Assembly (NCBI GenBank): GCA_905479945.1
Contig: CAJQOP010000002.1
Coordinates: 62,001-126,000, forward strand
From: an uncultured Glaciecola sp.
Lineage (GTDB): Bacteria; Pseudomonadota; Gammaproteobacteria; Enterobacterales; Alteromonadaceae
Length of the DNA: 64,000 nucleotides
Reading direction: 5' to 3'
The notes beneath the pieces were generated by a model that was given only the letters and a program-made list of their open reading frames with translations, made no database searches and had not been told where the DNA came from. The position numbers were made by a program, and so were the translations under genes. The number at the start of each line of letters is the position of its first letter. Position 1 is the first letter of the stretch. Below are positions 1-64,000 of this stretch, piece after piece.

Positions 1-1
1 G

Positions 2-766
2 GCCATCGCACGACCTATCGCTGCAATATTTTCCGCTATATGCGCGGGTGTTTTGGTACTTCTCTTTGGGCGAGGAGAAAACCAAGAAGACATACAAGAA
101 GAGCCGTCTGTTGAGACAACAGAATCTATGAGCTGTTGTGACAGCAGTGAGCCCGAACCTATTGAAACGAAAAGTTGTTGCTCGAAAAGCAAACCTAAAG
201 GTCTTGGATTCACTGACAAATTGAAAGCAACTTTTACATTTGGTTTTGGGCAATTGCTCAAAGACTTCATGATCTGGTTTTTGATTGGGATCTTTTTTGC
301 TGCCTTAGTAACAACATTTGTTCCGCCGGAGTTTTTTACTCAATACGGGAAAGGTGTTTTTGCTATGTTAATCATAGTGTTAATCTCAATCCCGATGTAT
401 GTTTGTGCAACTGCCTCTACGCCGATTGCTGCGGGTTTATTGCTATCGGGTATTTCGCCTGGTGCAGCATTGGTTTTCATGCTGACAGGACCAGCAACAA
501 ATATTGCCACGCTCATGGTCATTAAAAACGAACTTGGTAAACGCGAGTTGATGCTCTATTTAATCGCTATTGTAGTGAGCGCGGTTGGTGCAGGCTTGGT
601 GCTGGACTGGTTATTTCAGATATTCAATTGGCAACTTGACTTAGCGCATGGTGAGCATTCAGAGATGTTAGGTCTCGTATATCAGGCGAGTGCAATAGTA
701 TTGTTCGGTTTAATACTGTATCAAATGCAAAAAGTGTATTTGTCAAAGCTTCTTAAGCTTGCTTGA
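2..766 (+). CDS. SO_0444-type Cu/Zn efflux permease, 5'-truncated by the window edge
   Basis: This is the C-terminal part of an inner-membrane permease of the ArsP/DUF318-like class, to which the SO_0444 copper/zinc exporters belong. The frame is open from base 2, so the true start lies upstream; the TTG at 53 is internal. The visible part holds a Cys-rich cytoplasmic linker with two CC pairs (SMSCCDSS and KSCCSKSK), a likely metal-binding segment. It is followed by a four-helix membrane half carrying the family hallmarks CATASTPIAAGLLLSG and TGPATNIATL. The Cys in CATAST and the GPATN turn are typical of this family. A strong hairpin follows the stop. The metal assignment rests on family knowledge; substrate specificity cannot be read from sequence alone. 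Confidence 0.8.
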   Translation, partial: AIARPIAAIFSAICAGVLVLLFGRGENQEDIQEEPSVETTESMSCCDSSEPEPIETKSCCSKSKPKGLGFTDKLKATFTFGFGQLLKDFMIWFLIGIFFAALVTTFVPPEFFTQYGKGVFAMLIIVLISIPMYVCATASTPIAAGLLLSGISPGAALVFMLTGPATNIATLMVIKNELGKRELMLYLIAIVVSAVGAGLVLDWLFQIFNWQLDLAHGEHSEMLGLVYQASAIVLFGLILYQMQKVYLSKLLKLA

Positions 767-793
767 TATTGGTGTTTCATAAAAGTTCGATTA

Positions 794-839
794 CAAAGAA
801 TAATGCGACAGTCCGAAATTGGTCTGTCGTTATTCTTTG
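794..839. terminator. Bidirectional terminator between convergent genes
   Basis: A long, nearly perfect inverted repeat (arm beginning CAAAGAATAA, return arm ending TTATTCTTTG, with an inner CGACAG/CTGTCG stem) lies between the permease stop and the end of the convergent GspC-like gene. A T-rich tract follows on the plus strand. It can serve both genes. Confidence 0.75.
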
Positions 840-847
840 CTTTATTG

Positions 848-1651
848 CTACATCTTTAGCGTTTCAGAAGGAATGTCTAGGTATAGTGTTATTCGTCGGC
901 CCCCTCGGTAGACAACGAATTTTAGTGTTTGAGCTGTGCGAATGTGCGTTTGTAGTTCACCGAAACTTGCTTCATCGTCAATGTTAAAGCCATTAACTTC
1001 AAGCAAAACGTCGCCTTCTTTGAATCGAGCAGAGTTGTATAAATCCGGGTTTTGACCAGGGGTAATTAGCTTACCGCCATCATTAAAAGGACTGGGCAAT
1101 AGTCCGACTATATGTTCTATTTGTCGCGGTCTTGAACCAATTTCTTTTGCAGTCATTTGATTAAATTCAACTAATATCCTTTGTTCTTCAAGCGAGTTCA
1201 TTTGACTTAATTTGATCTCATAGTTAACTGATTGATAGTCGACAAAAATCGAATTTTTGTTGATCCTATTAAGGTAAATTGATGTGTTGTGAATTTCTTC
1301 ATCTATATTGAATTCTGCGATATTGCCATCAACAGCTATTTGCACATAACTCTCAACTGATAGCTTGCTATATACCAAACCCAACAACTCAAGCTGAACA
1401 GGAAGCCCTCCTCCTGTTTTATTGTTTTGAGTCTTAATACTTATAAGCGATTTATCGTCTTTGCTGTTTGGTCTATTCGAATCTACGCTACTGTTGCTAT
1501 CGTCGATAACATTTGTGTCAAGCTTTGAAGGTGAGACAGTGTTGCTGGATACTGCAGTTACTTCGTTTATTTCATTATCATTCATAGATTGTAGGGTAAA
1601 TATAGTGACACCGACAACTGCGATTGTGACAACAAGTAATAATTTATTCAT
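848..1651 (-). CDS. Orphan GspC-like type II secretion protein (HR + PDZ domains)
   Basis: This 267-residue bitopic membrane protein has the plan of GspC, the inner-membrane clamp protein of type II secretion. It has a short cytoplasmic N-terminus, one membrane helix (about residues 4-20), a Ser/Asn-rich linker, a homology-region-like beta domain (about 80-150, starting LLGLVYSK) and a C-terminal PDZ domain (about 180-265, with FKEGDVLLEVNGFNIDD). The start at 1651 is chosen because an AAAGGAGCG ribosome site precedes it; the frame extends 12 codons further without a better site. No other gsp genes are nearby, so it is an orphan. It is divergent from a secreted protease, and a sigma-54-type promoter and an inverted repeat lie between them. 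It could instead be a stand-alone PDZ adaptor; the family call is moderately secure. Confidence 0.6.
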   Translation of the reverse strand: MNKLLLVVTIAVVGVTIFTLQSMNDNEINEVTAVSSNTVSPSKLDTNVIDDSNSSVDSNRPNSKDDKSLISIKTQNNKTGGGLPVQLELLGLVYSKLSVESYVQIAVDGNIAEFNIDEEIHNTSIYLNRINKNSIFVDYQSVNYEIKLSQMNSLEEQRILVEFNQMTAKEIGSRPRQIEHIVGLLPSPFNDGGKLITPGQNPDLYNSARFKEGDVLLEVNGFNIDDEASFGELQTHIRTAQTLKFVVYRGGRRITLYLDIPSETLKM

Positions 1652-1739
1652 TTGCGCTCCTTTTCGATAACTCATTGTAATCAACAAAATGCTGCATCAC
1701 CATAATACTTTTCGATATTTTTATTTGCATTCATATATG

Positions 1740-1794
1740 ACTTAAATAATGAGTTATATATTTTAAAAGCCATAAATTAACTCATTATTTAAGT
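1740..1794. repeat. Perfect 17-bp inverted repeat in the divergent gspC-like/protease intergenic region
   Basis: Arm 1 (1740-1756) is ACTTAAATAATGAGTTA and arm 2 (1778-1794) is its exact reverse complement. The arms are separated by 21 bases, about 38 bp centre to centre. It lies roughly 100-155 bp upstream of the start predicted from the sigma-54-like promoter at 1867, the usual position for an enhancer-binding-protein site. There is no T tract typical of a terminator. A partial extra copy (ACTTAAAATA) begins at 1847. Confidence 0.7.
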
Positions 1795-1866
1795 TGTAAT
1801 TTAATAGCGAAGCGATTTTTTATTTAATATACCATTAAAATCAACAACTTAAAATATTTAGACTTG

Positions 1867-1883
1867 TTGGCATAGCCTGTGCA
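1867..1883 (+). promoter_or_regulatory. Sigma-54 (-24/-12) type promoter of the protease gene
   Basis: TTGGCATAGCCTGTGCA matches the RpoN consensus YTGGCACGN4TTGCW at both key dinucleotides: GG at 1869-1870 and GC at 1881-1882, exactly 12 bases apart. The predicted transcript start is near 1894, about 32 bases before the ATG at 1926. The inverted repeat at 1740-1794 is suitably placed for an activator. This is a sequence match only. Confidence 0.55.
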
Positions 1884-1925
1884 TATAGACCTCTAAGCAG
1901 TACAAAGTTTTAATTGGAGAAACAC

Positions 1926-3817
1926 ATGCACATCAGTAATACCCTAAAAACGATGCTCTTTGTATCACTAGCATTTATGGGACTCGCTGGCGTCCTTGCA
2001 ACAAATGGATTAGGTAGCCTACTTTTTTCTGACGCTGGCAAAAGCCAGGTGGTTAATCAAAAAGAACAGCCCAAATCTTATATTGTGCAAGGTAAAGGGT
2101 CTGAAACTCTAAAAACTGCAGTAAACAGTGTAGGCGGCAGCGTGTCGCGAGAGTTTCCAATCATTAATGCTATTAGCGCAATACTTACGCCATCCCAAGC
2201 CGAAGTTATTGCGCAGTTAGACGACGTGCGTATTCAAAATGACCGCTCAGTCGCTACTATGAGTGTGGGCAACCCCAAAACATTCAGTATAGACAACTAC
2301 ATCGCAACCCAAGTTGACGCAGACAAGCTACACGAATTGGCGTAACGGGACGCGGAGTTACTGTTGCTGTGCTTGATAGCGGAACAAATCTAAGAGGTCA
2401 ACATGGGTATAACCTATTTAGAAACTCTTATGGCCATCGTCGCGTATTTACAAAGTACGATGCTATTCAGGGTCGTCGAACACGCTGGTTAAATGATGAT
2501 AGAAATGGTCATGGTACTCATGTAAGTAACATTATTGCGAGTAGCTTGAAGTCAGAAAATGGCAAAGCTAACGGCATTGCACCTGACGTTTATTTATTAT
2601 CAGTTAAAGCCTTTGATCAAAATGGTCAAAGTAGTTACTCCAAAGTGCTGGACGGCTTAAATTGGATTTACCATAACCGAGCAAGATATAGAATACGTGT
2701 TCTTAACTTATCATTGGGTAGCGAAGTTCGTTCTAATTATTGGAATGACCCAATTAACCAAGCTGTAATGAAGCTTTGGGAAGCTGGTATTGTTGTGATC
2801 ACTTCTGCTGGTAACAGTGGCCATAATGATATGAGCATTACTGTACCGGGTAACAACCCTTACATAATAACAGTAGGTGCGATAACGGACAGTTATACTC
2901 CCTTTGATTTTAATGATGATCGTGTAACCACCTTTTCATCAACTGGTCCAACGGTAGAAGGTTTTGTTAAGCCAGAAGTTGTTGCTTATGGCGGTCATGT
3001 TGCCGCGAAGCTTGATAATTTGTATGCAAGAGGTCAGTTTTCGGAGAACCTTAAGGGTGAAGGCTACCAGGAAATCTCAGGTACTTCTCAAGCATCAGCT
3101 GTTGTTTCTGGTATCGCAGCATTAATGCTTCAGAATGACCCAAGCTTGTCTCCAGATGACGTTAAGTGCCGCATTATATCAAGCGCGAAAATGGCCGTAG
3201 CGCAAAATGGTCAAATGGCGTTTAGTCCATTTGAACAAGGCCACGGCATGGTTAACGCATACGATGCAGTAACGAGCACTAAGACAGGTTGTGCAAACCG
3301 TGGTTTGAATATTCAAGATGATATTGCGGGTCTTACTCACTATGCTGGCCCTGCACGTTTAGCTGATAACGGATCGTTTGAAATTAGATTTCCTAGCGGC
3401 CTGGTAATGTCTGAAGGCACACAGTGGGGCGATGCAGGTATGTTTGCAGAGGGCACTCAATGGGGCGATGCAGGTATGTTCGCAGAAGGCACACAGTGGG
3501 GCGATGCAGGGATGTTCTCTGAAGGCACTCAGTGGGGCGATGCAGGTATGTTTGCAGAAGGCACGCAGTGGGGCGATGCAAGTATCTTTGCAGAAGGCAC
3601 GCAGTGGGGCGATGCAGGTATCTTTGCAGAAGGAACTCAGTGGGGCGATGCTGGTATCTTTGCTGAAAGCTGGGACTCTCGTGACACTTTCTCTGATGCA
3701 GCTGCTGAAGCAATCACGGCTTCTGATTTAATCATCATTGTAGAAGAGGGTGAAGATGAGATGGAAGAATGGGTAGTTGTTGAAGAAGACGTAACGCCTG
3801 TTCCAGTTATTGATTAA
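1926..3817 (+). pseudogene. Secreted S8 (subtilisin-like) protease gene with a one-base frameshift
   Basis: Two adjacent frames together encode one subtilase. The first frame (1926-2345) starts at an ATG after GGAGA and gives a signal segment plus an I9-type propeptide. It stops at 2343-2345. The second frame resumes as GVTGRGVTVAVLDSG and contains the whole catalytic domain: catalytic Asp in VLDSG, His in NGHGTH, oxyanion Asn in SAGNSG and Ser in GTSQAS (codon 3086-3088). Restoring one G in the GG at 2339-2340 rejoins the frames precisely. Seven GTQWGDAG-type 12-residue repeats and a Glu/Asp-rich tail follow. The GTG that opens the second frame (2369) is the Val of VLDSG, so that fragment alone cannot be a working enzyme. 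The cause may be a real null mutation, a sequencing error in a G run, or recoding. Substrate unknown. Confidence 0.85.
3413..3664 (+). repeat. Seven tandem 36-bp repeats encoding EGTQWGDAGMFA-like units
   Basis: Seven in-frame 36-bp units encode 12-residue repeats with invariant EGTQWGDA and variable ends (GMFA, GMFS, SIFA, GIFA). They sit directly after the subtilase catalytic domain. The codons differ between units (gaaggcaca, gagggcact, gaaggcacg, gaaggaact) while the protein is kept, which suggests selection on the protein. Other S8 proteases carry W-G-D-type repeats at this place. A role in anchoring or folding is inference. Confidence 0.9.
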
Positions 3818-3836
3818 AACGTAGCGCCTAATAAAC

Positions 3837-3866
3837 AAGGGCCGTCATTTGATGGCCCTTTTCATA
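3837..3866 (+). terminator. Rho-independent terminator of the protease gene
   Basis: Stem AAGGGCC/GGCCCTT around the loop GTCATTTGAT, followed by TTC, 20 bases after the stop codon at 3817. Confidence 0.75.
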
Positions 3867-4018
3867 GTAGGTAAAAAAGTAACTTATTATAAAAAACCAT
3901 ACGTAACTTAACTGATTTATCCTCATAAATGACCTAATATCAGACTCCTAGGGCAAATCAGTTAAATTATAAGCAATTACCTAGACTTATTTATAAGACA
4001 ATGACGGCAATCTGACTA

Positions 4019-7000
4019 ATGAACAAATTAAACACCTTAATCACACTCCTGATCACAAGCTTGCGCTTAGCAGCCTGTGCTATGTGTGTTTGTGTTTTTA
4101 GTATTCATGCCGGCCAAGACAATATCCGTTTTGAAACCATAGGTTTAGAGCAAGGCCTTTCGCAGCAAAACGTACGAGCGATCCATCAGGACTCTGAAGG
4201 CTATATGTGGTTTGGTACCCAGGAAGGCTTGAATCGATTTGACGGTTATCAATTAAAAGTATTCTCAAACAGTTTGACGGACCCTGACTCAATAGGATCT
4301 TCGTGGATAAATTCAATAGATGAAACCTCTGATGGTAAGCTTTGGTTGGCAACAAGGGCCGGCATTAGCGTTTTCGACAAGTCAAATCAGATATTTAAAC
4401 GGTATAAAGCCTTAGTAGGTGCTGATGGGCAAACTATAAATGATGCCAATGTGGTCTTTGTGGATAGTTTAGATAATGTTTGGGTGGGCACGAAAAATGG
4501 GCTAAATTTGTATAACCCGCAAAAAGACACATTTGAGCATATCGAACTTGAAGGTATAAAAACTGATAAACCAATTAGGATTGACTCCATTGCCGAAGAC
4601 ATCACAAATGGTGTTTGGATTGCGGCTCAAAACCATGGCTTGTTTCGTTTTGATACTATAAGCCAACGAGTTGAACGTTTTGCTGACATTTTTGACCATT
4701 TAGACGAAAAAATTGCCGAACAAACCCATAAAGTAATGGTAGATTCAGACCAACGCTTATGGGTTGGCACATTTGATAAAGGTGTTTTCATACTTGATCT
4801 AAAAATGCCCAAACAAAAGAATAATCCAAATAGTTTGACTAAATTGGATGGCCCCGACGACGTAAAAGTAATGGCCTTATATCAGGACTCAAGCAAAACT
4901 ACCTGGGTCGGTACCGAGTCTGGTTTGTATTCCTATGACAAAAACAAAAAATTTATTGAAGTGTTGCGTTATGATATTGGCAATGTGCAATCAATTGCGG
5001 ATAATAAAGTTAGCAGCATTTATCAGGATAAAGGAGGCGTATTTTGGGTTGGCACTTATCGAGGCTTAAGTAAGTGGAATACCGCAACCGCTAATTTTGA
5101 TTATTATCGTTATCAGCCAAATATATCTAAAAGCCTAAGTAATCCCAGCATCAATACTATATTTGACGGCGGTAATGATACCGTTTGGGTGGGCACTAAT
5201 GATGGTCTTAATTTAATTGATATTGAATCTGGTTTGATTACCCAGTTCAAAGCCGACCCTGATAATGAAAACACTATTCCTGGCAATAATATAACCGCCT
5301 TATTTGCCGAAAATAAATCAGAACTGTGGGTTGGTGTTAGAGGCAAAGGGGTAACTCAGATTGATAGAAAAACAGGGAAATACAGGCACTACAAGACCAT
5401 AAAGGGTGACCCAACTTCCCTAAGTTCTAACCAAGTAACATCTATTTTCGGTACTGAGTCTGATGATATATGGGTTGGCACATATGGTGGTGGGCTCAAT
5501 CGGTTTAATAAAGAGACAGGCAAATTTAGACGTTATGTGCACAACCCAGACAATAGCTTTAGTTTAAGTAGCAACAATGTAATGTCTATTTATGAAGATT
5601 CTCGTCAGATGCTTTGGATCGGTACTTGGGACGGCGGTGTTAACCTTTTCAACCCTGCATTGGGTACTTCTAAAAGAATAATGAACGTTGAAGATGATAT
5701 GTATTCCCTTGGAAGCAAATTGGTGTGGGCGGTGCATGAAGATAAGAAAGGGAACATCTGGATAGGTACGGGAGATGCGGGTTTAAATTTTTTATCTGCG
5801 GCAAATAGACAAAGTGGTAACTATGTTTTTGAACGAATCAGTCGAGAACAAGGCTTACCTAGCTCCGCAGTTTTTAGCATACTTGATGATCAAAGTGGAA
5901 ATCTTTGGTTGAGTACTAATCGAGGGCTCACCAAGTTTGATCCCGAAACTAGACAAATGCTGAACTACGATAGTTCTCATGGTCTCCAAGGTAACGAATT
6001 TAACTCTGGCGCGTATCATAAAATGCCTGATGGTAAGTTTTTCTTCGGCGGCACCAATGGTGTAACAGCTTTCTACCCAGATGATATAGAGCCTAATAAA
6101 CACATTCCCCCTGTCGTCGTAACGAACTTTCAACGCTTGAATGAAGTGACGAGCATGAATTCATTGAAGGACCAACAGAATAGAATTACGGTGTCTTATA
6201 AAGATTATCTTATCGCATTTGAATTTGCTGGTTTAGATTTTGCTAGCCCGGACAACAATCGCTACGCTTACAAGCTCGAAGGCTTCGATTCTGATTGGGT
6301 TGAGGCGCGTGATGTTAGAAAAGCAACCTATACCAACTTGCCAGCAGGTAATTTCGTATTTAAGGTGAAAGCCTCTAATAACGACGGAGTATGGAATGAA
6401 AAAGGTGCTGGTATTATTTTAACCGTTTTGCCTGCCCCGTGGTTTTCTTGGTGGGCATATACAAGCTATGCTTTGATATTTTTGGTCCTTGCGTTTTGGT
6501 TTTTTCGCTCCTATTTGAATAAGCTTAAGCAGGAAGAAACATACCGACTAGAACTAGAAAATGAAGTTCAAAAGCGCACCGTCCAGTTAAGCGCTGCAAA
6601 TGAGCAATTATTAAGCGCAAGTGTTACAGATCAATTAACCGGTCTACATAACCGACGTTACTTAGCTAACGTAATTAAAGAAAAATGTACAACAGTATCA
6701 GACGAGTTTAAAACGCATTTATCTAAGCAATCTAGCGACGTATATGAAGGTCCGCGCTTATTCTTTTTAATGTTCGATCTGGATGGTTTCAAGCCTATTA
6801 ATGATACCTATGGCCACGATGCTGGTGATAAAGTGATTATCCAAGTGGGTGAGTTGCTACAAAGCGTTTGCCGTGAGGATGATATTGTTGTCCGTTGGGG
6901 GGGGGATGAGTTTATTGTGGTTGGTAAAGTTTATGAAAAACGCGAAGTGTCTGCTTTAGCTGAAAGGATCCGCAATACTATCGCAAAATATGGATTCAAT

Positions 7001-7327
7001 ATCGGCTTGTCGCAACGTATGCACTTATCTAGCTCAATTGGTTACGCGATGTATCCTTTTGCGCACTTTAGCCCTGATTCGCTCAGTTGGGAACAGGTGC
7101 ACCTATTGGCCGACAAGGCCCTGTACCGAGCGAAAGACAGTGGCAGAAATACCTGGTGTGGACTAGTTCAACCGCTAGTTGCGCCTCCAGTTGGTGTGAT
7201 GAATACATTAACTCATAACTTGGAACATGCGGTTGAGCAACAACATGTGATTGTTGAAACGCCAAAGTCGATACAGTTAAATCAAACTGTGCAGCCAAAA
7301 ATAGCAACACTCATAGATAGAAGATAG
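4019..7327 (+). CDS. Periplasmic beta-propeller sensor diguanylate cyclase (Reg_prop, Y_Y_Y, GGDEF)
   Basis: This is a 1102-residue membrane sensor that should make cyclic di-GMP from GTP. After a signal segment (1-31) come many Reg_prop blades (about 40-690) with repeated WVGT/WIGT motifs (VWVGTNDGL, IWVGTYGGGL, LWIGTWDGGV), forming two seven-bladed propellers in this family. A Y_Y_Y domain (about 720-805, KLEGFDSDW), one membrane helix (about 812-835), a short coiled coil and a GGDEF domain (about 865-1045) follow. The catalytic motif is intact (RWGGDEF). An inhibitory site RxxD (REDD) lies five residues before it, so product inhibition is expected. The GGDEF codons contain a run of nine G. 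The ligand is unknown; this architecture is often tied to polysaccharide sensing. It is convergent with the sigma-54 activator downstream. Confidence 0.9.
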   Translation: MNKLNTLITLLITSLRLAACAMCVCVFSIHAGQDNIRFETIGLEQGLSQQNVRAIHQDSEGYMWFGTQEGLNRFDGYQLKVFSNSLTDPDSIGSSWINSIDETSDGKLWLATRAGISVFDKSNQIFKRYKALVGADGQTINDANVVFVDSLDNVWVGTKNGLNLYNPQKDTFEHIELEGIKTDKPIRIDSIAEDITNGVWIAAQNHGLFRFDTISQRVERFADIFDHLDEKIAEQTHKVMVDSDQRLWVGTFDKGVFILDLKMPKQKNNPNSLTKLDGPDDVKVMALYQDSSKTTWVGTESGLYSYDKNKKFIEVLRYDIGNVQSIADNKVSSIYQDKGGVFWVGTYRGLSKWNTATANFDYYRYQPNISKSLSNPSINTIFDGGNDTVWVGTNDGLNLIDIESGLITQFKADPDNENTIPGNNITALFAENKSELWVGVRGKGVTQIDRKTGKYRHYKTIKGDPTSLSSNQVTSIFGTESDDIWVGTYGGGLNRFNKETGKFRRYVHNPDNSFSLSSNNVMSIYEDSRQMLWIGTWDGGVNLFNPALGTSKRIMNVEDDMYSLGSKLVWAVHEDKKGNIWIGTGDAGLNFLSAANRQSGNYVFERISREQGLPSSAVFSILDDQSGNLWLSTNRGLTKFDPETRQMLNYDSSHGLQGNEFNSGAYHKMPDGKFFFGGTNGVTAFYPDDIEPNKHIPPVVVTNFQRLNEVTSMNSLKDQQNRITVSYKDYLIAFEFAGLDFASPDNNRYAYKLEGFDSDWVEARDVRKATYTNLPAGNFVFKVKASNNDGVWNEKGAGIILTVLPAPWFSWWAYTSYALIFLVLAFWFFRSYLNKLKQEETYRLELENEVQKRTVQLSAANEQLLSASVTDQLTGLHNRRYLANVIKEKCTTVSDEFKTHLSKQSSDVYEGPRLFFLMFDLDGFKPINDTYGHDAGDKVIIQVGELLQSVCREDDIVVRWGGDEFIVVGKVYEKREVSALAERIRNTIAKYGFNIGLSQRMHLSSSIGYAMYPFAHFSPDSLSWEQVHLLADKALYRAKDSGRNTWCGLVQPLVAPPVGVMNTLTHNLEHAVEQQHVIVETPKSIQLNQTVQPKIATLIDRR
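6897..6905 (+). repeat. G9 homopolymer inside the GGDEF catalytic codons
   Basis: Nine consecutive G span the Trp-Gly-Gly-Asp codons of the RWGGDEF motif. Gly could be encoded without extending the run. Slippage of one base would abolish the cyclase. Confidence 0.85.
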
Positions 7328-7366
7328 CACTCTATAATTAACTTTACTGCATATCACCAATGTAAA

Positions 7367-10300
7367 CTAAGCGCTTGCAGTCAGTTGTTTTCTGAGCTTG
7401 TAGAAAGTGGGCTCGCTGACACCTAGTAAGGCCGCAGCTTTTGACATATTCTCTGGTTGGCTTTGTATGATGGAAGACAGCAGCACTTGCTTTATGTTGT
7501 CCAAGCATTCTGGAATGAGGATCTCTCCGCTAGCAACAACCTGAAGACAACGTCTTATCTCTTCCCATGATTCAGGTTTTTCTGTTGTTTGCGATTGCAG
7601 GTTTAGCAAAATTTTGTTTACTCTGCGCCTTGCCGTGCTTGTTGGCAATTGTAGCCTCGTTGCTAGATCACGCATATTGCCGCTGCATGACTGGTAAGTC
7701 ATTACCAGAAGTTCATCTTCAATCATATTGCCAAGCGAGCAATGCATAAAAGACGGCTGAAACCGAATTTCATCAAGAAATCCTAGTGCACAGGTTTGTA
7801 AGCTTTCGAAAAACGAATTAACAGCTTTGTTTTGCTTAAATCTACTGTCATTTGATTCTAAATTAACAATGTCTGCGCTCTTTATATTCTCACCAATATT
7901 TTTCGAGTGGGAGTGGGTGTGGGAGTGCGAGTGCGAGTGCGAATAGCGGGACGAGTTAGCCGTTGAATCTTCATTGCTTGTCAGCGGCTTTTCAACCAGC
8001 GTTTGTTCAATATAACTTTGTTCAATATAACTTTGCTCATAAAGTGCAGAAGTTGGCGGCGAGGGATCTTGAAGTTGATGCTTTGTTTTTTCTTCATTAA
8101 AAGCGCTTCTCGATTCAGCATCACTAAGTGATGCAAATTCCTGCTCAAGATTGAGTTCATCAATGGTTATTTCATCGCTCTCTGATAGCAGTGTTGCCTG
8201 CATCAGTTTATTTTCCAATTCTCTTACATTACCGGGCCAAGGATAGCGCCTCATTAATGCCAATGTTTCGGGTGAAAGAAATTTCTTTCCAGTCTCAAAC
8301 TGTTTTGAGAACTTGTTCAAAAAATGTTGTGCTAGTAACAAGAGATCTTCGCCTCGCTCGCGCAACGGAGGGTTATTTAGAGTAACCACGTTAAGACGGT
8401 AATACAGATCTTTTCTAAATCGCCCTTGCTCAACTTCAAGCGCTAAATCGCGGTTGGTTACAGCGACTATCTTAACATTAACATCAATAACTCGTGTTCC
8501 GCCCACGGGTGTAAATTGCTTTTCTTGCACAAAACGCAGTAATGTAGGCTGCATCTGAAGGGGTAACTCACCAATTTCATCGAGCACAAGCACGCCACCA
8601 TCGGCTTCTTGGATTTTTCCTGCCGTGGCTTTCTGTGCGCCTGTAAAGGCGCCTTTAATATAGCCAAACAATTCTGATTCAATCAAAGTTTCTGGTATCG
8701 ATCCGCAATCTACAATAATCAGCGGTTTGTTACTTCTTGGGCCTAAGGTGTGAATTGCGTTAATTAAGCGTTCTTTCCCTGTGCCGCTCTCACCCGTTAT
8801 TAGTATAGTTGTGTCGGCAGATGCGGCGCGTTGAGTTTGTTTCATGATTGATTGCATCAGCGGTGATTTATAGACCAGCGCACTTGAAGACAATCCACCT
8901 TTAAGCTCTTGCAATTCACTTTCAAGTCGCGCATTCTGATTTTCCAGACGTTTATTGAGGTCTTCCTCAAGTTGACTTCGACGCAAGGCTTTGCCAATCT
9001 GACGTACGAAACCTTGAATCAGTATTTTGGTATCATGAGTGAGAACAAAGCGAGACGATTCACCAATTATAAAGAAACAGTCGTCAGTATTTATTTCAAG
9101 AGGTAACACCCAATAGGTATCATCTAAGAGGATAAGATCTTGCTGCTTTTTGTTATCTTTGGCTAAGTGAATTTGTTGTTGGAGCGTTTTATCAGCGAAA
9201 ATTTTAGTCGTCGGCACAGCCTTGGCGATAGCATTCTCATCTACTTCAAAACACAGTGAATTACCTTTATGTTCTGTTGAAGGCGCTCGCCATAGTCCAG
9301 CCGCATTAAAATCAAAGGTATTGGCTAGTCGCTGAACAACATGTTGAACTAATTTTTCAAAATCAAATTCGTCGGTGATGATGCTTGAAATATCCCAAAG
9401 CAACAACATGTTACGATAATTAGTCATTGTATCCGACGTGAATATTCCGCCCAAATAATTGAACTGCTCAGCGTTAATGCTAAATTGTGCTGCCTGCCAA
9501 ATGATAACAGAGGAGGTTTCTTTTGATTGAGCGGCCTGAAGCGCTTGTTCGCTTCTATTCATCAGCACAGTTGCTTTATCAATATCCGCATTGTTAGGCT
9601 CATCAAATTCTACTACTGCGACACCCACTTTAAAATCCAATTTTATGGGTGCGCCATCGTTAGTATTGCCTGCAAGGTAGGATTGTTGACGTAGATATTG
9701 TTGCAGTTTATTGCCAAGTACTTCCGCTTCCTTGAGGCTATTTGTAGCAGAAGCCACAGCAAATAATGCACCGCCAAGACGACTTATGGTATCGGCCCCG
9801 CGAGTACATGAGCTTATATGCTCGGCAATTTCATTCAAAAGAATATCGCCAACCTGGATGCCATATTTCTTATTAATAGCTTGAAATTCGCAGCAATGAA
9901 CCAAGCAAAGTACAACATTATGCTTGTCGGATAACTGATTTATTTTTTGCAGTAGTAAGCTTCTAGCATTTAATTTTGTTAGTGGATCGGACACCAATTG
10001 ATGGTGCTCAGATGTCATCTGCAACAATAAATTGCCGGTACGCAGCAAACTTAGCAGTATGCTTTGTTGTTCGGATAATCTGCTTTTTGTATTGCTGTGC
10101 CTTAAATTGACAATCCATCCGGGCACACGCCCTTGAAAATACAAACATAAAGTATAGCGGCTTGATTCGTCTTGTTCATCAAGGGCTTTTCTTTCTATCA
10201 CTTTTCTTTTTATAAACGGCGGTGCATTTAGTCTTGAATGCTCATCTTCATTGCTTTTCAGTGGAATCGAACTTGTCATTGACGTTTCGATCCACAACAT

Positions 10301-10525
10301 ATGTTTTGCATCGCTAGCAAACTTAAATTGCCCTGACTTGTCGGCGTAAAAGTCGTCTGAATTGGCACGATTAGTTGGATTAATCGATTTAGAAGCAAGT
10401 TTAGTATCACCAACTTGTAAACCATTATGCGTTCGTGAATAGTGGCTAGCAACGGAAATTAAGTCAGCACCAGTCTGAAGACGCAAGGCTTCTAGGTGAC
10501 TGAAAAGTACTTCATTTCCTCGCAA
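7367..10525 (-). CDS. Large sigma-54-dependent activator with degenerate GGDEF, GAF-like, AAA+ and Fis-type HTH domains
   Basis: This is an enhancer-binding protein of about 1052 residues. Order: an unassigned N-terminus, a GGDEF-like domain (about 170-340) with SRLGGALF in place of GGDEF and therefore no cyclase activity expected, a GAF-like region (about 365-535), a short coiled coil, and an AAA+ sigma-54 activation domain (about 555-790). The AAA+ domain has Walker A GESGTGKE, an intact GAFTGA loop and Walker B LVLDEIGE. A low-complexity linker contains a His/Ser repeat and a duplicated EQSYI. The C-terminus has two HTH-like segments (MRDLATRLQLPTSTARRR and SKAAALLGVSEPTFYKLR). The frame has no ATG near its beginning; the TTG at 10525 follows GGAG by six bases and is preferred to the TTG at 10537. 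The target is unknown. A sigma-54-like promoter occurs at 1867 upstream of the protease. Confidence 0.85.
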   Translation of the reverse strand: MRGNEVLFSHLEALRLQTGADLISVASHYSRTHNGLQVGDTKLASKSINPTNRANSDDFYADKSGQFKFASDAKHMLWIETSMTSSIPLKSNEDEHSRLNAPPFIKRKVIERKALDEQDESSRYTLCLYFQGRVPGWIVNLRHSNTKSRLSEQQSILLSLLRTGNLLLQMTSEHHQLVSDPLTKLNARSLLLQKINQLSDKHNVVLCLVHCCEFQAINKKYGIQVGDILLNEIAEHISSCTRGADTISRLGGALFAVASATNSLKEAEVLGNKLQQYLRQQSYLAGNTNDGAPIKLDFKVGVAVVEFDEPNNADIDKATVLMNRSEQALQAAQSKETSSVIIWQAAQFSINAEQFNYLGGIFTSDTMTNYRNMLLLWDISSIITDEFDFEKLVQHVVQRLANTFDFNAAGLWRAPSTEHKGNSLCFEVDENAIAKAVPTTKIFADKTLQQQIHLAKDNKKQQDLILLDDTYWVLPLEINTDDCFFIIGESSRFVLTHDTKILIQGFVRQIGKALRRSQLEEDLNKRLENQNARLESELQELKGGLSSSALVYKSPLMQSIMKQTQRAASADTTILITGESGTGKERLINAIHTLGPRSNKPLIIVDCGSIPETLIESELFGYIKGAFTGAQKATAGKIQEADGGVLVLDEIGELPLQMQPTLLRFVQEKQFTPVGGTRVIDVNVKIVAVTNRDLALEVEQGRFRKDLYYRLNVVTLNNPPLRERGEDLLLLAQHFLNKFSKQFETGKKFLSPETLALMRRYPWPGNVRELENKLMQATLLSESDEITIDELNLEQEFASLSDAESRSAFNEEKTKHQLQDPSPPTSALYEQSYIEQSYIEQTLVEKPLTSNEDSTANSSRYSHSHSHSHTHSHSKNIGENIKSADIVNLESNDSRFKQNKAVNSFFESLQTCALGFLDEIRFQPSFMHCSLGNMIEDELLVMTYQSCSGNMRDLATRLQLPTSTARRRVNKILLNLQSQTTEKPESWEEIRRCLQVVASGEILIPECLDNIKQVLLSSIIQSQPENMSKAAALLGVSEPTFYKLRKQLTASA
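7904..7943 (-). repeat. Hexanucleotide repeat encoding a His-Ser tract
   Basis: GAGTGG/GAGTGC-type units (plus strand) encode alternating Ser-His residues (SHSHSHSHTHSHS) in the linker between the AAA+ and HTH parts of the activator. It could bind metal or simply be a slippage product. Confidence 0.8.
8004..8033 (-). repeat. Tandem 15-bp duplication in the activator linker
   Basis: Two adjacent copies of TGTTCAATATAACTT (plus strand), in frame, duplicate five residues (EQSYI) in the same low-complexity linker as the His-Ser tract. Confidence 0.8.
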
Positions 10526-10676
10526 ACTAATCTCCAAATATGAGTTTTCAATGACGTCAAAAACAGTGGTTTTCGTAACAGATTCGTTACTAAAGAGGTG
10601 TCATTACCTTATATAAACATATTTTTATCGGCGAAAAAACAGTATGATTTATACCTATATTCGAAATTTGAGCGAT

Positions 10677-11726
10677 ATGAATACTTTTAAGCCCCTTACA
10701 TCTTCTCAGCAAATACCTTTTATCAATGTGGGTAAGGCTGTCGAGCCTCTGATTGACAAGTTTGGTAGGAGGTTCGAGTATCTTCGTCTGTCAATAACGG
10801 ATGTCTGTAACTTCAGTTGTCAATACTGCCTGCCTAACGGTTATCAATGCGACACTCCTCGTGATTTCATGTCCACTGGTGAACTTAATATGATTGTGCA
10901 GGCATTTGCAAAAATGGGCACAAAGAAAGTCAGAATTACCGGTGGCGAGCCATCTTTGCGTAACGATTTGACTAAAATTATAGAACAGACTGCACGCGTT
11001 CCTGGTATTGAACAAGTCGCCATTACCACCAATGGATACAAGCTTGAAAAAGACCTGCAAAGTTGGGTTGATGCAGGACTAACTTCGCTTAATGTCAGCA
11101 TTGACAGTTTAGATCCTCGGCAATTTGAACAGATTACAGGTGACGGCCGTTTAGAGAGTATTCTAAAAGGCATAGACATGGCGGTTGAATTGGGTTTGCA
11201 AGTTAAGGTTAACGCCGTTTTATTGAAGGAATTCAGTGATACTCAATTGTCGTTGTTTTTTGACTATGTTAAGACAAATAATTTGACCCTACGCTTTATT
11301 GAATTGATGCAAACAGGTGACAACGAAGAATTTTTTAATGCGCAGCATGTTAGTGGCCAAAGCATTGAGGATAAACTTGTAGATCTTGGCTGGACTAAGA
11401 AACAAAAAGCCGAATGGGCCGGGCCCGCCAAAGTATACCGGCACGATGGCTACAAAGGACGAATTGGTTTGATTATGCCTTACAGTAAAGATTTTTGCGC
11501 GGATTGTAACCGCCTTCGTATCTCCGCCTTAGGTAAATTACATTTATGCTTATTTGCGGAAAAAGGTATTGCGGTGCGTGACCTTGTTGCACAGAGTATT
11601 GCGCAAAATGATCCTAGTGTATTGATATCACAAATCCAGAATCTATTGGGTCAGAAAGAAGCCACGCATTACTTAGATGCGGGATATACCGGCGCTACCC
11701 AGCACCTTGCTATGCTCGGTGGATAG
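10677..11726 (+). CDS. moaA: GTP 3',8-cyclase (molybdenum cofactor biosynthesis)
   Basis: This radical-SAM enzyme converts GTP to 3',8-cyclo-dihydro-GTP, the first step of molybdopterin synthesis. The N-terminal cluster motif is seen in RLSITDVCNFSCQYCLP (CxxxCxxC), the SAM-binding GGEP in RITGGEPSLR, the second cluster in CADCNRLR plus a further Cys in LHLCLF, and the conserved C-terminal GG is present as the last two residues. From 10677 the protein is 349 residues, slightly longer than usual because of an extended N-terminus. An ATG at 10644 would add 11 residues; neither start has a strong ribosome site. No other moa genes are adjacent. It lies about 100 bp from the divergent sigma-54 activator. 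Confidence 0.9.
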   Translation: MNTFKPLTSSQQIPFINVGKAVEPLIDKFGRRFEYLRLSITDVCNFSCQYCLPNGYQCDTPRDFMSTGELNMIVQAFAKMGTKKVRITGGEPSLRNDLTKIIEQTARVPGIEQVAITTNGYKLEKDLQSWVDAGLTSLNVSIDSLDPRQFEQITGDGRLESILKGIDMAVELGLQVKVNAVLLKEFSDTQLSLFFDYVKTNNLTLRFIELMQTGDNEEFFNAQHVSGQSIEDKLVDLGWTKKQKAEWAGPAKVYRHDGYKGRIGLIMPYSKDFCADCNRLRISALGKLHLCLFAEKGIAVRDLVAQSIAQNDPSVLISQIQNLLGQKEATHYLDAGYTGATQHLAMLGG

Positions 11727-11763
11727 AGCTTCATAGATAAAATTGAATGTGAGTCAGAAATTT

Positions 11764-13074
11764 ATGAGCATTGATTACCGTCATCGATGGCACCATTTTG
11801 TTTTACGCTGGTGCTACAGCCTAATCCTTGTTCTGCTTTTGCCCATAGGCATACTTACATTGCTGCTAAAGTCAGACAAAACCCAAGGGCAGAGCAATAG
11901 AGGCAGAGAAAGATTTGGCTTGATTGGAAATGTAAAAAAGGACGGAATACTCGTGCATTGCGTTTCTGTAGGCGAAGTTAATGCAGCAAAAAGTATCGTA
12001 CAGCGTCTACAAATAAACTATCCAGCATTGCCTATAACCATTTCTACGACTTCTTCAACTGGAGCTAAGCAAGCAAGGGAAGTATTTGCTGATAGCGTTC
12101 AACATCTTTTCTTACCAATAGATATTCCTGTTTGCATGTGGTTGTTTTTTAATAGACTGCAACCTAAGTTGGTGCTTGTTACTGAAGTAGAAATTTGGCC
12201 GAATATGCTGCATCAATGCTTTCGTCGCAAAATTCCAGCGGTGCTTATCAATGGCAGAATGACTAACGAGTCTGTCACAAGTTATCAGCGCTTAGCGTTC
12301 TTATTCAGACCTAGCTTACGTAAATTTAAGCATATCTGTACGCAAGGGCAGCGTGACTTCGATAACTTTCTTTCACTTGGCGTATACAAGCCCAATTTAA
12401 CCTTAACAAATAACATGAAGTTTGATCTTGCTTTAGACCCTCAAGATGATGAGAAAGCGGAGCGTTTAAGAACTCAATTAGGACTTGCACATCAGCCGAT
12501 ATTTGTCGCTGGAAGCACACATGATCTTGAAGAGAAGGCGTGTTTGGATGCGTTTAAAGAACTCAAAGCCACGCATACTAATTTACTACTAATTATTGTG
12601 CCAAGGCACCCACATCGTTTCGAGAAAGTTGCACAGTTATGTCAAGCAACCGGCTACAAAACCTTTAAAATGAGCGACTTTGGCTCGGAGTCGCTGTCAG
12701 AAACTCCCGATATTCTTTTGATTGATGCAATGGGATGGTTAAAAGCCAGTTACCAATTGGCGAATATTGCTTTTGTTGGCGGTAGTTTTGCGCAAAAGGG
12801 TGGCCACAATGCTCTAGAACCAGCGTTATATGGTATTCCTACAATGATGGGGCCAAGTATTTTCAATAACCCAGTGATTTGCCAAGCATTAGCGGATGCA
12901 GGTGGATTGAAAATACTGTCTTCACCAAACCAGCTGGCACCAACTGCATTGGCTTGGATAAATGACTCCCAAGAGGCTAAACGCGCTGGCATGGCTAATA
13001 AACAGGTTTTGCAGCGAAATCGAGGTGCTATTCAGCAAACACTCGATGTAATACAGCGTGTTTTTAAACCATAA
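11764..13074 (+). CDS. waaA: 3-deoxy-D-manno-octulosonic acid (Kdo) transferase
   Basis: This membrane-anchored GT-B enzyme transfers Kdo from CMP-Kdo to lipid IVA during lipopolysaccharide core synthesis. An N-terminal membrane helix (about 12-32) precedes the Kdo-transferase N-domain with VHCVSVGEVNAA, ISTTSSTGAKQA and VTEVEIWPNM. The C-domain has the nucleotide-sugar signature FVGGSFAQKGGHNALEP. The length of about 436 residues fits the family (about 425). The start is uncertain: the frame extends to a TTG at 11743, but the ATG at 11764 places the membrane anchor as usual. It follows moaA by about 40 bp and may be co-transcribed. Confidence 0.93.
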   Translation: MSIDYRHRWHHFVLRWCYSLILVLLLPIGILTLLLKSDKTQGQSNRGRERFGLIGNVKKDGILVHCVSVGEVNAAKSIVQRLQINYPALPITISTTSSTGAKQAREVFADSVQHLFLPIDIPVCMWLFFNRLQPKLVLVTEVEIWPNMLHQCFRRKIPAVLINGRMTNESVTSYQRLAFLFRPSLRKFKHICTQGQRDFDNFLSLGVYKPNLTLTNNMKFDLALDPQDDEKAERLRTQLGLAHQPIFVAGSTHDLEEKACLDAFKELKATHTNLLLIIVPRHPHRFEKVAQLCQATGYKTFKMSDFGSESLSETPDILLIDAMGWLKASYQLANIAFVGGSFAQKGGHNALEPALYGIPTMMGPSIFNNPVICQALADAGGLKILSSPNQLAPTALAWINDSQEAKRAGMANKQVLQRNRGAIQQTLDVIQRVFKP

Positions 13075-13271
13075 GCAAAGCGAATTTTTTCTTAATTAAA
13101 TAGTTCCCTTAAATAATTGAATTAATTAAATATTTTTTTAAGTGCTGCACAAGCTGTCGTATTTATATAAATAAAGCACTGAGTCAAAATTAATTGTCAT
13201 ATATTTTTAATAAAAAACCTGTATCTTTGTATAGGTATTTTATTCTATTAATTGTTATATACGGACATACT

Positions 13272-16200
13272 ATGAAGAAGCTTAATATTTTTACCCTGCT
13301 AGTAGCAGGAAGCCTTGTCTTACCGGCGAGTGCAGATGTTTTTATATCTGAATATATTGAAGGCTCGAGCAACAACAAAGCCATTGAGATATATAATTCT
13401 GGTGACACCAACGTTTCACTAGAAAATTACACCCTTCAACTATTTTCAAACGGCAACCTCGAAGCGAATGCAACTATTTCATTAAGCGGCAATTTGGCGT
13501 CGGGTGAAGTTTATGTTGTTGTTAATAGCAGTGCCAATGCTGACATTCTTGCGTTAGCAAATATCACCTCTGGGAGCGTCAGCTTTAATGGCGATGATGC
13601 GGTAGCCCTAGTAAATGATGGTGGCGTTGTACTCGATGTATTCGGCCAAATAGGCTTCGATCCTGGCAGTTTTTGGGGTGATAATGGCGATACAACACAA
13701 AATCATACATTAGTGCGCAATCCTGAAGTACTAGCGGGCGACCCGACAGGAAGTGATGTATTTGTACCTTCTGCCGAATGGACTTTCTTTGCTTCAGATA
13801 CGACGACTAATTTGGGTTCACATTCCACAAATCAAGATCCAGTTGATCCGGTTGATCCGGTTGATCCGGTTGATCCAGTTGATCCAGTTGATCCAGTTGA
13901 TCCAGTCGACGGAGTACTAATTAGCCCATGTGTTAATTGTCCAGACTTATCACCTGTCGCAGACCCAAGCACTTTCGATGCAGCTACCTTTTATGCAGCG
14001 GTTAACGACTATGTTGCTACATTACCGGCAGAGCCGACTCAAGCACAACGCGAGCAATTAAAAGTTTTGCTCAGCAATGCTGCTAGCGCCAATCAGGTTA
14101 ACTTGAGCTACTCTCAAGTCTGGAGCGCAATGACTGCGACAGACGAAGACCCAGCAAATACCGATAATGTAATTTTAATATATTCGGGTCGTTCAATTGC
14201 TAAGTTTAGCAATGGCAGCGGTGTTGCGTCTGAGAACCCAGATAACTGGAACCGCGAACATTCATGGCCCAAGAGTCATGGTTTCCCATCACAATCGCAA
14301 GATGCTTACACCGATATTCACCACCTCCGTCCGGCTGACATTTCAGTTAACAGTGACCGCGGAAACTTAGACTTTGATAATAGCGATATTGATGTTGATA
14401 TTGGTACTGGTTTTGATGTTGTTCCCGGCTTACGCGTAGACGGCGATTCGTTCGAACCAAGAGACGAAGTCAAAGGCGACATTGCGCGCCAAATGATGTA
14501 TATGGATACGCGTTATGAAGGTGCTAGTGGTGAAGATACACCAGATCTTGTACTACTTGATCGTTTTACAACAACCAGCGAAGCCGCTTTAGGTAAGTTG
14601 TGTCGTTTAATAGAATGGCATCAAGGTGACCCTATCGATCAAACTGAAATTAATCGTCATGACAAAATTTATCAGTACCAAGGTAACCGTAATCCATATG
14701 TTGATAACGATAGCTTAGTTGAGCTAGTTTATCCTGTTGGCACTTGTGACTTAGTTGTTGACCCTGTAGATCCGGTTGACCCAGTTGATCCGGTTGATCC
14801 GGTTGATCCACCAACAAACAATAACTCACCAATACTGCTCAGTGCGATATTTGATGGTGACTTATCGGGCGGAACACCTAAAGGTGTAGAAATTTTTGTG
14901 ACTCAAGATATTGCTGACTTAAGTGTTTGCGGTATTGGCAGTGCGAATAACGGTGGCGGTTCTGACGGACAAGAATTTACCTTCCCTGCAGACGCATATT
15001 CTGCGGGTGACTTTATTTACGTTGCTAGCGAAAGCCCTCAGTTTGTCGCATATTTTGGCTTTGAACCCACCTATACATCTGGTTCAATGGCCATAAACGG
15101 TGATGATGCCGTTGAGCTATTCTGTGACGCTGTTGTCGTTGACCTATATGGCGTACCTGCAGTAAACGGTGATAATGAAACATGGGATTACACTGACAGC
15201 TTTGCAAAGCGTGTCAATAACACCCAATCAAGCGGCGCGTTCACTGAGTCAAATTGGATTTTCGCCGGTCGTTCTGCACTAGATACAATCACCACTGGTG
15301 AGTCTGTTGAGTTAGGTAGCTTTGAGCTGGTGGTAGTATTACGCGATTTATTTATCTCAGAATACGTTGAAGGCAGTAGCTTTAATAAAGTCATTGAAAT
15401 AGTCAATATTACGGGTCGTGATATCGATTTGGCTGATTATGCAATTGAAGGTTACCAAAATGGTTCGAGCGACGTAAATTATACAATTCCACTTGTAGGC
15501 TTGTTGCCAGACCAAAGTGTGTTTGTGTTGGCCAATGGCCAAGCGTCAGCCGAAATATTGGCCGTGACTGACCAAGAGGGTAACTTGCAGTTTAACGGTG
15601 ACGACTCTGTTGTATTAGTGAATACTGCAGGAGATGTTATTGACGCGATTGGTCAAATTGGTGTTGACCCCGGCAGCCAATGGGGCGTAGACCTTGTTAG
15701 TACTAAAGACAATACCATACGTCGTATGGCGAGCATTACTGCAGGTGATACCATCCCTGATGATGCTTTCGACCCTGCGCTTGAGTGGGAAGGTTTTGCT
15801 AACAATACCTTTGATGATTTAGGCAGCTACCCAGGCTTAGACACCGGCGGACCGACACTTGAAATAGGCCTTTGTTTTGAAAATGCGACATTCATTAGTG
15901 AAGTTCAGGGCAGCGGTGGATCTACTCCCTTAAGCGGTCAAGAAATTATTGTTGAAGGCGTAATAACATTGAGTGCTGACGCCTTAGGTGGGTTCTTCAT
16001 GCAAGAAGAAGATGCTGACCAAGATGCTGATCCAGCCACCTCTGAAGGCTTATTCGTTGAAACTTCTGATACAACGGGGCTTTTGGTAGGCGATGTAGTT
16101 CGTGTCAAAGGCATTGCGGGCGAGCAATTTGGTAAGACGCAAGTCGTTGCTAATGAAATAGCTCCAATATGTGCGCAAGGTTCCGTAAGCCCAGCAGTAT

Positions 16201-17804
16201 TTAATTTACCTTTGGCTGCAGACGCTAACATTGAAGCATTAGAAAATATGCTTGTGGTTAATACCGATGACTTTATTGTAACCGGCTTGCGTTCGTATGC
16301 TCTCTTCGGTGAAGCCGTTGTGGCCAGTAAGCGTTTGTTTAAACCAACGCATTTGTTCTTGCCTACGTCAGCAGAGGCTGCAGCACTAACCGAAGAAAAC
16401 GAACGTAACCAGTTCATCTTAGATGACTTAGCCAACGGCAGTAATAACCCCACGGTTAATTTTGGTCCACTGTCGACGGTTAATCCTTTGAGAACAGGTA
16501 CAATAGTATTCAGTTCTGAATATGTGATGGATTTTAGTTTTAGTAACTATCGTTTGCGTCCGACCAACGGCTTAAATTATCAACTTGAGCAACGTCCAGC
16601 TGCTCCTGTAGTTGATGGTAATATCAAAGTGGCAAGCTTCAATGTCTTGAACTTGTTCAACGGTGACGGTGTCGGCGAAGGCTTCCCAACAGCGCGTGGT
16701 GCTGACAATATAGCTGAGTATGAATTGCAGCTTGCGAAAATTGTACAAGCCTTAGTTCAAATGGACGCAAGTGTGGTTGGTTTGATGGAAATCGAAAACG
16801 ACGGTTATGATAGCCAAAGTGCTATAGCCCAGTTGGTTGATGCTTTGAACGCAGAGTATGGTGCTAATTTGATTAGCTTCGTAAATGCAACGACCGCTCA
16901 AGGTACAGACGCAATATCAGTCGGCATTATCTATCGCAATGACTTGGTTTCGCCTATCGGTGCGGTAGAAATCCTAGATTCAAGCAACAGTATTGTTGAC
17001 ATTGATGGCCCGTTGTTTGATAGCAACCGCAACCGTCCGTCGTTTGCGCAGTTGTTTGAAGTTACCGAAACTGAAAGCACGTTTGTAATCAATGTTAACC
17101 ATTTGAAGTCGAAAGGTAGCAGTTGTGGCGCCGGTGATGACGATGGCGACTTTGGCCAAGGTAACTGCAATCTTACCAGAACGCGTGCCTCACAGGCATT
17201 GCATATATGGTTAAGCGCGACCTTTACCGATCAGCCTGTCGTTATTGTTGGTGATTTGAACTCGTACGGACAAGAGGATCCAATCACTACCTTAAATGGC
17301 GCTGGTTTTACTGACTTAGCTCGCGAGTTTAACGGTCCTATGGCTTACAGCTATTCTTTCAGCAATGAGTTTGGTTCTTTGGATTATGCTATGGCAAATG
17401 CTGAGGCCCTTGCTTTGGTTCAAACTGTGGCTGAGTGGCATATAAATGCTGACGAACCAGAAGAGTTTGATTACAACGATACGCTCCCTAGAAGCAGCAC
17501 AGTGAAACCTGCAGAGTTTTTAGATGGCTCAGCTTATCGTTCGTCTGATCATGACCCTGTTGTAATCGGTATGTTATTTGAGCGCGCCTTAATAGTAGGT
17601 GATGTGAATGGGAATGGTCGTTTAGACTTCCGCGACTTCTTTAGTATATTCCGAATTCGTGGCGCAGTTGCAGGCGACAGTCGTTACAATGAACTCGCTG
17701 ATTTGGATAACAATGGCGTGATAAATCGTCTCGATTTACGTATTTGGTTCCGCTTGTATATAGACCACCTTAGACAGTCAAGAGGCCGCTCTAGGCATCG
17801 CTAG
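13272..17804 (+). CDS. Giant secreted dual nuclease: LTD, EndA-type endonuclease, LTD, ExeM/NucH-type nuclease, dockerin-like end
   Basis: This is a 1510-residue extracellular protein. The ATG at 13272 gives a clean signal peptide (MKKLNIFTLLVAGSLVLPAS); the frame opens earlier at 13194. Order: lamin-tail domain (about 22-125), a (VDP)n linker (189-212), an endonuclease I (EndA/NucM) domain with the beta-beta-alpha metal motif NREHSWPKSHGF and DIHHLRPAD (about 220-470), a second (VDP)n linker (496-513), lamin-tail-like domains (about 520-840), an OB-fold ExeM-type domain (about 865-960) and an endonuclease/exonuclease/phosphatase domain (about 1115-1435: ASFNVLNL, LMEIENDG, NHLKSKG, VGDLNSYG, SSDHDP). 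The end has two EF-hand loops (DVNGNGRLDF, DLDNNGVINR), dockerin-like. It probably degrades extracellular DNA for phosphate or nutrients. ExeM and EndA are normally separate proteins. Confidence 0.9.
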   Translation: MKKLNIFTLLVAGSLVLPASADVFISEYIEGSSNNKAIEIYNSGDTNVSLENYTLQLFSNGNLEANATISLSGNLASGEVYVVVNSSANADILALANITSGSVSFNGDDAVALVNDGGVVLDVFGQIGFDPGSFWGDNGDTTQNHTLVRNPEVLAGDPTGSDVFVPSAEWTFFASDTTTNLGSHSTNQDPVDPVDPVDPVDPVDPVDPVDPVDGVLISPCVNCPDLSPVADPSTFDAATFYAAVNDYVATLPAEPTQAQREQLKVLLSNAASANQVNLSYSQVWSAMTATDEDPANTDNVILIYSGRSIAKFSNGSGVASENPDNWNREHSWPKSHGFPSQSQDAYTDIHHLRPADISVNSDRGNLDFDNSDIDVDIGTGFDVVPGLRVDGDSFEPRDEVKGDIARQMMYMDTRYEGASGEDTPDLVLLDRFTTTSEAALGKLCRLIEWHQGDPIDQTEINRHDKIYQYQGNRNPYVDNDSLVELVYPVGTCDLVVDPVDPVDPVDPVDPVDPPTNNNSPILLSAIFDGDLSGGTPKGVEIFVTQDIADLSVCGIGSANNGGGSDGQEFTFPADAYSAGDFIYVASESPQFVAYFGFEPTYTSGSMAINGDDAVELFCDAVVVDLYGVPAVNGDNETWDYTDSFAKRVNNTQSSGAFTESNWIFAGRSALDTITTGESVELGSFELVVVLRDLFISEYVEGSSFNKVIEIVNITGRDIDLADYAIEGYQNGSSDVNYTIPLVGLLPDQSVFVLANGQASAEILAVTDQEGNLQFNGDDSVVLVNTAGDVIDAIGQIGVDPGSQWGVDLVSTKDNTIRRMASITAGDTIPDDAFDPALEWEGFANNTFDDLGSYPGLDTGGPTLEIGLCFENATFISEVQGSGGSTPLSGQEIIVEGVITLSADALGGFFMQEEDADQDADPATSEGLFVETSDTTGLLVGDVVRVKGIAGEQFGKTQVVANEIAPICAQGSVSPAVFNLPLAADANIEALENMLVVNTDDFIVTGLRSYALFGEAVVASKRLFKPTHLFLPTSAEAAALTEENERNQFILDDLANGSNNPTVNFGPLSTVNPLRTGTIVFSSEYVMDFSFSNYRLRPTNGLNYQLEQRPAAPVVDGNIKVASFNVLNLFNGDGVGEGFPTARGADNIAEYELQLAKIVQALVQMDASVVGLMEIENDGYDSQSAIAQLVDALNAEYGANLISFVNATTAQGTDAISVGIIYRNDLVSPIGAVEILDSSNSIVDIDGPLFDSNRNRPSFAQLFEVTETESTFVINVNHLKSKGSSCGAGDDDGDFGQGNCNLTRTRASQALHIWLSATFTDQPVVIVGDLNSYGQEDPITTLNGAGFTDLAREFNGPMAYSYSFSNEFGSLDYAMANAEALALVQTVAEWHINADEPEEFDYNDTLPRSSTVKPAEFLDGSAYRSSDHDPVVIGMLFERALIVGDVNGNGRLDFRDFFSIFRIRGAVAGDSRYNELADLDNNGVINRLDLRIWFRLYIDHLRQSRGRSRHR
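13836..13907 (+). repeat. 9-bp tandem repeat encoding a (DPV)8 linker
   Basis: Eight copies of GATCCRGTY-type 9-mers encode DPV repeats separating the first lamin-tail domain from the EndA domain. Confidence 0.9.
14757..14810 (+). repeat. 9-bp tandem repeat encoding a (VDP)6 linker
   Basis: Six copies of GTTGAYCCN-type 9-mers encode VDP units after the EndA domain. This is the same linker type as at 13836, suggesting the EndA module was inserted into, or bounded by, duplicated linkers. Confidence 0.9.
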
Positions 17805-17840
17805 CGTTTGCTCCTTTAATTAGAACGCAAGCTTAAATAG

Positions 17841-17874
17841 AAAAAAGGCCGGTATGAAAATACCGGCCTTTTTT
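17841..17874. terminator. Bidirectional terminator after the dual nuclease
   Basis: Perfect stem AAGGCCGGTAT/ATACCGGCCTT with a four-base loop, flanked by A6 on the left and T6 on the right. It can also end transcripts from the convergent Sel1-repeat gene. Confidence 0.9.
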
Positions 17875-18011
17875 AATGTATGTCTCATTCTGAAATACGT
17901 AACACGAAGTTTATTGCTTAACAGTAAAGTTCAATATCAACTAACATTACGTGCTTGCAGAATAGTTAAACTAACTGCAATCGCTGCTGATAAGAAGCAA
18001 GCTAAAGTTTG

Positions 18012-18830
18012 CTATCTAGATACTACACCAAAGCCAGTGGGTATAATTACCAGGTTGGTAAGGTCCTCAAGATTGTTAACTTTAACGCCCTTGCACTCTA
18101 TTCGCTCTCCACAGCTTTTGCCTTGCAGACGCGTACCCAAGGATTTAATTGGTTTACGCATTGACAATAGTTGTTCATTCAACATATTTGTTAAGGTCGG
18201 TCCGTTGACAGTTATCCGCTCTATACCAGCGTCTGGCCATATGCTGCTGCCGTCAGTGTCTTTTAGCATTGGGACTTTATTTATTTCAGCATAGAGTTTT
18301 GGAAAGTTAGTAGCTGTAATCTCAGTGCTCTTCTTGATGTGATTGATGATGACAGGCATTCTCTCGTGGCGATTTTCATAAGCAGTAGCGAGATAATCAT
18401 CCGCTTTTTGCATATCCTTTATACCGTACTCATCCGTTAGATAAACTACGCCGAGCATGAAAATAGCGCTTTTATGGTCTTTTTTAGCGGCCCTTTCAAG
18501 ATAATCGATTCCATCATCAACATCTCTGAAATCAGATTCACTAACATACAGCAATCCCGACATGTACTGAGCAGATGTTATTTTGGCCTTAGCTGCTTTT
18601 TTAAAATATGTGAGGGCTATCCTTGGATTAGACTTGACGCCATGACCGTAGTAATAGAAATTCCCCAAAATAACATTAGCTGACTGATGCCCAGCTCTGG
18701 ACGCTTTCTCGAAACTCTTAAAATATTTTACACATTGCTCAGTCATACATTCTTCCAGCTTGCTCGCAAGCACCGATGCTGGTAACAACAGAGTTGATGC
18801 TATCAAAAGCATTTTCAAATACTTGTTCAT
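18012..18830 (-). CDS. Secreted Sel1-repeat (TPR-like) protein
   Basis: This is a 272-residue protein with a cleavable signal peptide (MNKYLKMLLIASTLLLPASVLA). It is followed by a short Cys-containing segment (CMTEQC) and about four Sel1-type helical repeats (residues 35-165), with motifs such as ANVILGNFYYYGHGV and ALTYFKKAAKA. The C-terminal 100 residues are not recognised and contain another Cys pair (GKSCGERIECKG). Sel1 repeats usually mediate protein contacts in the periplasm; no partner is evident from neighbours. It is separated from the M3 peptidase gene by about 260 bp and probably has its own promoter. Confidence 0.75.
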   Translation of the reverse strand: MNKYLKMLLIASTLLLPASVLASKLEECMTEQCVKYFKSFEKASRAGHQSANVILGNFYYYGHGVKSNPRIALTYFKKAAKAKITSAQYMSGLLYVSESDFRDVDDGIDYLERAAKKDHKSAIFMLGVVYLTDEYGIKDMQKADDYLATAYENRHERMPVIINHIKKSTEITATNFPKLYAEINKVPMLKDTDGSSIWPDAGIERITVNGPTLTNMLNEQLLSMRKPIKSLGTRLQGKSCGERIECKGVKVNNLEDLTNLVIIPTGFGVVSR

Positions 18831-19023
18831 TGTAATCTCCCTTCCATTTAGAACTAATAAAATAAGTCACTAAAGCTGATTAATGGTTTAATAAATAACA
18901 CTACGCAAAAATGACTTACTTGGCAAGTTAGCCCTCGAATAAAACCTTTGTTGAGTAAACCCACAGCTAATAAGAAGCACTGCACTTTTACTAGTGCCGA
19001 ATTGGGATTAACTAGTATGCAAT

Positions 19024-19052
19024 AAAAAAGGAGTATCAAACATCGATACTCC
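19024..19052 (-). terminator. Terminator of the M3 peptidase gene
   Basis: Stem GGAGTATC/GATACTCC; the A6 tract on the plus-strand left becomes U6 for leftward transcription, about 45 bases beyond the stop of the M3 peptidase gene. Confidence 0.8.
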
Positions 19053-19094
19053 TCCTTACTCTTTTTACTTATTGAAACGCTACTCTAAAAGCAG

Positions 19095-21278
19095 TTATTC
19101 CTCAGTAGTAATTGGAAAGCCTCTATCTCGCATCAATGCTTCAACTTTCGCATCGCGCCCTCTGAATTTACGATATGCTTCTTCTGGCGGCATTGCGTTG
19201 CGTACCGAGAATAAATATTTTACAAGCCGCTCGCTAACTTCTTTGTCATAAAAGCCACCTGGTGCTTCTGCAAAGGCTTCAGCTGCGTCAGAAGTTAATA
19301 CTTCAGCCCACATGTAGCCATAATAAGCTGCGGCATATCCTTCACCAGAAAAGATGTGTCCAAATTGAGTGGTTCTATGACGCATAACCACTTCTTTTGG
19401 CATCCCTAGACGAGTGAGTTCGTCGCGCTCAAAACTATCAGGCTCGATCTTGGCTGGATCGGTCGTATGATAAAGCAAGTCCATAATTGCCGATGACATA
19501 TATTCTGTCGTTTTGAAACCTTCATTAAAGGTTGAAGCATTTTTGATTTTCGTTACCAAGGACTGCGGAATAGGTTCCCCTGTTTTGTAATGCACCAGAT
19601 AATTATTAATGACTTCATCCGTAAGCAGCCAGCGTTCTAATAGTTGTGATTGGAACTCAGTGTAGTCGCGTACGCCTGAATGTGAGCTTGGGTAGACCAC
19701 ATTAGCTGATAAGAAATGTAAAGCGTGACCAAATTCATGGAAGTAAGTTTCGGCATCGTCCCAAGAAATGAGTGTTGGCTCGCCTTCGGCACCCTTTACG
19801 AAGTTAGAGTTGTTAGAAGACAATACTGTTTTCTTGCCATCGAAAGTAGTGAAACTGCGGTATGTGGTAGCCCAAGCGCCTGAGCGTTTACCAGTTCTAG
19901 AAAATGGGTCGAGATACCATAAACCGATATGTTCACCGCTGGTTTTATCAGTAACATCCCATACTTTCACATCGGGATGAAATACCGCTACTTTTCCTTC
20001 CGCTACTGGCGTGAACTCAAAGTTAAACAGTCGACCAGCTACATAAAACATGGCTTCACGGAGCTTGTCTAATTGTAAATATTGCTTCACTTCATCTGAA
20101 TCAAGAGAGTACTTTTCCTTTCTTACTTTTTCAGCGTAAAAGCGATAGTCCCATGGCTCAATAGTGATATCAGCGCCATCGGCGTCGGCGATAGCTTGCA
20201 TATCAGCAACTTCTTCTTTTACACGAGCGATTGCCGCGGGCCATACCTTTTCCATCAAGTCCATTGCACGATCTGGCGTTTTGGCCATGCGGTCTTCCAA
20301 GCGCCATTGTGCATAGTTGTCATAACCCAACAATTTGATGCGTTCGTGGCGCAAGCTCAATATTTTTTTGATGAGCTCGTTGTTGTCATATTCGTCACCG
20401 TTATCACCGCGACTGTAATAGGTATTCCACACTTTCTCTCTGAGCAGCCTTTCTTCAGAGTATGTTAGGAAGGGGTCCATGGATGAGCGTGTGTTAGTAA
20501 TTGCATACTCACCTTTTTTGTCACGTGACTCTGCCATTCCAGCAGCTGCGTTCACGAAAGATTCAGGCAGTCCGGCTAGTTGGTCTTTAGATAAAAATAA
20601 AACATAGTTTTCTTCGTCAGCTAAAACATTGTTTGAAAACTTGGTGTGCAGCGAGGCTAATTCTTGATTGATATCAGCATAACGTTTTTTATCGGTGTCA
20701 TTTAACGTTGCGCCATTGCGGGCAAAACCATTATAAGTCATCCATGTAATACGCTGTTCTTCACTAGTAAGTGATTTTAATTCATCACTTTTATAGACAG
20801 CTTGAACACGTTCGAATAGCTTTTTATTTTGCGTGATTTTTGATGAGAATGCAGAAATTATTGGCGCCATCTCTCTTTGGATTTCACGAAACTCGGGCGA
20901 AGAATTATTTGAACTCCAAATGCCATAGTAGGTAAATACGCGACTAAGAGAGCTACCAGCTTTTTCCATTTCAACGATCGTATTTAGAAAATTAGGTTCA
21001 TCAGAATTGTTTGCAATTTTTTCGATTTCGGCAAGATTGAGTTCCATGCCTTTTTCCAAGGCAGGCCTTAAATCGGCTAAAGACATTTTGTCGAATGCTG
21101 GCACACCACTATAAGGGCCAGTAAATTCTGCTAGAAGCACATTATCTGAACTTGCCAAAACTGCTTTTTCAGATGCTAGCTCTAAAGCCGCAGAGCTCGA
21201 ATCAGCTGGCTTTTCGGCGCAAGCCGTTATTGAAAGCGTTAGTGCTATTGCTGAAAGCGTGAGAACCGCTTTTTTCAT
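19095..21278 (-). CDS. M3-family zinc peptidase lipoprotein (peptidyl-dipeptidase Dcp-like)
   Basis: This 727-residue enzyme should cleave dipeptides from the C-termini of peptides in the periplasm. The N-terminus is a lipoprotein signal with lipobox LSITAC (Cys about 20). The peptidase domain occupies most of the rest, with the zinc motif YFHEFGHALH (about residue 510) and a downstream conserved GYAAAYYGYMWAEV segment typical of Dcp/oligopeptidase A. Length fits the Dcp group. The lipoprotein form is common in marine gammaproteobacteria. It is monocistronic, with a terminator on its 3' side. Confidence 0.9.
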   Translation of the reverse strand: MKKAVLTLSAIALTLSITACAEKPADSSSAALELASEKAVLASSDNVLLAEFTGPYSGVPAFDKMSLADLRPALEKGMELNLAEIEKIANNSDEPNFLNTIVEMEKAGSSLSRVFTYYGIWSSNNSSPEFREIQREMAPIISAFSSKITQNKKLFERVQAVYKSDELKSLTSEEQRITWMTYNGFARNGATLNDTDKKRYADINQELASLHTKFSNNVLADEENYVLFLSKDQLAGLPESFVNAAAGMAESRDKKGEYAITNTRSSMDPFLTYSEERLLREKVWNTYYSRGDNGDEYDNNELIKKILSLRHERIKLLGYDNYAQWRLEDRMAKTPDRAMDLMEKVWPAAIARVKEEVADMQAIADADGADITIEPWDYRFYAEKVRKEKYSLDSDEVKQYLQLDKLREAMFYVAGRLFNFEFTPVAEGKVAVFHPDVKVWDVTDKTSGEHIGLWYLDPFSRTGKRSGAWATTYRSFTTFDGKKTVLSSNNSNFVKGAEGEPTLISWDDAETYFHEFGHALHFLSANVVYPSSHSGVRDYTEFQSQLLERWLLTDEVINNYLVHYKTGEPIPQSLVTKIKNASTFNEGFKTTEYMSSAIMDLLYHTTDPAKIEPDSFERDELTRLGMPKEVVMRHRTTQFGHIFSGEGYAAAYYGYMWAEVLTSDAAEAFAEAPGGFYDKEVSERLVKYLFSVRNAMPPEEAYRKFRGRDAKVEALMRDRGFPITTEE

Positions 21279-21541
21279 GTCGTTTTCCTTTTATTATAAT
21301 TATTTATTTACCCAAAACGTTCAGCGCTAATAAGTAATAGCACCATGATGACTTAGGATTAACAGGATTCTTATACTCGATACTAGGGATTGATGAACTG
21401 CTTGGCAAGCGCAGCGAAAATTGATTTAAAAAAAGCGTTAACTGATTAATACAAAAGAGGAATGCGTAATGTGCAGAACCCTAATTTCATTAGGTTTGTG
21501 GGCAATAGAAAGCTTTTAAATCGAATTGCTGTGTAATAGTA

Positions 21542-22390
21542 CTATGCGAATACTAAGGTTTTACTTTGGTGAATAATAATGCGATCTTGTAAATGATATC
21601 GAATGCCATTCGCTAGCGCATTCACTTCACAGCGTTTGCCTTTGCGCACCATATCTTGCGAGGAATCACTGTGGCTGATGCGCAAAACTTCCTGCTCGAT
21701 GATAGGGCCTTCATCTAAATCAGAGGTAACATAGTGGCAGGTTGCACCAATCAGCTTTACACCGCGTTCATATGCCTGTTGATAAGGCTTTGCACCCGCA
21801 AATGAAGGTAGAAAGCTATGGTGTATATTAATTGCTTTTCCAGCCAGTTTTTGACATAAATAATCGGGCACTATTTGCATAAATCTCGCGAGCACAGTTA
21901 GATCAATCTCGTATTTTTCTAGTAAGCTTTCAACTTCCTTAAATGCTCGTGTTTTATCCGAGAAATCAACATAATGAAATGGCACTTTATACCAGTCGGC
22001 GTATTCCCTCATTGTCTCGTGATTGGCTATAATACAGGGAATATTGCACTGTAACTCTCCGGTATGCCAACGATGTAACACATCAATAAGACAATGTGAC
22101 TCCCGGCTGGCAAGCAAGGCAACATTGGTTTTCTTATTAGAGTCGTTAAGTTTCCAGCGCATCTCATAGCGTTCAGCTACCTTACTAAACGCGTTGACGA
22201 ACTCTTCGTGGCTTACTGCAATCGATTGAGCATCGATTTCGTGACGCATGAAAAACCGGTTGAGTTGCAAGTCGCTATGATGACTTGCCTCTAAAATGTT
22301 TGCGCCATGATCAGAAAGGAATTGAGAAACGGCAGCGACTAAACCAGTTTGGTCGGGACAATCTATAATAAGACGATAAGTTGATTGCAA
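21542..22390 (-). CDS. purU: Formyltetrahydrofolate deformylase
   Basis: Hydrolyses 10-formyl-tetrahydrofolate to formate and tetrahydrofolate, supplying formate for PurT and balancing one-carbon pools. An N-terminal ACT domain (about 1-85, IIDCPDQTGLVAAV) precedes a formyltransferase-type catalytic domain with the Asn-His-Asp set in CIIANHETM, INIHHSFLPSFAGAKPY and TSDLDEGPII. The length of 282 residues is standard. The start is a TTG preceded by AAGGAA at suitable spacing; no ATG is close. It is transcribed separately from neighbours. Confidence 0.94.
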   Translation of the reverse strand: MQSTYRLIIDCPDQTGLVAAVSQFLSDHGANILEASHHSDLQLNRFFMRHEIDAQSIAVSHEEFVNAFSKVAERYEMRWKLNDSNKKTNVALLASRESHCLIDVLHRWHTGELQCNIPCIIANHETMREYADWYKVPFHYVDFSDKTRAFKEVESLLEKYEIDLTVLARFMQIVPDYLCQKLAGKAINIHHSFLPSFAGAKPYQQAYERGVKLIGATCHYVTSDLDEGPIIEQEVLRISHSDSSQDMVRKGKRCEVNALANGIRYHLQDRIIIHQSKTLVFA

Positions 22391-22530
22391 AGCTTGTGTT
22401 CCTTGTTCTTATGAACCTAATTTATTTCTAACTAAAATACACTGTTAATGTTTTTAAAAGTGAATCTGTGTTCTTTCAAATAAAGCACACTTTTACACTG
22501 ACTCGTTTGCACGACTGTTTTTTTCAACAA

Positions 22531-23784
22531 TTATTTCGCTTGCATGATTGCACTGAGCGTTGATGTTGATGGAAACCCGTCCGCAATCATATTGTTAGAG
22601 CTTTGAAATTGACGGATGCCTGCTCTAGTTGCTGGCCCGATAATACCATCGGCTCCACCGACATCAAACCCTAATAAATTTAGTTTGCGCTGTATCTGCG
22701 CCATTTGGGAAATGCTGTATTTGGGTAAATCCGGTAAGGGCTTACTGAGTTTGTCATTACCTAGAATCCGGTTTGCTAACTGTCCAACAGCAAAACCATA
22801 GAATTCAGAGTTATTCCAACGCAAGATCACGTTAAAATTATGGTAAACCAAAAATGATGGTCCTTCATGCCCAGCAGGAATAATCAGCTTTGCCAAAATA
22901 TCAGACTGTCCTAATGTTGCTCCATCCGCTTTCTTTATGCCAAGTTCTGACCAATGACTGATCGCTTTTCTATCACTACTAACGTTCGCATAATCAAAAC
23001 TAGCCGGCAATGCAACTTCGCGACCCCACCTCAAGCCGGGCTTCCAACCTAGTTTATTTAAGAAGTTTGCCGCCGAAGCCAATGCGTCCTCTTCGCTATC
23101 CCATAGATTTACTTTGCCGTCTGCGTCTCCATCAATTGCATATTTTGTATAAGCCGTTGGCATAAACTGAGTGTGACCCATTGCGCCGGCCCATGAGCCA
23201 ATCATTTCTTGTTTATTGAGCGCTTCTCTATCCATCAGCTTCAGCGCTAATATGAGTTCGCCAGTAAAATAATCGCTGCGTCGAGGGTCGCAAGCCAAAG
23301 TGGCAAGAGAGTCAAGCGTTGACATTTTGCCCTTATAATTACCAAAATTAGTTTCTAAGCCCCAAAATGACAATAAGTAATGCCCTGGTATGCCATATTT
23401 TTTGGTAAGTTCGGCTAAAAATGCCTTTTTATCTTTTAATGCTGCTTGACCTTTTTCGATACGCCATTGATTTACTCGGGCACTGTAATAACTAGGAAAA
23501 TTTTGCACAAATTCGGGCTGACTACGATCAAATTTTAAAACTTCAGGGAGTTGTTTTAAGTTAGAGAACTCTTGCTTTATACGTTGTTCAGATACACCGC
23601 GCTGCAATGCAATTTCTGCAAGAGCAACTTTACATTCGGCAAAACTGACTTGATTTCCTTTTGTTGGTTCAGGCAAAATTTGAGCAATCGCAACAGAAGA
23701 AATAAATAAGGATGTCATACTTGTAGCTGCATACAGCGCACACATTTTTTTTGAGACGGTAAATTTGAAAAGCGCTCGGAACAT
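22531..23784 (-). CDS. MltB-family lytic murein transglycosylase with peptidoglycan-binding domain
   Basis: This periplasmic enzyme cleaves glycan strands to 1,6-anhydro-muropeptides. It is 417 residues, with an N-terminal signal segment (hydrophobic stretch about 13-34), a lytic transglycosylase domain (about 50-345) with the catalytic Glu in FWGLETNFGNYKG and the GAMGHTQFMPTAY motif, and a PG_binding_1 domain (about 355-415, LNLLGFDVGGADGIIGPATR). E. coli MltB is a lipoprotein without this C-terminal domain; this is the longer class common in marine relatives. It is divergent from mrcB, another cell-wall enzyme. Confidence 0.9.
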   Translation of the reverse strand: MFRALFKFTVSKKMCALYAATSMTSLFISSVAIAQILPEPTKGNQVSFAECKVALAEIALQRGVSEQRIKQEFSNLKQLPEVLKFDRSQPEFVQNFPSYYSARVNQWRIEKGQAALKDKKAFLAELTKKYGIPGHYLLSFWGLETNFGNYKGKMSTLDSLATLACDPRRSDYFTGELILALKLMDREALNKQEMIGSWAGAMGHTQFMPTAYTKYAIDGDADGKVNLWDSEEDALASAANFLNKLGWKPGLRWGREVALPASFDYANVSSDRKAISHWSELGIKKADGATLGQSDILAKLIIPAGHEGPSFLVYHNFNVILRWNNSEFYGFAVGQLANRILGNDKLSKPLPDLPKYSISQMAQIQRKLNLLGFDVGGADGIIGPATRAGIRQFQSSNNMIADGFPSTSTLSAIMQAK

Positions 23785-24084
23785 AAGGTTAGTTTTCTCT
23801 AATAGTAAATTCTAGTATTAACTTTTAATATAAAGACGTTATTTTTTGCATCTACAGTGATTATCTATCATACAGACCTTCAAATACATCAAAAGTGCGA
23901 AAGAACTGGTTTTTTATTAACTAGCTATGCCTCAGTGCTGTTGCTTGAGCACTGTAGCGATGAACTTTTGGTCAGTTTAGCTGCCTAACTTTTGAATGTG
24001 CTTTCGCTTAATTGTAGTACAATCAACTCATCACGATGACGCTACTCAATAATTACTATCAAAAACAAAGAGAACATCAACACT
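23785..24084. other. Divergent intergenic region, lytic transglycosylase/mrcB
   Basis: Holds the promoters of both genes. The only structure I see is a hairpin with 7-bp arms, CAGTGCT (23933-23939) and AGCACTG (23948-23954), not followed by a T tract. No gene is supported. Confidence 0.5.
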
Positions 24085-26433
24085 TTGAAAATTAGAGAAA
24101 TTCCCTTACTTCCTTTTAGATGGTTAAAACGTCACTTTTGGAAATTATTCATCGTAGCCTTGGCAGCATCTGTCTCGTATGTCATATATGTTGATGCACA
24201 AGTAAAGCAGCGGTTTGAGGGAAGTAAGTGGCAAGTTCCAGCCCAAATATTTGCGCGCCCCTTAACTTTGCATGTAAAACAAGAAATTACGATTGATGAA
24301 GTTAATGATGAGTTGGCTTTATTGGGATATCGAAAAGTGCCCGCAGCTCGTGATACCGGTGAGTATCAGATATATGCAAATCAACTAAGAATTAAGCGCA
24401 GGGCATTTCATTTTCCAATCAGCTCTGAGTCAGGCAGTTTTGAACCCGAAAGAGATATTCGTATTACTTGGCAAGGAGCGAGGGTCGAAAAAATTGAGTA
24501 CTTGCTTGGCAAAGGAGCTAAGCCAACAGCTAAAAGAGTTGCTCTAACAAGACTTGAACCGTGGTTGGTGTCAAGACTTGTCAGTGGTTTAGATGAGGAT
24601 CGTATGTTAGTCAGCAATGGCGATATTCCTGAGTTGCTGCAAAAAGCCTTAGTCATTGTCGAAGATAGAGACTTTTATAAACATCACGGTATTGCCCCGA
24701 CCTCGATTGTTCGTGCATTTTTTGCCAATGTCGTCGCTGGCAGGGCGGTTCAGGGTGGCAGCACACTAACCCAACAATTGGCTAAAAATTTCTTTCTTAC
24801 CCAAGAGCGTTCTTATATTAGAAAAGCCAAAGAAGCGGTTATGGCCGTTGTTATCGATGCTCGATATTCAAAACAAGAAATTATTAATGCTTATATTAAC
24901 GAAGTATTTTTGGGTCAAAACGGCGCTGTTGCAGTTCATGGTTTTGGCTTAGCAAGTCATTTTTATTTCGACAAACCGCTTGGCGAGTTAAGTGTTCCAG
25001 AAATCGCAACATTAGTTGGCTTGGTGAAAGGGCCCTCATATTATTCGCCGAGTAGACAACCGGCAAGAGCACAAGAACGTCGTAATATAGTGTTGAGGCT
25101 GCTATTCGAAGCAAATGAAATTGAAAGCAATGAGTACGCCGCTTTCGTGGCTTCCCCCTTAGAAACTGCAAGCAGTGAAAGCTTAGCAAGTGGCAAACAT
25201 CCGGCCTTTATGGACAAGGTGCGTGATGAATTGGACAACCTTGTTATGGGCCGCTCAGAGCGGGTGTCGGGTGTAAAAGTTTATACAACTTTGGACATTA
25301 ACGCCCAGCGTAGAGCTGAAGCTGCACTCAAAGAAAAAGTACAGAGTATTGGTAAAAAGCGTAAACAAACTAGTTTAGAAGCTGCGATGGTTGTTTCAGA
25401 CGTTAAAACAGGTGGAATTAGAGCAATTGTGGGCGGTAAAAACACGTCATTTAGTGGTTTTAATCGAGCTCTAAATGCGTACCGCCCTATTGGTTCTTTG
25501 GTAAAGCCAGCGGTATATTTGTCCGCACTGGAGGACCCTGAGAACTATAATCTAGCAACCATGCTAGAGGACAGCCCAGTTAAAATGAAGAGCACTGGGG
25601 GCAAATTGTGGGAACCGTTAAATGCGGATAAAAAGTTTCGAGGTAAAGTGTCACTTATTGAAGCTTTAACCAAGTCATATAATGTGCCCAGTGTTAAATT
25701 AGGTATGGCGATTGGCTTGGACGAAGTGGCTTATACACTAAACCGTCTTGGCATTGAAAAAGATATTACCTTGGTTCCTGCGCTTACTCTTGGGGCCATT
25801 GACTTATCTCCTTTGCAAGTTAACCAGATGTATCAAACTATTGCTAATAATGGTGTCTTGAATAAGCTGCACACTTTAACAGCAGTCTCTTCATATGAAG
25901 ATGAGCTGATTTATATTAGGGATGTCGAAAGCGAGATAAGAGTAGATGAATCGGCAACTTACCTAATTAATTATGCATTGCATAAAGTAACACTTGAAGG
26001 CACTGCAAGTGCGGTTAGGCGCGCATTTCCAAACGTAAACATGGCAGGCAAAACCGGCACGACTAATGATTATAGAGATAGTTGGTTTGCTGGTTTTGAT
26101 AGAAATTTAGTCACAAGCGTTTGGATGGGAGCCGATGATAATGTGCCCATCAATTTGTCTGGGGCAAGCGGTGCAATGCAAGTATTTATTGCTTTCCAGC
26201 AAAAGCAGTCACCCAAAAATTTATCTCGACGATTTCCTGAAGGCTTGGGCATTGCCCACTTTGATGCCACAAGCGGTGCTTTGTCTGCACCTGGCTGCGG
26301 AGAAATATTGAGTGTTCCCGCTATTTTAAGTGCTCTGCCTATTAGTGCGCAAACCTGCAATGGAAAACCTATTATCAATACTAAAGCAAAACAAAAACCG
26401 AAAGGCTTTTGGGAAAAGCTCTTTGGTAAGTAA
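24085..26433 (+). CDS. mrcB: Bifunctional penicillin-binding protein 1b
   Basis: This class A PBP polymerises lipid II and cross-links peptidoglycan at the periplasmic face. It is 782 residues: a short basic cytoplasmic end, one membrane helix (about 14-35), a UB2H-type domain (about 60-145) that in E. coli binds LpoB, a GT51 glycosyltransferase (about 165-345: VEDRDFYKHHGI, GGSTLTQQLAKN) and a transpeptidase (about 430-700) with SxxK in GSLVKPA, SYN-type motif KSYNVPSVK and KTG in AGKTGTTNDY. The UB2H domain decides 1b rather than 1a. The start is a TTG, with only a weak AAAGAGAA upstream; no nearby ATG would keep the membrane anchor. Confidence 0.93.
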   Translation: MKIREIPLLPFRWLKRHFWKLFIVALAASVSYVIYVDAQVKQRFEGSKWQVPAQIFARPLTLHVKQEITIDEVNDELALLGYRKVPAARDTGEYQIYANQLRIKRRAFHFPISSESGSFEPERDIRITWQGARVEKIEYLLGKGAKPTAKRVALTRLEPWLVSRLVSGLDEDRMLVSNGDIPELLQKALVIVEDRDFYKHHGIAPTSIVRAFFANVVAGRAVQGGSTLTQQLAKNFFLTQERSYIRKAKEAVMAVVIDARYSKQEIINAYINEVFLGQNGAVAVHGFGLASHFYFDKPLGELSVPEIATLVGLVKGPSYYSPSRQPARAQERRNIVLRLLFEANEIESNEYAAFVASPLETASSESLASGKHPAFMDKVRDELDNLVMGRSERVSGVKVYTTLDINAQRRAEAALKEKVQSIGKKRKQTSLEAAMVVSDVKTGGIRAIVGGKNTSFSGFNRALNAYRPIGSLVKPAVYLSALEDPENYNLATMLEDSPVKMKSTGGKLWEPLNADKKFRGKVSLIEALTKSYNVPSVKLGMAIGLDEVAYTLNRLGIEKDITLVPALTLGAIDLSPLQVNQMYQTIANNGVLNKLHTLTAVSSYEDELIYIRDVESEIRVDESATYLINYALHKVTLEGTASAVRRAFPNVNMAGKTGTTNDYRDSWFAGFDRNLVTSVWMGADDNVPINLSGASGAMQVFIAFQQKQSPKNLSRRFPEGLGIAHFDATSGALSAPGCGEILSVPAILSALPISAQTCNGKPIINTKAKQKPKGFWEKLFGK

Positions 26434-26472
26434 TGACACAAGCAGCTGACACAAGCAGCTGACACAAGCAGC
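26434..26472. repeat. Three tandem copies of a 13-bp unit after mrcB
   Basis: TGACACAAGCAGC occurs three times without interruption, starting immediately after the mrcB stop. It is non-coding, probably a slippage product. Confidence 0.9.
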
Positions 26473-26542
26473 CACATCAAATTTGTTTTACCGACCTTTC
26501 GAAAGCTGAAGTAATTGCTTACCAAACAAGCTCGATCCCAAT

Positions 26543-26566
26543 GCGCTCTTATAGGGCGCTTTTTTA
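26543..26566 (+). terminator. Terminator of mrcB
   Basis: Stem GCGCTCT/AGGGCGC (one G-U pair) with a three-base loop, followed by T6, about 110 bases after the mrcB stop. Confidence 0.8.
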
Positions 26567-26571
26567 ATTTC

Positions 26572-26586
26572 GCACCATAATAGTGC
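26572..26586. promoter_or_regulatory. NtrC-like binding site upstream of glnK
   Basis: GCACCATAATAGTGC differs by one base from the dyad GCACCA-N3-TGGTGC of strong NtrC sites. Its centre (26579) is about 98 bp before the start predicted from the -24/-12 element at 26650, as expected for an enhancer. Confidence 0.6.
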
Positions 26587-26649
26587 GCAAAACTCACCCC
26601 TGTGTGTATTAGTAAGTCGTATATCATTGATTGTAATGGAATTTCACTC

Positions 26650-26667
26650 TTGGCATTGGTCTTGAAT
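26650..26667 (+). promoter_or_regulatory. Sigma-54-like promoter of glnK-amtB
   Basis: TTGGCATTGGTCTTGAAT has a full -24 block and TTG at the -12 block, but GA where GC is expected. The gene type and the upstream NtrC-like dyad support it; the mismatch lowers confidence. Confidence 0.5.
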
Positions 26668-26696
26668 ACTTTCCGTAACATCACTCTCTATTTTGA

Positions 26697-27053
<357 letters not shown>

Positions 27054-27083
27054 GTCACGCAGCTAGATAATTGGAGAACAAAA

Positions 27084-28331
27084 ATGGAAATCACATTCGA
27101 ACTTGGGTATGCCTTAGATACCTTTTATTTCTTAATCTGCGGCGCATTAGTAATGTGGATGGCGGCAGGTTTTACGATGTTAGAAGCGGGCTTAGTGCGC
27201 GCTAAAAATACCACTGAAATTTTAACTAAAAACGTAGCGCTTTATGCGATTGCCTCCATCATGTATATGGTTTGTGGTTATAGCATTATGTATGGCGGTG
27301 CAGACTTTACGTTTTTCCTCAACGGAATAACTGGCGACGGCGCTACGGGTGTTGCTGAAGACCCAGCTGCTTATGCACCTGCAGCTGACTTCTTCTTCCA
27401 AGTTGTATTCGTAGCAACCGCTATGTCTATTGTGTCTGGTGCGGTTGCTGAACGCATGAAGCTTTGGGCTTTCCTTGCTTTCGCAGTGGTTTTAACCGCG
27501 TTTATCTATCCTATGGAAGGTCGTTGGACTTGGGGTGGAGAAGCTGTGTTTGGCCTCTATACGCTTGCTGACTTCGGATTCTCAGATTTTGCAGGTTCAG
27601 GTATTGTCCATATGGCAGGTGCTTCAGCTGCATTAGCAGGTGTTCTAGTATTAGGCGCTCGTAAAGGTAAATACGGCCCAGATGGCAAAGTAAACGCTAT
27701 CCCAGGTGCAAACTTACCAATGGCTGCATTGGGTACATTCATCCTTTGGATGGGTTGGTTTGGCTTCAACGGTGGGTCTGTTTTAGCAACCGCTAGCGTA
27801 GAGAGTGCAAACTCAGTTGCTGTTGTATTTATGAATACAAATATGGCTGCTGCAGGTGGTTTAGTTGCTGCGTTATTATTAGCCAGACTGCTGTTTGGTA
27901 AAGCTGACTTAACAATGGCTTTGAACGGCGCATTGGCAGGTTTAGTTGCTATTACCGCTGACCCAGCTTCACCGACTCCACTAGTTGCAACACTTATCGG
28001 TGCTGCGGGTGGTTTAATTGTTGTAGGCAGCATATTAGCGCTAGACAAGTTGAAGATTGATGATCCAGTAGGTGCTATCTCTGTTCACGGTGTTGTTGGC
28101 TTCTTCGGTTTAATGGTTGTTCCACTAACCAACGAAGGTGCTAAGTTTGGTGGCCAGCTTCTAGGTGCTGCGACTATCTTCGTATGGGTATTCGGTACAA
28201 GCTTAATCGTTTGGTTAGCAATCAAAGCCATTATGGGCATAAGAGTAAGCGAAGAAGAAGAGTTTGACGGCGTTGATATAAGTGAATGTGGTTTAGAAGC
28301 CTATCCAGATTTCGCAATAAACCGTAATTAA
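27084..28331 (+). CDS. amtB: Ammonium transporter
   Basis: This inner-membrane Amt/MEP channel carries ammonium under nitrogen limitation and is blocked by GlnK. It is 415 residues with about eleven membrane helices. The twin pore histidines are visible in GIVHMAGASAALAG and GAISVHGVVGFFG; the signature WGGEAVF and the AERMKLWAF segment fit. It has no cleavable signal peptide, unlike E. coli AmtB, and resembles the shorter proteobacterial form. It is co-transcribed with glnK; hairpins follow the stop. Confidence 0.95.
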   Translation: MEITFELGYALDTFYFLICGALVMWMAAGFTMLEAGLVRAKNTTEILTKNVALYAIASIMYMVCGYSIMYGGADFTFFLNGITGDGATGVAEDPAAYAPAADFFFQVVFVATAMSIVSGAVAERMKLWAFLAFAVVLTAFIYPMEGRWTWGGEAVFGLYTLADFGFSDFAGSGIVHMAGASAALAGVLVLGARKGKYGPDGKVNAIPGANLPMAALGTFILWMGWFGFNGGSVLATASVESANSVAVVFMNTNMAAAGGLVAALLLARLLFGKADLTMALNGALAGLVAITADPASPTPLVATLIGAAGGLIVVGSILALDKLKIDDPVGAISVHGVVGFFGLMVVPLTNEGAKFGGQLLGAATIFVWVFGTSLIVWLAIKAIMGIRVSEEEEFDGVDISECGLEAYPDFAINRN

Positions 28332-28358
28332 ACTGAGCTTCTACAGTTAGTCGATTCG

Positions 28359-28386
28359 AAAGCCAACTAAGGATAGTTGGCTTTAA
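28359..28386 (+). terminator. First hairpin after amtB
   Basis: Perfect 11-bp stem AAAGCCAACTA/TAGTTGGCTTT with loop AGGA, 28 bases after the amtB stop. The T tract is short (TTT), so termination may be partial. Confidence 0.65.
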
Positions 28387-28419
28387 CAGGGAAACAAAAG
28401 GATTTCGCAAGGAAGCAGC

Positions 28420-28455
28420 CATTGGCGTTAAAATAAAAACAAATAAACGCCAATG
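28420..28455. repeat. 10-bp inverted repeat between two terminators
   Basis: CATTGGCGTT (28420-28429) and AACGCCAATG (28446-28455) are exact reverse complements around an A-rich 16-base spacer. No T tract follows. It may be a binding site or a further RNA stem. Confidence 0.7.
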
Positions 28456-28472
28456 ACTAAATAATTAGTACT

Positions 28473-28509
28473 AGCCTCGATTCTCTTTGCAGAGCCTCGG
28501 GGCTTTTTT
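28473..28509 (+). terminator. Second terminator before ggt
   Basis: Stem AGCCTCGA/TCGGGGCT (one G-U) with an inner CTC/GAG stem, followed by T6. It is well formed. Confidence 0.75.
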
Positions 28510-28636
28510 GTGTCTGTTGATTGCTGCAAATTTCGCACTCAAATGAAATCGGGGTTACACTAACAGTATGTCTTTATGAATTCAGGGCTTTTGTCCTTTT
28601 CATCGGTTTAGAAACATAAAATCAAAAGAGTACAGC

Positions 28637-30343
28637 ATGTCACAGTCGATTAAGTTATCCCTTGTTCTGTTATTCACATCATTCATCACTATATTCATAG
28701 GTAACGCTAGTGCTTTCGATCGTATTACCGGTGAGCCATTCGCCACTAGGTCGGAAGTCATTGCCCAGAATGGCATGGCCGCAACCAGTCAGCCTTTAGC
28801 CACTCAAGTTGCGCTAGATATACTTAAAAGCGGTGGTAACGCGATAGACGCAGCTATTGCCGCAAATGCTATGCTAGGGCTAGTTGAACCTACGGGCAGC
28901 GGCATTGGCGGTGACCTCTTTGCTATTGTCTGGGACGCTGAATCTAAAAAATTATATGGTTTGAATGCATCAGGTCGCTCACCTAAAGGACTCACGCGTG
29001 CATACTTTGCAGCTCAAGGCTTAGACAAGATCCCAGCGTTTGGGCCTTTACCTGTTTCTGTCCCAGGTGCTGTCGATGGATGGTTTATGTTAAGTGACCG
29101 TTTTGGTTCTAAGCCAATGCAAGAACTCTTAGGACCATCTATTGACTACGCTCGTAATGGGTTTCCTGTGTCAGAAGTAATCGCTTACTACTTTGAAATG
29201 AATCAGAAAAGAATTGGCCATTACCCAGGCTTTACCGAAACCTTTACGATCAATGGTAAAACGCCGAAAAAGGGCCAAATATTTAGAAATCCAAATCTTG
29301 CTGCTACTTACGAAAAGCTGGCGACGGGCGGCAGAGATGCCTTTTATAAAGGAGACATTGCTAGAACCATTGGTGGTTTTATGCAAAGTCAAAAAGGCTT
29401 ACTGAGTTATCAAGACATGGCGTCACATACCTCTGAATGGGTTGAACCAGTTTCTAGCAATTACCGCGGTTACGATGTTTGGGAGTTGCCGCCAAATGGT
29501 CAAGGTATTGCAGCCTTACAAATTCTTAATATACTTGAGCTTTATGACTTAGAAAGCATGGGCCGCAATAGTGCTCAATACGTGCATACATTCGTTGAGG
29601 CTAAGAAATTAGCTTTTGAAGATCGCGCGAAATTTTATGCTGATCCTGATTTTAATCAGATCCCGGTCGACTGGTTAATTTCCAAAGAATACGCTGCTCA
29701 GCGCCAAAAACTAATCGAACCAAATATGGCAGCAAAGCGCATAGACGCAGGTAGGAACGAGGGTGATACTATTTATCTTACGGTTGCTGATAAGCAGGGC
29801 AATATGGTGTCGTTGATTCAAAGTAACTATCGCGGCATGGGCTCTGGCATGATACCTACCGATTTAGGCTTCGTGTTGCAAAATAGAGGAGAGATGTTCT
29901 CCTTAGATGAAGACCACTTTAATACATTAGAGCCGGGCAAACGTCCGTTTCATACTATTATTCCTGCATTTGTAACACGCAACAACAAGCCGCTAATGAG
30001 TTTTGGCGTTATGGGAGGCGGCACACAACCGCAAATGCATGCACAAATTATCGTAAATATGATTGATTTTGGCATGAATTTGCAAGAAGCCGGAGATGCA
30101 CCGCGCATACTGCATTCAGGTTCTAGTTCGCCTGAGGGCGATATCATGATAGATGGTGGTTTTGTGAGTTTGGAGTCTGGCTTTTCAGCAAAAACACGGC
30201 GTGACTTGTTACAGAAGGGACACACCATAAAAGATGTATCGGGTGCTTTTGGTGGTTATCAAGCAATCATGCTAGACGATAAAAACAAAGTGTATTATGG
30301 TGCGTCAGAATCTAGAAAAGACGGTCAAGCCGCAGGATATTAA
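28637..30343 (+). CDS. ggt: Periplasmic gamma-glutamyltransferase
   Basis: This Ntn-hydrolase removes the gamma-glutamyl group from glutathione and related peptides. It is 568 residues with a signal peptide (about 1-27) and the conserved SGIGGDLFAIVWD region of the large subunit. The autoprocessing site precedes a Thr in EGDTIYLTVADKQGN; the usual TTH context reads TIY here. The oxyanion segment MGGGTQPQMHAQ is present. It is the first gene of a four-gene operon, only three bases before the DyP peroxidase gene. The tight link to a peroxidase and an ABC exporter-type pair suggests a thiol or redox function; this is inference. Confidence 0.9.
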   Translation: MSQSIKLSLVLLFTSFITIFIGNASAFDRITGEPFATRSEVIAQNGMAATSQPLATQVALDILKSGGNAIDAAIAANAMLGLVEPTGSGIGGDLFAIVWDAESKKLYGLNASGRSPKGLTRAYFAAQGLDKIPAFGPLPVSVPGAVDGWFMLSDRFGSKPMQELLGPSIDYARNGFPVSEVIAYYFEMNQKRIGHYPGFTETFTINGKTPKKGQIFRNPNLAATYEKLATGGRDAFYKGDIARTIGGFMQSQKGLLSYQDMASHTSEWVEPVSSNYRGYDVWELPPNGQGIAALQILNILELYDLESMGRNSAQYVHTFVEAKKLAFEDRAKFYADPDFNQIPVDWLISKEYAAQRQKLIEPNMAAKRIDAGRNEGDTIYLTVADKQGNMVSLIQSNYRGMGSGMIPTDLGFVLQNRGEMFSLDEDHFNTLEPGKRPFHTIIPAFVTRNNKPLMSFGVMGGGTQPQMHAQIIVNMIDFGMNLQEAGDAPRILHSGSSSPEGDIMIDGGFVSLESGFSAKTRRDLLQKGHTIKDVSGAFGGYQAIMLDDKNKVYYGASESRKDGQAAGY

Positions 30344-30346
30344 GAC

Positions 30347-31288
30347 ATGAGTCAACCGCAAAAAGGTATCTGTGCCGAGCCCAATCTACATGCACAATAT
30401 TTGCTGTTCAATGTAGTCGATGATGACTTTCCGGCAATGCGTGAAAAACTCTCACGCTTGTTGGATTTATTTGAGCATTTTGAAGACGAGCATTACGAGG
30501 CAATGGTATCGGGTGTGATTGCAATTGGCTCGAGTTTTTGGTCTGAAATATACCCTCATAGCATGCCACAAGAGCTTTGTGGTTTTCCTGATATGCAGTG
30601 TGAAGACCGTTGTGCGCCAATATTACCTTGCGACTTATTCATTCAAATTCGTGCTGACCGCCTTGATATTTGCCACGCTGTAGGTATTGAGGTACTTGAT
30701 TTGTTGCGCGTTCATGTTGAATTAGTAGAGCAGGTGAGTGCCTTTCGATACCTTGACGGCAGAGATCTAACAGGGTTTCTGGATGGCGAAGATAATCCAA
30801 GAGGAATGAAAAAGTTTGATATTGCCGTTGTGGGTGATAATGATCCTGAGTACACAGGTGGCAGTTACTTGCACGTTCAACGTTACCGACATGATATGGG
30901 GCGTTGGAATGCACTAGCTCTTCGCAGACAAGAAGCGATTATGGGTAAAACCAAAGAACATAATTTACCCTTGGTAGACAGTGGCCGCTCGTCGCATAGT
31001 TTTCGCACCAAACTTACCGGTCCTAATGGTGAATATCCTAGTTTACTAAAACAGAGCATGCCATATGGCGATATGCTGATGCAGGGTTTAGTTTTTGTAA
31101 GTTGCGCTAGCAGCAGCAAGTCTTTTAGCGATCTGCTGCATAGCAGAATATTTGGTGATGAGATGGGTCACTATGACCGCTTACTAGATTATTCAAATGC
31201 AGAAACCGGCGCTGCATTTTTTGCCCCTTCAATTCAGTTTATCAAGCGTCATGCTAAAGAGTATGACGATGGGAAAGTTCCTTTTTGA
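30347..31288 (+). CDS. Dye-decolourising (DyP-type) haem peroxidase
   Basis: This 313-residue enzyme is of the YfeX-like DyP class and uses hydrogen peroxide to oxidise large or unknown substrates. Visible are the distal GxxDG signature in LTGFLDGEDNPRG with the catalytic Asp, the proximal haem His in GRSSHSFRTKL, and the distal Arg region further on. No signal peptide is present, so it should be cytoplasmic like YfeX, or may act in a capsule. It follows ggt by three bases, and its stop lies just before the start of the ABC ATPase gene, so the four genes are very likely one transcript. Confidence 0.9.
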   Translation: MSQPQKGICAEPNLHAQYLLFNVVDDDFPAMREKLSRLLDLFEHFEDEHYEAMVSGVIAIGSSFWSEIYPHSMPQELCGFPDMQCEDRCAPILPCDLFIQIRADRLDICHAVGIEVLDLLRVHVELVEQVSAFRYLDGRDLTGFLDGEDNPRGMKKFDIAVVGDNDPEYTGGSYLHVQRYRHDMGRWNALALRRQEAIMGKTKEHNLPLVDSGRSSHSFRTKLTGPNGEYPSLLKQSMPYGDMLMQGLVFVSCASSSKSFSDLLHSRIFGDEMGHYDRLLDYSNAETGAAFFAPSIQFIKRHAKEYDDGKVPF

Positions 31289-31290
31289 GT

Positions 31291-31998
31291 ATGTTGAACG
31301 ATGCTATTTTAATACAAAACTTACGCTTTGCTTATAACAAAAGCATGCCTATTATTGACATAGCCGATTGGCAAGTGGCTAAGTCAGACCACGTATTCTT
31401 ATATGGTCCTTCAGGCTGCGGGAAAAGCACATTACTAAGTTTGTTGTGCGGGATTTTGTCACCCAGCGAAGGCACAATTGACATACTCAACACTGATATC
31501 ACGGCATTAAAAGCAAGTAAACGTGATCAATTTAGAGCAAAAAATATTGGTGTGGTTTTTCAGCAGTTCAACCTTGTTCCATATCTATCTGTTCATGACA
31601 ATATTCAATTGGCAATGCATTTTGCAAACAATAATGTTGATAAAGAAAAAGCGTTTGAGCGCATTACTGCCTTATTACAGGCTCTGCAGTTGCCAAATGA
31701 AACCCTACAGCAAAAGGCAAGTGAACTCAGTGTTGGCCAACAACAGCGCGTGGCAATAGCAAGAGCACTAGTCAATCAACCCAAATTGCTTATTGTTGAT
31801 GAACCGACTTCAGCGCTTGATGCGTCTGCAAAAGACGCTTTTATGAAAGTGCTTATTCAAACTGCAAATCAGGCCAAGGCGGCGTTAATATTTGTCAGTC
31901 ATGATCAATCCTTGGCAAGTCACTTTCATCGCGTGGAATCATTGGCGCAGATGAACAATGCAAATCCAATTGGATCGCGAGCGGAAGTAGTGTTGTGA
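31291..31998 (+). CDS. ABC transporter ATPase (MacB/LolD-like)
   Basis: This 235-residue nucleotide-binding subunit pairs with the next gene. It has Walker A GPSGCGKST, Q-loop VFQQFNLVP, signature LSVGQQQR, Walker B LLIVDEPTSALD and switch His in FVSHD. The VFQQFNLVPYLSV stretch is typical of the MacB/LolD/FtsE class, which drives mechanotransmission rather than simple transport. The frame reaches back to a TTG at 31285 overlapping the peroxidase stop; the ATG at 31291 is preferred. It overlaps the permease by four bases. Confidence 0.93.
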   Translation: MLNDAILIQNLRFAYNKSMPIIDIADWQVAKSDHVFLYGPSGCGKSTLLSLLCGILSPSEGTIDILNTDITALKASKRDQFRAKNIGVVFQQFNLVPYLSVHDNIQLAMHFANNNVDKEKAFERITALLQALQLPNETLQQKASELSVGQQQRVAIARALVNQPKLLIVDEPTSALDASAKDAFMKVLIQTANQAKAALIFVSHDQSLASHFHRVESLAQMNNANPIGSRAEVVL

Positions 31999-33371
31999 TT
32001 TTTAATGTAGCGAAGCAGAGCCTATTGAATCGTAAAGTGTCCGTTATGATGACGTTTTTAGCGTTGTTGGTAAGCGTGTCATTGCTGATATCCATTGAGC
32101 ATATTCGAAAAGAAGCAAAAAATAGCTTTTACCGCACAGTTTCAGGTGTGGACTTAATTGTAGGTGCGCGAACTGGACAGATTAATTTGCTGCTTAGCTC
32201 GGTTTTTAGGGTAGGAGCGAACTCTAATTCAGTCAGTTGGGCAAGTTACCAGCGTTTAATTGCCGATCAAAAAATTGAATGGGCAATTCCATTGTCACTA
32301 GGTGATTCACACAAAGGTTTTGCAGTCATAGGAACAAACAATAACTACTTCGAACACTATCGTTTCGGTGACAAGCGTCAATTAGCATTTCGCGCAGGTG
32401 GTCAATTTGGCAGCGCAGCTAGTCACGGCATTGAAAGCAATGCAGGCTTTGATGTTGTCGTTGGGGCCGATGCCGCAAAGCAACTAAAATATGCATTGGG
32501 TGATGAAATCGTTATTTCTCATGGTGTTGGTAAAATAAGCTTTAGTCATCATGACGATCATCCGTTTACGGTCGTTGGCATATTAGCATTTACTGGTACG
32601 CCGGTGGATCAGGCGATTCACGTTAGTTTAAGTGCGATTGAATCGGTGCATGCTAGGCCACAAACAAGCTTGACTAGAAAGAGTTTAAACAAGGTCGCCG
32701 ATAAAACCGTAACACCCGAAACGCATTCAGTTGAAGGTCATTCCCATAGCGCCGCGACCCATAATACTGCTTCGCTAGACGAACATGCTGATGATGAACA
32801 TTCCCATGAGCATTCTTATGAAAAACTGGAGCCAACACAAATTTCCGCATTTATGCTGGGTTTAACCTCACGAGTAGCGGTCCTTCAAGTCCAAAGACAA
32901 ATAAATCAAGATAAGATTGAGCCACTCTCGGCGATCATCCCTGGAATGGCATTAGCTGAACTTTGGCGCTTGGTCTCAGCAGTAGAGAATGTACTGCGCA
33001 TAATTTCAGCTGCGGTGTTGATTGCAAGCTTACTAGGCTTAAGCACAATGTTGTTGGCATCATTAAGAGAGCGGAATACTGAAATTAACGTATTCAGAAT
33101 AATGGGAGCCAAACCTAGTTTTATATTTTGGTTAATTCAACTAGAAGCGTTGAGCATTGCGGTATCTGCTAGTCTGTTTGCTATTGTCTGGGTGGTTGGT
33201 GCTATTTTACTAAGCAATGATTGGCTATTGGCGGAATATGGATTGTCATTGAGTGCAAATATTCTTTCTTTACACACTATGTGGCTTATTATTACTGTAT
33301 TGATAGCAACATTTGTAATTGCCTTAATTCCTAGTATTTCGGCTTACCGAAACGCCCGAGTTCTGAATTAA
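31995..33371 (+). CDS. FtsX/MacB-type ABC permease with a His-rich periplasmic segment
   Basis: This 458-residue membrane subunit starts at a GTG overlapping the ATPase stop (GTGA). It has one N-terminal membrane helix (about 18-35), a periplasmic MacB-like domain with SGVDLIVGARTG, and three C-terminal helices forming the FtsX domain (about 325-455, LRERNTEINVFRIMGA). An insertion at about residues 240-275 is unusually rich in His and acidic residues (EGHSHSAATH, DDEHSHEHSYE), as in metal-handling proteins. The zinc-related ZrgABCDE-type transporters of Vibrio have comparable ABC parts, but I cannot establish homology here. The substrate is unknown; a metal or metal-bound thiol is one inference. 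Confidence 0.85.
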   Translation: MIFNVAKQSLLNRKVSVMMTFLALLVSVSLLISIEHIRKEAKNSFYRTVSGVDLIVGARTGQINLLLSSVFRVGANSNSVSWASYQRLIADQKIEWAIPLSLGDSHKGFAVIGTNNNYFEHYRFGDKRQLAFRAGGQFGSAASHGIESNAGFDVVVGADAAKQLKYALGDEIVISHGVGKISFSHHDDHPFTVVGILAFTGTPVDQAIHVSLSAIESVHARPQTSLTRKSLNKVADKTVTPETHSVEGHSHSAATHNTASLDEHADDEHSHEHSYEKLEPTQISAFMLGLTSRVAVLQVQRQINQDKIEPLSAIIPGMALAELWRLVSAVENVLRIISAAVLIASLLGLSTMLLASLRERNTEINVFRIMGAKPSFIFWLIQLEALSIAVSASLFAIVWVVGAILLSNDWLLAEYGLSLSANILSLHTMWLIITVLIATFVIALIPSISAYRNARVLN

Positions 33372-33559
33372 ATAGGGCAGCAAGATCAAATGCTATCGCA
33401 TTAATGAGTAAAATCCGCAGCAAAATATTACTAATTCAAAAGTATTGAAGAAAGCGCTCATTAAGCTGTGATTATTGACGATATAGTATGATAGCAATAT
33501 GAAAATAGCGAACAGATAAGCCTTCTGTTCAATATACCTAATATAACTCTGAGAGTGCC

Positions 33560-34507
33560 ATGTCTAATCTAATGTCGTCAATCGATCAACGTACTAAACT
33601 AGTAGGTGAAAACCGACTTGAATTGTTGATGTTTAAACTAGGCTCACGGCACACATTTGCATTAAATGTTTTTAAGGTTCGAGAAGTGATTACCGTACCG
33701 GCAGTAAATCAAATGCCCGGGTCTCACCACCATATAACAGGCGTGACGAACTATCGCGGTGACTCTATACCTGTCATCGATTTACGCACCGCTATTCACT
33801 TAAGTAATAATTGTGAACATTACGAAGCTCAAAATGTGATTATTACTGAATATAACCGCAGTGTTCAAGGCTTCCTAATTGGGCAGATAATGAATATAGT
33901 CAATACATCTTGGAGCGATATTCAACCACCACCAACATCTGCAGGAAAAAACAATTACTTAACCGCTATTACCCAGGTAGAGAACGACGGTATAAATGAG
34001 CTAGTGGAAATTATTGATGTTGAGAAAGTGCTGTCGGAAATCGTTCACTACGACACCTCTATTTCTGAAGAACTACTCGACTCTGATGTTAAAGACAGTC
34101 TAGTTGGGCAAAAAGTATTGGTTGTCGACGATTCATCTACTGCAAGATGGCAAATAAGAGAGACTTTGACTCAGTTAGGCATTGAAGTAATAGAAGAAAA
34201 TAATGGCTTAAAAGCCCTCAATTTACTCAAAAGCTGGGCGGATGAAGGAAAAACGGTAACAGATGAAATCTTAATGATGTTTACTGATGCTGAAATGCCT
34301 GAAATGGATGGCTATCGCTTGACGGCAGAGGTGAGGTTAGATGAGAGGATGTCTAGCTTATTCATTGCCTTAAACACGTCTTTAAGCGGCAGCTTTAATG
34401 ACGCCATGGTAGAGAAGGTGGGTTGTAATCGTTTCATTTCGAAATTTCAACCTGACTTATTAGTTGAGGTTGTCCAAGAGCGTATGCGTGAAGTCCTTAA
34501 TAACTAG
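33560..34507 (+). CDS. cheV: Chemotaxis protein CheV (CheW-receiver fusion)
   Basis: This is a 315-residue coupling protein of chemoreceptor arrays. It has an N-terminal CheW domain (about 15-165, FALNVFKVREVITVP, VTNYRGDSIPVIDL) and a C-terminal receiver domain (about 188-312) with acidic pocket LVVDDSSTARW, phospho-acceptor Asp in MFTDAEMPEMDG and Lys in RFISKFQ. Phosphorylation by CheA is thought to adjust array activity. It stands alone here, with its own 190-bp upstream region and no other che genes. Confidence 0.93.
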   Translation: MSNLMSSIDQRTKLVGENRLELLMFKLGSRHTFALNVFKVREVITVPAVNQMPGSHHHITGVTNYRGDSIPVIDLRTAIHLSNNCEHYEAQNVIITEYNRSVQGFLIGQIMNIVNTSWSDIQPPPTSAGKNNYLTAITQVENDGINELVEIIDVEKVLSEIVHYDTSISEELLDSDVKDSLVGQKVLVVDDSSTARWQIRETLTQLGIEVIEENNGLKALNLLKSWADEGKTVTDEILMMFTDAEMPEMDGYRLTAEVRLDERMSSLFIALNTSLSGSFNDAMVEKVGCNRFISKFQPDLLVEVVQERMREVLNN

Positions 34508-34614
34508 TTTTGTTTAATCACAAAAATTAACCTACCATTAGCTCATTATAGTAGCTCGGTCCATTTGGTTCGGGATTATAATTAATAATATCTAACTAAA
34601 GGACCTAATTTTTA

Positions 34615-35223
34615 ATGAGAACTCTATATTCTATTGCCTCTTTTTCGCTGTTAGTCGTTTTTAATGCAAGCGCAGCAGCCAGCACCATCAAGTCAGCTCC
34701 TTTAGTCTCGATTCCAAGCCATGATAATTTCTTCAGCAGCATTGCAGAACATTGCGGCAAGGCTTATGAAGGAAAGGTAGTCTTTGACAATGATCCAAGT
34801 CCAGCATTCGATACAAAGCTAGTAATGCATGTTAGAAAATGCTCTGAAAAAGAGCTGCAAATTCCATTTCATGTTGGTGATAATGCTTCTCGCACTTGGA
34901 TTATTACAAAAACAGGCAGCGGCATGAGCCTTAAGCATGACCATCGTTTAGCGAATGGTGATGATGACCCATCAACTATGTATGGTGGTCATACCGTTGA
35001 TGCAGGATTTGATCAAGCGCAGTCTTTTCCGGCAGATCAATACTCAAAAGAGCTCTTTACGGCATCAGGTATTCCACAATCTAATGGCAACACTTGGCAG
35101 ATGTTCATTTACGACGAAAAATTTACTTACCGACTAATACGCCAAGGAAGAGAGTTTCGAGTTGATTTTGATTTGACTAAAGCAATTGCCCCGCCAAAGG
35201 CACCATGGGGTTATGCTGACTAA
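34615..35223 (+). CDS. Secreted protein of unknown function
   Basis: A 202-residue protein with a clear signal peptide (about 1-22, ending ASAAAS). The mature part has two Cys (in AEHCGKAYEG and VRKCSEKEL) that could form a disulphide, and a His/Asp-rich stretch (LKHDHRLANGDDDPS). I do not recognise a characterised domain. The ribosome site is AAAGGACC upstream of the ATG. It lies between cheV and a LETM1-like gene on the same strand but with gaps of about 100 bp on both sides. Confidence 0.7.
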   Translation: MRTLYSIASFSLLVVFNASAAASTIKSAPLVSIPSHDNFFSSIAEHCGKAYEGKVVFDNDPSPAFDTKLVMHVRKCSEKELQIPFHVGDNASRTWIITKTGSGMSLKHDHRLANGDDDPSTMYGGHTVDAGFDQAQSFPADQYSKELFTASGIPQSNGNTWQMFIYDEKFTYRLIRQGREFRVDFDLTKAIAPPKAPWGYAD

Positions 35224-35326
35224 GCTGCCGTTTAAGCAAGCTGTATATATTAAGAATAGGCAGGCTAAAAACTCTGCCTCAACAGTTCCTCATAATCAGG
35301 CAATTTAATCGCAAAGGCGGCTCGTT

Positions 35327-35767
35327 TTGAAGCACTATATTGTAAGGATTACCCAGTCCATTAAGCGCCAGAATTCAGTCGCAAAAGACAAGGCGCTGAT
35401 TCCTATCAAACGAGTGTTAGTGGTCATTACAAAAGGGCTAGCACAAGAAACCCGTGAGACAAAGGTTATGCTGGGCACTTACCAACGATTCACTAGAGGC
35501 CGTGCGAGTAAGCTGGAAATGGAAGAAGCTAACAAACAATTTGTGGATGTCATTCGTGGACTAGGACTTGGTGTACTTGCGGTCTTACCTTTTTCGCCAA
35601 TCACGTTACCATTTGTTGTCAAATTGGGTGAAAAAATAGGAGTGAATGTTTTACCCAGCGCGTTTACTGCTGATTCTAAAGAAGATGAAATTATTGATAT
35701 TCAACAAGAAATTGAAGTCTTAGTTGAGTCTGATATTGTGAGAAGTTCTTCTGAAGACAAACGATAA
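35327..35767 (+). CDS. LETM1-like protein
   Basis: A 146-residue basic protein whose central part (about 40-125, RETKVMLGTYQRFTRG, VIRGLGLGVLAVLPFSP, GVNVLPSAF) matches the ribosome-binding/LETM1-like domain known from mitochondrial LETM1 and some marine bacteria. One hydrophobic segment (about 78-95) could be membrane-associated. The start is a TTG after AAAGGCGG; the next in-frame Met would cut into the domain. Its function in bacteria is not established. It is monocistronic as far as visible. Confidence 0.65.
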   Translation: MKHYIVRITQSIKRQNSVAKDKALIPIKRVLVVITKGLAQETRETKVMLGTYQRFTRGRASKLEMEEANKQFVDVIRGLGLGVLAVLPFSPITLPFVVKLGEKIGVNVLPSAFTADSKEDEIIDIQQEIEVLVESDIVRSSSEDKR

Positions 35768-35831
35768 ACATTTGTAACTAACTTTACTGTTCGACCAAGG
35801 CTTTACAATAAAGATAAAAAGTAGCGAGTAA

Positions 35832-36872
35832 TTATTCCGCACTTAGTAGTAATGCGCCATCCCAATTTTCTGGAATACCGTGCAATATAAGGTTTTCCGT
35901 CCACTTAATGTGATGTTTTAAGACCGGGTCTTCGGGGCTTAACTTGCGAGCTTCGCGGAAAACGTCTAAAGCTTCACGTAATTTTCCATTAATGCGTAAG
36001 TCGAGTCCTTCTTGAATTTCGTCAGCGCGAGCAAGACGTTCTTGTTGCGCTAGTTCTGGCAGATGCGATAGAACTTCAACTAATTTTAAGGGTTCGGTTC
36101 GACCCTTAACTCTAACCCAGTCGATAGTGCGAGAAGCAAAAGCATATTCCGCCGTTAGAACTAGTTGGTCTGTCACTATAATGTCGACATTGTAAACAGG
36201 AGCTAAGGTTTCAAGACGTTGAGCGATATTTACACTATCGCCAATAACGGTAGTGTCCATGCGATCATCTGAGCCTACAGTGCCAATAATGACAGGACCA
36301 AAATGAATCCCAATTCCGATGTTTACCGAGGCATATCCACTTTTTTCACGGTGTTGGTTATATAGAAATAGAGCCCGCCTTAGACCAATTGCTGCCCTAA
36401 TTGCGTCTTGTGCTTTATCGCAATCTGAGCCTTCTGGGTTGTCAAACAAGGCCATAATAGCGTCACCGATAAACTTATCTATGAAGCCTTTGTTGTCGTG
36501 AATTGGGGCGTTCATCCTCAAAAAATAAGAGTTTAAGAAATTCATTAATTCTTGTGGACTCATCTTTTCAGATAGGCCAGTAAAACCTCGGATATCGCAA
36601 AACATTATCGCGACGTTATCTTCGTCAGCGTGACCTAGCTCAAGAGAAGCCCCTTGCTTGGAAATATGCTCTACAAATTGGCGGGGAACGAATTTTTGAA
36701 AGGTTTGATTCAAGTGCATCGCTTGATCAGACTTTTGCTCATAAGACTGTTTTTCAGCATTGGCATATTGGACTAGCTTATGTTTTATGTACTTGGCCTT
36801 GTGCCTGGCGGTTAGCCAAAGCACAGTGCTTATAATCGCATAAATTGATAATCCAATAACCCAAAACGACAC
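35832..36872 (-). CDS. Membrane-anchored class III nucleotide cyclase
   Basis: A 346-residue protein predicted to make cAMP (or cGMP). It has one N-terminal membrane helix (about 3-20), a coiled-coil stretch, a CHD cyclase domain (about 75-250) with metal Asp in MFCDIRGFTGLSE, GDAIMALFDN and the TTVIGDSVNIAQRLE segment, then a C-terminal helical tail (about 275-330) resembling one or two TPR units. The start is a GTG about 15 bases after hemL, preceded by AGGAAA. It is the last gene of the pyrB-hemL-cyclase run. Confidence 0.88.
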   Translation of the reverse strand: MSFWVIGLSIYAIISTVLWLTARHKAKYIKHKLVQYANAEKQSYEQKSDQAMHLNQTFQKFVPRQFVEHISKQGASLELGHADEDNVAIMFCDIRGFTGLSEKMSPQELMNFLNSYFLRMNAPIHDNKGFIDKFIGDAIMALFDNPEGSDCDKAQDAIRAAIGLRRALFLYNQHREKSGYASVNIGIGIHFGPVIIGTVGSDDRMDTTVIGDSVNIAQRLETLAPVYNVDIIVTDQLVLTAEYAFASRTIDWVRVKGRTEPLKLVEVLSHLPELAQQERLARADEIQEGLDLRINGKLREALDVFREARKLSPEDPVLKHHIKWTENLILHGIPENWDGALLLSAE

Positions 36873-36887
36873 TGCATTAATTTCCTG

Positions 36888-38180
36888 TTAACGTGCTGTA
36901 ATTTTTTTGAAAGCCTTATCCGCGGCTTCAATCGTTGCTTCTACAACGTCTATCGTATGCATTTTCGATACAAAACCGGCTTCGTAAGAAGCGGGTGCAA
37001 GGTATACGCCTTCGCTCAACATAGCGTGATAGAACTGGTTGAACTGCGCAGTGTTGCAATTGGTTGCTTGCTTGAAATTACTCACGCGTTCAACGTCAGT
37101 GAAGAATATGCCAAACATACTACCAACAACATTAATACTCATAGGTATATTATTTCTATGTGCTGTATCTCTAATACCCTCTGCCAAAATACGTGTATTT
37201 TCAAATATACTGTCATAAAAACCTGGTTCGGCAAGTTGCGTTAGCGCTGCAAGCCCCGCAGCCATTGCAATTGGATTGCCTGACAAAGTGCCAGCTTGGT
37301 AAATCGGGCCCGTTGGAGCAATGTGCGTCAAGATTTTCTTTTTACCACCAAAAGCACCAACTGGCATGCCTCCACCGATCACTTTGCCGAGACATGTGAG
37401 GTCGGGCTCCACCCCATAATGTTCCTGAGCACCACCAAGGGAGACTCTGAATCCGGTCATGACTTCATCAAAAATAAGCAGCGCGCCATAGTGATCACAG
37501 ATACTACGTAAACCCTCTAGAAAACCTGGCACAGGAGGAATACAGTTCATGTTGCCAGCGACTGGCTCAACAATAATGCAAGAGATGTCATCGCCGTGCT
37601 CGTCGAACGCAGCTTGCACTGAATCTAAACTGTTGAAATCGACGGTTAAGGTGTGCTTGGCAAAGTCGTTTGGAACGCCTGGAGAACTCGGCACGCCTAA
37701 AGTAAGTGCTCCTGATCCAGCTTTTACTAACAATGAGTCAGCATGGCCGTGATAACAGCCTTCAAATTTGAGAATTTTATCTTTACTAGTGTAGCCTCGC
37801 GCTAATCGAATTGCACTCATAGTTGCTTCAGTACCGGAGTTAACCATGCGTACCATTTCCATTGAAGGCACTAGCTTGTTGACGAGTTCAGCCATTATAA
37901 TTTCGGCTTCAGTGGGCGCGCCATAGCTTAAGCCAAATTCAGAGGCGTCAATAACGGCTTGGCGAACTTGTGGGTTGTTATGTCCCAATACCATGGGACC
38001 CCAAGAGCAAATGTAGTCAATGTAGCGATTACCATCAACGTCCCACATATATGGGCCATCGGCTCTGTTTATGAAGCGAGGTGTACCGCCAACGGCTTTA
38101 AATGCGCGTACTGGCGAATTAACTCCACCAGGAATAGTAATTTGTGCACGAGAAAAGAGTTTTTCTGATTGGGTTGTCAT
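36888..38180 (-). CDS. hemL: Glutamate-1-semialdehyde 2,1-aminomutase
   Basis: This PLP enzyme makes 5-aminolevulinate, the first committed tetrapyrrole precursor, in the C5 pathway. It is 430 residues. The PLP Lys is in [17 protein letters not shown]. The conserved [13 protein letters not shown]-terminus and [18 protein letters not shown] are seen. It starts two bases after the pyrB stop, so translation is probably coupled. Confidence 0.96.
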
Positions 38181-38182
38181 AG

Positions 38183-39199
38183 TTAGCTTTGGCCTTTATT
38201 GCTGTACCAATGTACGGGTCTATCAAAGTCTGAGACTTTGTCTTCTACGCCTAGTGTCAGTGCGAATAACGCCATTCTCACTAGTACGCCGTTGTCTGTT
38301 TGTCTAAAAATCGCTAGGTTCGGGTTGAGATTTAAATCGTTGTCTAGTTCGTTTGCCTCTGCTCTTGAATCTCTTGGCAATGGATGCATTATGACCGTGT
38401 TTGATTTGAAATGCTTAGTGTAAATCTGTTGATTAAGACGGAATTTGCCACGGTACTTGTTGGCTTCATCTTGTGATGGAAATCGTTCTTCTTGAATACG
38501 TGTTTGATAACAAATATCCGCATTAAAACTGCCTTCGAACTGATCGGTGATGGTCAATTTATGGCCTGCATTAGTAATCATGTCACAGATATCGCTCGGC
38601 ATTCTTAATTCTTGCGGAGATATTAAGGTAAAATGCAAATTTTCATACAAGCACAATAGTTTGGATAAGGAGTGCACCGTGCGGCCATATTTTAAATCGC
38701 CGATCATCGCGATATTCAAACCGTCTATACGTTCACTATGAGATTTTCGTTCTTTTTCTATGGTATATAAATCTAATAATGCTTGAGTTGGGTGTTCGTT
38801 AGCACCGTCGCCACCGTTAATAACAGGCACTCGACTGCCTTGGGCAAACTCAGCAACAGAACCGGCTTGCGGGTGACGCATAGCAATAATGTCAGAATAG
38901 CCGCTCAGCACGCGGGCGGTATCATACAAGGACTCGCCTTTTGCTAGCGCCGAATTACTCATACCGGTCGTCTCTCTAACTTCACCACCTAGCAAATTGA
39001 AGGCAGTTCCAAAGCTGACTCGTGTTCTAGTACTAGGCTCAAAAAATAGATTGCCTAAAATAGCGCCTTCTAAAACTTGAGTACGCTTTTTACGCATCGC
39101 GTATGGCAACATGCTGTCCGCGACTAGAAATACTTTTTCAATGGCAGCGCGGTCAAACTGTCCTACGCTAAGAACATGATTACCCATAAATAGAGTCAT
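38183..39199 (-). CDS. pyrB: Aspartate carbamoyltransferase catalytic subunit
   Basis: Condenses carbamoyl phosphate with aspartate in pyrimidine synthesis. It is 338 residues, longer than the E. coli 311-residue chain and like the long form in Shewanella-type bacteria. The carbamoyl-phosphate motif [12 protein letters not shown] and [16 protein letters not shown] are intact. No pyrI regulatory chain follows; hemL comes next. A hairpin in the leader overlaps the ribosome site. Confidence 0.94.
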
Positions 39200-39205
39200 G
39201 AAGAG

Positions 39206-39236
39206 CCACCCTTGAAGAAAAATTTAAGTAGGGTGG
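39206..39236 (-). promoter_or_regulatory. Leader hairpin covering the pyrB ribosome-binding site
   Basis: In the mRNA, CCACCCU (39236-39230) can pair with AGGGUGG (39212-39206) across a 17-base loop. The second arm contains the AAGGG ribosome site six bases before the AUG. It might modulate translation. Seven base pairs with a large loop is modest evidence. Confidence 0.35.
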
Positions 39237-39299
39237 AGTTTATCAAAAAAGCGCGTGGAGGTTATCAATAAAAGAAGCTTAAAACGTTAATTTGCAAAG

Positions 39300-39965
39300 C
39301 TAGCGATATATTTCGATGATTTTGAGCGTTTTAACTACAACTTTCTTAGCATAGTCGTTTAATTGTTGTTCAGACTGCTCATAAGGTAGCCCCAGCATGC
39401 TGAGCATATGATAGTCGCTCTTCAATAAATTAAAAAAGTCGATAGCAGTTTCTTTCGCGTTTTCTGTTGCTAGTTGGCAGTCAGGATGGCTATTTAAAAG
39501 ATCAGTGACCACCCGAATACTATGCAGTGGACCTGCTTCGTAAAACAACGCTGCAACATGAGTGTTATTTTTCGACTCACCAATAATCACCGAATGCATG
39601 GCAATAACCTGTTTGTCGTTAAGTAGGTGAATAAAATTTGATGCAATGTCCTGCAGAATATCGCTCAGCGAATTGTTTTGCGCGGACAAAGCAGCATCAG
39701 CAATTCGATACTCTTCACACTTGCCCTCAATGACCGCAGTATAAAGAATGTCTTTATTTTGAAAATGTGAGTATACGGTTTGTTTTGATACACCGCTTTG
39801 TTTAGCAACCGCATCCATGGACGTGCGATCATAGCCTTGCTCTAAAAATAACTCACCGGCGCAGAATAAAATCTGTTTGCGCTTTTCTTGACTCTTTGGT
39901 CTACCAGCTACTTTCGATTGATTTAATACTGCCGGTTTATCTATTTTCGTTGATGTCGGTAACAT
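39300..39965 (-). CDS. TetR-family repressor of the adjacent RND pump
   Basis: A 221-residue DNA-binding protein. The N-terminal TetR domain (about 20-75) contains LFLEQGYDRTSMDAVAKQSG and the recognition helix VSKQTVYSHFQNKDIL. The C-terminal part is of the AefR/TetR_C class that binds unknown small molecules. It is divergent from an RND efflux operon, with a perfect palindrome between them, the classic layout of a local efflux repressor that also represses itself. Confidence 0.9.
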   Translation of the reverse strand: MLPTSTKIDKPAVLNQSKVAGRPKSQEKRKQILFCAGELFLEQGYDRTSMDAVAKQSGVSKQTVYSHFQNKDILYTAVIEGKCEEYRIADAALSAQNNSLSDILQDIASNFIHLLNDKQVIAMHSVIIGESKNNTHVAALFYEAGPLHSIRVVTDLLNSHPDCQLATENAKETAIDFFNLLKSDYHMLSMLGLPYEQSEQQLNDYAKKVVVKTLKIIEIYR

Positions 39966-40055
39966 AAAAAATATTTCAACTCTGTTAGGTCGTGTTGATT
40001 CTTACTGCACGAGTTCAGGTTAATTAAGATCTAATTTAGCATAATTATAGTAATC

Positions 40056-40074
40056 ATACTAGACGGTCTAGTAT
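40056..40074. promoter_or_regulatory. Putative TetR operator
   Basis: ATACTAGACGGTCTAGTAT is a perfect 9-bp palindrome around one central base, 91 bases from the repressor start and about 168 from the pump start. Sequences of the ACTAGAC-N-GTCTAGT type are typical TetR-family operators. Confidence 0.75.
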
Positions 40075-40241
40075 TTATAGTTTAGCATGCCTGAACTATA
40101 CACAGGCACACCGCGTGATAATTTTTACCAACGCTTAGTGTCCCTAGTTTAACTAGATATCGGTTTACTTCAACAATAGCCTCTTAAAATAAGGCAACGA
40201 GTACATAGAATGACATTTTCGCTAGTATCGGATTCTAACAT

Positions 40242-41495
40242 ATGACTATTAATAACGATTCAACAGGCTCTGACTTGTCGGCTTCTGTTTCTGCGGACCA
40301 GCCCTCAACTGATAATGAAGCCGCATACATTGGCGAGATAAACAGCGACTTGCATCAAGGCAAGCTGTCACTGCTTTTCCTTTGTGCCAGCAGCTTTGTT
40401 CTATTAATCGTACTGGTTTTGTTTTCGGGAGATAAAACGGTATCGGCGTTTAACGACGAACAAGCAATGGCCGTAGAGAATGCAAAAGTGAACGTGCAGA
40501 CGGTGTTTATTCAACCTTCGTATTCCAAACAGCGCAAAGTTTACGGCTTAGTTGAAGCTGAGCAAAAAGCTGATTTAGGCTTCGAGTTGTCGGGCCTTAT
40601 TGCACAAACACAGGTAGCTGAAGGACAAAGAGTAAGCAAGGGACAAATATTGGCGACCCTAGATACAGAGCGACTATTAGCACAGAAAAAGGAACTCGAT
40701 GCGGCTTTTCTCAGAGCAAAAGCAGATGCAAAGCTAGCCGGTCTGACTGCCAATCGAACTATCGAGTTGGTTAAAAAACGTCTTGAGCCTGAACAGCGAC
40801 TTGATGAAGCCAACGCTAATCTAGAGGCCGCTAACGCTTTGGTAAATGAAATGAAGGCGAGGCAAGGCAGCCTAGCTGTTGAACTCGAGAAATCACAACT
40901 TCGAGCGCCATTTAGCGGACAAGTTGTGCAGCAATATCTTGATGCTGGCACTGTTGTCAATGCAGGGCAGCCTCTTTTTTCACTTTTAGGCGAAGCTAAT
41001 CTTGAGGCTAGAGTGGGTTTACCTGCACGGTCACCACTAGCGTTGAATTTAGGCGATAAATATTCATTAAGTTATAAAAATACGATAGTTCCTTCAGTAC
41101 TTATTTCATTATCTAAACAACGTAATAGAGCAACTAGAGCCGTTGATGCCATATTTACCATTGACGCTGATGCTGCCGAACGACTCTATCTCATGCCGGG
41201 TGATGTAATATCGCTGTCGGTAGATGTTGAAATAAATAAACAAGGTGCTTGGGTGCCAGCGAGTGCATTATCAAATGGTGTTAGAGGATTGTGGACATTA
41301 TTCATTGTAGATAAATCGACTGGCGAGCAAATAATACAAGCTAGAAGCGTCACTGTTGAATATATGGAGGAGCAGCGTGCCTTTGTTTCAGGCGCAATCT
41401 CACAAGGCGATCTCGTTGTCGTTTCTGGTTTGCATCGATTGGCTCCCAATCAAACGGTGCAAAATGTTCAAGTGATTAATACGGCGAGAAATTAG
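40242..41495 (+). CDS. RND efflux periplasmic adaptor (membrane fusion protein)
   Basis: A 417-residue adaptor of the HlyD/AcrA type. The N-terminal membrane segment (about 45-65) is preceded by an unusually long hydrophilic cytoplasmic tail. The lipoyl half-motifs (GLIAQTQVAEGQRVSKGQ and QLRAPFSGQVVQQYLDAG), an alpha-hairpin between them, and beta-barrel/membrane-proximal domains follow. It links the pump to an outer-membrane channel that is not encoded here. It ends three bases before the pump gene. Confidence 0.92.
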   Translation: MTINNDSTGSDLSASVSADQPSTDNEAAYIGEINSDLHQGKLSLLFLCASSFVLLIVLVLFSGDKTVSAFNDEQAMAVENAKVNVQTVFIQPSYSKQRKVYGLVEAEQKADLGFELSGLIAQTQVAEGQRVSKGQILATLDTERLLAQKKELDAAFLRAKADAKLAGLTANRTIELVKKRLEPEQRLDEANANLEAANALVNEMKARQGSLAVELEKSQLRAPFSGQVVQQYLDAGTVVNAGQPLFSLLGEANLEARVGLPARSPLALNLGDKYSLSYKNTIVPSVLISLSKQRNRATRAVDAIFTIDADAAERLYLMPGDVISLSVDVEINKQGAWVPASALSNGVRGLWTLFIVDKSTGEQIIQARSVTVEYMEEQRAFVSGAISQGDLVVVSGLHRLAPNQTVQNVQVINTARN

Positions 41496-41498
41496 ACA

Positions 41499-44400
41499 AT
41501 GTCTAACACGAAACAACAATCAGTTTGGTATACAACGTTCTTCCGTCGAGGGCACCTTCTCGCGCTCAGCATTATTATTATTTTAGTGGCCGGAATGTCG
41601 GCGGTGAAGACTTTACCTAGGCTAGAAGATCCGCGTATTGATTTACGTAATGTTATTATTTTGACTTCGTATCCTGGTGCGTCACCTGAAAGGGTTGAGG
41701 CATTAGTATCAGACGTGCTTGAAGATGAGCTTCGAGAGCTTTATGAAATCAAAGAAATTCAGTCAACCTCTAAAGCAGGCTTTTCTAGCTTGCTTGTTGA
41801 ACTGCAAGACTGGGTAGACAACGATAGCAATCAGCAAGTATTTTCTAAAATTAGGGACAGTCTCGAGAATGCTTCCGCTCGTTTGCCGGCGGGCGTAAGT
41901 AAACCAATATTAGAAGACAAAAGAGGCGCGACAGCATTCACTTTGTTACTTTCAGTCGATGCAGAAATACCAGAAAATACACCTCTTTCTGCTTCAGGAC
42001 GGCTTGCTAGTGAGTTGGTTGATCGTGTTCGAAACGTTCCTGGCACCGAGCTTGTGCGCTTGTTTGGCGAGCCCAATGAAGAAATAACTGTCACCCTTGA
42101 TCCTCAAGCACTCGCTTCAGTTGGGATAAGCATTGCACAAGTTAGTGAGCGTATTCGCTCCGCTGATTCAAAGCTTCCGGCAGGAGTATTGAGAACCGAT
42201 CAAAAGAATATTCGAGTACAGGTTGCCGATCCTTTAGAAAGTTTAGACGTTATTGCCAATATACCCTTAGTAGCCGTCGATGGGTCTTACTTACGACTGT
42301 CTGATGTAGCTAATATTGAACAGTCTTGGCAAACCCCTGAAAGTGCATTTGCCATTGTTGATGGCAAGCGCACTATATTTTTGGCTGCTCGCATGCAAAC
42401 CTCGGTGCGTGTTGATCAATGGACCGACGCTGTTAAAGCTAAAGTTACTAGTTTCAATAGTGAGTTTAAGGGCACAGCACAAGCCAATATTGTATTTGAA
42501 CAAAACCTTTATACTGAGGCACGCTTAAGTGAATTAACCGGCAACTTACTTTTGGGCTCTCTGGTCGTGATGCTGGTTATTTTGGTTTTCATGGGCGCCA
42601 AAGCGAGCTGGATTGTTGGCTTAGCACTTCCATTATGCGCGGCGTTCGCTATTTTCTCCCTCAGCTTTTTTGAACAGCAAATTCATCAGATGTCAATTTT
42701 TGGCATTATTATCGCAATTGGTTTACTGATTGATAATGCGATTGTTATCACTGATGAGATAAGAATTAACTTACAAGACCTTCAGTTAACAAGGCTGCAG
42801 GCTTTGGAAAAAAGCGTTAAGCATCTCTTTGCCCCTTTGTTAGCATCCACGTTAACGACAGTGCTAGGCTTCATGCCTATCTTTTTGCTGAACGGTAATA
42901 TTGGTGACTTTATTGGCGCTATTGCCATTAGTGTGGTCATGGCCCTATTAGGTTCATTAGCCATTTCATTAACACTGATTGCAGCACTGGCGGCCAGATA
43001 TTTGCCTAGAGATAGCAGTTCACAGCATGCTTGGTATCGCCGTGGGTGGCAGATGCCAGCTGTGTCGCAACAGTTTTCGCGACTACTTGGAAAGATAATC
43101 AAACGACCTGCTTTAGTCCTGCCTATTATTATCGTGTTTTGTTTGTCTGGGTTTGTGCTATCAAAACAATTGCCTAGCGTATTTTTTCCAAGTGCCGACC
43201 GAGATCAATTCGAAATTTATGTTTGGTTGCCCAATGGTACAGCAATCACAGAAACTAAAAAGTTAGTTGAGCGCATGGATGATCATGTTCGAGGCAAAGA
43301 AGAAGTTAAACAAGTGACATGGTTGATAGGCGCATCAGCGCCTTCCATTTATTATAATCAAGTGATGTCCAGAGATAACTCCCCGGAGTTTGCGAATGCA
43401 GTTATCACGACAACATCAATCTCAGTAGCAGCTGAGCTTATCCCCAAATTGCAGTTTGATCTGCAAGATTCTTTCCCAGAAGCAAAAGTTGCCGTCAGAG
43501 CCTTTGGACAAGGTCCTCCAGTACCAGCACCAATCGAAGTGGATATATTTGGTCCGGACATAGACACCCTGAATACATTGGGCGAACAGGTAAGGCTGGC
43601 GATGACCAAAGTTCCTGGTATAACTCAATCTATTGCCACTATTACAACGGGCGAACCTGAACTTCAATTCAATGTGTCTGAAAACGATTCGTACCTTGCT
43701 CAATTATCACTTACTGATATTGCACAACAATTACAACTAGCTCTGGCGGGAACGACTGGTGGAACTTTACTTCAAGGAACTGAAGAGCTTCCTGTCCGTG
43801 TTCGAGTTAATGATAAACAGCGCGGAGATTTAAAGGAATTAGATGCCTTTCCATTACTTAATCAAGCCTTAGTCCAAAATAATGCAAGCGTGGGAGTTGC
43901 GTCTTTAGGCGAATTTACCTTACTTCCCAGTATTAGTGGTATAACCCGAGTAGACGGTGAAAGGGTAAATAAAGTGCAGGCATTCTTGTTGCCCGGCGTT
44001 CCGGCGATCGATGCCAGCGAGCAATTACGTGAGCTTTTGGAAAAGGGTAATCTAGTCTTACCACAGGGGTATCGCATTAAAATGGCTGGCGATGCTGACG
44101 AACAAAAACAAGCATTAGGTCAATTAGCGACTTATGCGCCCGTGTTGCTAGTGTTAATGATCACGATACTTATTCTTACCTTCAGCAGCGTTCGTTTTGC
44201 CGTTGTTATCGGCATGGTTGCTATATTGTCTGTTGGTCTTGGCATGTTTAGTTTATGGCTATCAGGGCTGCCTGTTGGCTTTAATCCATTGTTAGGAAGC
44301 GCCGGTTTAATAGGGGTCGCTATCAATGGCTCAATTGTGGTTATTGCCGCTATTAATGGAAATGTAAAAGCAAAAGCGGGTGATACCAGAGCGATCGTTC

Positions 44401-44642
44401 AAGAAACCATGAGCTGTAGCCGTCACATATTATCTACAACTTTTACCACCGTGGGTGGCTTAATACCATTATTGTTGTTCTCACAGGGATCCTTTTGGCC
44501 ACCTTTAGCTGTTGTGTTAGCGGGTGGTGTTGGCTTCTCCGTAATACTATCGTTATTTTTTACTCCCACTATTGTGGCACTAATGTGTAGAATACGAACC
44601 AGAAAGCAACAAAGACGAGCTGCAGAAACAGTAAATGCCTAA
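41499..44642 (+). CDS. RND efflux pump inner-membrane subunit
   Basis: A 1047-residue proton-driven exporter of the AcrB/MMPL-type hydrophobe efflux group, with twelve predicted helices and two large periplasmic loops. The TM4 region reads IGLLIDNAIVITDE, with one Asp where AcrB has Asp-Asp; this is common in single-Asp subfamilies. The N-terminal region has YPGASPERVEALVSDVLE, typical of the family. Substrates are unknown. The last codons overlap the small ORF at 44635. Confidence 0.94.
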   Translation: MSNTKQQSVWYTTFFRRGHLLALSIIIILVAGMSAVKTLPRLEDPRIDLRNVIILTSYPGASPERVEALVSDVLEDELRELYEIKEIQSTSKAGFSSLLVELQDWVDNDSNQQVFSKIRDSLENASARLPAGVSKPILEDKRGATAFTLLLSVDAEIPENTPLSASGRLASELVDRVRNVPGTELVRLFGEPNEEITVTLDPQALASVGISIAQVSERIRSADSKLPAGVLRTDQKNIRVQVADPLESLDVIANIPLVAVDGSYLRLSDVANIEQSWQTPESAFAIVDGKRTIFLAARMQTSVRVDQWTDAVKAKVTSFNSEFKGTAQANIVFEQNLYTEARLSELTGNLLLGSLVVMLVILVFMGAKASWIVGLALPLCAAFAIFSLSFFEQQIHQMSIFGIIIAIGLLIDNAIVITDEIRINLQDLQLTRLQALEKSVKHLFAPLLASTLTTVLGFMPIFLLNGNIGDFIGAIAISVVMALLGSLAISLTLIAALAARYLPRDSSSQHAWYRRGWQMPAVSQQFSRLLGKIIKRPALVLPIIIVFCLSGFVLSKQLPSVFFPSADRDQFEIYVWLPNGTAITETKKLVERMDDHVRGKEEVKQVTWLIGASAPSIYYNQVMSRDNSPEFANAVITTTSISVAAELIPKLQFDLQDSFPEAKVAVRAFGQGPPVPAPIEVDIFGPDIDTLNTLGEQVRLAMTKVPGITQSIATITTGEPELQFNVSENDSYLAQLSLTDIAQQLQLALAGTTGGTLLQGTEELPVRVRVNDKQRGDLKELDAFPLLNQALVQNNASVGVASLGEFTLLPSISGITRVDGERVNKVQAFLLPGVPAIDASEQLRELLEKGNLVLPQGYRIKMAGDADEQKQALGQLATYAPVLLVLMITILILTFSSVRFAVVIGMVAILSVGLGMFSLWLSGLPVGFNPLLGSAGLIGVAINGSIVVIAAINGNVKAKAGDTRAIVQETMSCSRHILSTTFTTVGGLIPLLLFSQGSFWPPLAVVLAGGVGFSVILSLFFTPTIVALMCRIRTRKQQRRAAETVNA

Positions 44643-44760
44643 ATTTCTCGAACAAATTAAACAATGGTGGCAAACAGATTGCGCTTTTTGCCGTCGTTCA
44701 CGTTTAATATTGTTATGGGGAATAATTATGTTGGTAATGTATCTATATGTCTGGAACTGA
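44635..44760 (+). CDS. Small membrane protein of 41 residues with a CxxC motif
   Basis: This small ORF starts with an ATG overlapping the RND pump stop and ends inside the start of the DUF2982 gene, so all three overlap in a translationally coupled row. It encodes a basic, Trp-rich N-terminus, a Cys-x-x-Cys (DCAFCRRS) and a single hydrophobic segment (LILLWGIIMLVMYLYVW). It fills the only gap in the cluster exactly. The function is unknown; a small pump- or DUF2982-associated subunit is conceivable. Confidence 0.6.
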   Translation: MPKFLEQIKQWWQTDCAFCRRSRLILLWGIIMLVMYLYVWN

Positions 44761-45466
44761 GAACGATTCTATTTACATCAAAGCGGCGTCATCACACAAC
44801 GCTATGACCTCAATTCTCATTGGTGCTGGGCTCGTATCCCTTGGGGCTCTGACTAGTATCATTTTGCCAAAAATATTTTTCTTGCCTAGTGTATTTGTAA
44901 TCAGTGGCGGAATCGTTGGGCTCATCATAGGCTGGTTTAAATTAAAAGAACCCAAACATAGCTTAGAGTTGACCCGAGAGCATATTATTTACTACCACCG
45001 CCGAGGTAAGTGGCGTATCGCTTGGGATAATATTCAGCGTATCGACGTACCCCGAGTGACTAAAGGGATTGAACAAATAGAGCTCGAGATGATTGGTTTT
45101 CGATTGCGAAATTCGGATCATTTTATGGACGAAATATCCCCTAGACTAATTACTTACTTGTTAATGGAACAGCGGCCCTTAACCATGCAAAATCGTGATC
45201 CTAACAGCACCGCTGGACAATCTTATGGCAGCGACATGATAGAGGATGAAAAGTTTGTTAGAGCCAGCGGTGAAGTAATCAAAGGCGTAGCTGCAATGTT
45301 CGGCAACCGTATGCTGAAATTACGCAATCAGTTGGGTTACGATATCTTTATTTCTTCCAACGAAGTTGATCGAGAAGCGGCTAAGTTTATTGCGCTGCTC
45401 AAGGATTGCCAAGAAGCTGCTACTACAACATCACTTGTTGAAGAAGTGAAGCTCAAAACACCTTAA
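44747..45466 (+). CDS. DUF2982-family membrane protein
   Basis: A 239-residue protein with two N-terminal membrane helices (about 19-40 and 45-62) and a cytoplasmic domain. The HIIYYHRRGKWRIAWDNIQRID segment is PH-like (YdbT-type) in appearance. The family is confined to Alteromonadales and relatives and has no known function. It overlaps the small ORF upstream and lies next to an RND pump; this link is positional only. Confidence 0.7.
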   Translation: MSGTENDSIYIKAASSHNAMTSILIGAGLVSLGALTSIILPKIFFLPSVFVISGGIVGLIIGWFKLKEPKHSLELTREHIIYYHRRGKWRIAWDNIQRIDVPRVTKGIEQIELEMIGFRLRNSDHFMDEISPRLITYLLMEQRPLTMQNRDPNSTAGQSYGSDMIEDEKFVRASGEVIKGVAAMFGNRMLKLRNQLGYDIFISSNEVDREAAKFIALLKDCQEAATTTSLVEEVKLKTP

Positions 45467-45569
45467 TCTGTTTGCGCTAATTTTTGAAGGTACTACCGAG
45501 TTCTTGTTTGTTTAGATATATTGAGTTTTTCTAAGCCTTCAACAATTGAGCGCTTGAAATTCGTTCTAG

Positions 45570-46433
45570 GTGGACGCACTTAATACTCAACATTTCTTTA
45601 AAAAATTGATCATGCTTTCCTTTTTATTTCTTTTCTTAGCTGGCGCTCTTTGCATTTCCTTTATTTTAGGGAGGCCCTATTGGCGTGAATATAAGAGAAA
45701 TAAAGTCAGAGACTTGCCTTTTAAAAAGGAGTGGAGAAAAGTAATTCAGCAAAGAATGCCTTACTTTAAAAAGATGCCTACCCACCTACAATTGCAATTG
45801 AAACAACATATTCAGGTGTTTTTATCTGAAAAGAAATTTATTGGTTATAATGGTGTAAATATTTCGGATGAAATCAGGGTAACCATCGCCGCTCAAGCTT
45901 GTTTACTTTTGCTCAACCGTAAAACAGATTATTACCCTAAATTAAAAACCGTTTTAGTCTATCCGCGTGCGTTTACCAAGCAGCAGAAAACTGCCAATAC
46001 TGACGGTGTGCATTTTACACAAAATTTAGCCTTGGCTGGAGAGTCATGGGGCTTTGGTAAAATTGTATTGTCATGGCAAGATACTCTTAATGGCGCATAC
46101 GATCCAAATGATGGACACAATGTGGTTATTCATGAGTTTGCGCATCAGTTAGACCAAGAAGATGGCACGGCTAATGGTGCACCTATTTTAGGAAAAGACC
46201 AAAATTACGATTGCTGGGCGGATGTTTTTTCAGCTCAATTTGAGCAACTCAATAAGCAAGTCGCGGCAGGTGAGCATTCAATTTTTGATTACTATGGCGC
46301 CACTAATCCAGCTGAGTTTTTTGCTGTAGCGAGTGAAGTGTTTTTTGAGAAATCCCAAGAGCTCAAGTATGAACATCCCAAGCTTTATCAACAATTATCC
46401 TTGTATTATCGTGTTGATCCTACGTCTTGGTAA
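45570..46433 (+). CDS. MtfA-like M90 zinc peptidase
   Basis: A 287-residue protein with the metallopeptidase motif HEFAHQLDQEDG and a downstream Glu in AVASEVFFE, as in E. coli MtfA, which binds the Mlc repressor and affects glucose PTS control. An N-terminal hydrophobic helix (about 15-32) is present, as in the membrane-associated members. The GTG at 45570 lacks a good ribosome site; the ATG at 45612 is an alternative that would shorten it by 14 residues. It is convergent with the histidine kinase, 23 bases apart. Confidence 0.87.
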   Translation: MDALNTQHFFKKLIMLSFLFLFLAGALCISFILGRPYWREYKRNKVRDLPFKKEWRKVIQQRMPYFKKMPTHLQLQLKQHIQVFLSEKKFIGYNGVNISDEIRVTIAAQACLLLLNRKTDYYPKLKTVLVYPRAFTKQQKTANTDGVHFTQNLALAGESWGFGKIVLSWQDTLNGAYDPNDGHNVVIHEFAHQLDQEDGTANGAPILGKDQNYDCWADVFSAQFEQLNKQVAAGEHSIFDYYGATNPAEFFAVASEVFFEKSQELKYEHPKLYQQLSLYYRVDPTSW

Positions 46434-46456
46434 ATAAGCCAGCAGAAGTGGAGCAA

Positions 46457-49400
46457 CTAAATTTTATTAGCATCAATTTGCACAACGTTGCGCCACTGAT
46501 CCAATATTGCCTCTGCTTCAACCAATAAGGTAGATATCAATTTTTTTAAAGGCTGATAATGTCGTCTTTTCAGATTACTCTCTGTTTCATAACAGATTTT
46601 TTGAAAGCTTGTTACGCCTGCATACGCGCTAGCACCATGCAGTTTATGGATGCAACTTTGCAATGATTCAAAGTCTTGTTTTTGCCAATATTCTTCTATT
46701 TCAACAATGCTTGAGGGGAGCATCTGTATAAACCCGTGCAGAAACTCTTTGGCGCCTACTTCACTACCGTGGGCTTTGTTAACCGCCATTTGCCAATTTA
46801 TTGGGCTACTCTCGGCCTCAGGGATCTCGATACCTTGACACCAGTTTTGAATCATTTTTACTAGGCTCTCTAAATCAATTGGCTTAGGTAAATAATCGTC
46901 CATACCTGAAGATAAGAAGCGTTCTTTCTCTTCAGGAAATGCGTGAGCAGTAATAGCTATTATTGGTGTGCCTTTGTTGAGCTCCGTTTTGCGGATATGC
47001 TTGGTTGTCTCTAAACCATCCATATTTGGCATTTGAATATCCATTAGAATCAAGTCATATTCATTTTGTTTGCAAAGTTCCACAGCTTCCAGGCCGGAGC
47101 TGGCTGAATCTAGGCTTACAGCTGAGTCCTTTAACCAAGTATCCAAAAGTTTCAAATTTAAATCCATATCGTCAGTCGCTAGTATTCTTGCCGCAGGAAG
47201 AGAACTAAGCCCCGATTTATTATCTTTTTCAGGAGACTTCAATTGAACGATATTTATGTCAGTAATATTTTTTAATGTCAGAGGTGCTCTGACTAAAATG
47301 GGCTGATTTAATACATGACTAATTTGATGTTGTTCTGGCGGAGGACCGGAGAATAGGAAAACCGTTTTTTGTGAATTAACCTTCAAAACCCGATTGATGA
47401 TGCTGGTTCTGTGTGTAATTTCTCGCATAGGCAGTGATGCAAAAACATACTCAAAAGATGCTTTAGACTTCTCAAATGCGGCAATAGAGTCATATGAAAA
47501 AGTATTGAAACCAACCCTTTTTAAAAGCTTGGCGGTGATCAAGCGACTTTCAGGGCAGGGGTCATATATTCCTGCTGCTTTTGAAGCGAACCTAGTTTGT
47601 TTGCTAGGTATAATCTGGGTATTCAAAATCTTAAACGGCAGATTTATAGTGAACTTACTTCCTAGTGAATAATTACTTTCAACTTCAATACTGCCTTTCA
47701 TTAAAAATGTTAGCTCTTGGCAAATAACCAAGCCTAAGCCCGTCCCTTGGAACGAACGATTTAAGTCATCATCAAGTTGATTAAAAGGCTTAAACAATTT
47801 TTTCTTATCTTGATTGCTAATCCCAATGCCTGTGTCTTCAACTTCAATTGATAGCATGATTTCGTCATCCCCAAAATCTAACGATTTTGCTCGCAGCGAA
47901 ATATGCCCATAGTTCGTAAACTTCAGTGCATTGCTAAGCAGATTACTCAATAACTGTTTCAGTTTAAAATTATCACCAATCAATACTGCAGGTAGTGGTT
48001 CTATATCGAACAAGAACTCCAACTGTTTTATATGAGCTGACTTTGCCATCAAACTGGCAATATCTTCGAAGGCTTCTCGGGGGGAAAAAGGCTTTTGATT
48101 GATGGTCAGTTTGCCGGCTTCCATTTTTGAGACGTCGAGAATATCATTCACAATTGTGAGTAGATCAGAAGCTGCGCTATTTATGATACGAATATGTTCA
48201 TCACGCTCTGCTATGTTGCTTTTTCGCTGTAGTTCTTTACTAAACCCGATGATGGCATTTAATGGAGTACGAATTTCATGTGACATATTAGCTAAAAATT
48301 GACTCTTTACCTCGCTTGCTTTGATTGCGTCTCTGCGCGTGATATCTAAGTGAATATTTTGCTCTTCGATCAATAAAAAGTTGTTCACGGCGTCATTTGA
48401 TGCTTGGCGTATTTCAAGTTCTAATTTAAACCTGACTTTGAGGATGATCCCAAAAACAAAACATAGTGCTTGGGTCAGCAAGGCCACTTGGAAAATATAG
48501 GTGGTAAACGAACTAACGGGAAGATTTCCGGTAAAAAACAATGTACTTATACCTGAGCCTACGGTGAGTAAAACCCAACCAGCTAAAACCGTTTTGGCAG
48601 GTGTAAATCGTCGACGGACGTTGCTTATAGTGAATAGAATATTGAGCACTAGAGTGGCAGCACCAACAACGCGAATAAGCATCGCTTGGTTAAATTCGCT
48701 CAGCCAACCAAGGGCCACGATAATAAATGTAATTAATAATAAACCGAATAGCAGCTTCAATCCTGAGTAAATGGTACTAAACGCTTTAGGCTTTGGTAAA
48801 AACGATAATGTGAATAAACTGGCTGCTGCACATACCAAAGGAAGCATCAAATCCAAGCTGTGAAACAGGCTCAATGATTTCCATTTTTCTGGCAACATCT
48901 GAACATGGCCGCTCCACATCACTTGCCATAAAACGACACAACAAACTAAACTAAAAAGAACCAGCGCGCTAATTTCCTTTTTATCAATTAACACGGCTAC
49001 ACAGTACATGGCGATAACTAAAAGTCCGCCATAGAACATCCCCCAAATTAAATAATCTAACAGCGTTTCATAGTGAAACTGTTGTTCGGTCATAAATCGC
49101 GTTGGCGCTATAATAGGAATACGTTTTGACTTTATGAATATATAGATTTGGTAGGACTGCTCCTGATTGAGTTCAAGTTGGAATGTCGGTGTGCGGTTAA
49201 AGTGGTCGCTTTGATCTCTGCCACCACTCACTTTTTTTACTATTTTATTGTTTGAAACTGCATATAGATCAACCTGATCAAGCTGCGAAAAATTGAGATT
49301 GAGTATCCAGTTTTTTTGAGCGGATTTATTTTTGACTTCGCCAAATAGCCAAACGCCATTAGGATTGAAGCCGTAATTCGGAACTTTGTAGCTTAGATAT

Positions 49401-49597
49401 GAAAGATTTGTGCGACTTAATTTAAATTCATCGAAAGTCAGTGGTCGATTTTGCTGAGGATACACCGCTAAAAAAGATGAAATATCCACATTCTCTGAAT
49501 CGTTAGTCAGATTGATTGTTTCTGCTGCTTGCGAAGATAAAGTTAATACGAGCAACATTAGCGCCGCAAATGTGCGAGATTTTATATGTTTAAACAC
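46457..49597 (-). CDS. Hybrid sensor histidine kinase (7TMR-DISM, HisKA, HATPase, receivers, HPt)
   Basis: A 1046-residue phosphorelay protein. It has a signal peptide (1-24), a 7TMR-DISMED2 extracellular domain (about 35-165), seven membrane helices (about 180-395), and a HisKA with phospho-His in MSHEIRTPLNAI (about 439). The HATPase has SNLLSNALKFTN, EDTGIGIS and GTGLGLVI. A degenerate receiver-like segment lacking a recognisable phospho-Asp follows, then a full receiver with Asp in LILMDIQMPNMDG (about 850), and an HPt domain with His in CIHKLHGAS (about 986). The architecture is BarA-like apart from the sensor. No cognate regulator is adjacent. The start is a GTG. The ligand is possibly carbohydrate, as 7TMR-DISM proteins often are; inference. 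Confidence 0.92.
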   Translation of the reverse strand: MFKHIKSRTFAALMLLVLTLSSQAAETINLTNDSENVDISSFLAVYPQQNRPLTFDEFKLSRTNLSYLSYKVPNYGFNPNGVWLFGEVKNKSAQKNWILNLNFSQLDQVDLYAVSNNKIVKKVSGGRDQSDHFNRTPTFQLELNQEQSYQIYIFIKSKRIPIIAPTRFMTEQQFHYETLLDYLIWGMFYGGLLVIAMYCVAVLIDKKEISALVLFSLVCCVVLWQVMWSGHVQMLPEKWKSLSLFHSLDLMLPLVCAAASLFTLSFLPKPKAFSTIYSGLKLLFGLLLITFIIVALGWLSEFNQAMLIRVVGAATLVLNILFTISNVRRRFTPAKTVLAGWVLLTVGSGISTLFFTGNLPVSSFTTYIFQVALLTQALCFVFGIILKVRFKLELEIRQASNDAVNNFLLIEEQNIHLDITRRDAIKASEVKSQFLANMSHEIRTPLNAIIGFSKELQRKSNIAERDEHIRIINSAASDLLTIVNDILDVSKMEAGKLTINQKPFSPREAFEDIASLMAKSAHIKQLEFLFDIEPLPAVLIGDNFKLKQLLSNLLSNALKFTNYGHISLRAKSLDFGDDEIMLSIEVEDTGIGISNQDKKKLFKPFNQLDDDLNRSFQGTGLGLVICQELTFLMKGSIEVESNYSLGSKFTINLPFKILNTQIIPSKQTRFASKAAGIYDPCPESRLITAKLLKRVGFNTFSYDSIAAFEKSKASFEYVFASLPMREITHRTSIINRVLKVNSQKTVFLFSGPPPEQHQISHVLNQPILVRAPLTLKNITDINIVQLKSPEKDNKSGLSSLPAARILATDDMDLNLKLLDTWLKDSAVSLDSASSGLEAVELCKQNEYDLILMDIQMPNMDGLETTKHIRKTELNKGTPIIAITAHAFPEEKERFLSSGMDDYLPKPIDLESLVKMIQNWCQGIEIPEAESSPINWQMAVNKAHGSEVGAKEFLHGFIQMLPSSIVEIEEYWQKQDFESLQSCIHKLHGASAYAGVTSFQKICYETESNLKRRHYQPLKKLISTLLVEAEAILDQWRNVVQIDANKI

Positions 49598-49746
49598 AAG
49601 AATTGTTATGCTGATAGCAAAAATAATATAACATAGTGTTAATATAGATTCTGCAGCATCATAAGTACAGCATGTTAGTGTTCAATTGACGATACTGACT
49701 GTGATGTTTTCTAATTTTAGTAAATAAAAATAATTAAAAGTCGAAA

Positions 49747-52071
49747 ATGAGTAACGAAATAATCATTAATAACGACGGTATTGAGCAACTCCCATTGAGT
49801 CGTTTTGCCGAAGATGCTTACCTTAATTATTCCATGTATGTCATCATGGACAGAGCCTTGCCGCATATCGGCGATGGCCTCAAGCCTGTGCAAAGGCGTA
49901 TTGTTTATGCTATGTCAGAGCTTGGGTTAAGCAACAATGCCAAATATAAGAAGTCCGCACGCACAGTGGGTGACGTTCTTGGTAAGTTTCACCCTCACGG
50001 TGACTCAGCATGCTACGAAGCAATGGTGTTAATGGCACAGCCCTTCTCATATCGATACCCCTTAGTTGATGGACAAGGTAACTGGGGTGCACCAGATGAC
50101 CCCAAATCGTTTGCCGCTATGCGTTACACCGAATCAAGATTAAGTAAGTTTAGTGAAATATTACTGACCGAATTAGGCCAAGGTACAGCAGACTGGTCAC
50201 CTAACTTTGACGGTACATTGGACGAACCTAAAGTACTTCCTGCAAGACTGCCGCATATATTATTGAATGGTATTACCGGAATTGCTGTTGGTATGGCAAC
50301 TGATATCCCGCCTCACAATGTTCGTGAAGTAGCTAATGCGTGCGCATTGCTGCTGGATAATAGTAAAGCCGAGCTGTCTGAGTTGCTTGAACTTGTACAA
50401 GGTCCAGATTATCCCACTGATGCAGAAATTATTACGCCTCGTAACGACATTCAAAAAATATACGAAACAGGCCGCGGGTCAATCAGGATGCGTGCTATTT
50501 ATCATGAAGATAATGGCGATGTGATTATTACAGCACTTCCGCATCAAGCATCTGGTGGTAAAATATTAGAACAAATTGCCGGCCAAATGCAGGCGAAAAA
50601 ACTGCCCATGGTGAGTGATTTACGTGATGAATCTGATCATGAAAATCCTACGAGATTACTGATAACGCCGCGTTCAAATCGAGTTGATATTCATCAGCTA
50701 ATGCAGCATTTGTTTGCAACAACCGATTTAGAAAAAAGCTATCGAGTGAATATCAATATGATAGGCCTCGATGGACGCCCACAGGTTAAAGATCTAAAAT
50801 CCATATTAAGCGAGTGGCTGGTATTTAGAAAAGATACAGTGATCCGTCGTTTGCAGTATCGCTTAGATAAAATATTAGCAAGGCTACACATTCTCGAAGC
50901 ATTGCTCATTGCGTTTTTGAATATTGATGAAGTCATTCACATTATTCGCACCGAAGAAAAACCGAAGCCTTTCCTTATGGAACGCTTTGGTCTTACCGAT
51001 ACTCAAGCAGAAGCAATACTTGATTTAAAATTGCGTCACCTAGCTAAACTTGAAGAGTTTAAAATCAAAGGTGAGCAAGAGGAGCTGGCTAAAGAGCGCG
51101 ATAGCCTGCAACTGTTACTAGGTTCAGAGCGTCGTTTGAAAACCTTGATCAAGAAAGAAATATTGGCGGATGCAGAAACCTATGGCGACGATCGTCGCAG
51201 CCCAATTATTGAGCGCGCTGATGCTAAAGCCATCTCTGAAAAAGAACTTGTTCCGTCTGAACCAGTTACGGTGGTTGTTTCTGAGAAAGGTTGGGCACGT
51301 TGCGCAAAAGGTCATGACATAGATGTTGAAGGCTTAAGCTATAAGTCAGGTGACAAATTTCTTTGCAGTGCGAAAGGGCGAAGCACTCAGCTAGTTGCAT
51401 TTATTGACTCCTCCGGTAGAGCCTTTTCTTGCGACGCGCATGGCTTGCCATCAGCTCGAAGTCAGGGTGAACCGCTTACTGGTCGATTCGGCATTGTCGG
51501 TGGTGAGACCATAGAACATGTTGTAATGGGGGCTGATGACAAACAATACCTTATAGGCTCTGATGCTGGATATGGGTTTGTGGGGCAGTTTTCTGACATG
51601 TTGAGCAAAGCTAAAGCTGGTAAAGCTTTTGTTTCTGTTCCAACAGCAGCCAAAGTCATTAAACCGCAAGTTGTAACAGACTTGAAAACAGACTGGTGCT
51701 TATGTATCTCTAATGACGGCAGAATGCTGTTATTTCCTATGAGTGATTTACCTGTATTGGGCAAAGGGAAGGGTAATAAGCTAATGAATATTCCTTCCGC
51801 AAAGGCAAAAACGCGAGAAGAATATCTAACTGTGCTGACAGTAGTGCCTCAAGGCGCAGACCTCAAGGTATTTGCCGGTAAGCGTGGCATGACCTTAACA
51901 GCAAATGACCTGACCCATTATCAAGGAGAACGTGGACGCAGGGGGAACAAACTGCCTCGTGGTTTACAGCGAGTTGATTCGGTTGAGATTGAATTGCCTA
52001 AGGCTATAGTTGACGTATCGGAGCCAGATATTAGTGCTGGCGATGAGGGTGACATACCCGCTGCAGATTGA
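49747..52071 (+). CDS. parC: DNA topoisomerase IV subunit A
   Basis: Cuts and rejoins DNA to unlink daughter chromosomes together with ParE, which is not in the window. It is 774 residues. The catalytic Tyr (about 127) is in [11 protein letters not shown]. The quinolone-determining region [12 protein letters not shown] keeps Ser and Glu at the positions equivalent to E. coli 80 and 84. The C-terminal domain has the [12 protein letters not shown] motif. The start is ATG; a good terminator follows. Confidence 0.96.
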
Positions 52072-52120
52072 TTGGCAGCGCGAGAATAGGATATTCTGTC
52101 GCACATTTATTTAGGTTTGT

Positions 52121-52153
52121 AAGGCCATAACAAAGTTTGTTATGGCCTTTTTG
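52121..52153. terminator. Terminator of parC
   Basis: Perfect stem AAGGCCATAACA/TGTTATGGCCTT around a short loop, followed by T5. It may also serve the convergent channel gene. Confidence 0.9.
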
Positions 52154-52230
52154 TTTTGTATCGTTGATAAAGCGATAATTACAATTTATGCATTCGCGCA
52201 TGAAATTGATTTGAGCCAGCAGTGCACCAG

Positions 52231-52896
52231 CTATTTAGCTTCATCATCTTTGACTTTGCCTACTTTTCTTAGTTCTAACTCATCACTTTGAATATCACTG
52301 TTGTCGGCATGTTCTTTTGAAATTGAGACCGTAGGTAGTAATTTTCCATAGCCTTGTAATCTGCGTCTCGGATTCAACATGATCACGCGTGTCAACAGTA
52401 TATTACTCGGATACATTATGACTTCGCGATCATCGGTAATAATCTTTATATTAAATAAGTTGACCTCGCAAATAGTCCCTTCTACAAAGTTGTCGCCCTC
52501 AAAAATACGAATGAAGTTACCTCGGCTATAGGAAGGCTGAAACAAAAGGATGAAGTAGGCGGTAATATTGCTTAGCAATGACCAATTGGCAAATAAAGCG
52601 ACACCAGTAATGGTGATAAGCGAAGTCGAAACCAACAATAACCCAGAAAAATCAATTCCCCAGACGATAAGTATGGCGGCGATTGTCAACGTACCGATAA
52701 TGATTCGCATGATGTTGAATGCTTTTAATGCACTTTCTTCATTCAACTTACTAATCTTAACGCCCTTGCGTATTTTCGGTAGCGTCCATTTTACGATAAT
52801 CATGTGCAACAAAATCAAACCCGCCGACCATAATAAGCTAACGTAATATTGATTGAACCATGCGGCCAAATCGGAAAAAATAGGGAGTTCAAACAT
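52231..52896 (-). CDS. Small MscS-family mechanosensitive channel
   Basis: A 221-residue inner-membrane protein with three or four helices and the MscS pore/beta region (GVALFANWSLLSNITAYFIL, FIRIFEGDNFVEGTI, IMYPSNILLTRVIML). It is shorter than E. coli MscS (286) because the C-terminal cytoplasmic cage is reduced. It probably releases solutes on hypo-osmotic shock. It is divergent from rimK. Confidence 0.85.
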   Translation of the reverse strand: MFELPIFSDLAAWFNQYYVSLLWSAGLILLHMIIVKWTLPKIRKGVKISKLNEESALKAFNIMRIIIGTLTIAAILIVWGIDFSGLLLVSTSLITITGVALFANWSLLSNITAYFILLFQPSYSRGNFIRIFEGDNFVEGTICEVNLFNIKIITDDREVIMYPSNILLTRVIMLNPRRRLQGYGKLLPTVSISKEHADNSDIQSDELELRKVGKVKDDEAK

Positions 52897-53063
52897 TCAG
52901 TATTCCATTCACTAGTTGGTTGATTATTTTCGTGTTTAACATGATGAATCCATTGGGACCTTAATTGCAATCAATATTTATTGATAGATTTCGAAAATAA
53001 AAGTATTCAAACTTGAAATTTCAGTATATGTACGAACTTCACAATACTATTTCAAGGAATGTT

Positions 53064-53969
53064 ATGAAAATTGCCATTTTGTCGCGTAATCCGAAGCTGT
53101 ATTCAACCAGACGTTTTGTTGAAGCTGGCGAGATGCTCGGTCATCAAATTGATGTAATAGATACAATGCATTGCTACATGGACGTGACAAGTAGCAGGCC
53201 ATCTGTTAGGTATAAAGGTAAAGCCTTACCAAAGTATGATGCTGTTATTCCGAGAATTGGTGCATCGGTTACTTTTTATGGCACATCTGTCGTTCGTCAA
53301 TTTGAAATGATGGGAACTTATTCTATTAACGAGTCGGTTGCGATCAGCCGTTCCCGCGATAAGCTGCGTTCACTCCAGTTATTATCCCGTAAAGGTGTAG
53401 GTATGCCCAGAACAGGCTTTGCTAATCACCCAGATCGTATCGATGACTTAATTAAGAATGTGGGCGGAGCGCCAGTGGTTATTAAGTTACTAGAAGGAAC
53501 ACAAGGCATCGGTGTTGTATTGGCTGAAACAGCAAAAGCGGCAGAGTCGATTATCGAAGCGTTCATGGGACTAAAAGCCAGCATCTTGGTACAAGAATAT
53601 ATAGAGGAAGCCGGAGGTGCTGACATACGATGTTTAGTTGTTGGTGGTAAAGTTATTGCGGCAATGAAGCGTCAAGGTGCACCGGGCGAATTTCGTTCCA
53701 ATTTGCATCGAGGTGGTTCAGCAAGCTTAGTGCGTCTGTCTCCTGAAGAGCGAAAAACGGCAGTGATAGCTGCAAAAACAATGGGTTTAAATATGTGCGG
53801 TGTCGACATACTTAGGTCTAAAAATGGCCCTATGGTGATGGAAGTTAATTCTTCTCCAGGTCTCGAAGGCATCGAGAGTGCGACAGGTAAAGATGTTGCC
53901 GGTATGATAATTGACTTCATAGCAAAAACTGCAACGCCGAATAAAACAAAAACTCAGGGTAAAGGGTAG
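53064..53969 (+). CDS. rimK: Ribosomal protein S6-L-glutamate ligase
   Basis: This ATP-grasp ligase adds glutamate residues to the C-terminus of ribosomal protein S6. The start at 53064 (after AAGGAATGTT) gives 301 residues like E. coli RimK; the frame runs back to 53013. ATP-grasp motifs [18 protein letters not shown] and [13 protein letters not shown] are visible. It is two bases before the AstE/AspA-like gene and is followed by a RimB-like gene; the trio looks like one operon. Confidence 0.93.
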
Positions 53970-53971
53970 GC

Positions 53972-55009
53972 ATGAAGCGCGAGAATTTTACGATTGGTGG
54001 CATAGTTATCAAACCTGGAGAGCAAAAGCGGCTGCAATTAGAAATGCCGCCGCTTTATACTGATACTAGCATGGGCATTCCGGTGTTTGTGCAGCATGGA
54101 AAGCGTCCAGGGCCGACTTTATTTGTAAGTGCGGCTATTCATGGTGATGAACTAAACGGTATTGAAATTGTAAGTCGACTAATTAAAACCCGAGCAATTA
54201 AAAGTTTGCGCGGCACATTAATTGCCATTCCTATGGTGAATGTTTATGGCGTATTGAACCAAAGCCGTTATTTGCCGGACAGACGGGATTTAAACCGTTG
54301 CTTCCCAGGAAGTAAGAAGGGCTCATTAGCCGGCCGAATTGCGAGCTTGTTTTTAGACGAAATTGTTAGTCAATGTGATTTTGGAATTGATCTGCACACG
54401 GGAGCAATACATCGCTCTAATTTACCCCAGATTCGTGCAAACTTAGATGATCCGGTCACCTTGGAAATGGCTGAGGCGTTTGGTGTGCCAGTATTGCTAA
54501 ATGCTGATATTAGGGATGGTTCATTGCGACAAGCTGCTGCGGATGAAGGTGCAAAAGTATTATTATATGAGGCTGGGGAAGCCTTGCGATATGACGAGTT
54601 TTCAATCATGGCTGGCGTAAAGGGCATTATCAAGGTCATGCGTCACGTTGGTATGTTAAACAAAACAAAATCAAAAGGGCATATGATTAAGCCCTTTGTT
54701 GCTAGGCAGAGTGGTTGGGTAAGAGCTAACGAAAGTGGCTTTATATTGCATAAAGCACAGTTGGGAGACCATGTTGAAACTGGGGATGTGTTGGCGATTA
54801 TTTCGAATCCTTTCGGCGAGCACCTAGGGACTATTTACTCACCTAGCACTGGTATTGTAATTGGAAAGCAAAACATACCTTTGGCGCAAGAGGGAGAAGC
54901 AATCTACCATATCGCATACTTTAAAAAGCCAGACGAAGTCGCCGAGCATCTGGATATGTTGCAGGACAACCTAGATTTACCTGAGCATATACAAGACCTT
55001 AAAGTTTAG
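53972..55009 (+). CDS. Succinylglutamate desuccinylase/aspartoacylase-family zinc hydrolase
   Basis: A 345-residue M14-type hydrolase of the AstE/AspA family. The zinc motif is HGDELNGIEI and the second ligand region is FGIDLHTGAIH. A C-terminal barrel (about 240-330) resembles a lipoyl/HlyD fold (LGDHVETGDVLAIIS). Members next to rimK are conserved in many gammaproteobacteria. The substrate is unproven; it could act on glutamylated or N-acylated amino acids. It is distinct from classical AstE (longer, with a C-terminal domain), although the ast genes lie just downstream on the other strand and no astE is present there. Confidence 0.87.
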   Translation: MKRENFTIGGIVIKPGEQKRLQLEMPPLYTDTSMGIPVFVQHGKRPGPTLFVSAAIHGDELNGIEIVSRLIKTRAIKSLRGTLIAIPMVNVYGVLNQSRYLPDRRDLNRCFPGSKKGSLAGRIASLFLDEIVSQCDFGIDLHTGAIHRSNLPQIRANLDDPVTLEMAEAFGVPVLLNADIRDGSLRQAAADEGAKVLLYEAGEALRYDEFSIMAGVKGIIKVMRHVGMLNKTKSKGHMIKPFVARQSGWVRANESGFILHKAQLGDHVETGDVLAIISNPFGEHLGTIYSPSTGIVIGKQNIPLAQEGEAIYHIAYFKKPDEVAEHLDMLQDNLDLPEHIQDLKV

Positions 55010-55032
55010 TTATTAACATTGAAGAATATTAA

Positions 55033-55464
55033 ATGAACAAAAAGATAATAGTTGGTAATTTGGAGCTTTGTGACCTTCCTGATCTAGGCATAATAGGCTT
55101 ACATGTCCGAGTGGATACAGGCGCAGCAACATCATCATTGCATGTTGATAATATTGAAGAATTTAAGCTAGAGACAGAGACTTGGATAAAGTTTGATATT
55201 CATCCTGATATTCATGATGTAAAAAAATTAATTCGCTGCAAAGCTAAGGTTGCAGCGAAGCGCAAAATAAAAAGCTCAACCGCAACAAGTCAGCGTAGAT
55301 ACGTTATTGAAACTAATATAGTAATGGCTGAACAGGTTTGGAGTATCGAGTTGACCTTAACGGACCGGTCAGAAATGAGCTATTTGATGTTATTTGGCCG
55401 CGAAGCAATGGCAGGTAGATTTCTTGTTGACCCTGAGCTTGAGTATGCCTTGAAAGCACCCTAG
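55033..55464 (+). CDS. RimB-like retropepsin-type protease
   Basis: A 143-residue protein with an aspartic-protease-type active site VDTGAATSSLHVDN, annotated in databases as an ATP-dependent zinc protease family. In Pseudomonas a homologue (RimB) acts with RimK in remodelling glutamylated S6. It follows the AstE-like gene by 23 bases and should be in the same transcript. Confidence 0.8.
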   Translation: MNKKIIVGNLELCDLPDLGIIGLHVRVDTGAATSSLHVDNIEEFKLETETWIKFDIHPDIHDVKKLIRCKAKVAAKRKIKSSTATSQRRYVIETNIVMAEQVWSIELTLTDRSEMSYLMLFGREAMAGRFLVDPELEYALKAP

Positions 55465-55480
55465 CTTATAATATTGCTTA

Positions 55481-55523
55481 AACAATGGGACAGAAACAAT
55501 GGGACAGAAACAATGGGAGCAGA
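55481..55523. repeat. 14-bp tandem repeat after the RimB-like gene
   Basis: AACAATGGGACAGA occurs twice perfectly and a third time as a variant with one inserted base, in the short convergent gap. It is non-coding. Confidence 0.85.
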
Positions 55524-55584
55524 ATCAATGCGGTCAGAGTTACATTCTAATTAAGATAGCTAAATCAAAAAAACACTAAGAAAT

Positions 55585-55616
55585 AAAAAAGGCCCTTACT
55601 CAATGATAAGAGCCTT
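55585..55616 (-). terminator. Terminator of astD
   Basis: Imperfect stem AAGGCCCTTA/TAAGAGCCTT with an eight-base loop; the plus-strand A6 gives a U tract for leftward transcription, about 60 bases past the astD stop. Confidence 0.75.
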
Positions 55617-55675
55617 CCAATCTATCTATTACGCACTAACTGCAGTTTTTTACCCTAAATGCGATTCATATAAGC

Positions 55676-57148
55676 TTATAATTTAAGCCCTGGACTCAAT
55701 GATGAAGGTAATGTAACCACGTCCAGCTCTACAGATGAAACTGGGTAAGAACAGTAGTCAGCGGCATAGTAAGCACTTGCTCTATGGTTGCCGCTTTCAC
55801 CAATTCCGCCAAACGGTGCAGCACCGCTAGCACCTGTTATTGGACGGTTCCAGTTAACAATACCGGCTCTAATTCGTGCTAGGAAATAGTCATAATCTGC
55901 TTTTGAATCACTTAACAATCCTGCAGATAAACCAAAGCTAGTATTGTTGGCAAGTTCGATTGCCTTATCGAAATCAGAATATCGTACGACTTTTAATAAG
56001 GGTCCAAAATGCTCTTCATCGGGCATTTCATTAACGATACTCGTTACATCAATAATACCAGGAGTAACAAAACCTGTGTCAACATCGGTATGCTCAAGTG
56101 CTAATAGCGCTGTCGCACCCATATTAATTAATTGCTGTTGTGCTGCCGCCATTCCAGCTGCTGCTGCAGCGCTTATCATTGCGCCCATAAACGGCTGTTC
56201 AACTGCGTCGTAATGACCTACTTGAATGTTCTTAGTTACTTCTAGTAGACGCGCAAGTAACTTGTCGCCTTGCTTATTATCTTGAATGAATAAACGTCTT
56301 GCGCAAGTGCAACGCTGGCCGCTAGTAACAAAAGCTGATTGAACGATGTCATGCACAGCCGCGTCAATATTTGCCACATCTTTGACGATAAGTGGGTTGT
56401 TGCCGCCCATTTCAAGTGCCAGAATTTTGCCTGGGTGCCCTGCAAATTGCTCGTGCAAAATTTTACCTGTGCGAGAACTACCAGTGAAGAACAAACCATC
56501 AATATTTGGGTGACTTGCTAAGGCTTTGCCTGTTTCAACTTGGCCTTGAATTAAGTTTAAAACGCCTTTAGGTAAACCTGATTTTTCCCATAACTGCACA
56601 GTGAACTCAGCCACTTTTGGAGTAAGATCACTTGGTTTGAAAACCACAGTATTGCCGGCAATTAATGCGGGTACGATATGTCCGTTTGGCAAATGGCCTG
56701 GAAAATTATAGGGGCCAAACACAGCAACAACGCCATGCGGCTTGTGTCGAATAATAGCTTGCCCAACAGGCATCGCGTTTTCTATTGTGCCAGTGCGTTC
56801 ATGGTAGGATTTTTCTGAGATAGCAATTTTGCCTAGCATAGCGCCAGCTTCAGTTGCAGTTTCCCATTCTGGTTTACCCGTTTCCTGGGCAATAATTTTA
56901 GCCAACTGAACTTTGTTTTCTGCGAGCAGCTCACCGAATTTTTTAATGATAGCTAAACGTGACTCAAGCGGGCGTAAAGACCATTCTGGAAATGCGCCTC
57001 TGGCGGCAGAAATTGCATCATCAACTTGCGCTGAAGATGCTGACTTAGCAGACCAAATCACGGTGTTCTTAGCTGGGTCGACTGAATTAACATCATGGCC
57101 CAAGCCCGCGACCCATTTACCATCAATAAAATGTGTTGAAACTGTCAT
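55676..57148 (-). CDS. astD: N-succinylglutamate 5-semialdehyde dehydrogenase
   Basis: NAD-dependent aldehyde dehydrogenase of the arginine succinyltransferase pathway, giving N-succinylglutamate. It is 490 residues with the catalytic Cys in [12 protein letters not shown], Glu in [13 protein letters not shown] and the [12 protein letters not shown] end region. It lies eight bases after astA. Confidence 0.95.
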
Positions 57149-57156
57149 GTATACCC

Positions 57157-58191
57157 CTAATGCTTGGTGTTAGCAGGTGAGAAACGAATGGAGTCGCCAT
57201 CTTTGATACCAAGCGCTTGTGCGCTGGCTTTTTCGATAGCAACACGGTTGCCATCGACATAGGCGATTTGGGCTATGCAGGCCCTAAAACTTTTAACTGA
57301 AGTGTTGATTGCGAAACAGGTTTCGCCATCTGTTTGTGCAAGGTTATCATTGATTACGATTGATGCGTTTCGGCTAGCTTGCACGGTAGCGATGTTTTTA
57401 ACATCGGCTTCAAGGGTTGGACCAGCATCAAAAATATCAACATAACCCCGACACTTAAAACCCTCTTGCTCTAGCAAGCGAAGTGCAGGCTTAGTTTTAT
57501 CATGGACTTTGCCAATGCTATTTTGCGCAGATTTGCTCAATAGATTGACGTAAATTGGGTGTTTGGGCATTAACTCTGCAATGAACTCTTTGCTACCAAT
57601 ACCTGTTAGGTAATCTGCGGTAGGAAAGTCCATTGAGAAGAAGTGTTCTTCAAGCCAAGCCCAAAATGGAGAGCGACCCTCTTCATCACTTATGCCTCGC
57701 ATTTCAGCAATAACTATGTCTGAAAAGCGTTCTTCGTGCTCTGCCATAAATAGGAATCGCATTTTTGATAAAAAGCGCCCATTTAGACCTTGCCGTGCAT
57801 TTTCTCTTAAGAATAATGTACAGATTTCACTTACACCTGTGTAATCGTTGCAAAAATGCAGGATTTCAACCGTGTTGTGAATATTAAGTTCACGAGATGA
57901 ATGAACTACTTTACTAACGTGATAGTGGTAAAATGCATCTTGTAAACCAACGGTAGCTTCGATACCTGTTGTACCAACCACTTCTCCGGTATCGGTGTCT
58001 TCCATTACAAATAAATAGCTTTGCATGCCTGGCTCTTTCGGTACTGACTGAATGGCGTTTTCGGCATTGGTTATTTTACTTTGCAATAACTCTTTATTGA
58101 CTGGTAACGACGTAAAGCCGATTCCTGACTCTTGTGCTATCGAATGCAGCGCCTGATAGTCAGACGCTTTGATAGGACGAATAATTTTCAT
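57157..58191 (-). CDS. astA: Arginine N-succinyltransferase
   Basis: Transfers succinyl from succinyl-CoA to arginine, the first step of the AST pathway. It is 344 residues, with N-terminal [15 protein letters not shown] and the [23 protein letters not shown] core typical of AstA. It is 40 bases after astC and eight before astD. Confidence 0.95.
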
Positions 58192-58231
58192 CTAGTGATC
58201 CCTATGGCTGGCAGGGCCAGCCAAAAAAAGG

Positions 58232-59437
58232 TTAAGCGGCAACGACTGAGGCAACAGCCTTTTCGAAACGAGCTAAGCCTTCAATGATGTCCTCATCTGG
58301 GATAACTAAAGACGGTGCAAAACGAATAACATTCATACCAGCAATCAAACACATTAAGTTTTGTTCATTTGCCGCAACCATAAAATCACGTGCTCTGCCT
58401 GCATATTTTTCATTCAGTGCGCATCCAAGCAGCATGCCTTTGCCGCGAATTTCACTGAATACATGGTACTTGTCGTTAATTTTTTGCAAGGCTTCGCGAT
58501 ACAGTGCTTCTTTTTTCAATACCCCAGTGAGTATTTCTGGCTGATTGATAATGTCGAGCACTCTTTCTGCGACAGCGCAGGCCAGCGGGTTTCCGCCATA
58601 AGTACTGCCGTGCGTTCCTGGCTTCAAGCTCTTAGCGACAATGTCTGTTGTTAGCATCGCCCCAATTGGAAAACCACCGCCTAATGACTTTGCTGCTGTC
58701 AAAATATCAGGAGTAACATCAACACCCATATATGCAAACAAATAACCGGTTCTACCGACTCCAGACTGCACTTCATCTAATATCAATAGAGCATTATGCT
58801 TATTGCAAAGCTCTCTCACTCCCTTCACAAATTCAGGGTCAGGAACGATAATGCCGCCTTCACCTTGTAGAGGCTCCATCATGACTGCACAGGTGCGCTC
58901 TGACATCATCTGGGCAAGCTTCTCTAAATTATTAAATTCGCAATGATCAATGCCGCCGGGCTTTGGACCAAAACCTTCTGAATAGGCTGGTTGGCCACCT
59001 ACAGTAACGGTAAAGAAAGTACGGCCGTGAAAGCCTTTCTCGAATGAGATTATTTGATCTTTGCTTTCGCCGTAGTGCTCAAGAGCAAATCTGCGCGCGA
59101 GTTTAAGTGCTGCTTCGTTTACTTCTGCGCCTGAGTTAGCGAAATAGACCTTGTCGGCAAAGGTAGAGTCACACAACTTTTTAGCAAGCCTTAGTGCGGG
59201 TTCGTTAGTAAATACATTACTCAAATGCCAGAGCTTGTTACCTTGCTCTTGCAAGACCTTAACCAACTCTGGATGGCAATGACCGAGCGCGTTAACAGCA
59301 ATACCACCAGCAAAATCGATGTACTCATTGCCTTCTTGATCCCAAACGCGTGAACCTTCGCCACGGACCGGCACCATTTTAGCGGGGTTGTAATTAGGTA
59401 CCATTACATCATCAAACGTTGAACGAGTCACTTGCAT
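58232..59437 (-). CDS. astC: Succinylornithine/acetylornithine aminotransferase
   Basis: This PLP transaminase acts on N-succinylornithine in arginine breakdown, and probably also on N-acetylornithine in synthesis. The start at 59437 follows AAAGAGGTTT and gives 401 residues; the frame continues 23 codons upstream. The PLP Lys is in [16 protein letters not shown]; the [18 protein letters not shown] segment is conserved. It is the first gene of astC-astA-astD. astB is not present in the window. Confidence 0.93.
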
Positions 59438-59806
59438 GCTATAAACCTCTTTGCTTTGCTTAACTGCTACCATCCGCCATATGGCGTGATAATAATTTGG
59501 GACCATATTATGCCAGATGCATTATCTAAAGCAATCAACTTATTTGCCCCAAGCCCAATAAGAACAAGGCTTATGCACGTATTTGCAGAATAAGTGAATA
59601 TTTATATTTTGGCTTAGATAGGAATAAATTGTGAGTATATTCATCGGCGTTAGCGTGAGAGGCAATGGCTCGAAGACATCAAGCATTCTAGGGCATTTAC
59701 ATCTTGGGCCTAAACAGCTTGTCAGTGAAATATAAGTGTTTAGGCATATTCATGCAAAAATTTTGAGTCACCGATACGCATATTTAGTCAATATAGACCT
59801 AGCAAC
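59438..59806. other. Intergenic region upstream of astC
   Basis: This 369-base region holds the astC promoter. On the minus strand, CTGGCATAATATGGTC near 59500-59518 has a good -24 block but a poor -12 block for sigma-54. TGAATATTTATATT near 59597 has one good ArgR half-site. A 34-codon GTG frame (59631-59735) is not supported. Nothing else is seen. Confidence 0.35.
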
Positions 59807-61024
59807 TTATTTTTCGTTTAATGCGCGCGGAGCTTGTTGTACCTTAGGTATTTTAATTTCAATTCCAGTGAGGTTTGTTTTCATTAGTAGCACGACATCA
59901 TCAGACACGATACCGAAGTTTCTTAAATACAACATTGACGCTTGTTTAGAAATTAGGCTGTTTGATTTCATCATTTTAAATTGCATGTAGCCCTGACATT
60001 TAAAAAGCAATTCAGTTAGCGGATGCAGATTTTTTTCTTTGACGTGACTCATGCTTATCTCTTTAATTTGAGTGTAGTCTTCGAATCCGATTCCGATCAT
60101 TAACCAACGGCACTTAAATTGAGCAACTAAGTCACTGGTGAGTTGATCGGCATAGCGATGCCAAAGTGAGATAAGATATTTATGTGAAGGAACCAAGTTG
60201 CCGATTGCTTCAGCTTGCACAAGGTTATTTTTTTTACGCGCTTCTATAACTTTTTCACGTAATTTACCATCGAAGGATTTTAAATACATCTTGGTGATTG
60301 CGCTGCGTCCAATCGTACTTAGCAAACCAGTGTTGTAACCTAAATACCACTTTATGCCTTCATTTTCTGCAATAGTTTGGCAGGCTTTTCCTGTTCCTAA
60401 TGTATATTCCCACATGTGCTGCTGCAACTGCGGAAATAACTCCGATTTCGGTGGTAGGCTGCGTTTCGCTATCAAGGCTGGGAGCAGGGATCGTAAACTT
60501 TCAATCCCAACAAAGCTCAATGCGCTGCGCAAGGTGTCAATAACAATAAGTTTCCCTTTTGAATCGAATCGACGATATTTTGGCTGCTTTACAAACTGAA
60601 TCGTAGATTGCGAAAGCCAATCCATTTCCTGAATACAAGCCTCTAAGCGAGAAATTGAACAGGCTTCTGTATAAAGGACGTCGTATAATTTACCCAAGGA
60701 CGCATCGAAACCCAAAATTTTCTGTAATACATATTCGGTATTTCTAAATTTTTCAGCTAAATCATTGATGAGACTAACGTGAAACTCGGCTTCTATTTGT
60801 TGAATAAATTGATTTTGTTTTTCATTTAAATCTTCGCGGTTTTTAATAGCGACTTCTTCAACGAATAAAAGCTCTCTGCGCGCATCAGCTTGTTCTGAAT
60901 CTTCCATGATACGCTGCTTGTCAGTCTTTTTCCCAGACAACAGTACAGCCTCATCTAGACTTATGAGTAGATGCTCGAATCGATTATTCATTGTCGAGGC
61001 TAGTTGAGATACGCTTAACTTCAT
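59807..61024 (-). CDS. HDOD-domain protein
   Basis: A 405-residue protein with a coiled-coil/acidic N-terminus (about 60-120) and an HDOD domain (about 120-330, ACSISRLEACIQEMDWLSQ, ALSFVGIESLRSLLPALIA). HDOD domains resemble HD phosphohydrolases without the metal residues and are linked to signalling. It sits between pabA and astC, on their strand, only 22 bases after pabA. Confidence 0.82.
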   Translation of the reverse strand: MKLSVSQLASTMNNRFEHLLISLDEAVLLSGKKTDKQRIMEDSEQADARRELLFVEEVAIKNREDLNEKQNQFIQQIEAEFHVSLINDLAEKFRNTEYVLQKILGFDASLGKLYDVLYTEACSISRLEACIQEMDWLSQSTIQFVKQPKYRRFDSKGKLIVIDTLRSALSFVGIESLRSLLPALIAKRSLPPKSELFPQLQQHMWEYTLGTGKACQTIAENEGIKWYLGYNTGLLSTIGRSAITKMYLKSFDGKLREKVIEARKKNNLVQAEAIGNLVPSHKYLISLWHRYADQLTSDLVAQFKCRWLMIGIGFEDYTQIKEISMSHVKEKNLHPLTELLFKCQGYMQFKMMKSNSLISKQASMLYLRNFGIVSDDVVLLMKTNLTGIEIKIPKVQQAPRALNEK

Positions 61025-61046
61025 GGTTTATTTTTATATCCGAGTG

Positions 61047-61622
61047 CTATTGCTTCAAAAAGTTGTTCAAAATTTTATGGCCTTCTTGAGTTAATAATGA
61101 TTCAGGATGAAACTGAACACCAAAAACAGGCATTTGTTTATGCTGAATTCCCATTATCTCTATATCGTCACTTTCACTACAAACTGCAGTAATTTCCAGT
61201 AAATCTGGTAGCGACTCAGATTCCAATAGTAATGAATGGTATCGAGTTGCAGTAAAAGTTTGTGTTACACCTTCAAAAATACCCGTTTTCTTAAGAACAC
61301 GAATAGCTGAAGTTTTACCATGTTTTATATTTTTAGCTCGTACTACTTTTGCACCAAACACTTGTCCAATTACTTGATGTCCTAAGCATACCCCCAACAC
61401 GGGTACTTTTCCCGAAAAAGTTCGGATTGCTTCTAAACAAATTCCTGACTCGTCTGGAGAGCATGGACCTGGCGATATTACCAAATGCGAAAACTTCAAC
61501 CGCAATAACTCTGCGATGCTCAGTTCGTCATTCTTAACCACCTTAACAGTCGCATCTAACTCTTCAAAATAGCGTACTAAATTGAATGTAAACGAATCAT
61601 AGTTATCAATAATGAGCACCAT
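61047..61622 (-). CDS. pabA: Aminodeoxychorismate/anthranilate synthase glutaminase subunit
   Basis: Supplies ammonia from glutamine for p-aminobenzoate (folate) and possibly anthranilate synthesis. The start at 61622 gives 191 residues; five codons upstream are also open. The triad is Cys in GVCLGHQVIGQ and His/Glu in VQFHPESLLT. PabA is preferred over TrpG because of its place near the ast genes, as in Shewanella. Confidence 0.9.
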   Translation of the reverse strand: MVLIIDNYDSFTFNLVRYFEELDATVKVVKNDELSIAELLRLKFSHLVISPGPCSPDESGICLEAIRTFSGKVPVLGVCLGHQVIGQVFGAKVVRAKNIKHGKTSAIRVLKKTGIFEGVTQTFTATRYHSLLLESESLPDLLEITAVCSESDDIEIMGIQHKQMPVFGVQFHPESLLTQEGHKILNNFLKQ

Positions 61623-61720
61623 ACTATAAAAAACCAAACTGGCATATTGTGCAGTATCTATCTAAAGTTAGCGCCTCGATTTGTAACTGAGTAATTGTAA
61701 TTCTATTAATCCCTTTATAA

Positions 61721-62728
61721 CTACCTTGGAATGAAACCTAAAGCTTCATAGGTTTTTGCTAAAGTCACTGATGCTTTTTCGCGAGCTCTTGCTGCGCTGC
61801 TATTCAAAACTTGATGCAAGTAAGTATGATCGCTTCTAATGCGCGCGTATTCCTCTTGGATTGGCGTCAACAGATTTACTACCGCCTCAGCGACATCACC
61901 TTTCAAATGGCCATACATTTTGTCTTCATATTTTGGAACAAGACTCTCGACAGTTTCGCCAGCTGTGCAAGACAATAGTGATAATAAGTTTGATACGCCT
62001 GGCTTTTCAGCGACATCAAAATAAATTCTAGCTTTCTCGTCACTGTCAGTAACCGCACGTTTGATTTTTTTGGTCAACTTCTTAGGATCGTCTAGTAAGC
62101 CAATTATATTATTTGGGTTGTCGTCTGACTTAGACATCTTTTTTGTTGGTTCTTGCAGGCTCATTACTCTTGCGCCCGACTCTGGAATAAAAGGCTCTGG
62201 TACTGTTAGAACATCGCCATATATATTATTGAAGCGCGTTGCAATATCTCGAGTGAGTTCCAAATGCTGCTTCTGATCTTCTCCAACAGGAACTTTATTA
62301 GTTTGATATATGAGAATGTCAGCCGCCTGTAAAACTGGATAGCTGTACAGGCCCACATTGATATTTGAGGTATTACGTTGAGATTTATCCTTAAATTGAG
62401 TCATACGATTCAATTCACCCATTTGGGTGTAACAGTTCAAAATCCAAGCTAATTGAGCATGCTCGGGAACATGGGACTGCATGAAAATACTACTTTTATC
62501 TGGGTCGATACCACACGCTAAATACAAGGCTAAACCATCCAAGCACGCTTTTTTGAGTGCTTGTGGCTCCTGTCTCACAGTAATAGCATGAAGGTCAACG
62601 ATCATGTAAAGACAGTCATTGTCGTTCTGCATATTTACCCACTGGCGCAACGCTCCCATATAATTTCCTATGGTAAGTTGGCCTGAAGGTTGGCAACCAC
62701 TTAATACTATCGGTTTTTGCGAGCTCAT
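61721..62728 (-). CDS. trpS: Tryptophanyl-tRNA synthetase
   Basis: This class I synthetase charges tRNA-Trp. It is 335 residues. The HIGH-equivalent is TIGN in [17 protein letters not shown], and KMSKS is in [12 protein letters not shown]. It follows rpe by 21 bases; the gph gene usually found between them in relatives is absent. Confidence 0.95.
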
Positions 62729-62749
62729 CTTATTTACGACTTCCTAATG

Positions 62750-63412
62750 TTATTTCAATTGGTTTTTCATTGCAGTTATGGTTTCGGCATAGTTGTTAGT
62801 ATTAAAAATGGCGGAACCAGCTACAAACATATCTGCACCTGCATCCCAAGCTGATTTAATATTAGTGATTTTAATACCACCATCTACTTCAATTCTGACA
62901 CTTAGCCCTTTTGCAATAATTAACTGTTTCAACTCTGCTATTTTGTCTAAGGTACTCTCGATGAATGACTGGCCACCAAACCCTGGATTAACTGACATTA
63001 AAAGCACATAGTCCAGTTTGTGCAATACACAATCAAGCACATGCAATGGTGTGCCGGGGTTTAACGCCAGTCCAGCTTTACACCCACTGTCCTTAATTAA
63101 CTGAATACTTCGATCTAGATGCAAGCTTGCTTCAGGGTGAAAACTAATCATACTCGCACCTGCTTCGGCAAACGCTTCGATCATAGCGTCAACTGGCTGC
63201 ACCATTAAATGAACATCAATGTCAGCGGTAATACCAAAGTCGCGCAGCGCCGTGCATATCATTGGTCCAAAGCTCAAATTTGGTACGTAATGATTGTCCA
63301 TAACGTCAAAGTGAACGATGTCTGCACCAGCATCAAGTACATTCTGGACATCTTGTCCTAAACGAGCAAAGTCAGCGGACAGTATTGAAGGCGCAATAAG
63401 TGGTGTGTGCAT
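62750..63412 (-). CDS. rpe: Ribulose-phosphate 3-epimerase
   Basis: Interconverts ribulose-5-phosphate and xylulose-5-phosphate in the pentose phosphate pathway. It is 220 residues with a TIM-barrel fold: [40 protein letters not shown] and VDGGI motifs carry the metal and acid-base residues. It is the first gene of a minus-strand run rpe-trpS-pabA-HDOD. Confidence 0.96.
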
Positions 63413-63833
63413 GGCTTAGCTTCCCTAAAAAGCATGAGTTTACAGAATTTTCGTCGCAGACAAAAGTAATACTCTTGCCCTTTATTGGTGAGTATGCATT
63501 AAAATGGGGCATTTACATTCAGGCATTCCTTATTCTGGTCGATAGTAGTTTACAAATTAAAAACTAGCAGATCTAAAACTATATATTTTTCATATAGATA
63601 GGATTTTTTCTGATGTTATTTTTATTTAGGCATCACTTTTGCTGTATTCCGATTACTGATGGCAATACTGATTTTGTGAAGAGAGCTTTGATAAGAGCTT
63701 TGATAAGAGCTTTGATAATAGCTTTTTTAAGTACTTAAACAAACGGCTCTTATTAAACCTTTTATTGTCGCAAAACTAACAAGAATACAAGAATACATCG
63801 CTTAACCAACTTGGAATTTTACGGAGAACCCAC
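63413..63833. other. Divergent intergenic region, rpe/porin
   Basis: This 421-base AT-rich region holds both promoters and the 12-bp tandem repeat at 63683. A 41-codon frame (63613-63738) covers that repeat but has no independent support. Confidence 0.5.
63683..63718. repeat. Three tandem copies of a 12-bp unit upstream of the porin gene
   Basis: GAGCTTTGATAA repeats three times exactly, with a degenerate fourth copy to about 63730, ending about 105 bases before the porin start. Confidence 0.9.
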
Positions 63834-64000
63834 ATGAGAACTTTTAAACGCGCAGCAATAGCTGCAACAATTTTAGCAACTACCTTAGCAAGTCAATCTG
63901 TAATGGCTGGTTGGTCAGCAAATATTGGCCTCGTATCTGATTATCACTTTCGTGGTATTCAACAAACTGAATCTGCTTCAGCAAGCGCAGGCGTAGATTT
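63834..64000 (+). CDS. TorF-family putative porin, 3'-truncated by the window edge
   Basis: The first 55 codons are present. They show a basic start and signal peptide ending SQSVMA, then GWSANIGLVSDYHFRGIQQT, the N-terminal beta-strand pattern of the Gcw_chp/TIGR02001 outer-membrane family. In relatives such genes often lie by glnK-amtB; here they are separate. The ribosome site is CGGAG. Confidence 0.8.
   Translation, partial: MRTFKRAAIAATILATTLASQSVMAGWSANIGLVSDYHFRGIQQTESASASAGVD

Follow-up and report, generated by a model that had tools for sequence, protein, structure and literature searches.

Layout of the gene and its protein

In the 64,000-nucleotide stretch of DNA analysed here (the window), an open frame occupies 13194-17804 (+), and the ATG at 13272 is its likely start, which gives a protein of 1510 aa. 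When the translation of 13272-17804 was read by eye, the N-terminus had the appearance of a typical signal peptide. The features of the gene are as follows.

13272..13334, + strand: signal-peptide-like N-terminus, residues 1-21 (by eye from the translation)
13329..13826, + strand: lamin-tail domain 1, residues 20-185 (Pfam PF00932, best stretch 19-126)
13836..13906, + strand: (VDP)n linker, 9-bp tandem repeat, 7.9 copies, 96% matches (Tandem Repeats Finder)
13920..14747, + strand: Endonuclease I (His-Me finger) module, residues 217-492, with E329-H330 and N360 (PF04231, alignment, model)
14757..14809, + strand: second (VDP)n linker, 9-bp tandem repeat, 5.9 copies, 81% matches (Tandem Repeats Finder)
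14847..15311, + strand: divergent lamin-tail-like domain 2, residues 526-680 (matched in relatives; own clade in the lamin-tail tree)
15339..15881, + strand: lamin-tail domain 3, residues 690-870 (LTD in two stretches; 45% identical to domain 1)
15894..16601, + strand: OB-like ExeM region, residues 875-1110 (NF033681 starts at 894; weak phmmer match)
16614..17579, + strand: ExeM/NucH EEP domain, residues 1115-1436, with E1173, H1277, D1328, N1330, D1426 and H1427 (NF033681, conservation)
17592..17744, + strand: dockerin/EF-hand-like C-terminal repeat (PF00404, 23.0 bits against a cut-off of 22.9)

Both catalytic families were matched well above their curated cut-offs. Endonuclease_1 (PF04231, Pfam) was found at residues 261-479 (E 2.8e-41, 142.2 bits, cut-off 25), and ExeM_NucH_DNase (NF033681, NCBIfam) at residues 894-1434 with 544.6 bits against a cut-off of 300, which places the second module in that family. 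Pfam also detected LTD in two stretches of the 1510-aa protein (E 2.6e-32), Exo_endo_phos at residues 1122-1427 (E 2.8e-8) and Dockerin_1 at residues 1443-1490, and residues 875-956 gave a weak phmmer match to PDB 9sf8 (E 0.0017). These matches, together with alignments of 106 and 71 rows, bear out the description in an earlier note on this DNA, in which an EndA-like and an endonuclease/exonuclease/phosphatase (EEP) domain keep their active-site motifs and are flanked by lamin-tail domains. Beyond that description, the protein carries a divergent third lamin-tail-like domain (526-680) and the dockerin/EF-hand-like C-terminal repeat.

In its own genome, the fusion was the only match to Endonuclease_1 and the only match to the whole protein, and this status as the only copy is provisional because the genome is 90.5% complete. 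Among plasmid records, 78 matched, and none had a place spanning 80% of the protein. Recent transfer was considered and set aside, as the GC content of the gene (0.41-0.45 in 2-kb steps) lies inside the window range (0.38-0.45), one gene step being the window maximum. The window held six weak matches to the phosphate box, a number expected by chance, none of them close to the gene, and scans of promoters and terminators gave matches no more numerous than those in shuffled sequences. When six window neighbours (named by eye) were compared by tblastn with 12 related loci, most of them with only about 1.5 kb of flank, there were no matches. Elsewhere in the window, a large regulator-like protein at 7367-10537 (-) has a histidine-serine repeat, HSHSHSHSHTHSHS, in its C-terminal half, and metal binding by this repeat would be a guess.

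The two catalytic modules and the C-terminus

The residues E329, H330 and N360 (module positions 113, 114 and 144) were invariant across 106 aligned Endonuclease I modules, including ten classical EndA-like ones. According to two reports (PMC5758888, PMC2653514), Glu79 and Asn127 of Vvn lie at the metal, and His80 is the general base. N360 was equated with Vvn Asn127 by counting along the phmmer alignment, using a numbering offset of 18 that we derived ourselves, and E329-H330 were paired with Glu79-His80 by motif only, the sequence alignment stopping short of them. A structure model of the module built from 106 sequences reached a pLDDT of 93.8 and was used instead of an earlier, poor model built from 20 sequences (pLDDT 68.5). 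Against Vvn (PDB 1ouo), the model gave a Z of 18.7 and an rmsd of 2.5 over 174 aligned residues, with the nearest non-Endonuclease I rows at Z 4.9. The score above the cut-off, the Vvn fold in the model and the E-H and N site together place the module in the Endonuclease I family (PF04231), and at this level of family and fold the earlier label "EndA-type" is appropriate. As a statement of orthology with the EndA of Shewanella or E. coli, the label fails: the model for classical EndA / deoxyribonuclease I (NF011716) scored 29.7 bits against a cut-off of 372, which leaves the module outside that type, and the classical EndA-like rows of the Endonuclease I tree form a separate clade (support 100/99) without the window module. 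By its tree position, the module is part of a separate Endonuclease I branch, common to secreted Bacillus and Streptomyces enzymes, and is no classical EndA orthologue. On the same tree side are sequences of B. siamensis and B. pumilus, which we take to be Bsn, presumably a member of this secreted Endonuclease_1 group. An extracellular RNase named Bsn has been reported in B. subtilis (PMC6469844).

In the ExeM/NucH module, which is DNase-I-like, E1173, H1277, D1328 and N1330 were found in 71 of 71 EEP rows and D1426 and H1427 in 70 of 71, a few of these rows being one gene fetched twice (the window's own among them). In the window protein, no key residue was lost on alignment in either module. 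Kept motifs are no proof of activity, and one module could have turned into a binding domain while only the other cuts. However, across the aligned rows both modules retain the residues at their metal and general-base positions, and the model of the endonuclease module has the Vvn fold, so that we regard such a change of role as very improbable.

The C-terminus, read by eye, consists of the dockerin-like repeat, with neither a hydrophobic segment nor a GG-transmembrane-Arg signal, and the GlyGly-CTERM ExeM model (NF033680) scored 490.9 bits against a cut-off of 1300, too low for that type. The own genome has no rhombosortase over the cut-off (two weaker matches were seen), and it has the type II secretion system (T2SS) secretin GspD over its cut-off. 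Since there is no anchor signal and no rhombosortase over the cut-off and the secretin is present, the protein is likely to be exported to the medium or the cell surface. The missing anchor is no proof of release, because ExeM of S. oneidensis was located in the cytoplasmic membrane fraction and was absent from supernatants, even without its C-terminal anchor (PMC6085458). A dockerin of the cellulosome type was rejected, as PF00404 was barely over its cut-off and cohesin (PF00963) had no match in the 90.5% complete genome. In some relatives (L015 and L019), another C-terminal domain stands in place of the dockerin-like end. Given this replacement and the missing cohesin, a calcium-binding or retaining end is more likely than part of a cellulosome.

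Occurrence and origin of the fusion

The fusion is common in the family. A search gave matches in 127 of 147 family genomes (at least 20 of the 147 had none, and a congener, G002, matched in the ExeM part only), and both modules were in one frame in at least 45 of the 147 genomes and in 22 of 52 genera. This count is made up of 39 genomes read as single frames and six with two matches of one frame length (G061, G095, G096, G125, G007 and G119). Among the best 80 of more named loci, the fusion occurred in nine. Five of these share the module order of the window protein (Agaribacter marinus, an uncultured Colwellia, Alteromonas sp. KUL106, Bowmanella pacifica and Colwellia polaris), and four have it reversed. 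Across the class, 369 sampled genomes included 32 with a match to the endonuclease module and two with a fusion-sized frame, the own genome and one of its family (G001). Both modules in single proteins are thus a widespread arrangement not peculiar to this genome, and the rarity which the earlier note implied is contradicted by the family counts. The best full-length database label of the protein type is only "ExeM/NucH", and we found no account of an Endonuclease I-ExeM fusion in our searches of PMC, a weak result as subscription papers are mostly outside it.

Several family members vary the arrangement. For example, G015 (L170) has two adjacent fused paralogues of 1466 and 1114 aa, and in the shorter one no lamin-tail domains separate the nucleases. 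In G047 (L169:797-16887), a fused protein is followed about 9 kb on by a closely related endonuclease frame without ExeM, likely a secondary split or duplication. Five related "unfused" ExeM proteins (L171-L175) have Big_5 and lamin-tail domains in the endonuclease position; in four of these proteins (L171-L174) the locus start removes 24 to 103 residues, as calculated from frame lengths, which is too few for an endonuclease module. This replacement suggests that the N-terminal part behaves as an exchangeable module.

In the phylogenies of the two modules, also proposed in the earlier note, the fused endonuclease modules of the family fell mostly into one group, and the ExeM modules of fused and unfused proteins were mixed. 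The Endonuclease I tree contained 102 rows, 48 of them fused; before it was built, L071-L113 were reduced to 13 rows, and rows with E values above 1e-15, matches under 160 residues, ten repeat loci and sequence duplicates were removed. In this tree, the fused non-Bacilli rows grouped together (43 of 44, with one stand-alone row among them; 94% SH-aLRT), apart from L008, a long branch outside. A single clade of the 44 fused family rows and one secondary stand-alone row had a p-AU of 0.80 and a likelihood above that of the free tree; one origin is not rejected by this value, which is compatible with it and no proof of it. In the ExeM tree (69 rows, 48 fused), the mixing within the family required 8 changes, at least 7 of them forced by starred branches, which suggests that the fusion is dispensable and was lost, or gained, repeatedly. 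Most simply, the trees suggest one fusion for the Alteromonadaceae/Colwelliaceae forms, with later endonuclease losses and much swapping of accessory domains; they also leave room for repeated movement of the endonuclease module between ExeM genes.

The earlier note took the (VDP)n linkers as a mark of cassette insertion. We rejected this use of the repeats, because most fused relatives in the family have variable low-complexity tracts, rich in Asp, Gly and Pro, at the same place around the endonuclease. These are (VDP)-like in L035, L038 and L161, (DPG)n in L002, (DPT)n in L034 and (GGGDT)n-like in many others; the exceptions are the endonuclease-first proteins (none before the module), the short L170 paralogue (scarcely any after it) and the Bacilli forms. 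Judged by these relatives, the (VDP)n tract is one version of a fast-changing linker.

The idea of insertion itself, in which an ExeM protein that already had lamin-tail repeats received the endonuclease module between them as a cassette, was weighed with a tree of 105 lamin-tail domains. This tree has two deep clades with much mixing and weak deep branches, and domain 2 of the window protein is on a clade of its own. For the stand-alone LTD-endonuclease proteins, 15 of 16 lamin-tail domains form one clade (99%), and the N-terminal lamin-tail domains of fused proteins are apart from them, with the sole, secondary exception of L169. In the window's lineage, these N-terminal domains lie near ExeM-type domains (83 and 93%). 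This grouping counts against a plain end-to-end joining of LTD-endonuclease and LTD-ExeM proteins and is in favour of a cassette. However, ten fused relatives (L145, L146, L148, L149, L151, L154, L157, L158, L162 and L164) have the endonuclease directly after the leader, with no N-terminal lamin-tail domain, and in other fused proteins two distinct lamin-tail clades hold the N-terminal place, so that the first lamin-tail domain may have been added later. With the deep branches weak and the linker repeats uninformative, we consider a cassette insertion rather doubtful; insertion and a later gain of the first lamin-tail domain would both be compatible with the lamin-tail tree.

In Bacillaceae relatives, the two modules are joined in the opposite order. 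The frames of 1489-1536 aa in Mesobacillus (L067), Sporosarcina (L070), Bhargavaea (L082) and L095 have EEP first and Endonuclease I last. With NF033681 they score 152.9 to 204.7 bits, short of the cut-off of 300, and are therefore ExeM-related and not certified ExeM. The contig of L095 is labelled Pseudomonas sp. ISL-84 and carries a Bacillus-type ExeM-endonuclease protein; the Mesobacillus family list includes its genome (G516), and the label is probably wrong. The Mesobacillus protein has at least a partial match in 159 of the 193 genomes of that family. Among the 20 loci listed, 14 encode the two modules in a single frame (counting the loci of the query and of L095), five have no Endonuclease I in the frame, and in one (L203:1468-6010) the ExeM-like part and the Endonuclease I part lie in separate frames that overlap, perhaps through a frameshift in a fusion. 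A single clade of the fused modules of the window's family and the four Bacilli modules was rejected (p-AU 1.2e-6, in a test run on a quick tree already seen beforehand). The rejected joint clade and the opposite domain order agree, and the Bacillaceae fusion is apparently of independent origin.

The two nucleases are also encoded by separate neighbouring genes. In Shewanella olleyana (L042:1142-6961) and Ferrimonas sediminum (L044:1055-6976), the frame that comes after the ExeM-like one, on the same strand, encodes LTD-LTD-Endonuclease I, and 48 and 0 bases, respectively, separate the stop-to-stop frames. The earlier remark that Shewanella encodes these activities in separate genes is thus correct as to the separation, yet in S. 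olleyana the genes adjoin. G082 (L182:1499-8802) has an unfused row of two ExeM-like genes and one Endonuclease I frame, the latter truncated by the end of the locus.

Proposed function and comparison with known nucleases

From its domains and predicted export, the protein is probably a multi-domain nuclease with two active sites, whose modules are connected through lamin-tail domains and acidic linkers and followed by a Ca-binding-like C-terminal repeat. Its likely role is to break down nucleic acid outside the cell, as a nutrient source or to turn over the matrix. It would leave the cell by Sec and then by the type II secretion system, and the lamin-tail and OB parts may hold the substrate or the cell surface. 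The Endonuclease I module would cut internally, and the ExeM module would shorten the same molecule. Such cleavage could provide phosphorus, nitrogen and carbon for uptake, or it could loosen DNA in the matrix. The modules would have been joined once in the Alteromonadaceae/Colwelliaceae forms and separately in the Bacillaceae relatives.

The occurrence of both fusion orders and of neighbouring genes suggests a lasting partnership of the two nucleases, and this recurrent pairing, the main point of interest here, is the best evidence that Endonuclease I and ExeM belong together. We tentatively propose that the two were fused in at least two independent events, with opposite orders, that they are neighbours elsewhere, and that a single captured nucleic acid molecule is attacked in cis by both of their unrelated chemistries. 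If true, the pair would do for nucleic acids what multi-catalytic hydrolases do for polysaccharides. Selection for co-secretion alone could also account for both orders and for neighbouring genes; here, the nucleases would be independent (e.g. Endonuclease I on RNA and ExeM on DNA) and would share a signal peptide and an attachment domain, not one molecule. The position of the endonuclease module on the branch of secreted Bacillus and Streptomyces enzymes, apart from classical EndA, and the exchange of the N-terminal part, e.g. Big_5 and lamin-tail for the endonuclease, are in favour of co-secretion, and the extracellular RNase Bsn of B. subtilis (PMC6469844) would fit a role on RNA. However, split substrates are at odds with the finding that RNA, like DNA, is cleaved by S. 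oneidensis ExeM (PMC6085458), and we regard co-secretion without cooperation as unlikely.

Extracellular DNA is a part of the biofilm matrix. In marine sediments, it is also a large phosphorus source (PMC8289736). With two nuclease families fused repeatedly, the benefit of tethering nucleases becomes testable, and use of the protein as a broad-range nuclease can be speculated on. The novelty is one of arrangement within known biology: the parts are ordinary, and their arrangement is widespread.

Compared with known systems, the protein has the following likenesses and differences. First, it shares with Vvn (Vibrio Endonuclease I, PF04231, PDB 1ouo) the modelled His-Me finger fold and the E-H / N site, but its module is 26% identical over the structural alignment and lies outside the classical EndA-like clade. 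Second, the module is on the tree side of the secreted Bacillus and Streptomyces Endonuclease_1 enzymes, with about 43-53% identity over the module, whereas those of these enzymes found here are mostly stand-alone frames of about 285-680 aa. Third, the Bacillaceae ExeM-like and Endonuclease I proteins (e.g. L067 and L082) combine the window's two catalytic families in one protein; they differ in their opposite order, in their chitobiase-C/Fn3-associated spacers and in their sub-cut-off NF033681 scores. Finally, the order of lamin-tail, OB-like and EEP parts is that of ExeM of S. oneidensis and Xds of Vibrio cholerae (NF033681, NF033680). According to its description (PMC6085458), the site residues of S. 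oneidensis ExeM are E521, H642, N699, D822 and H823, the enzyme requires Ca2+ plus Mg2+ or Mn2+, and its activity depends on the OB-like and EEP parts. The window's EEP residues agree with this published list in type and order, as judged by comparison of the lists and not by alignment to ExeM. In contrast to ExeM and Xds, the window protein has an additional Endonuclease I module and extra lamin-tail domains, and its C-terminus is dockerin/EF-hand-like where S. oneidensis ExeM has a GlyGly-CTERM anchor.
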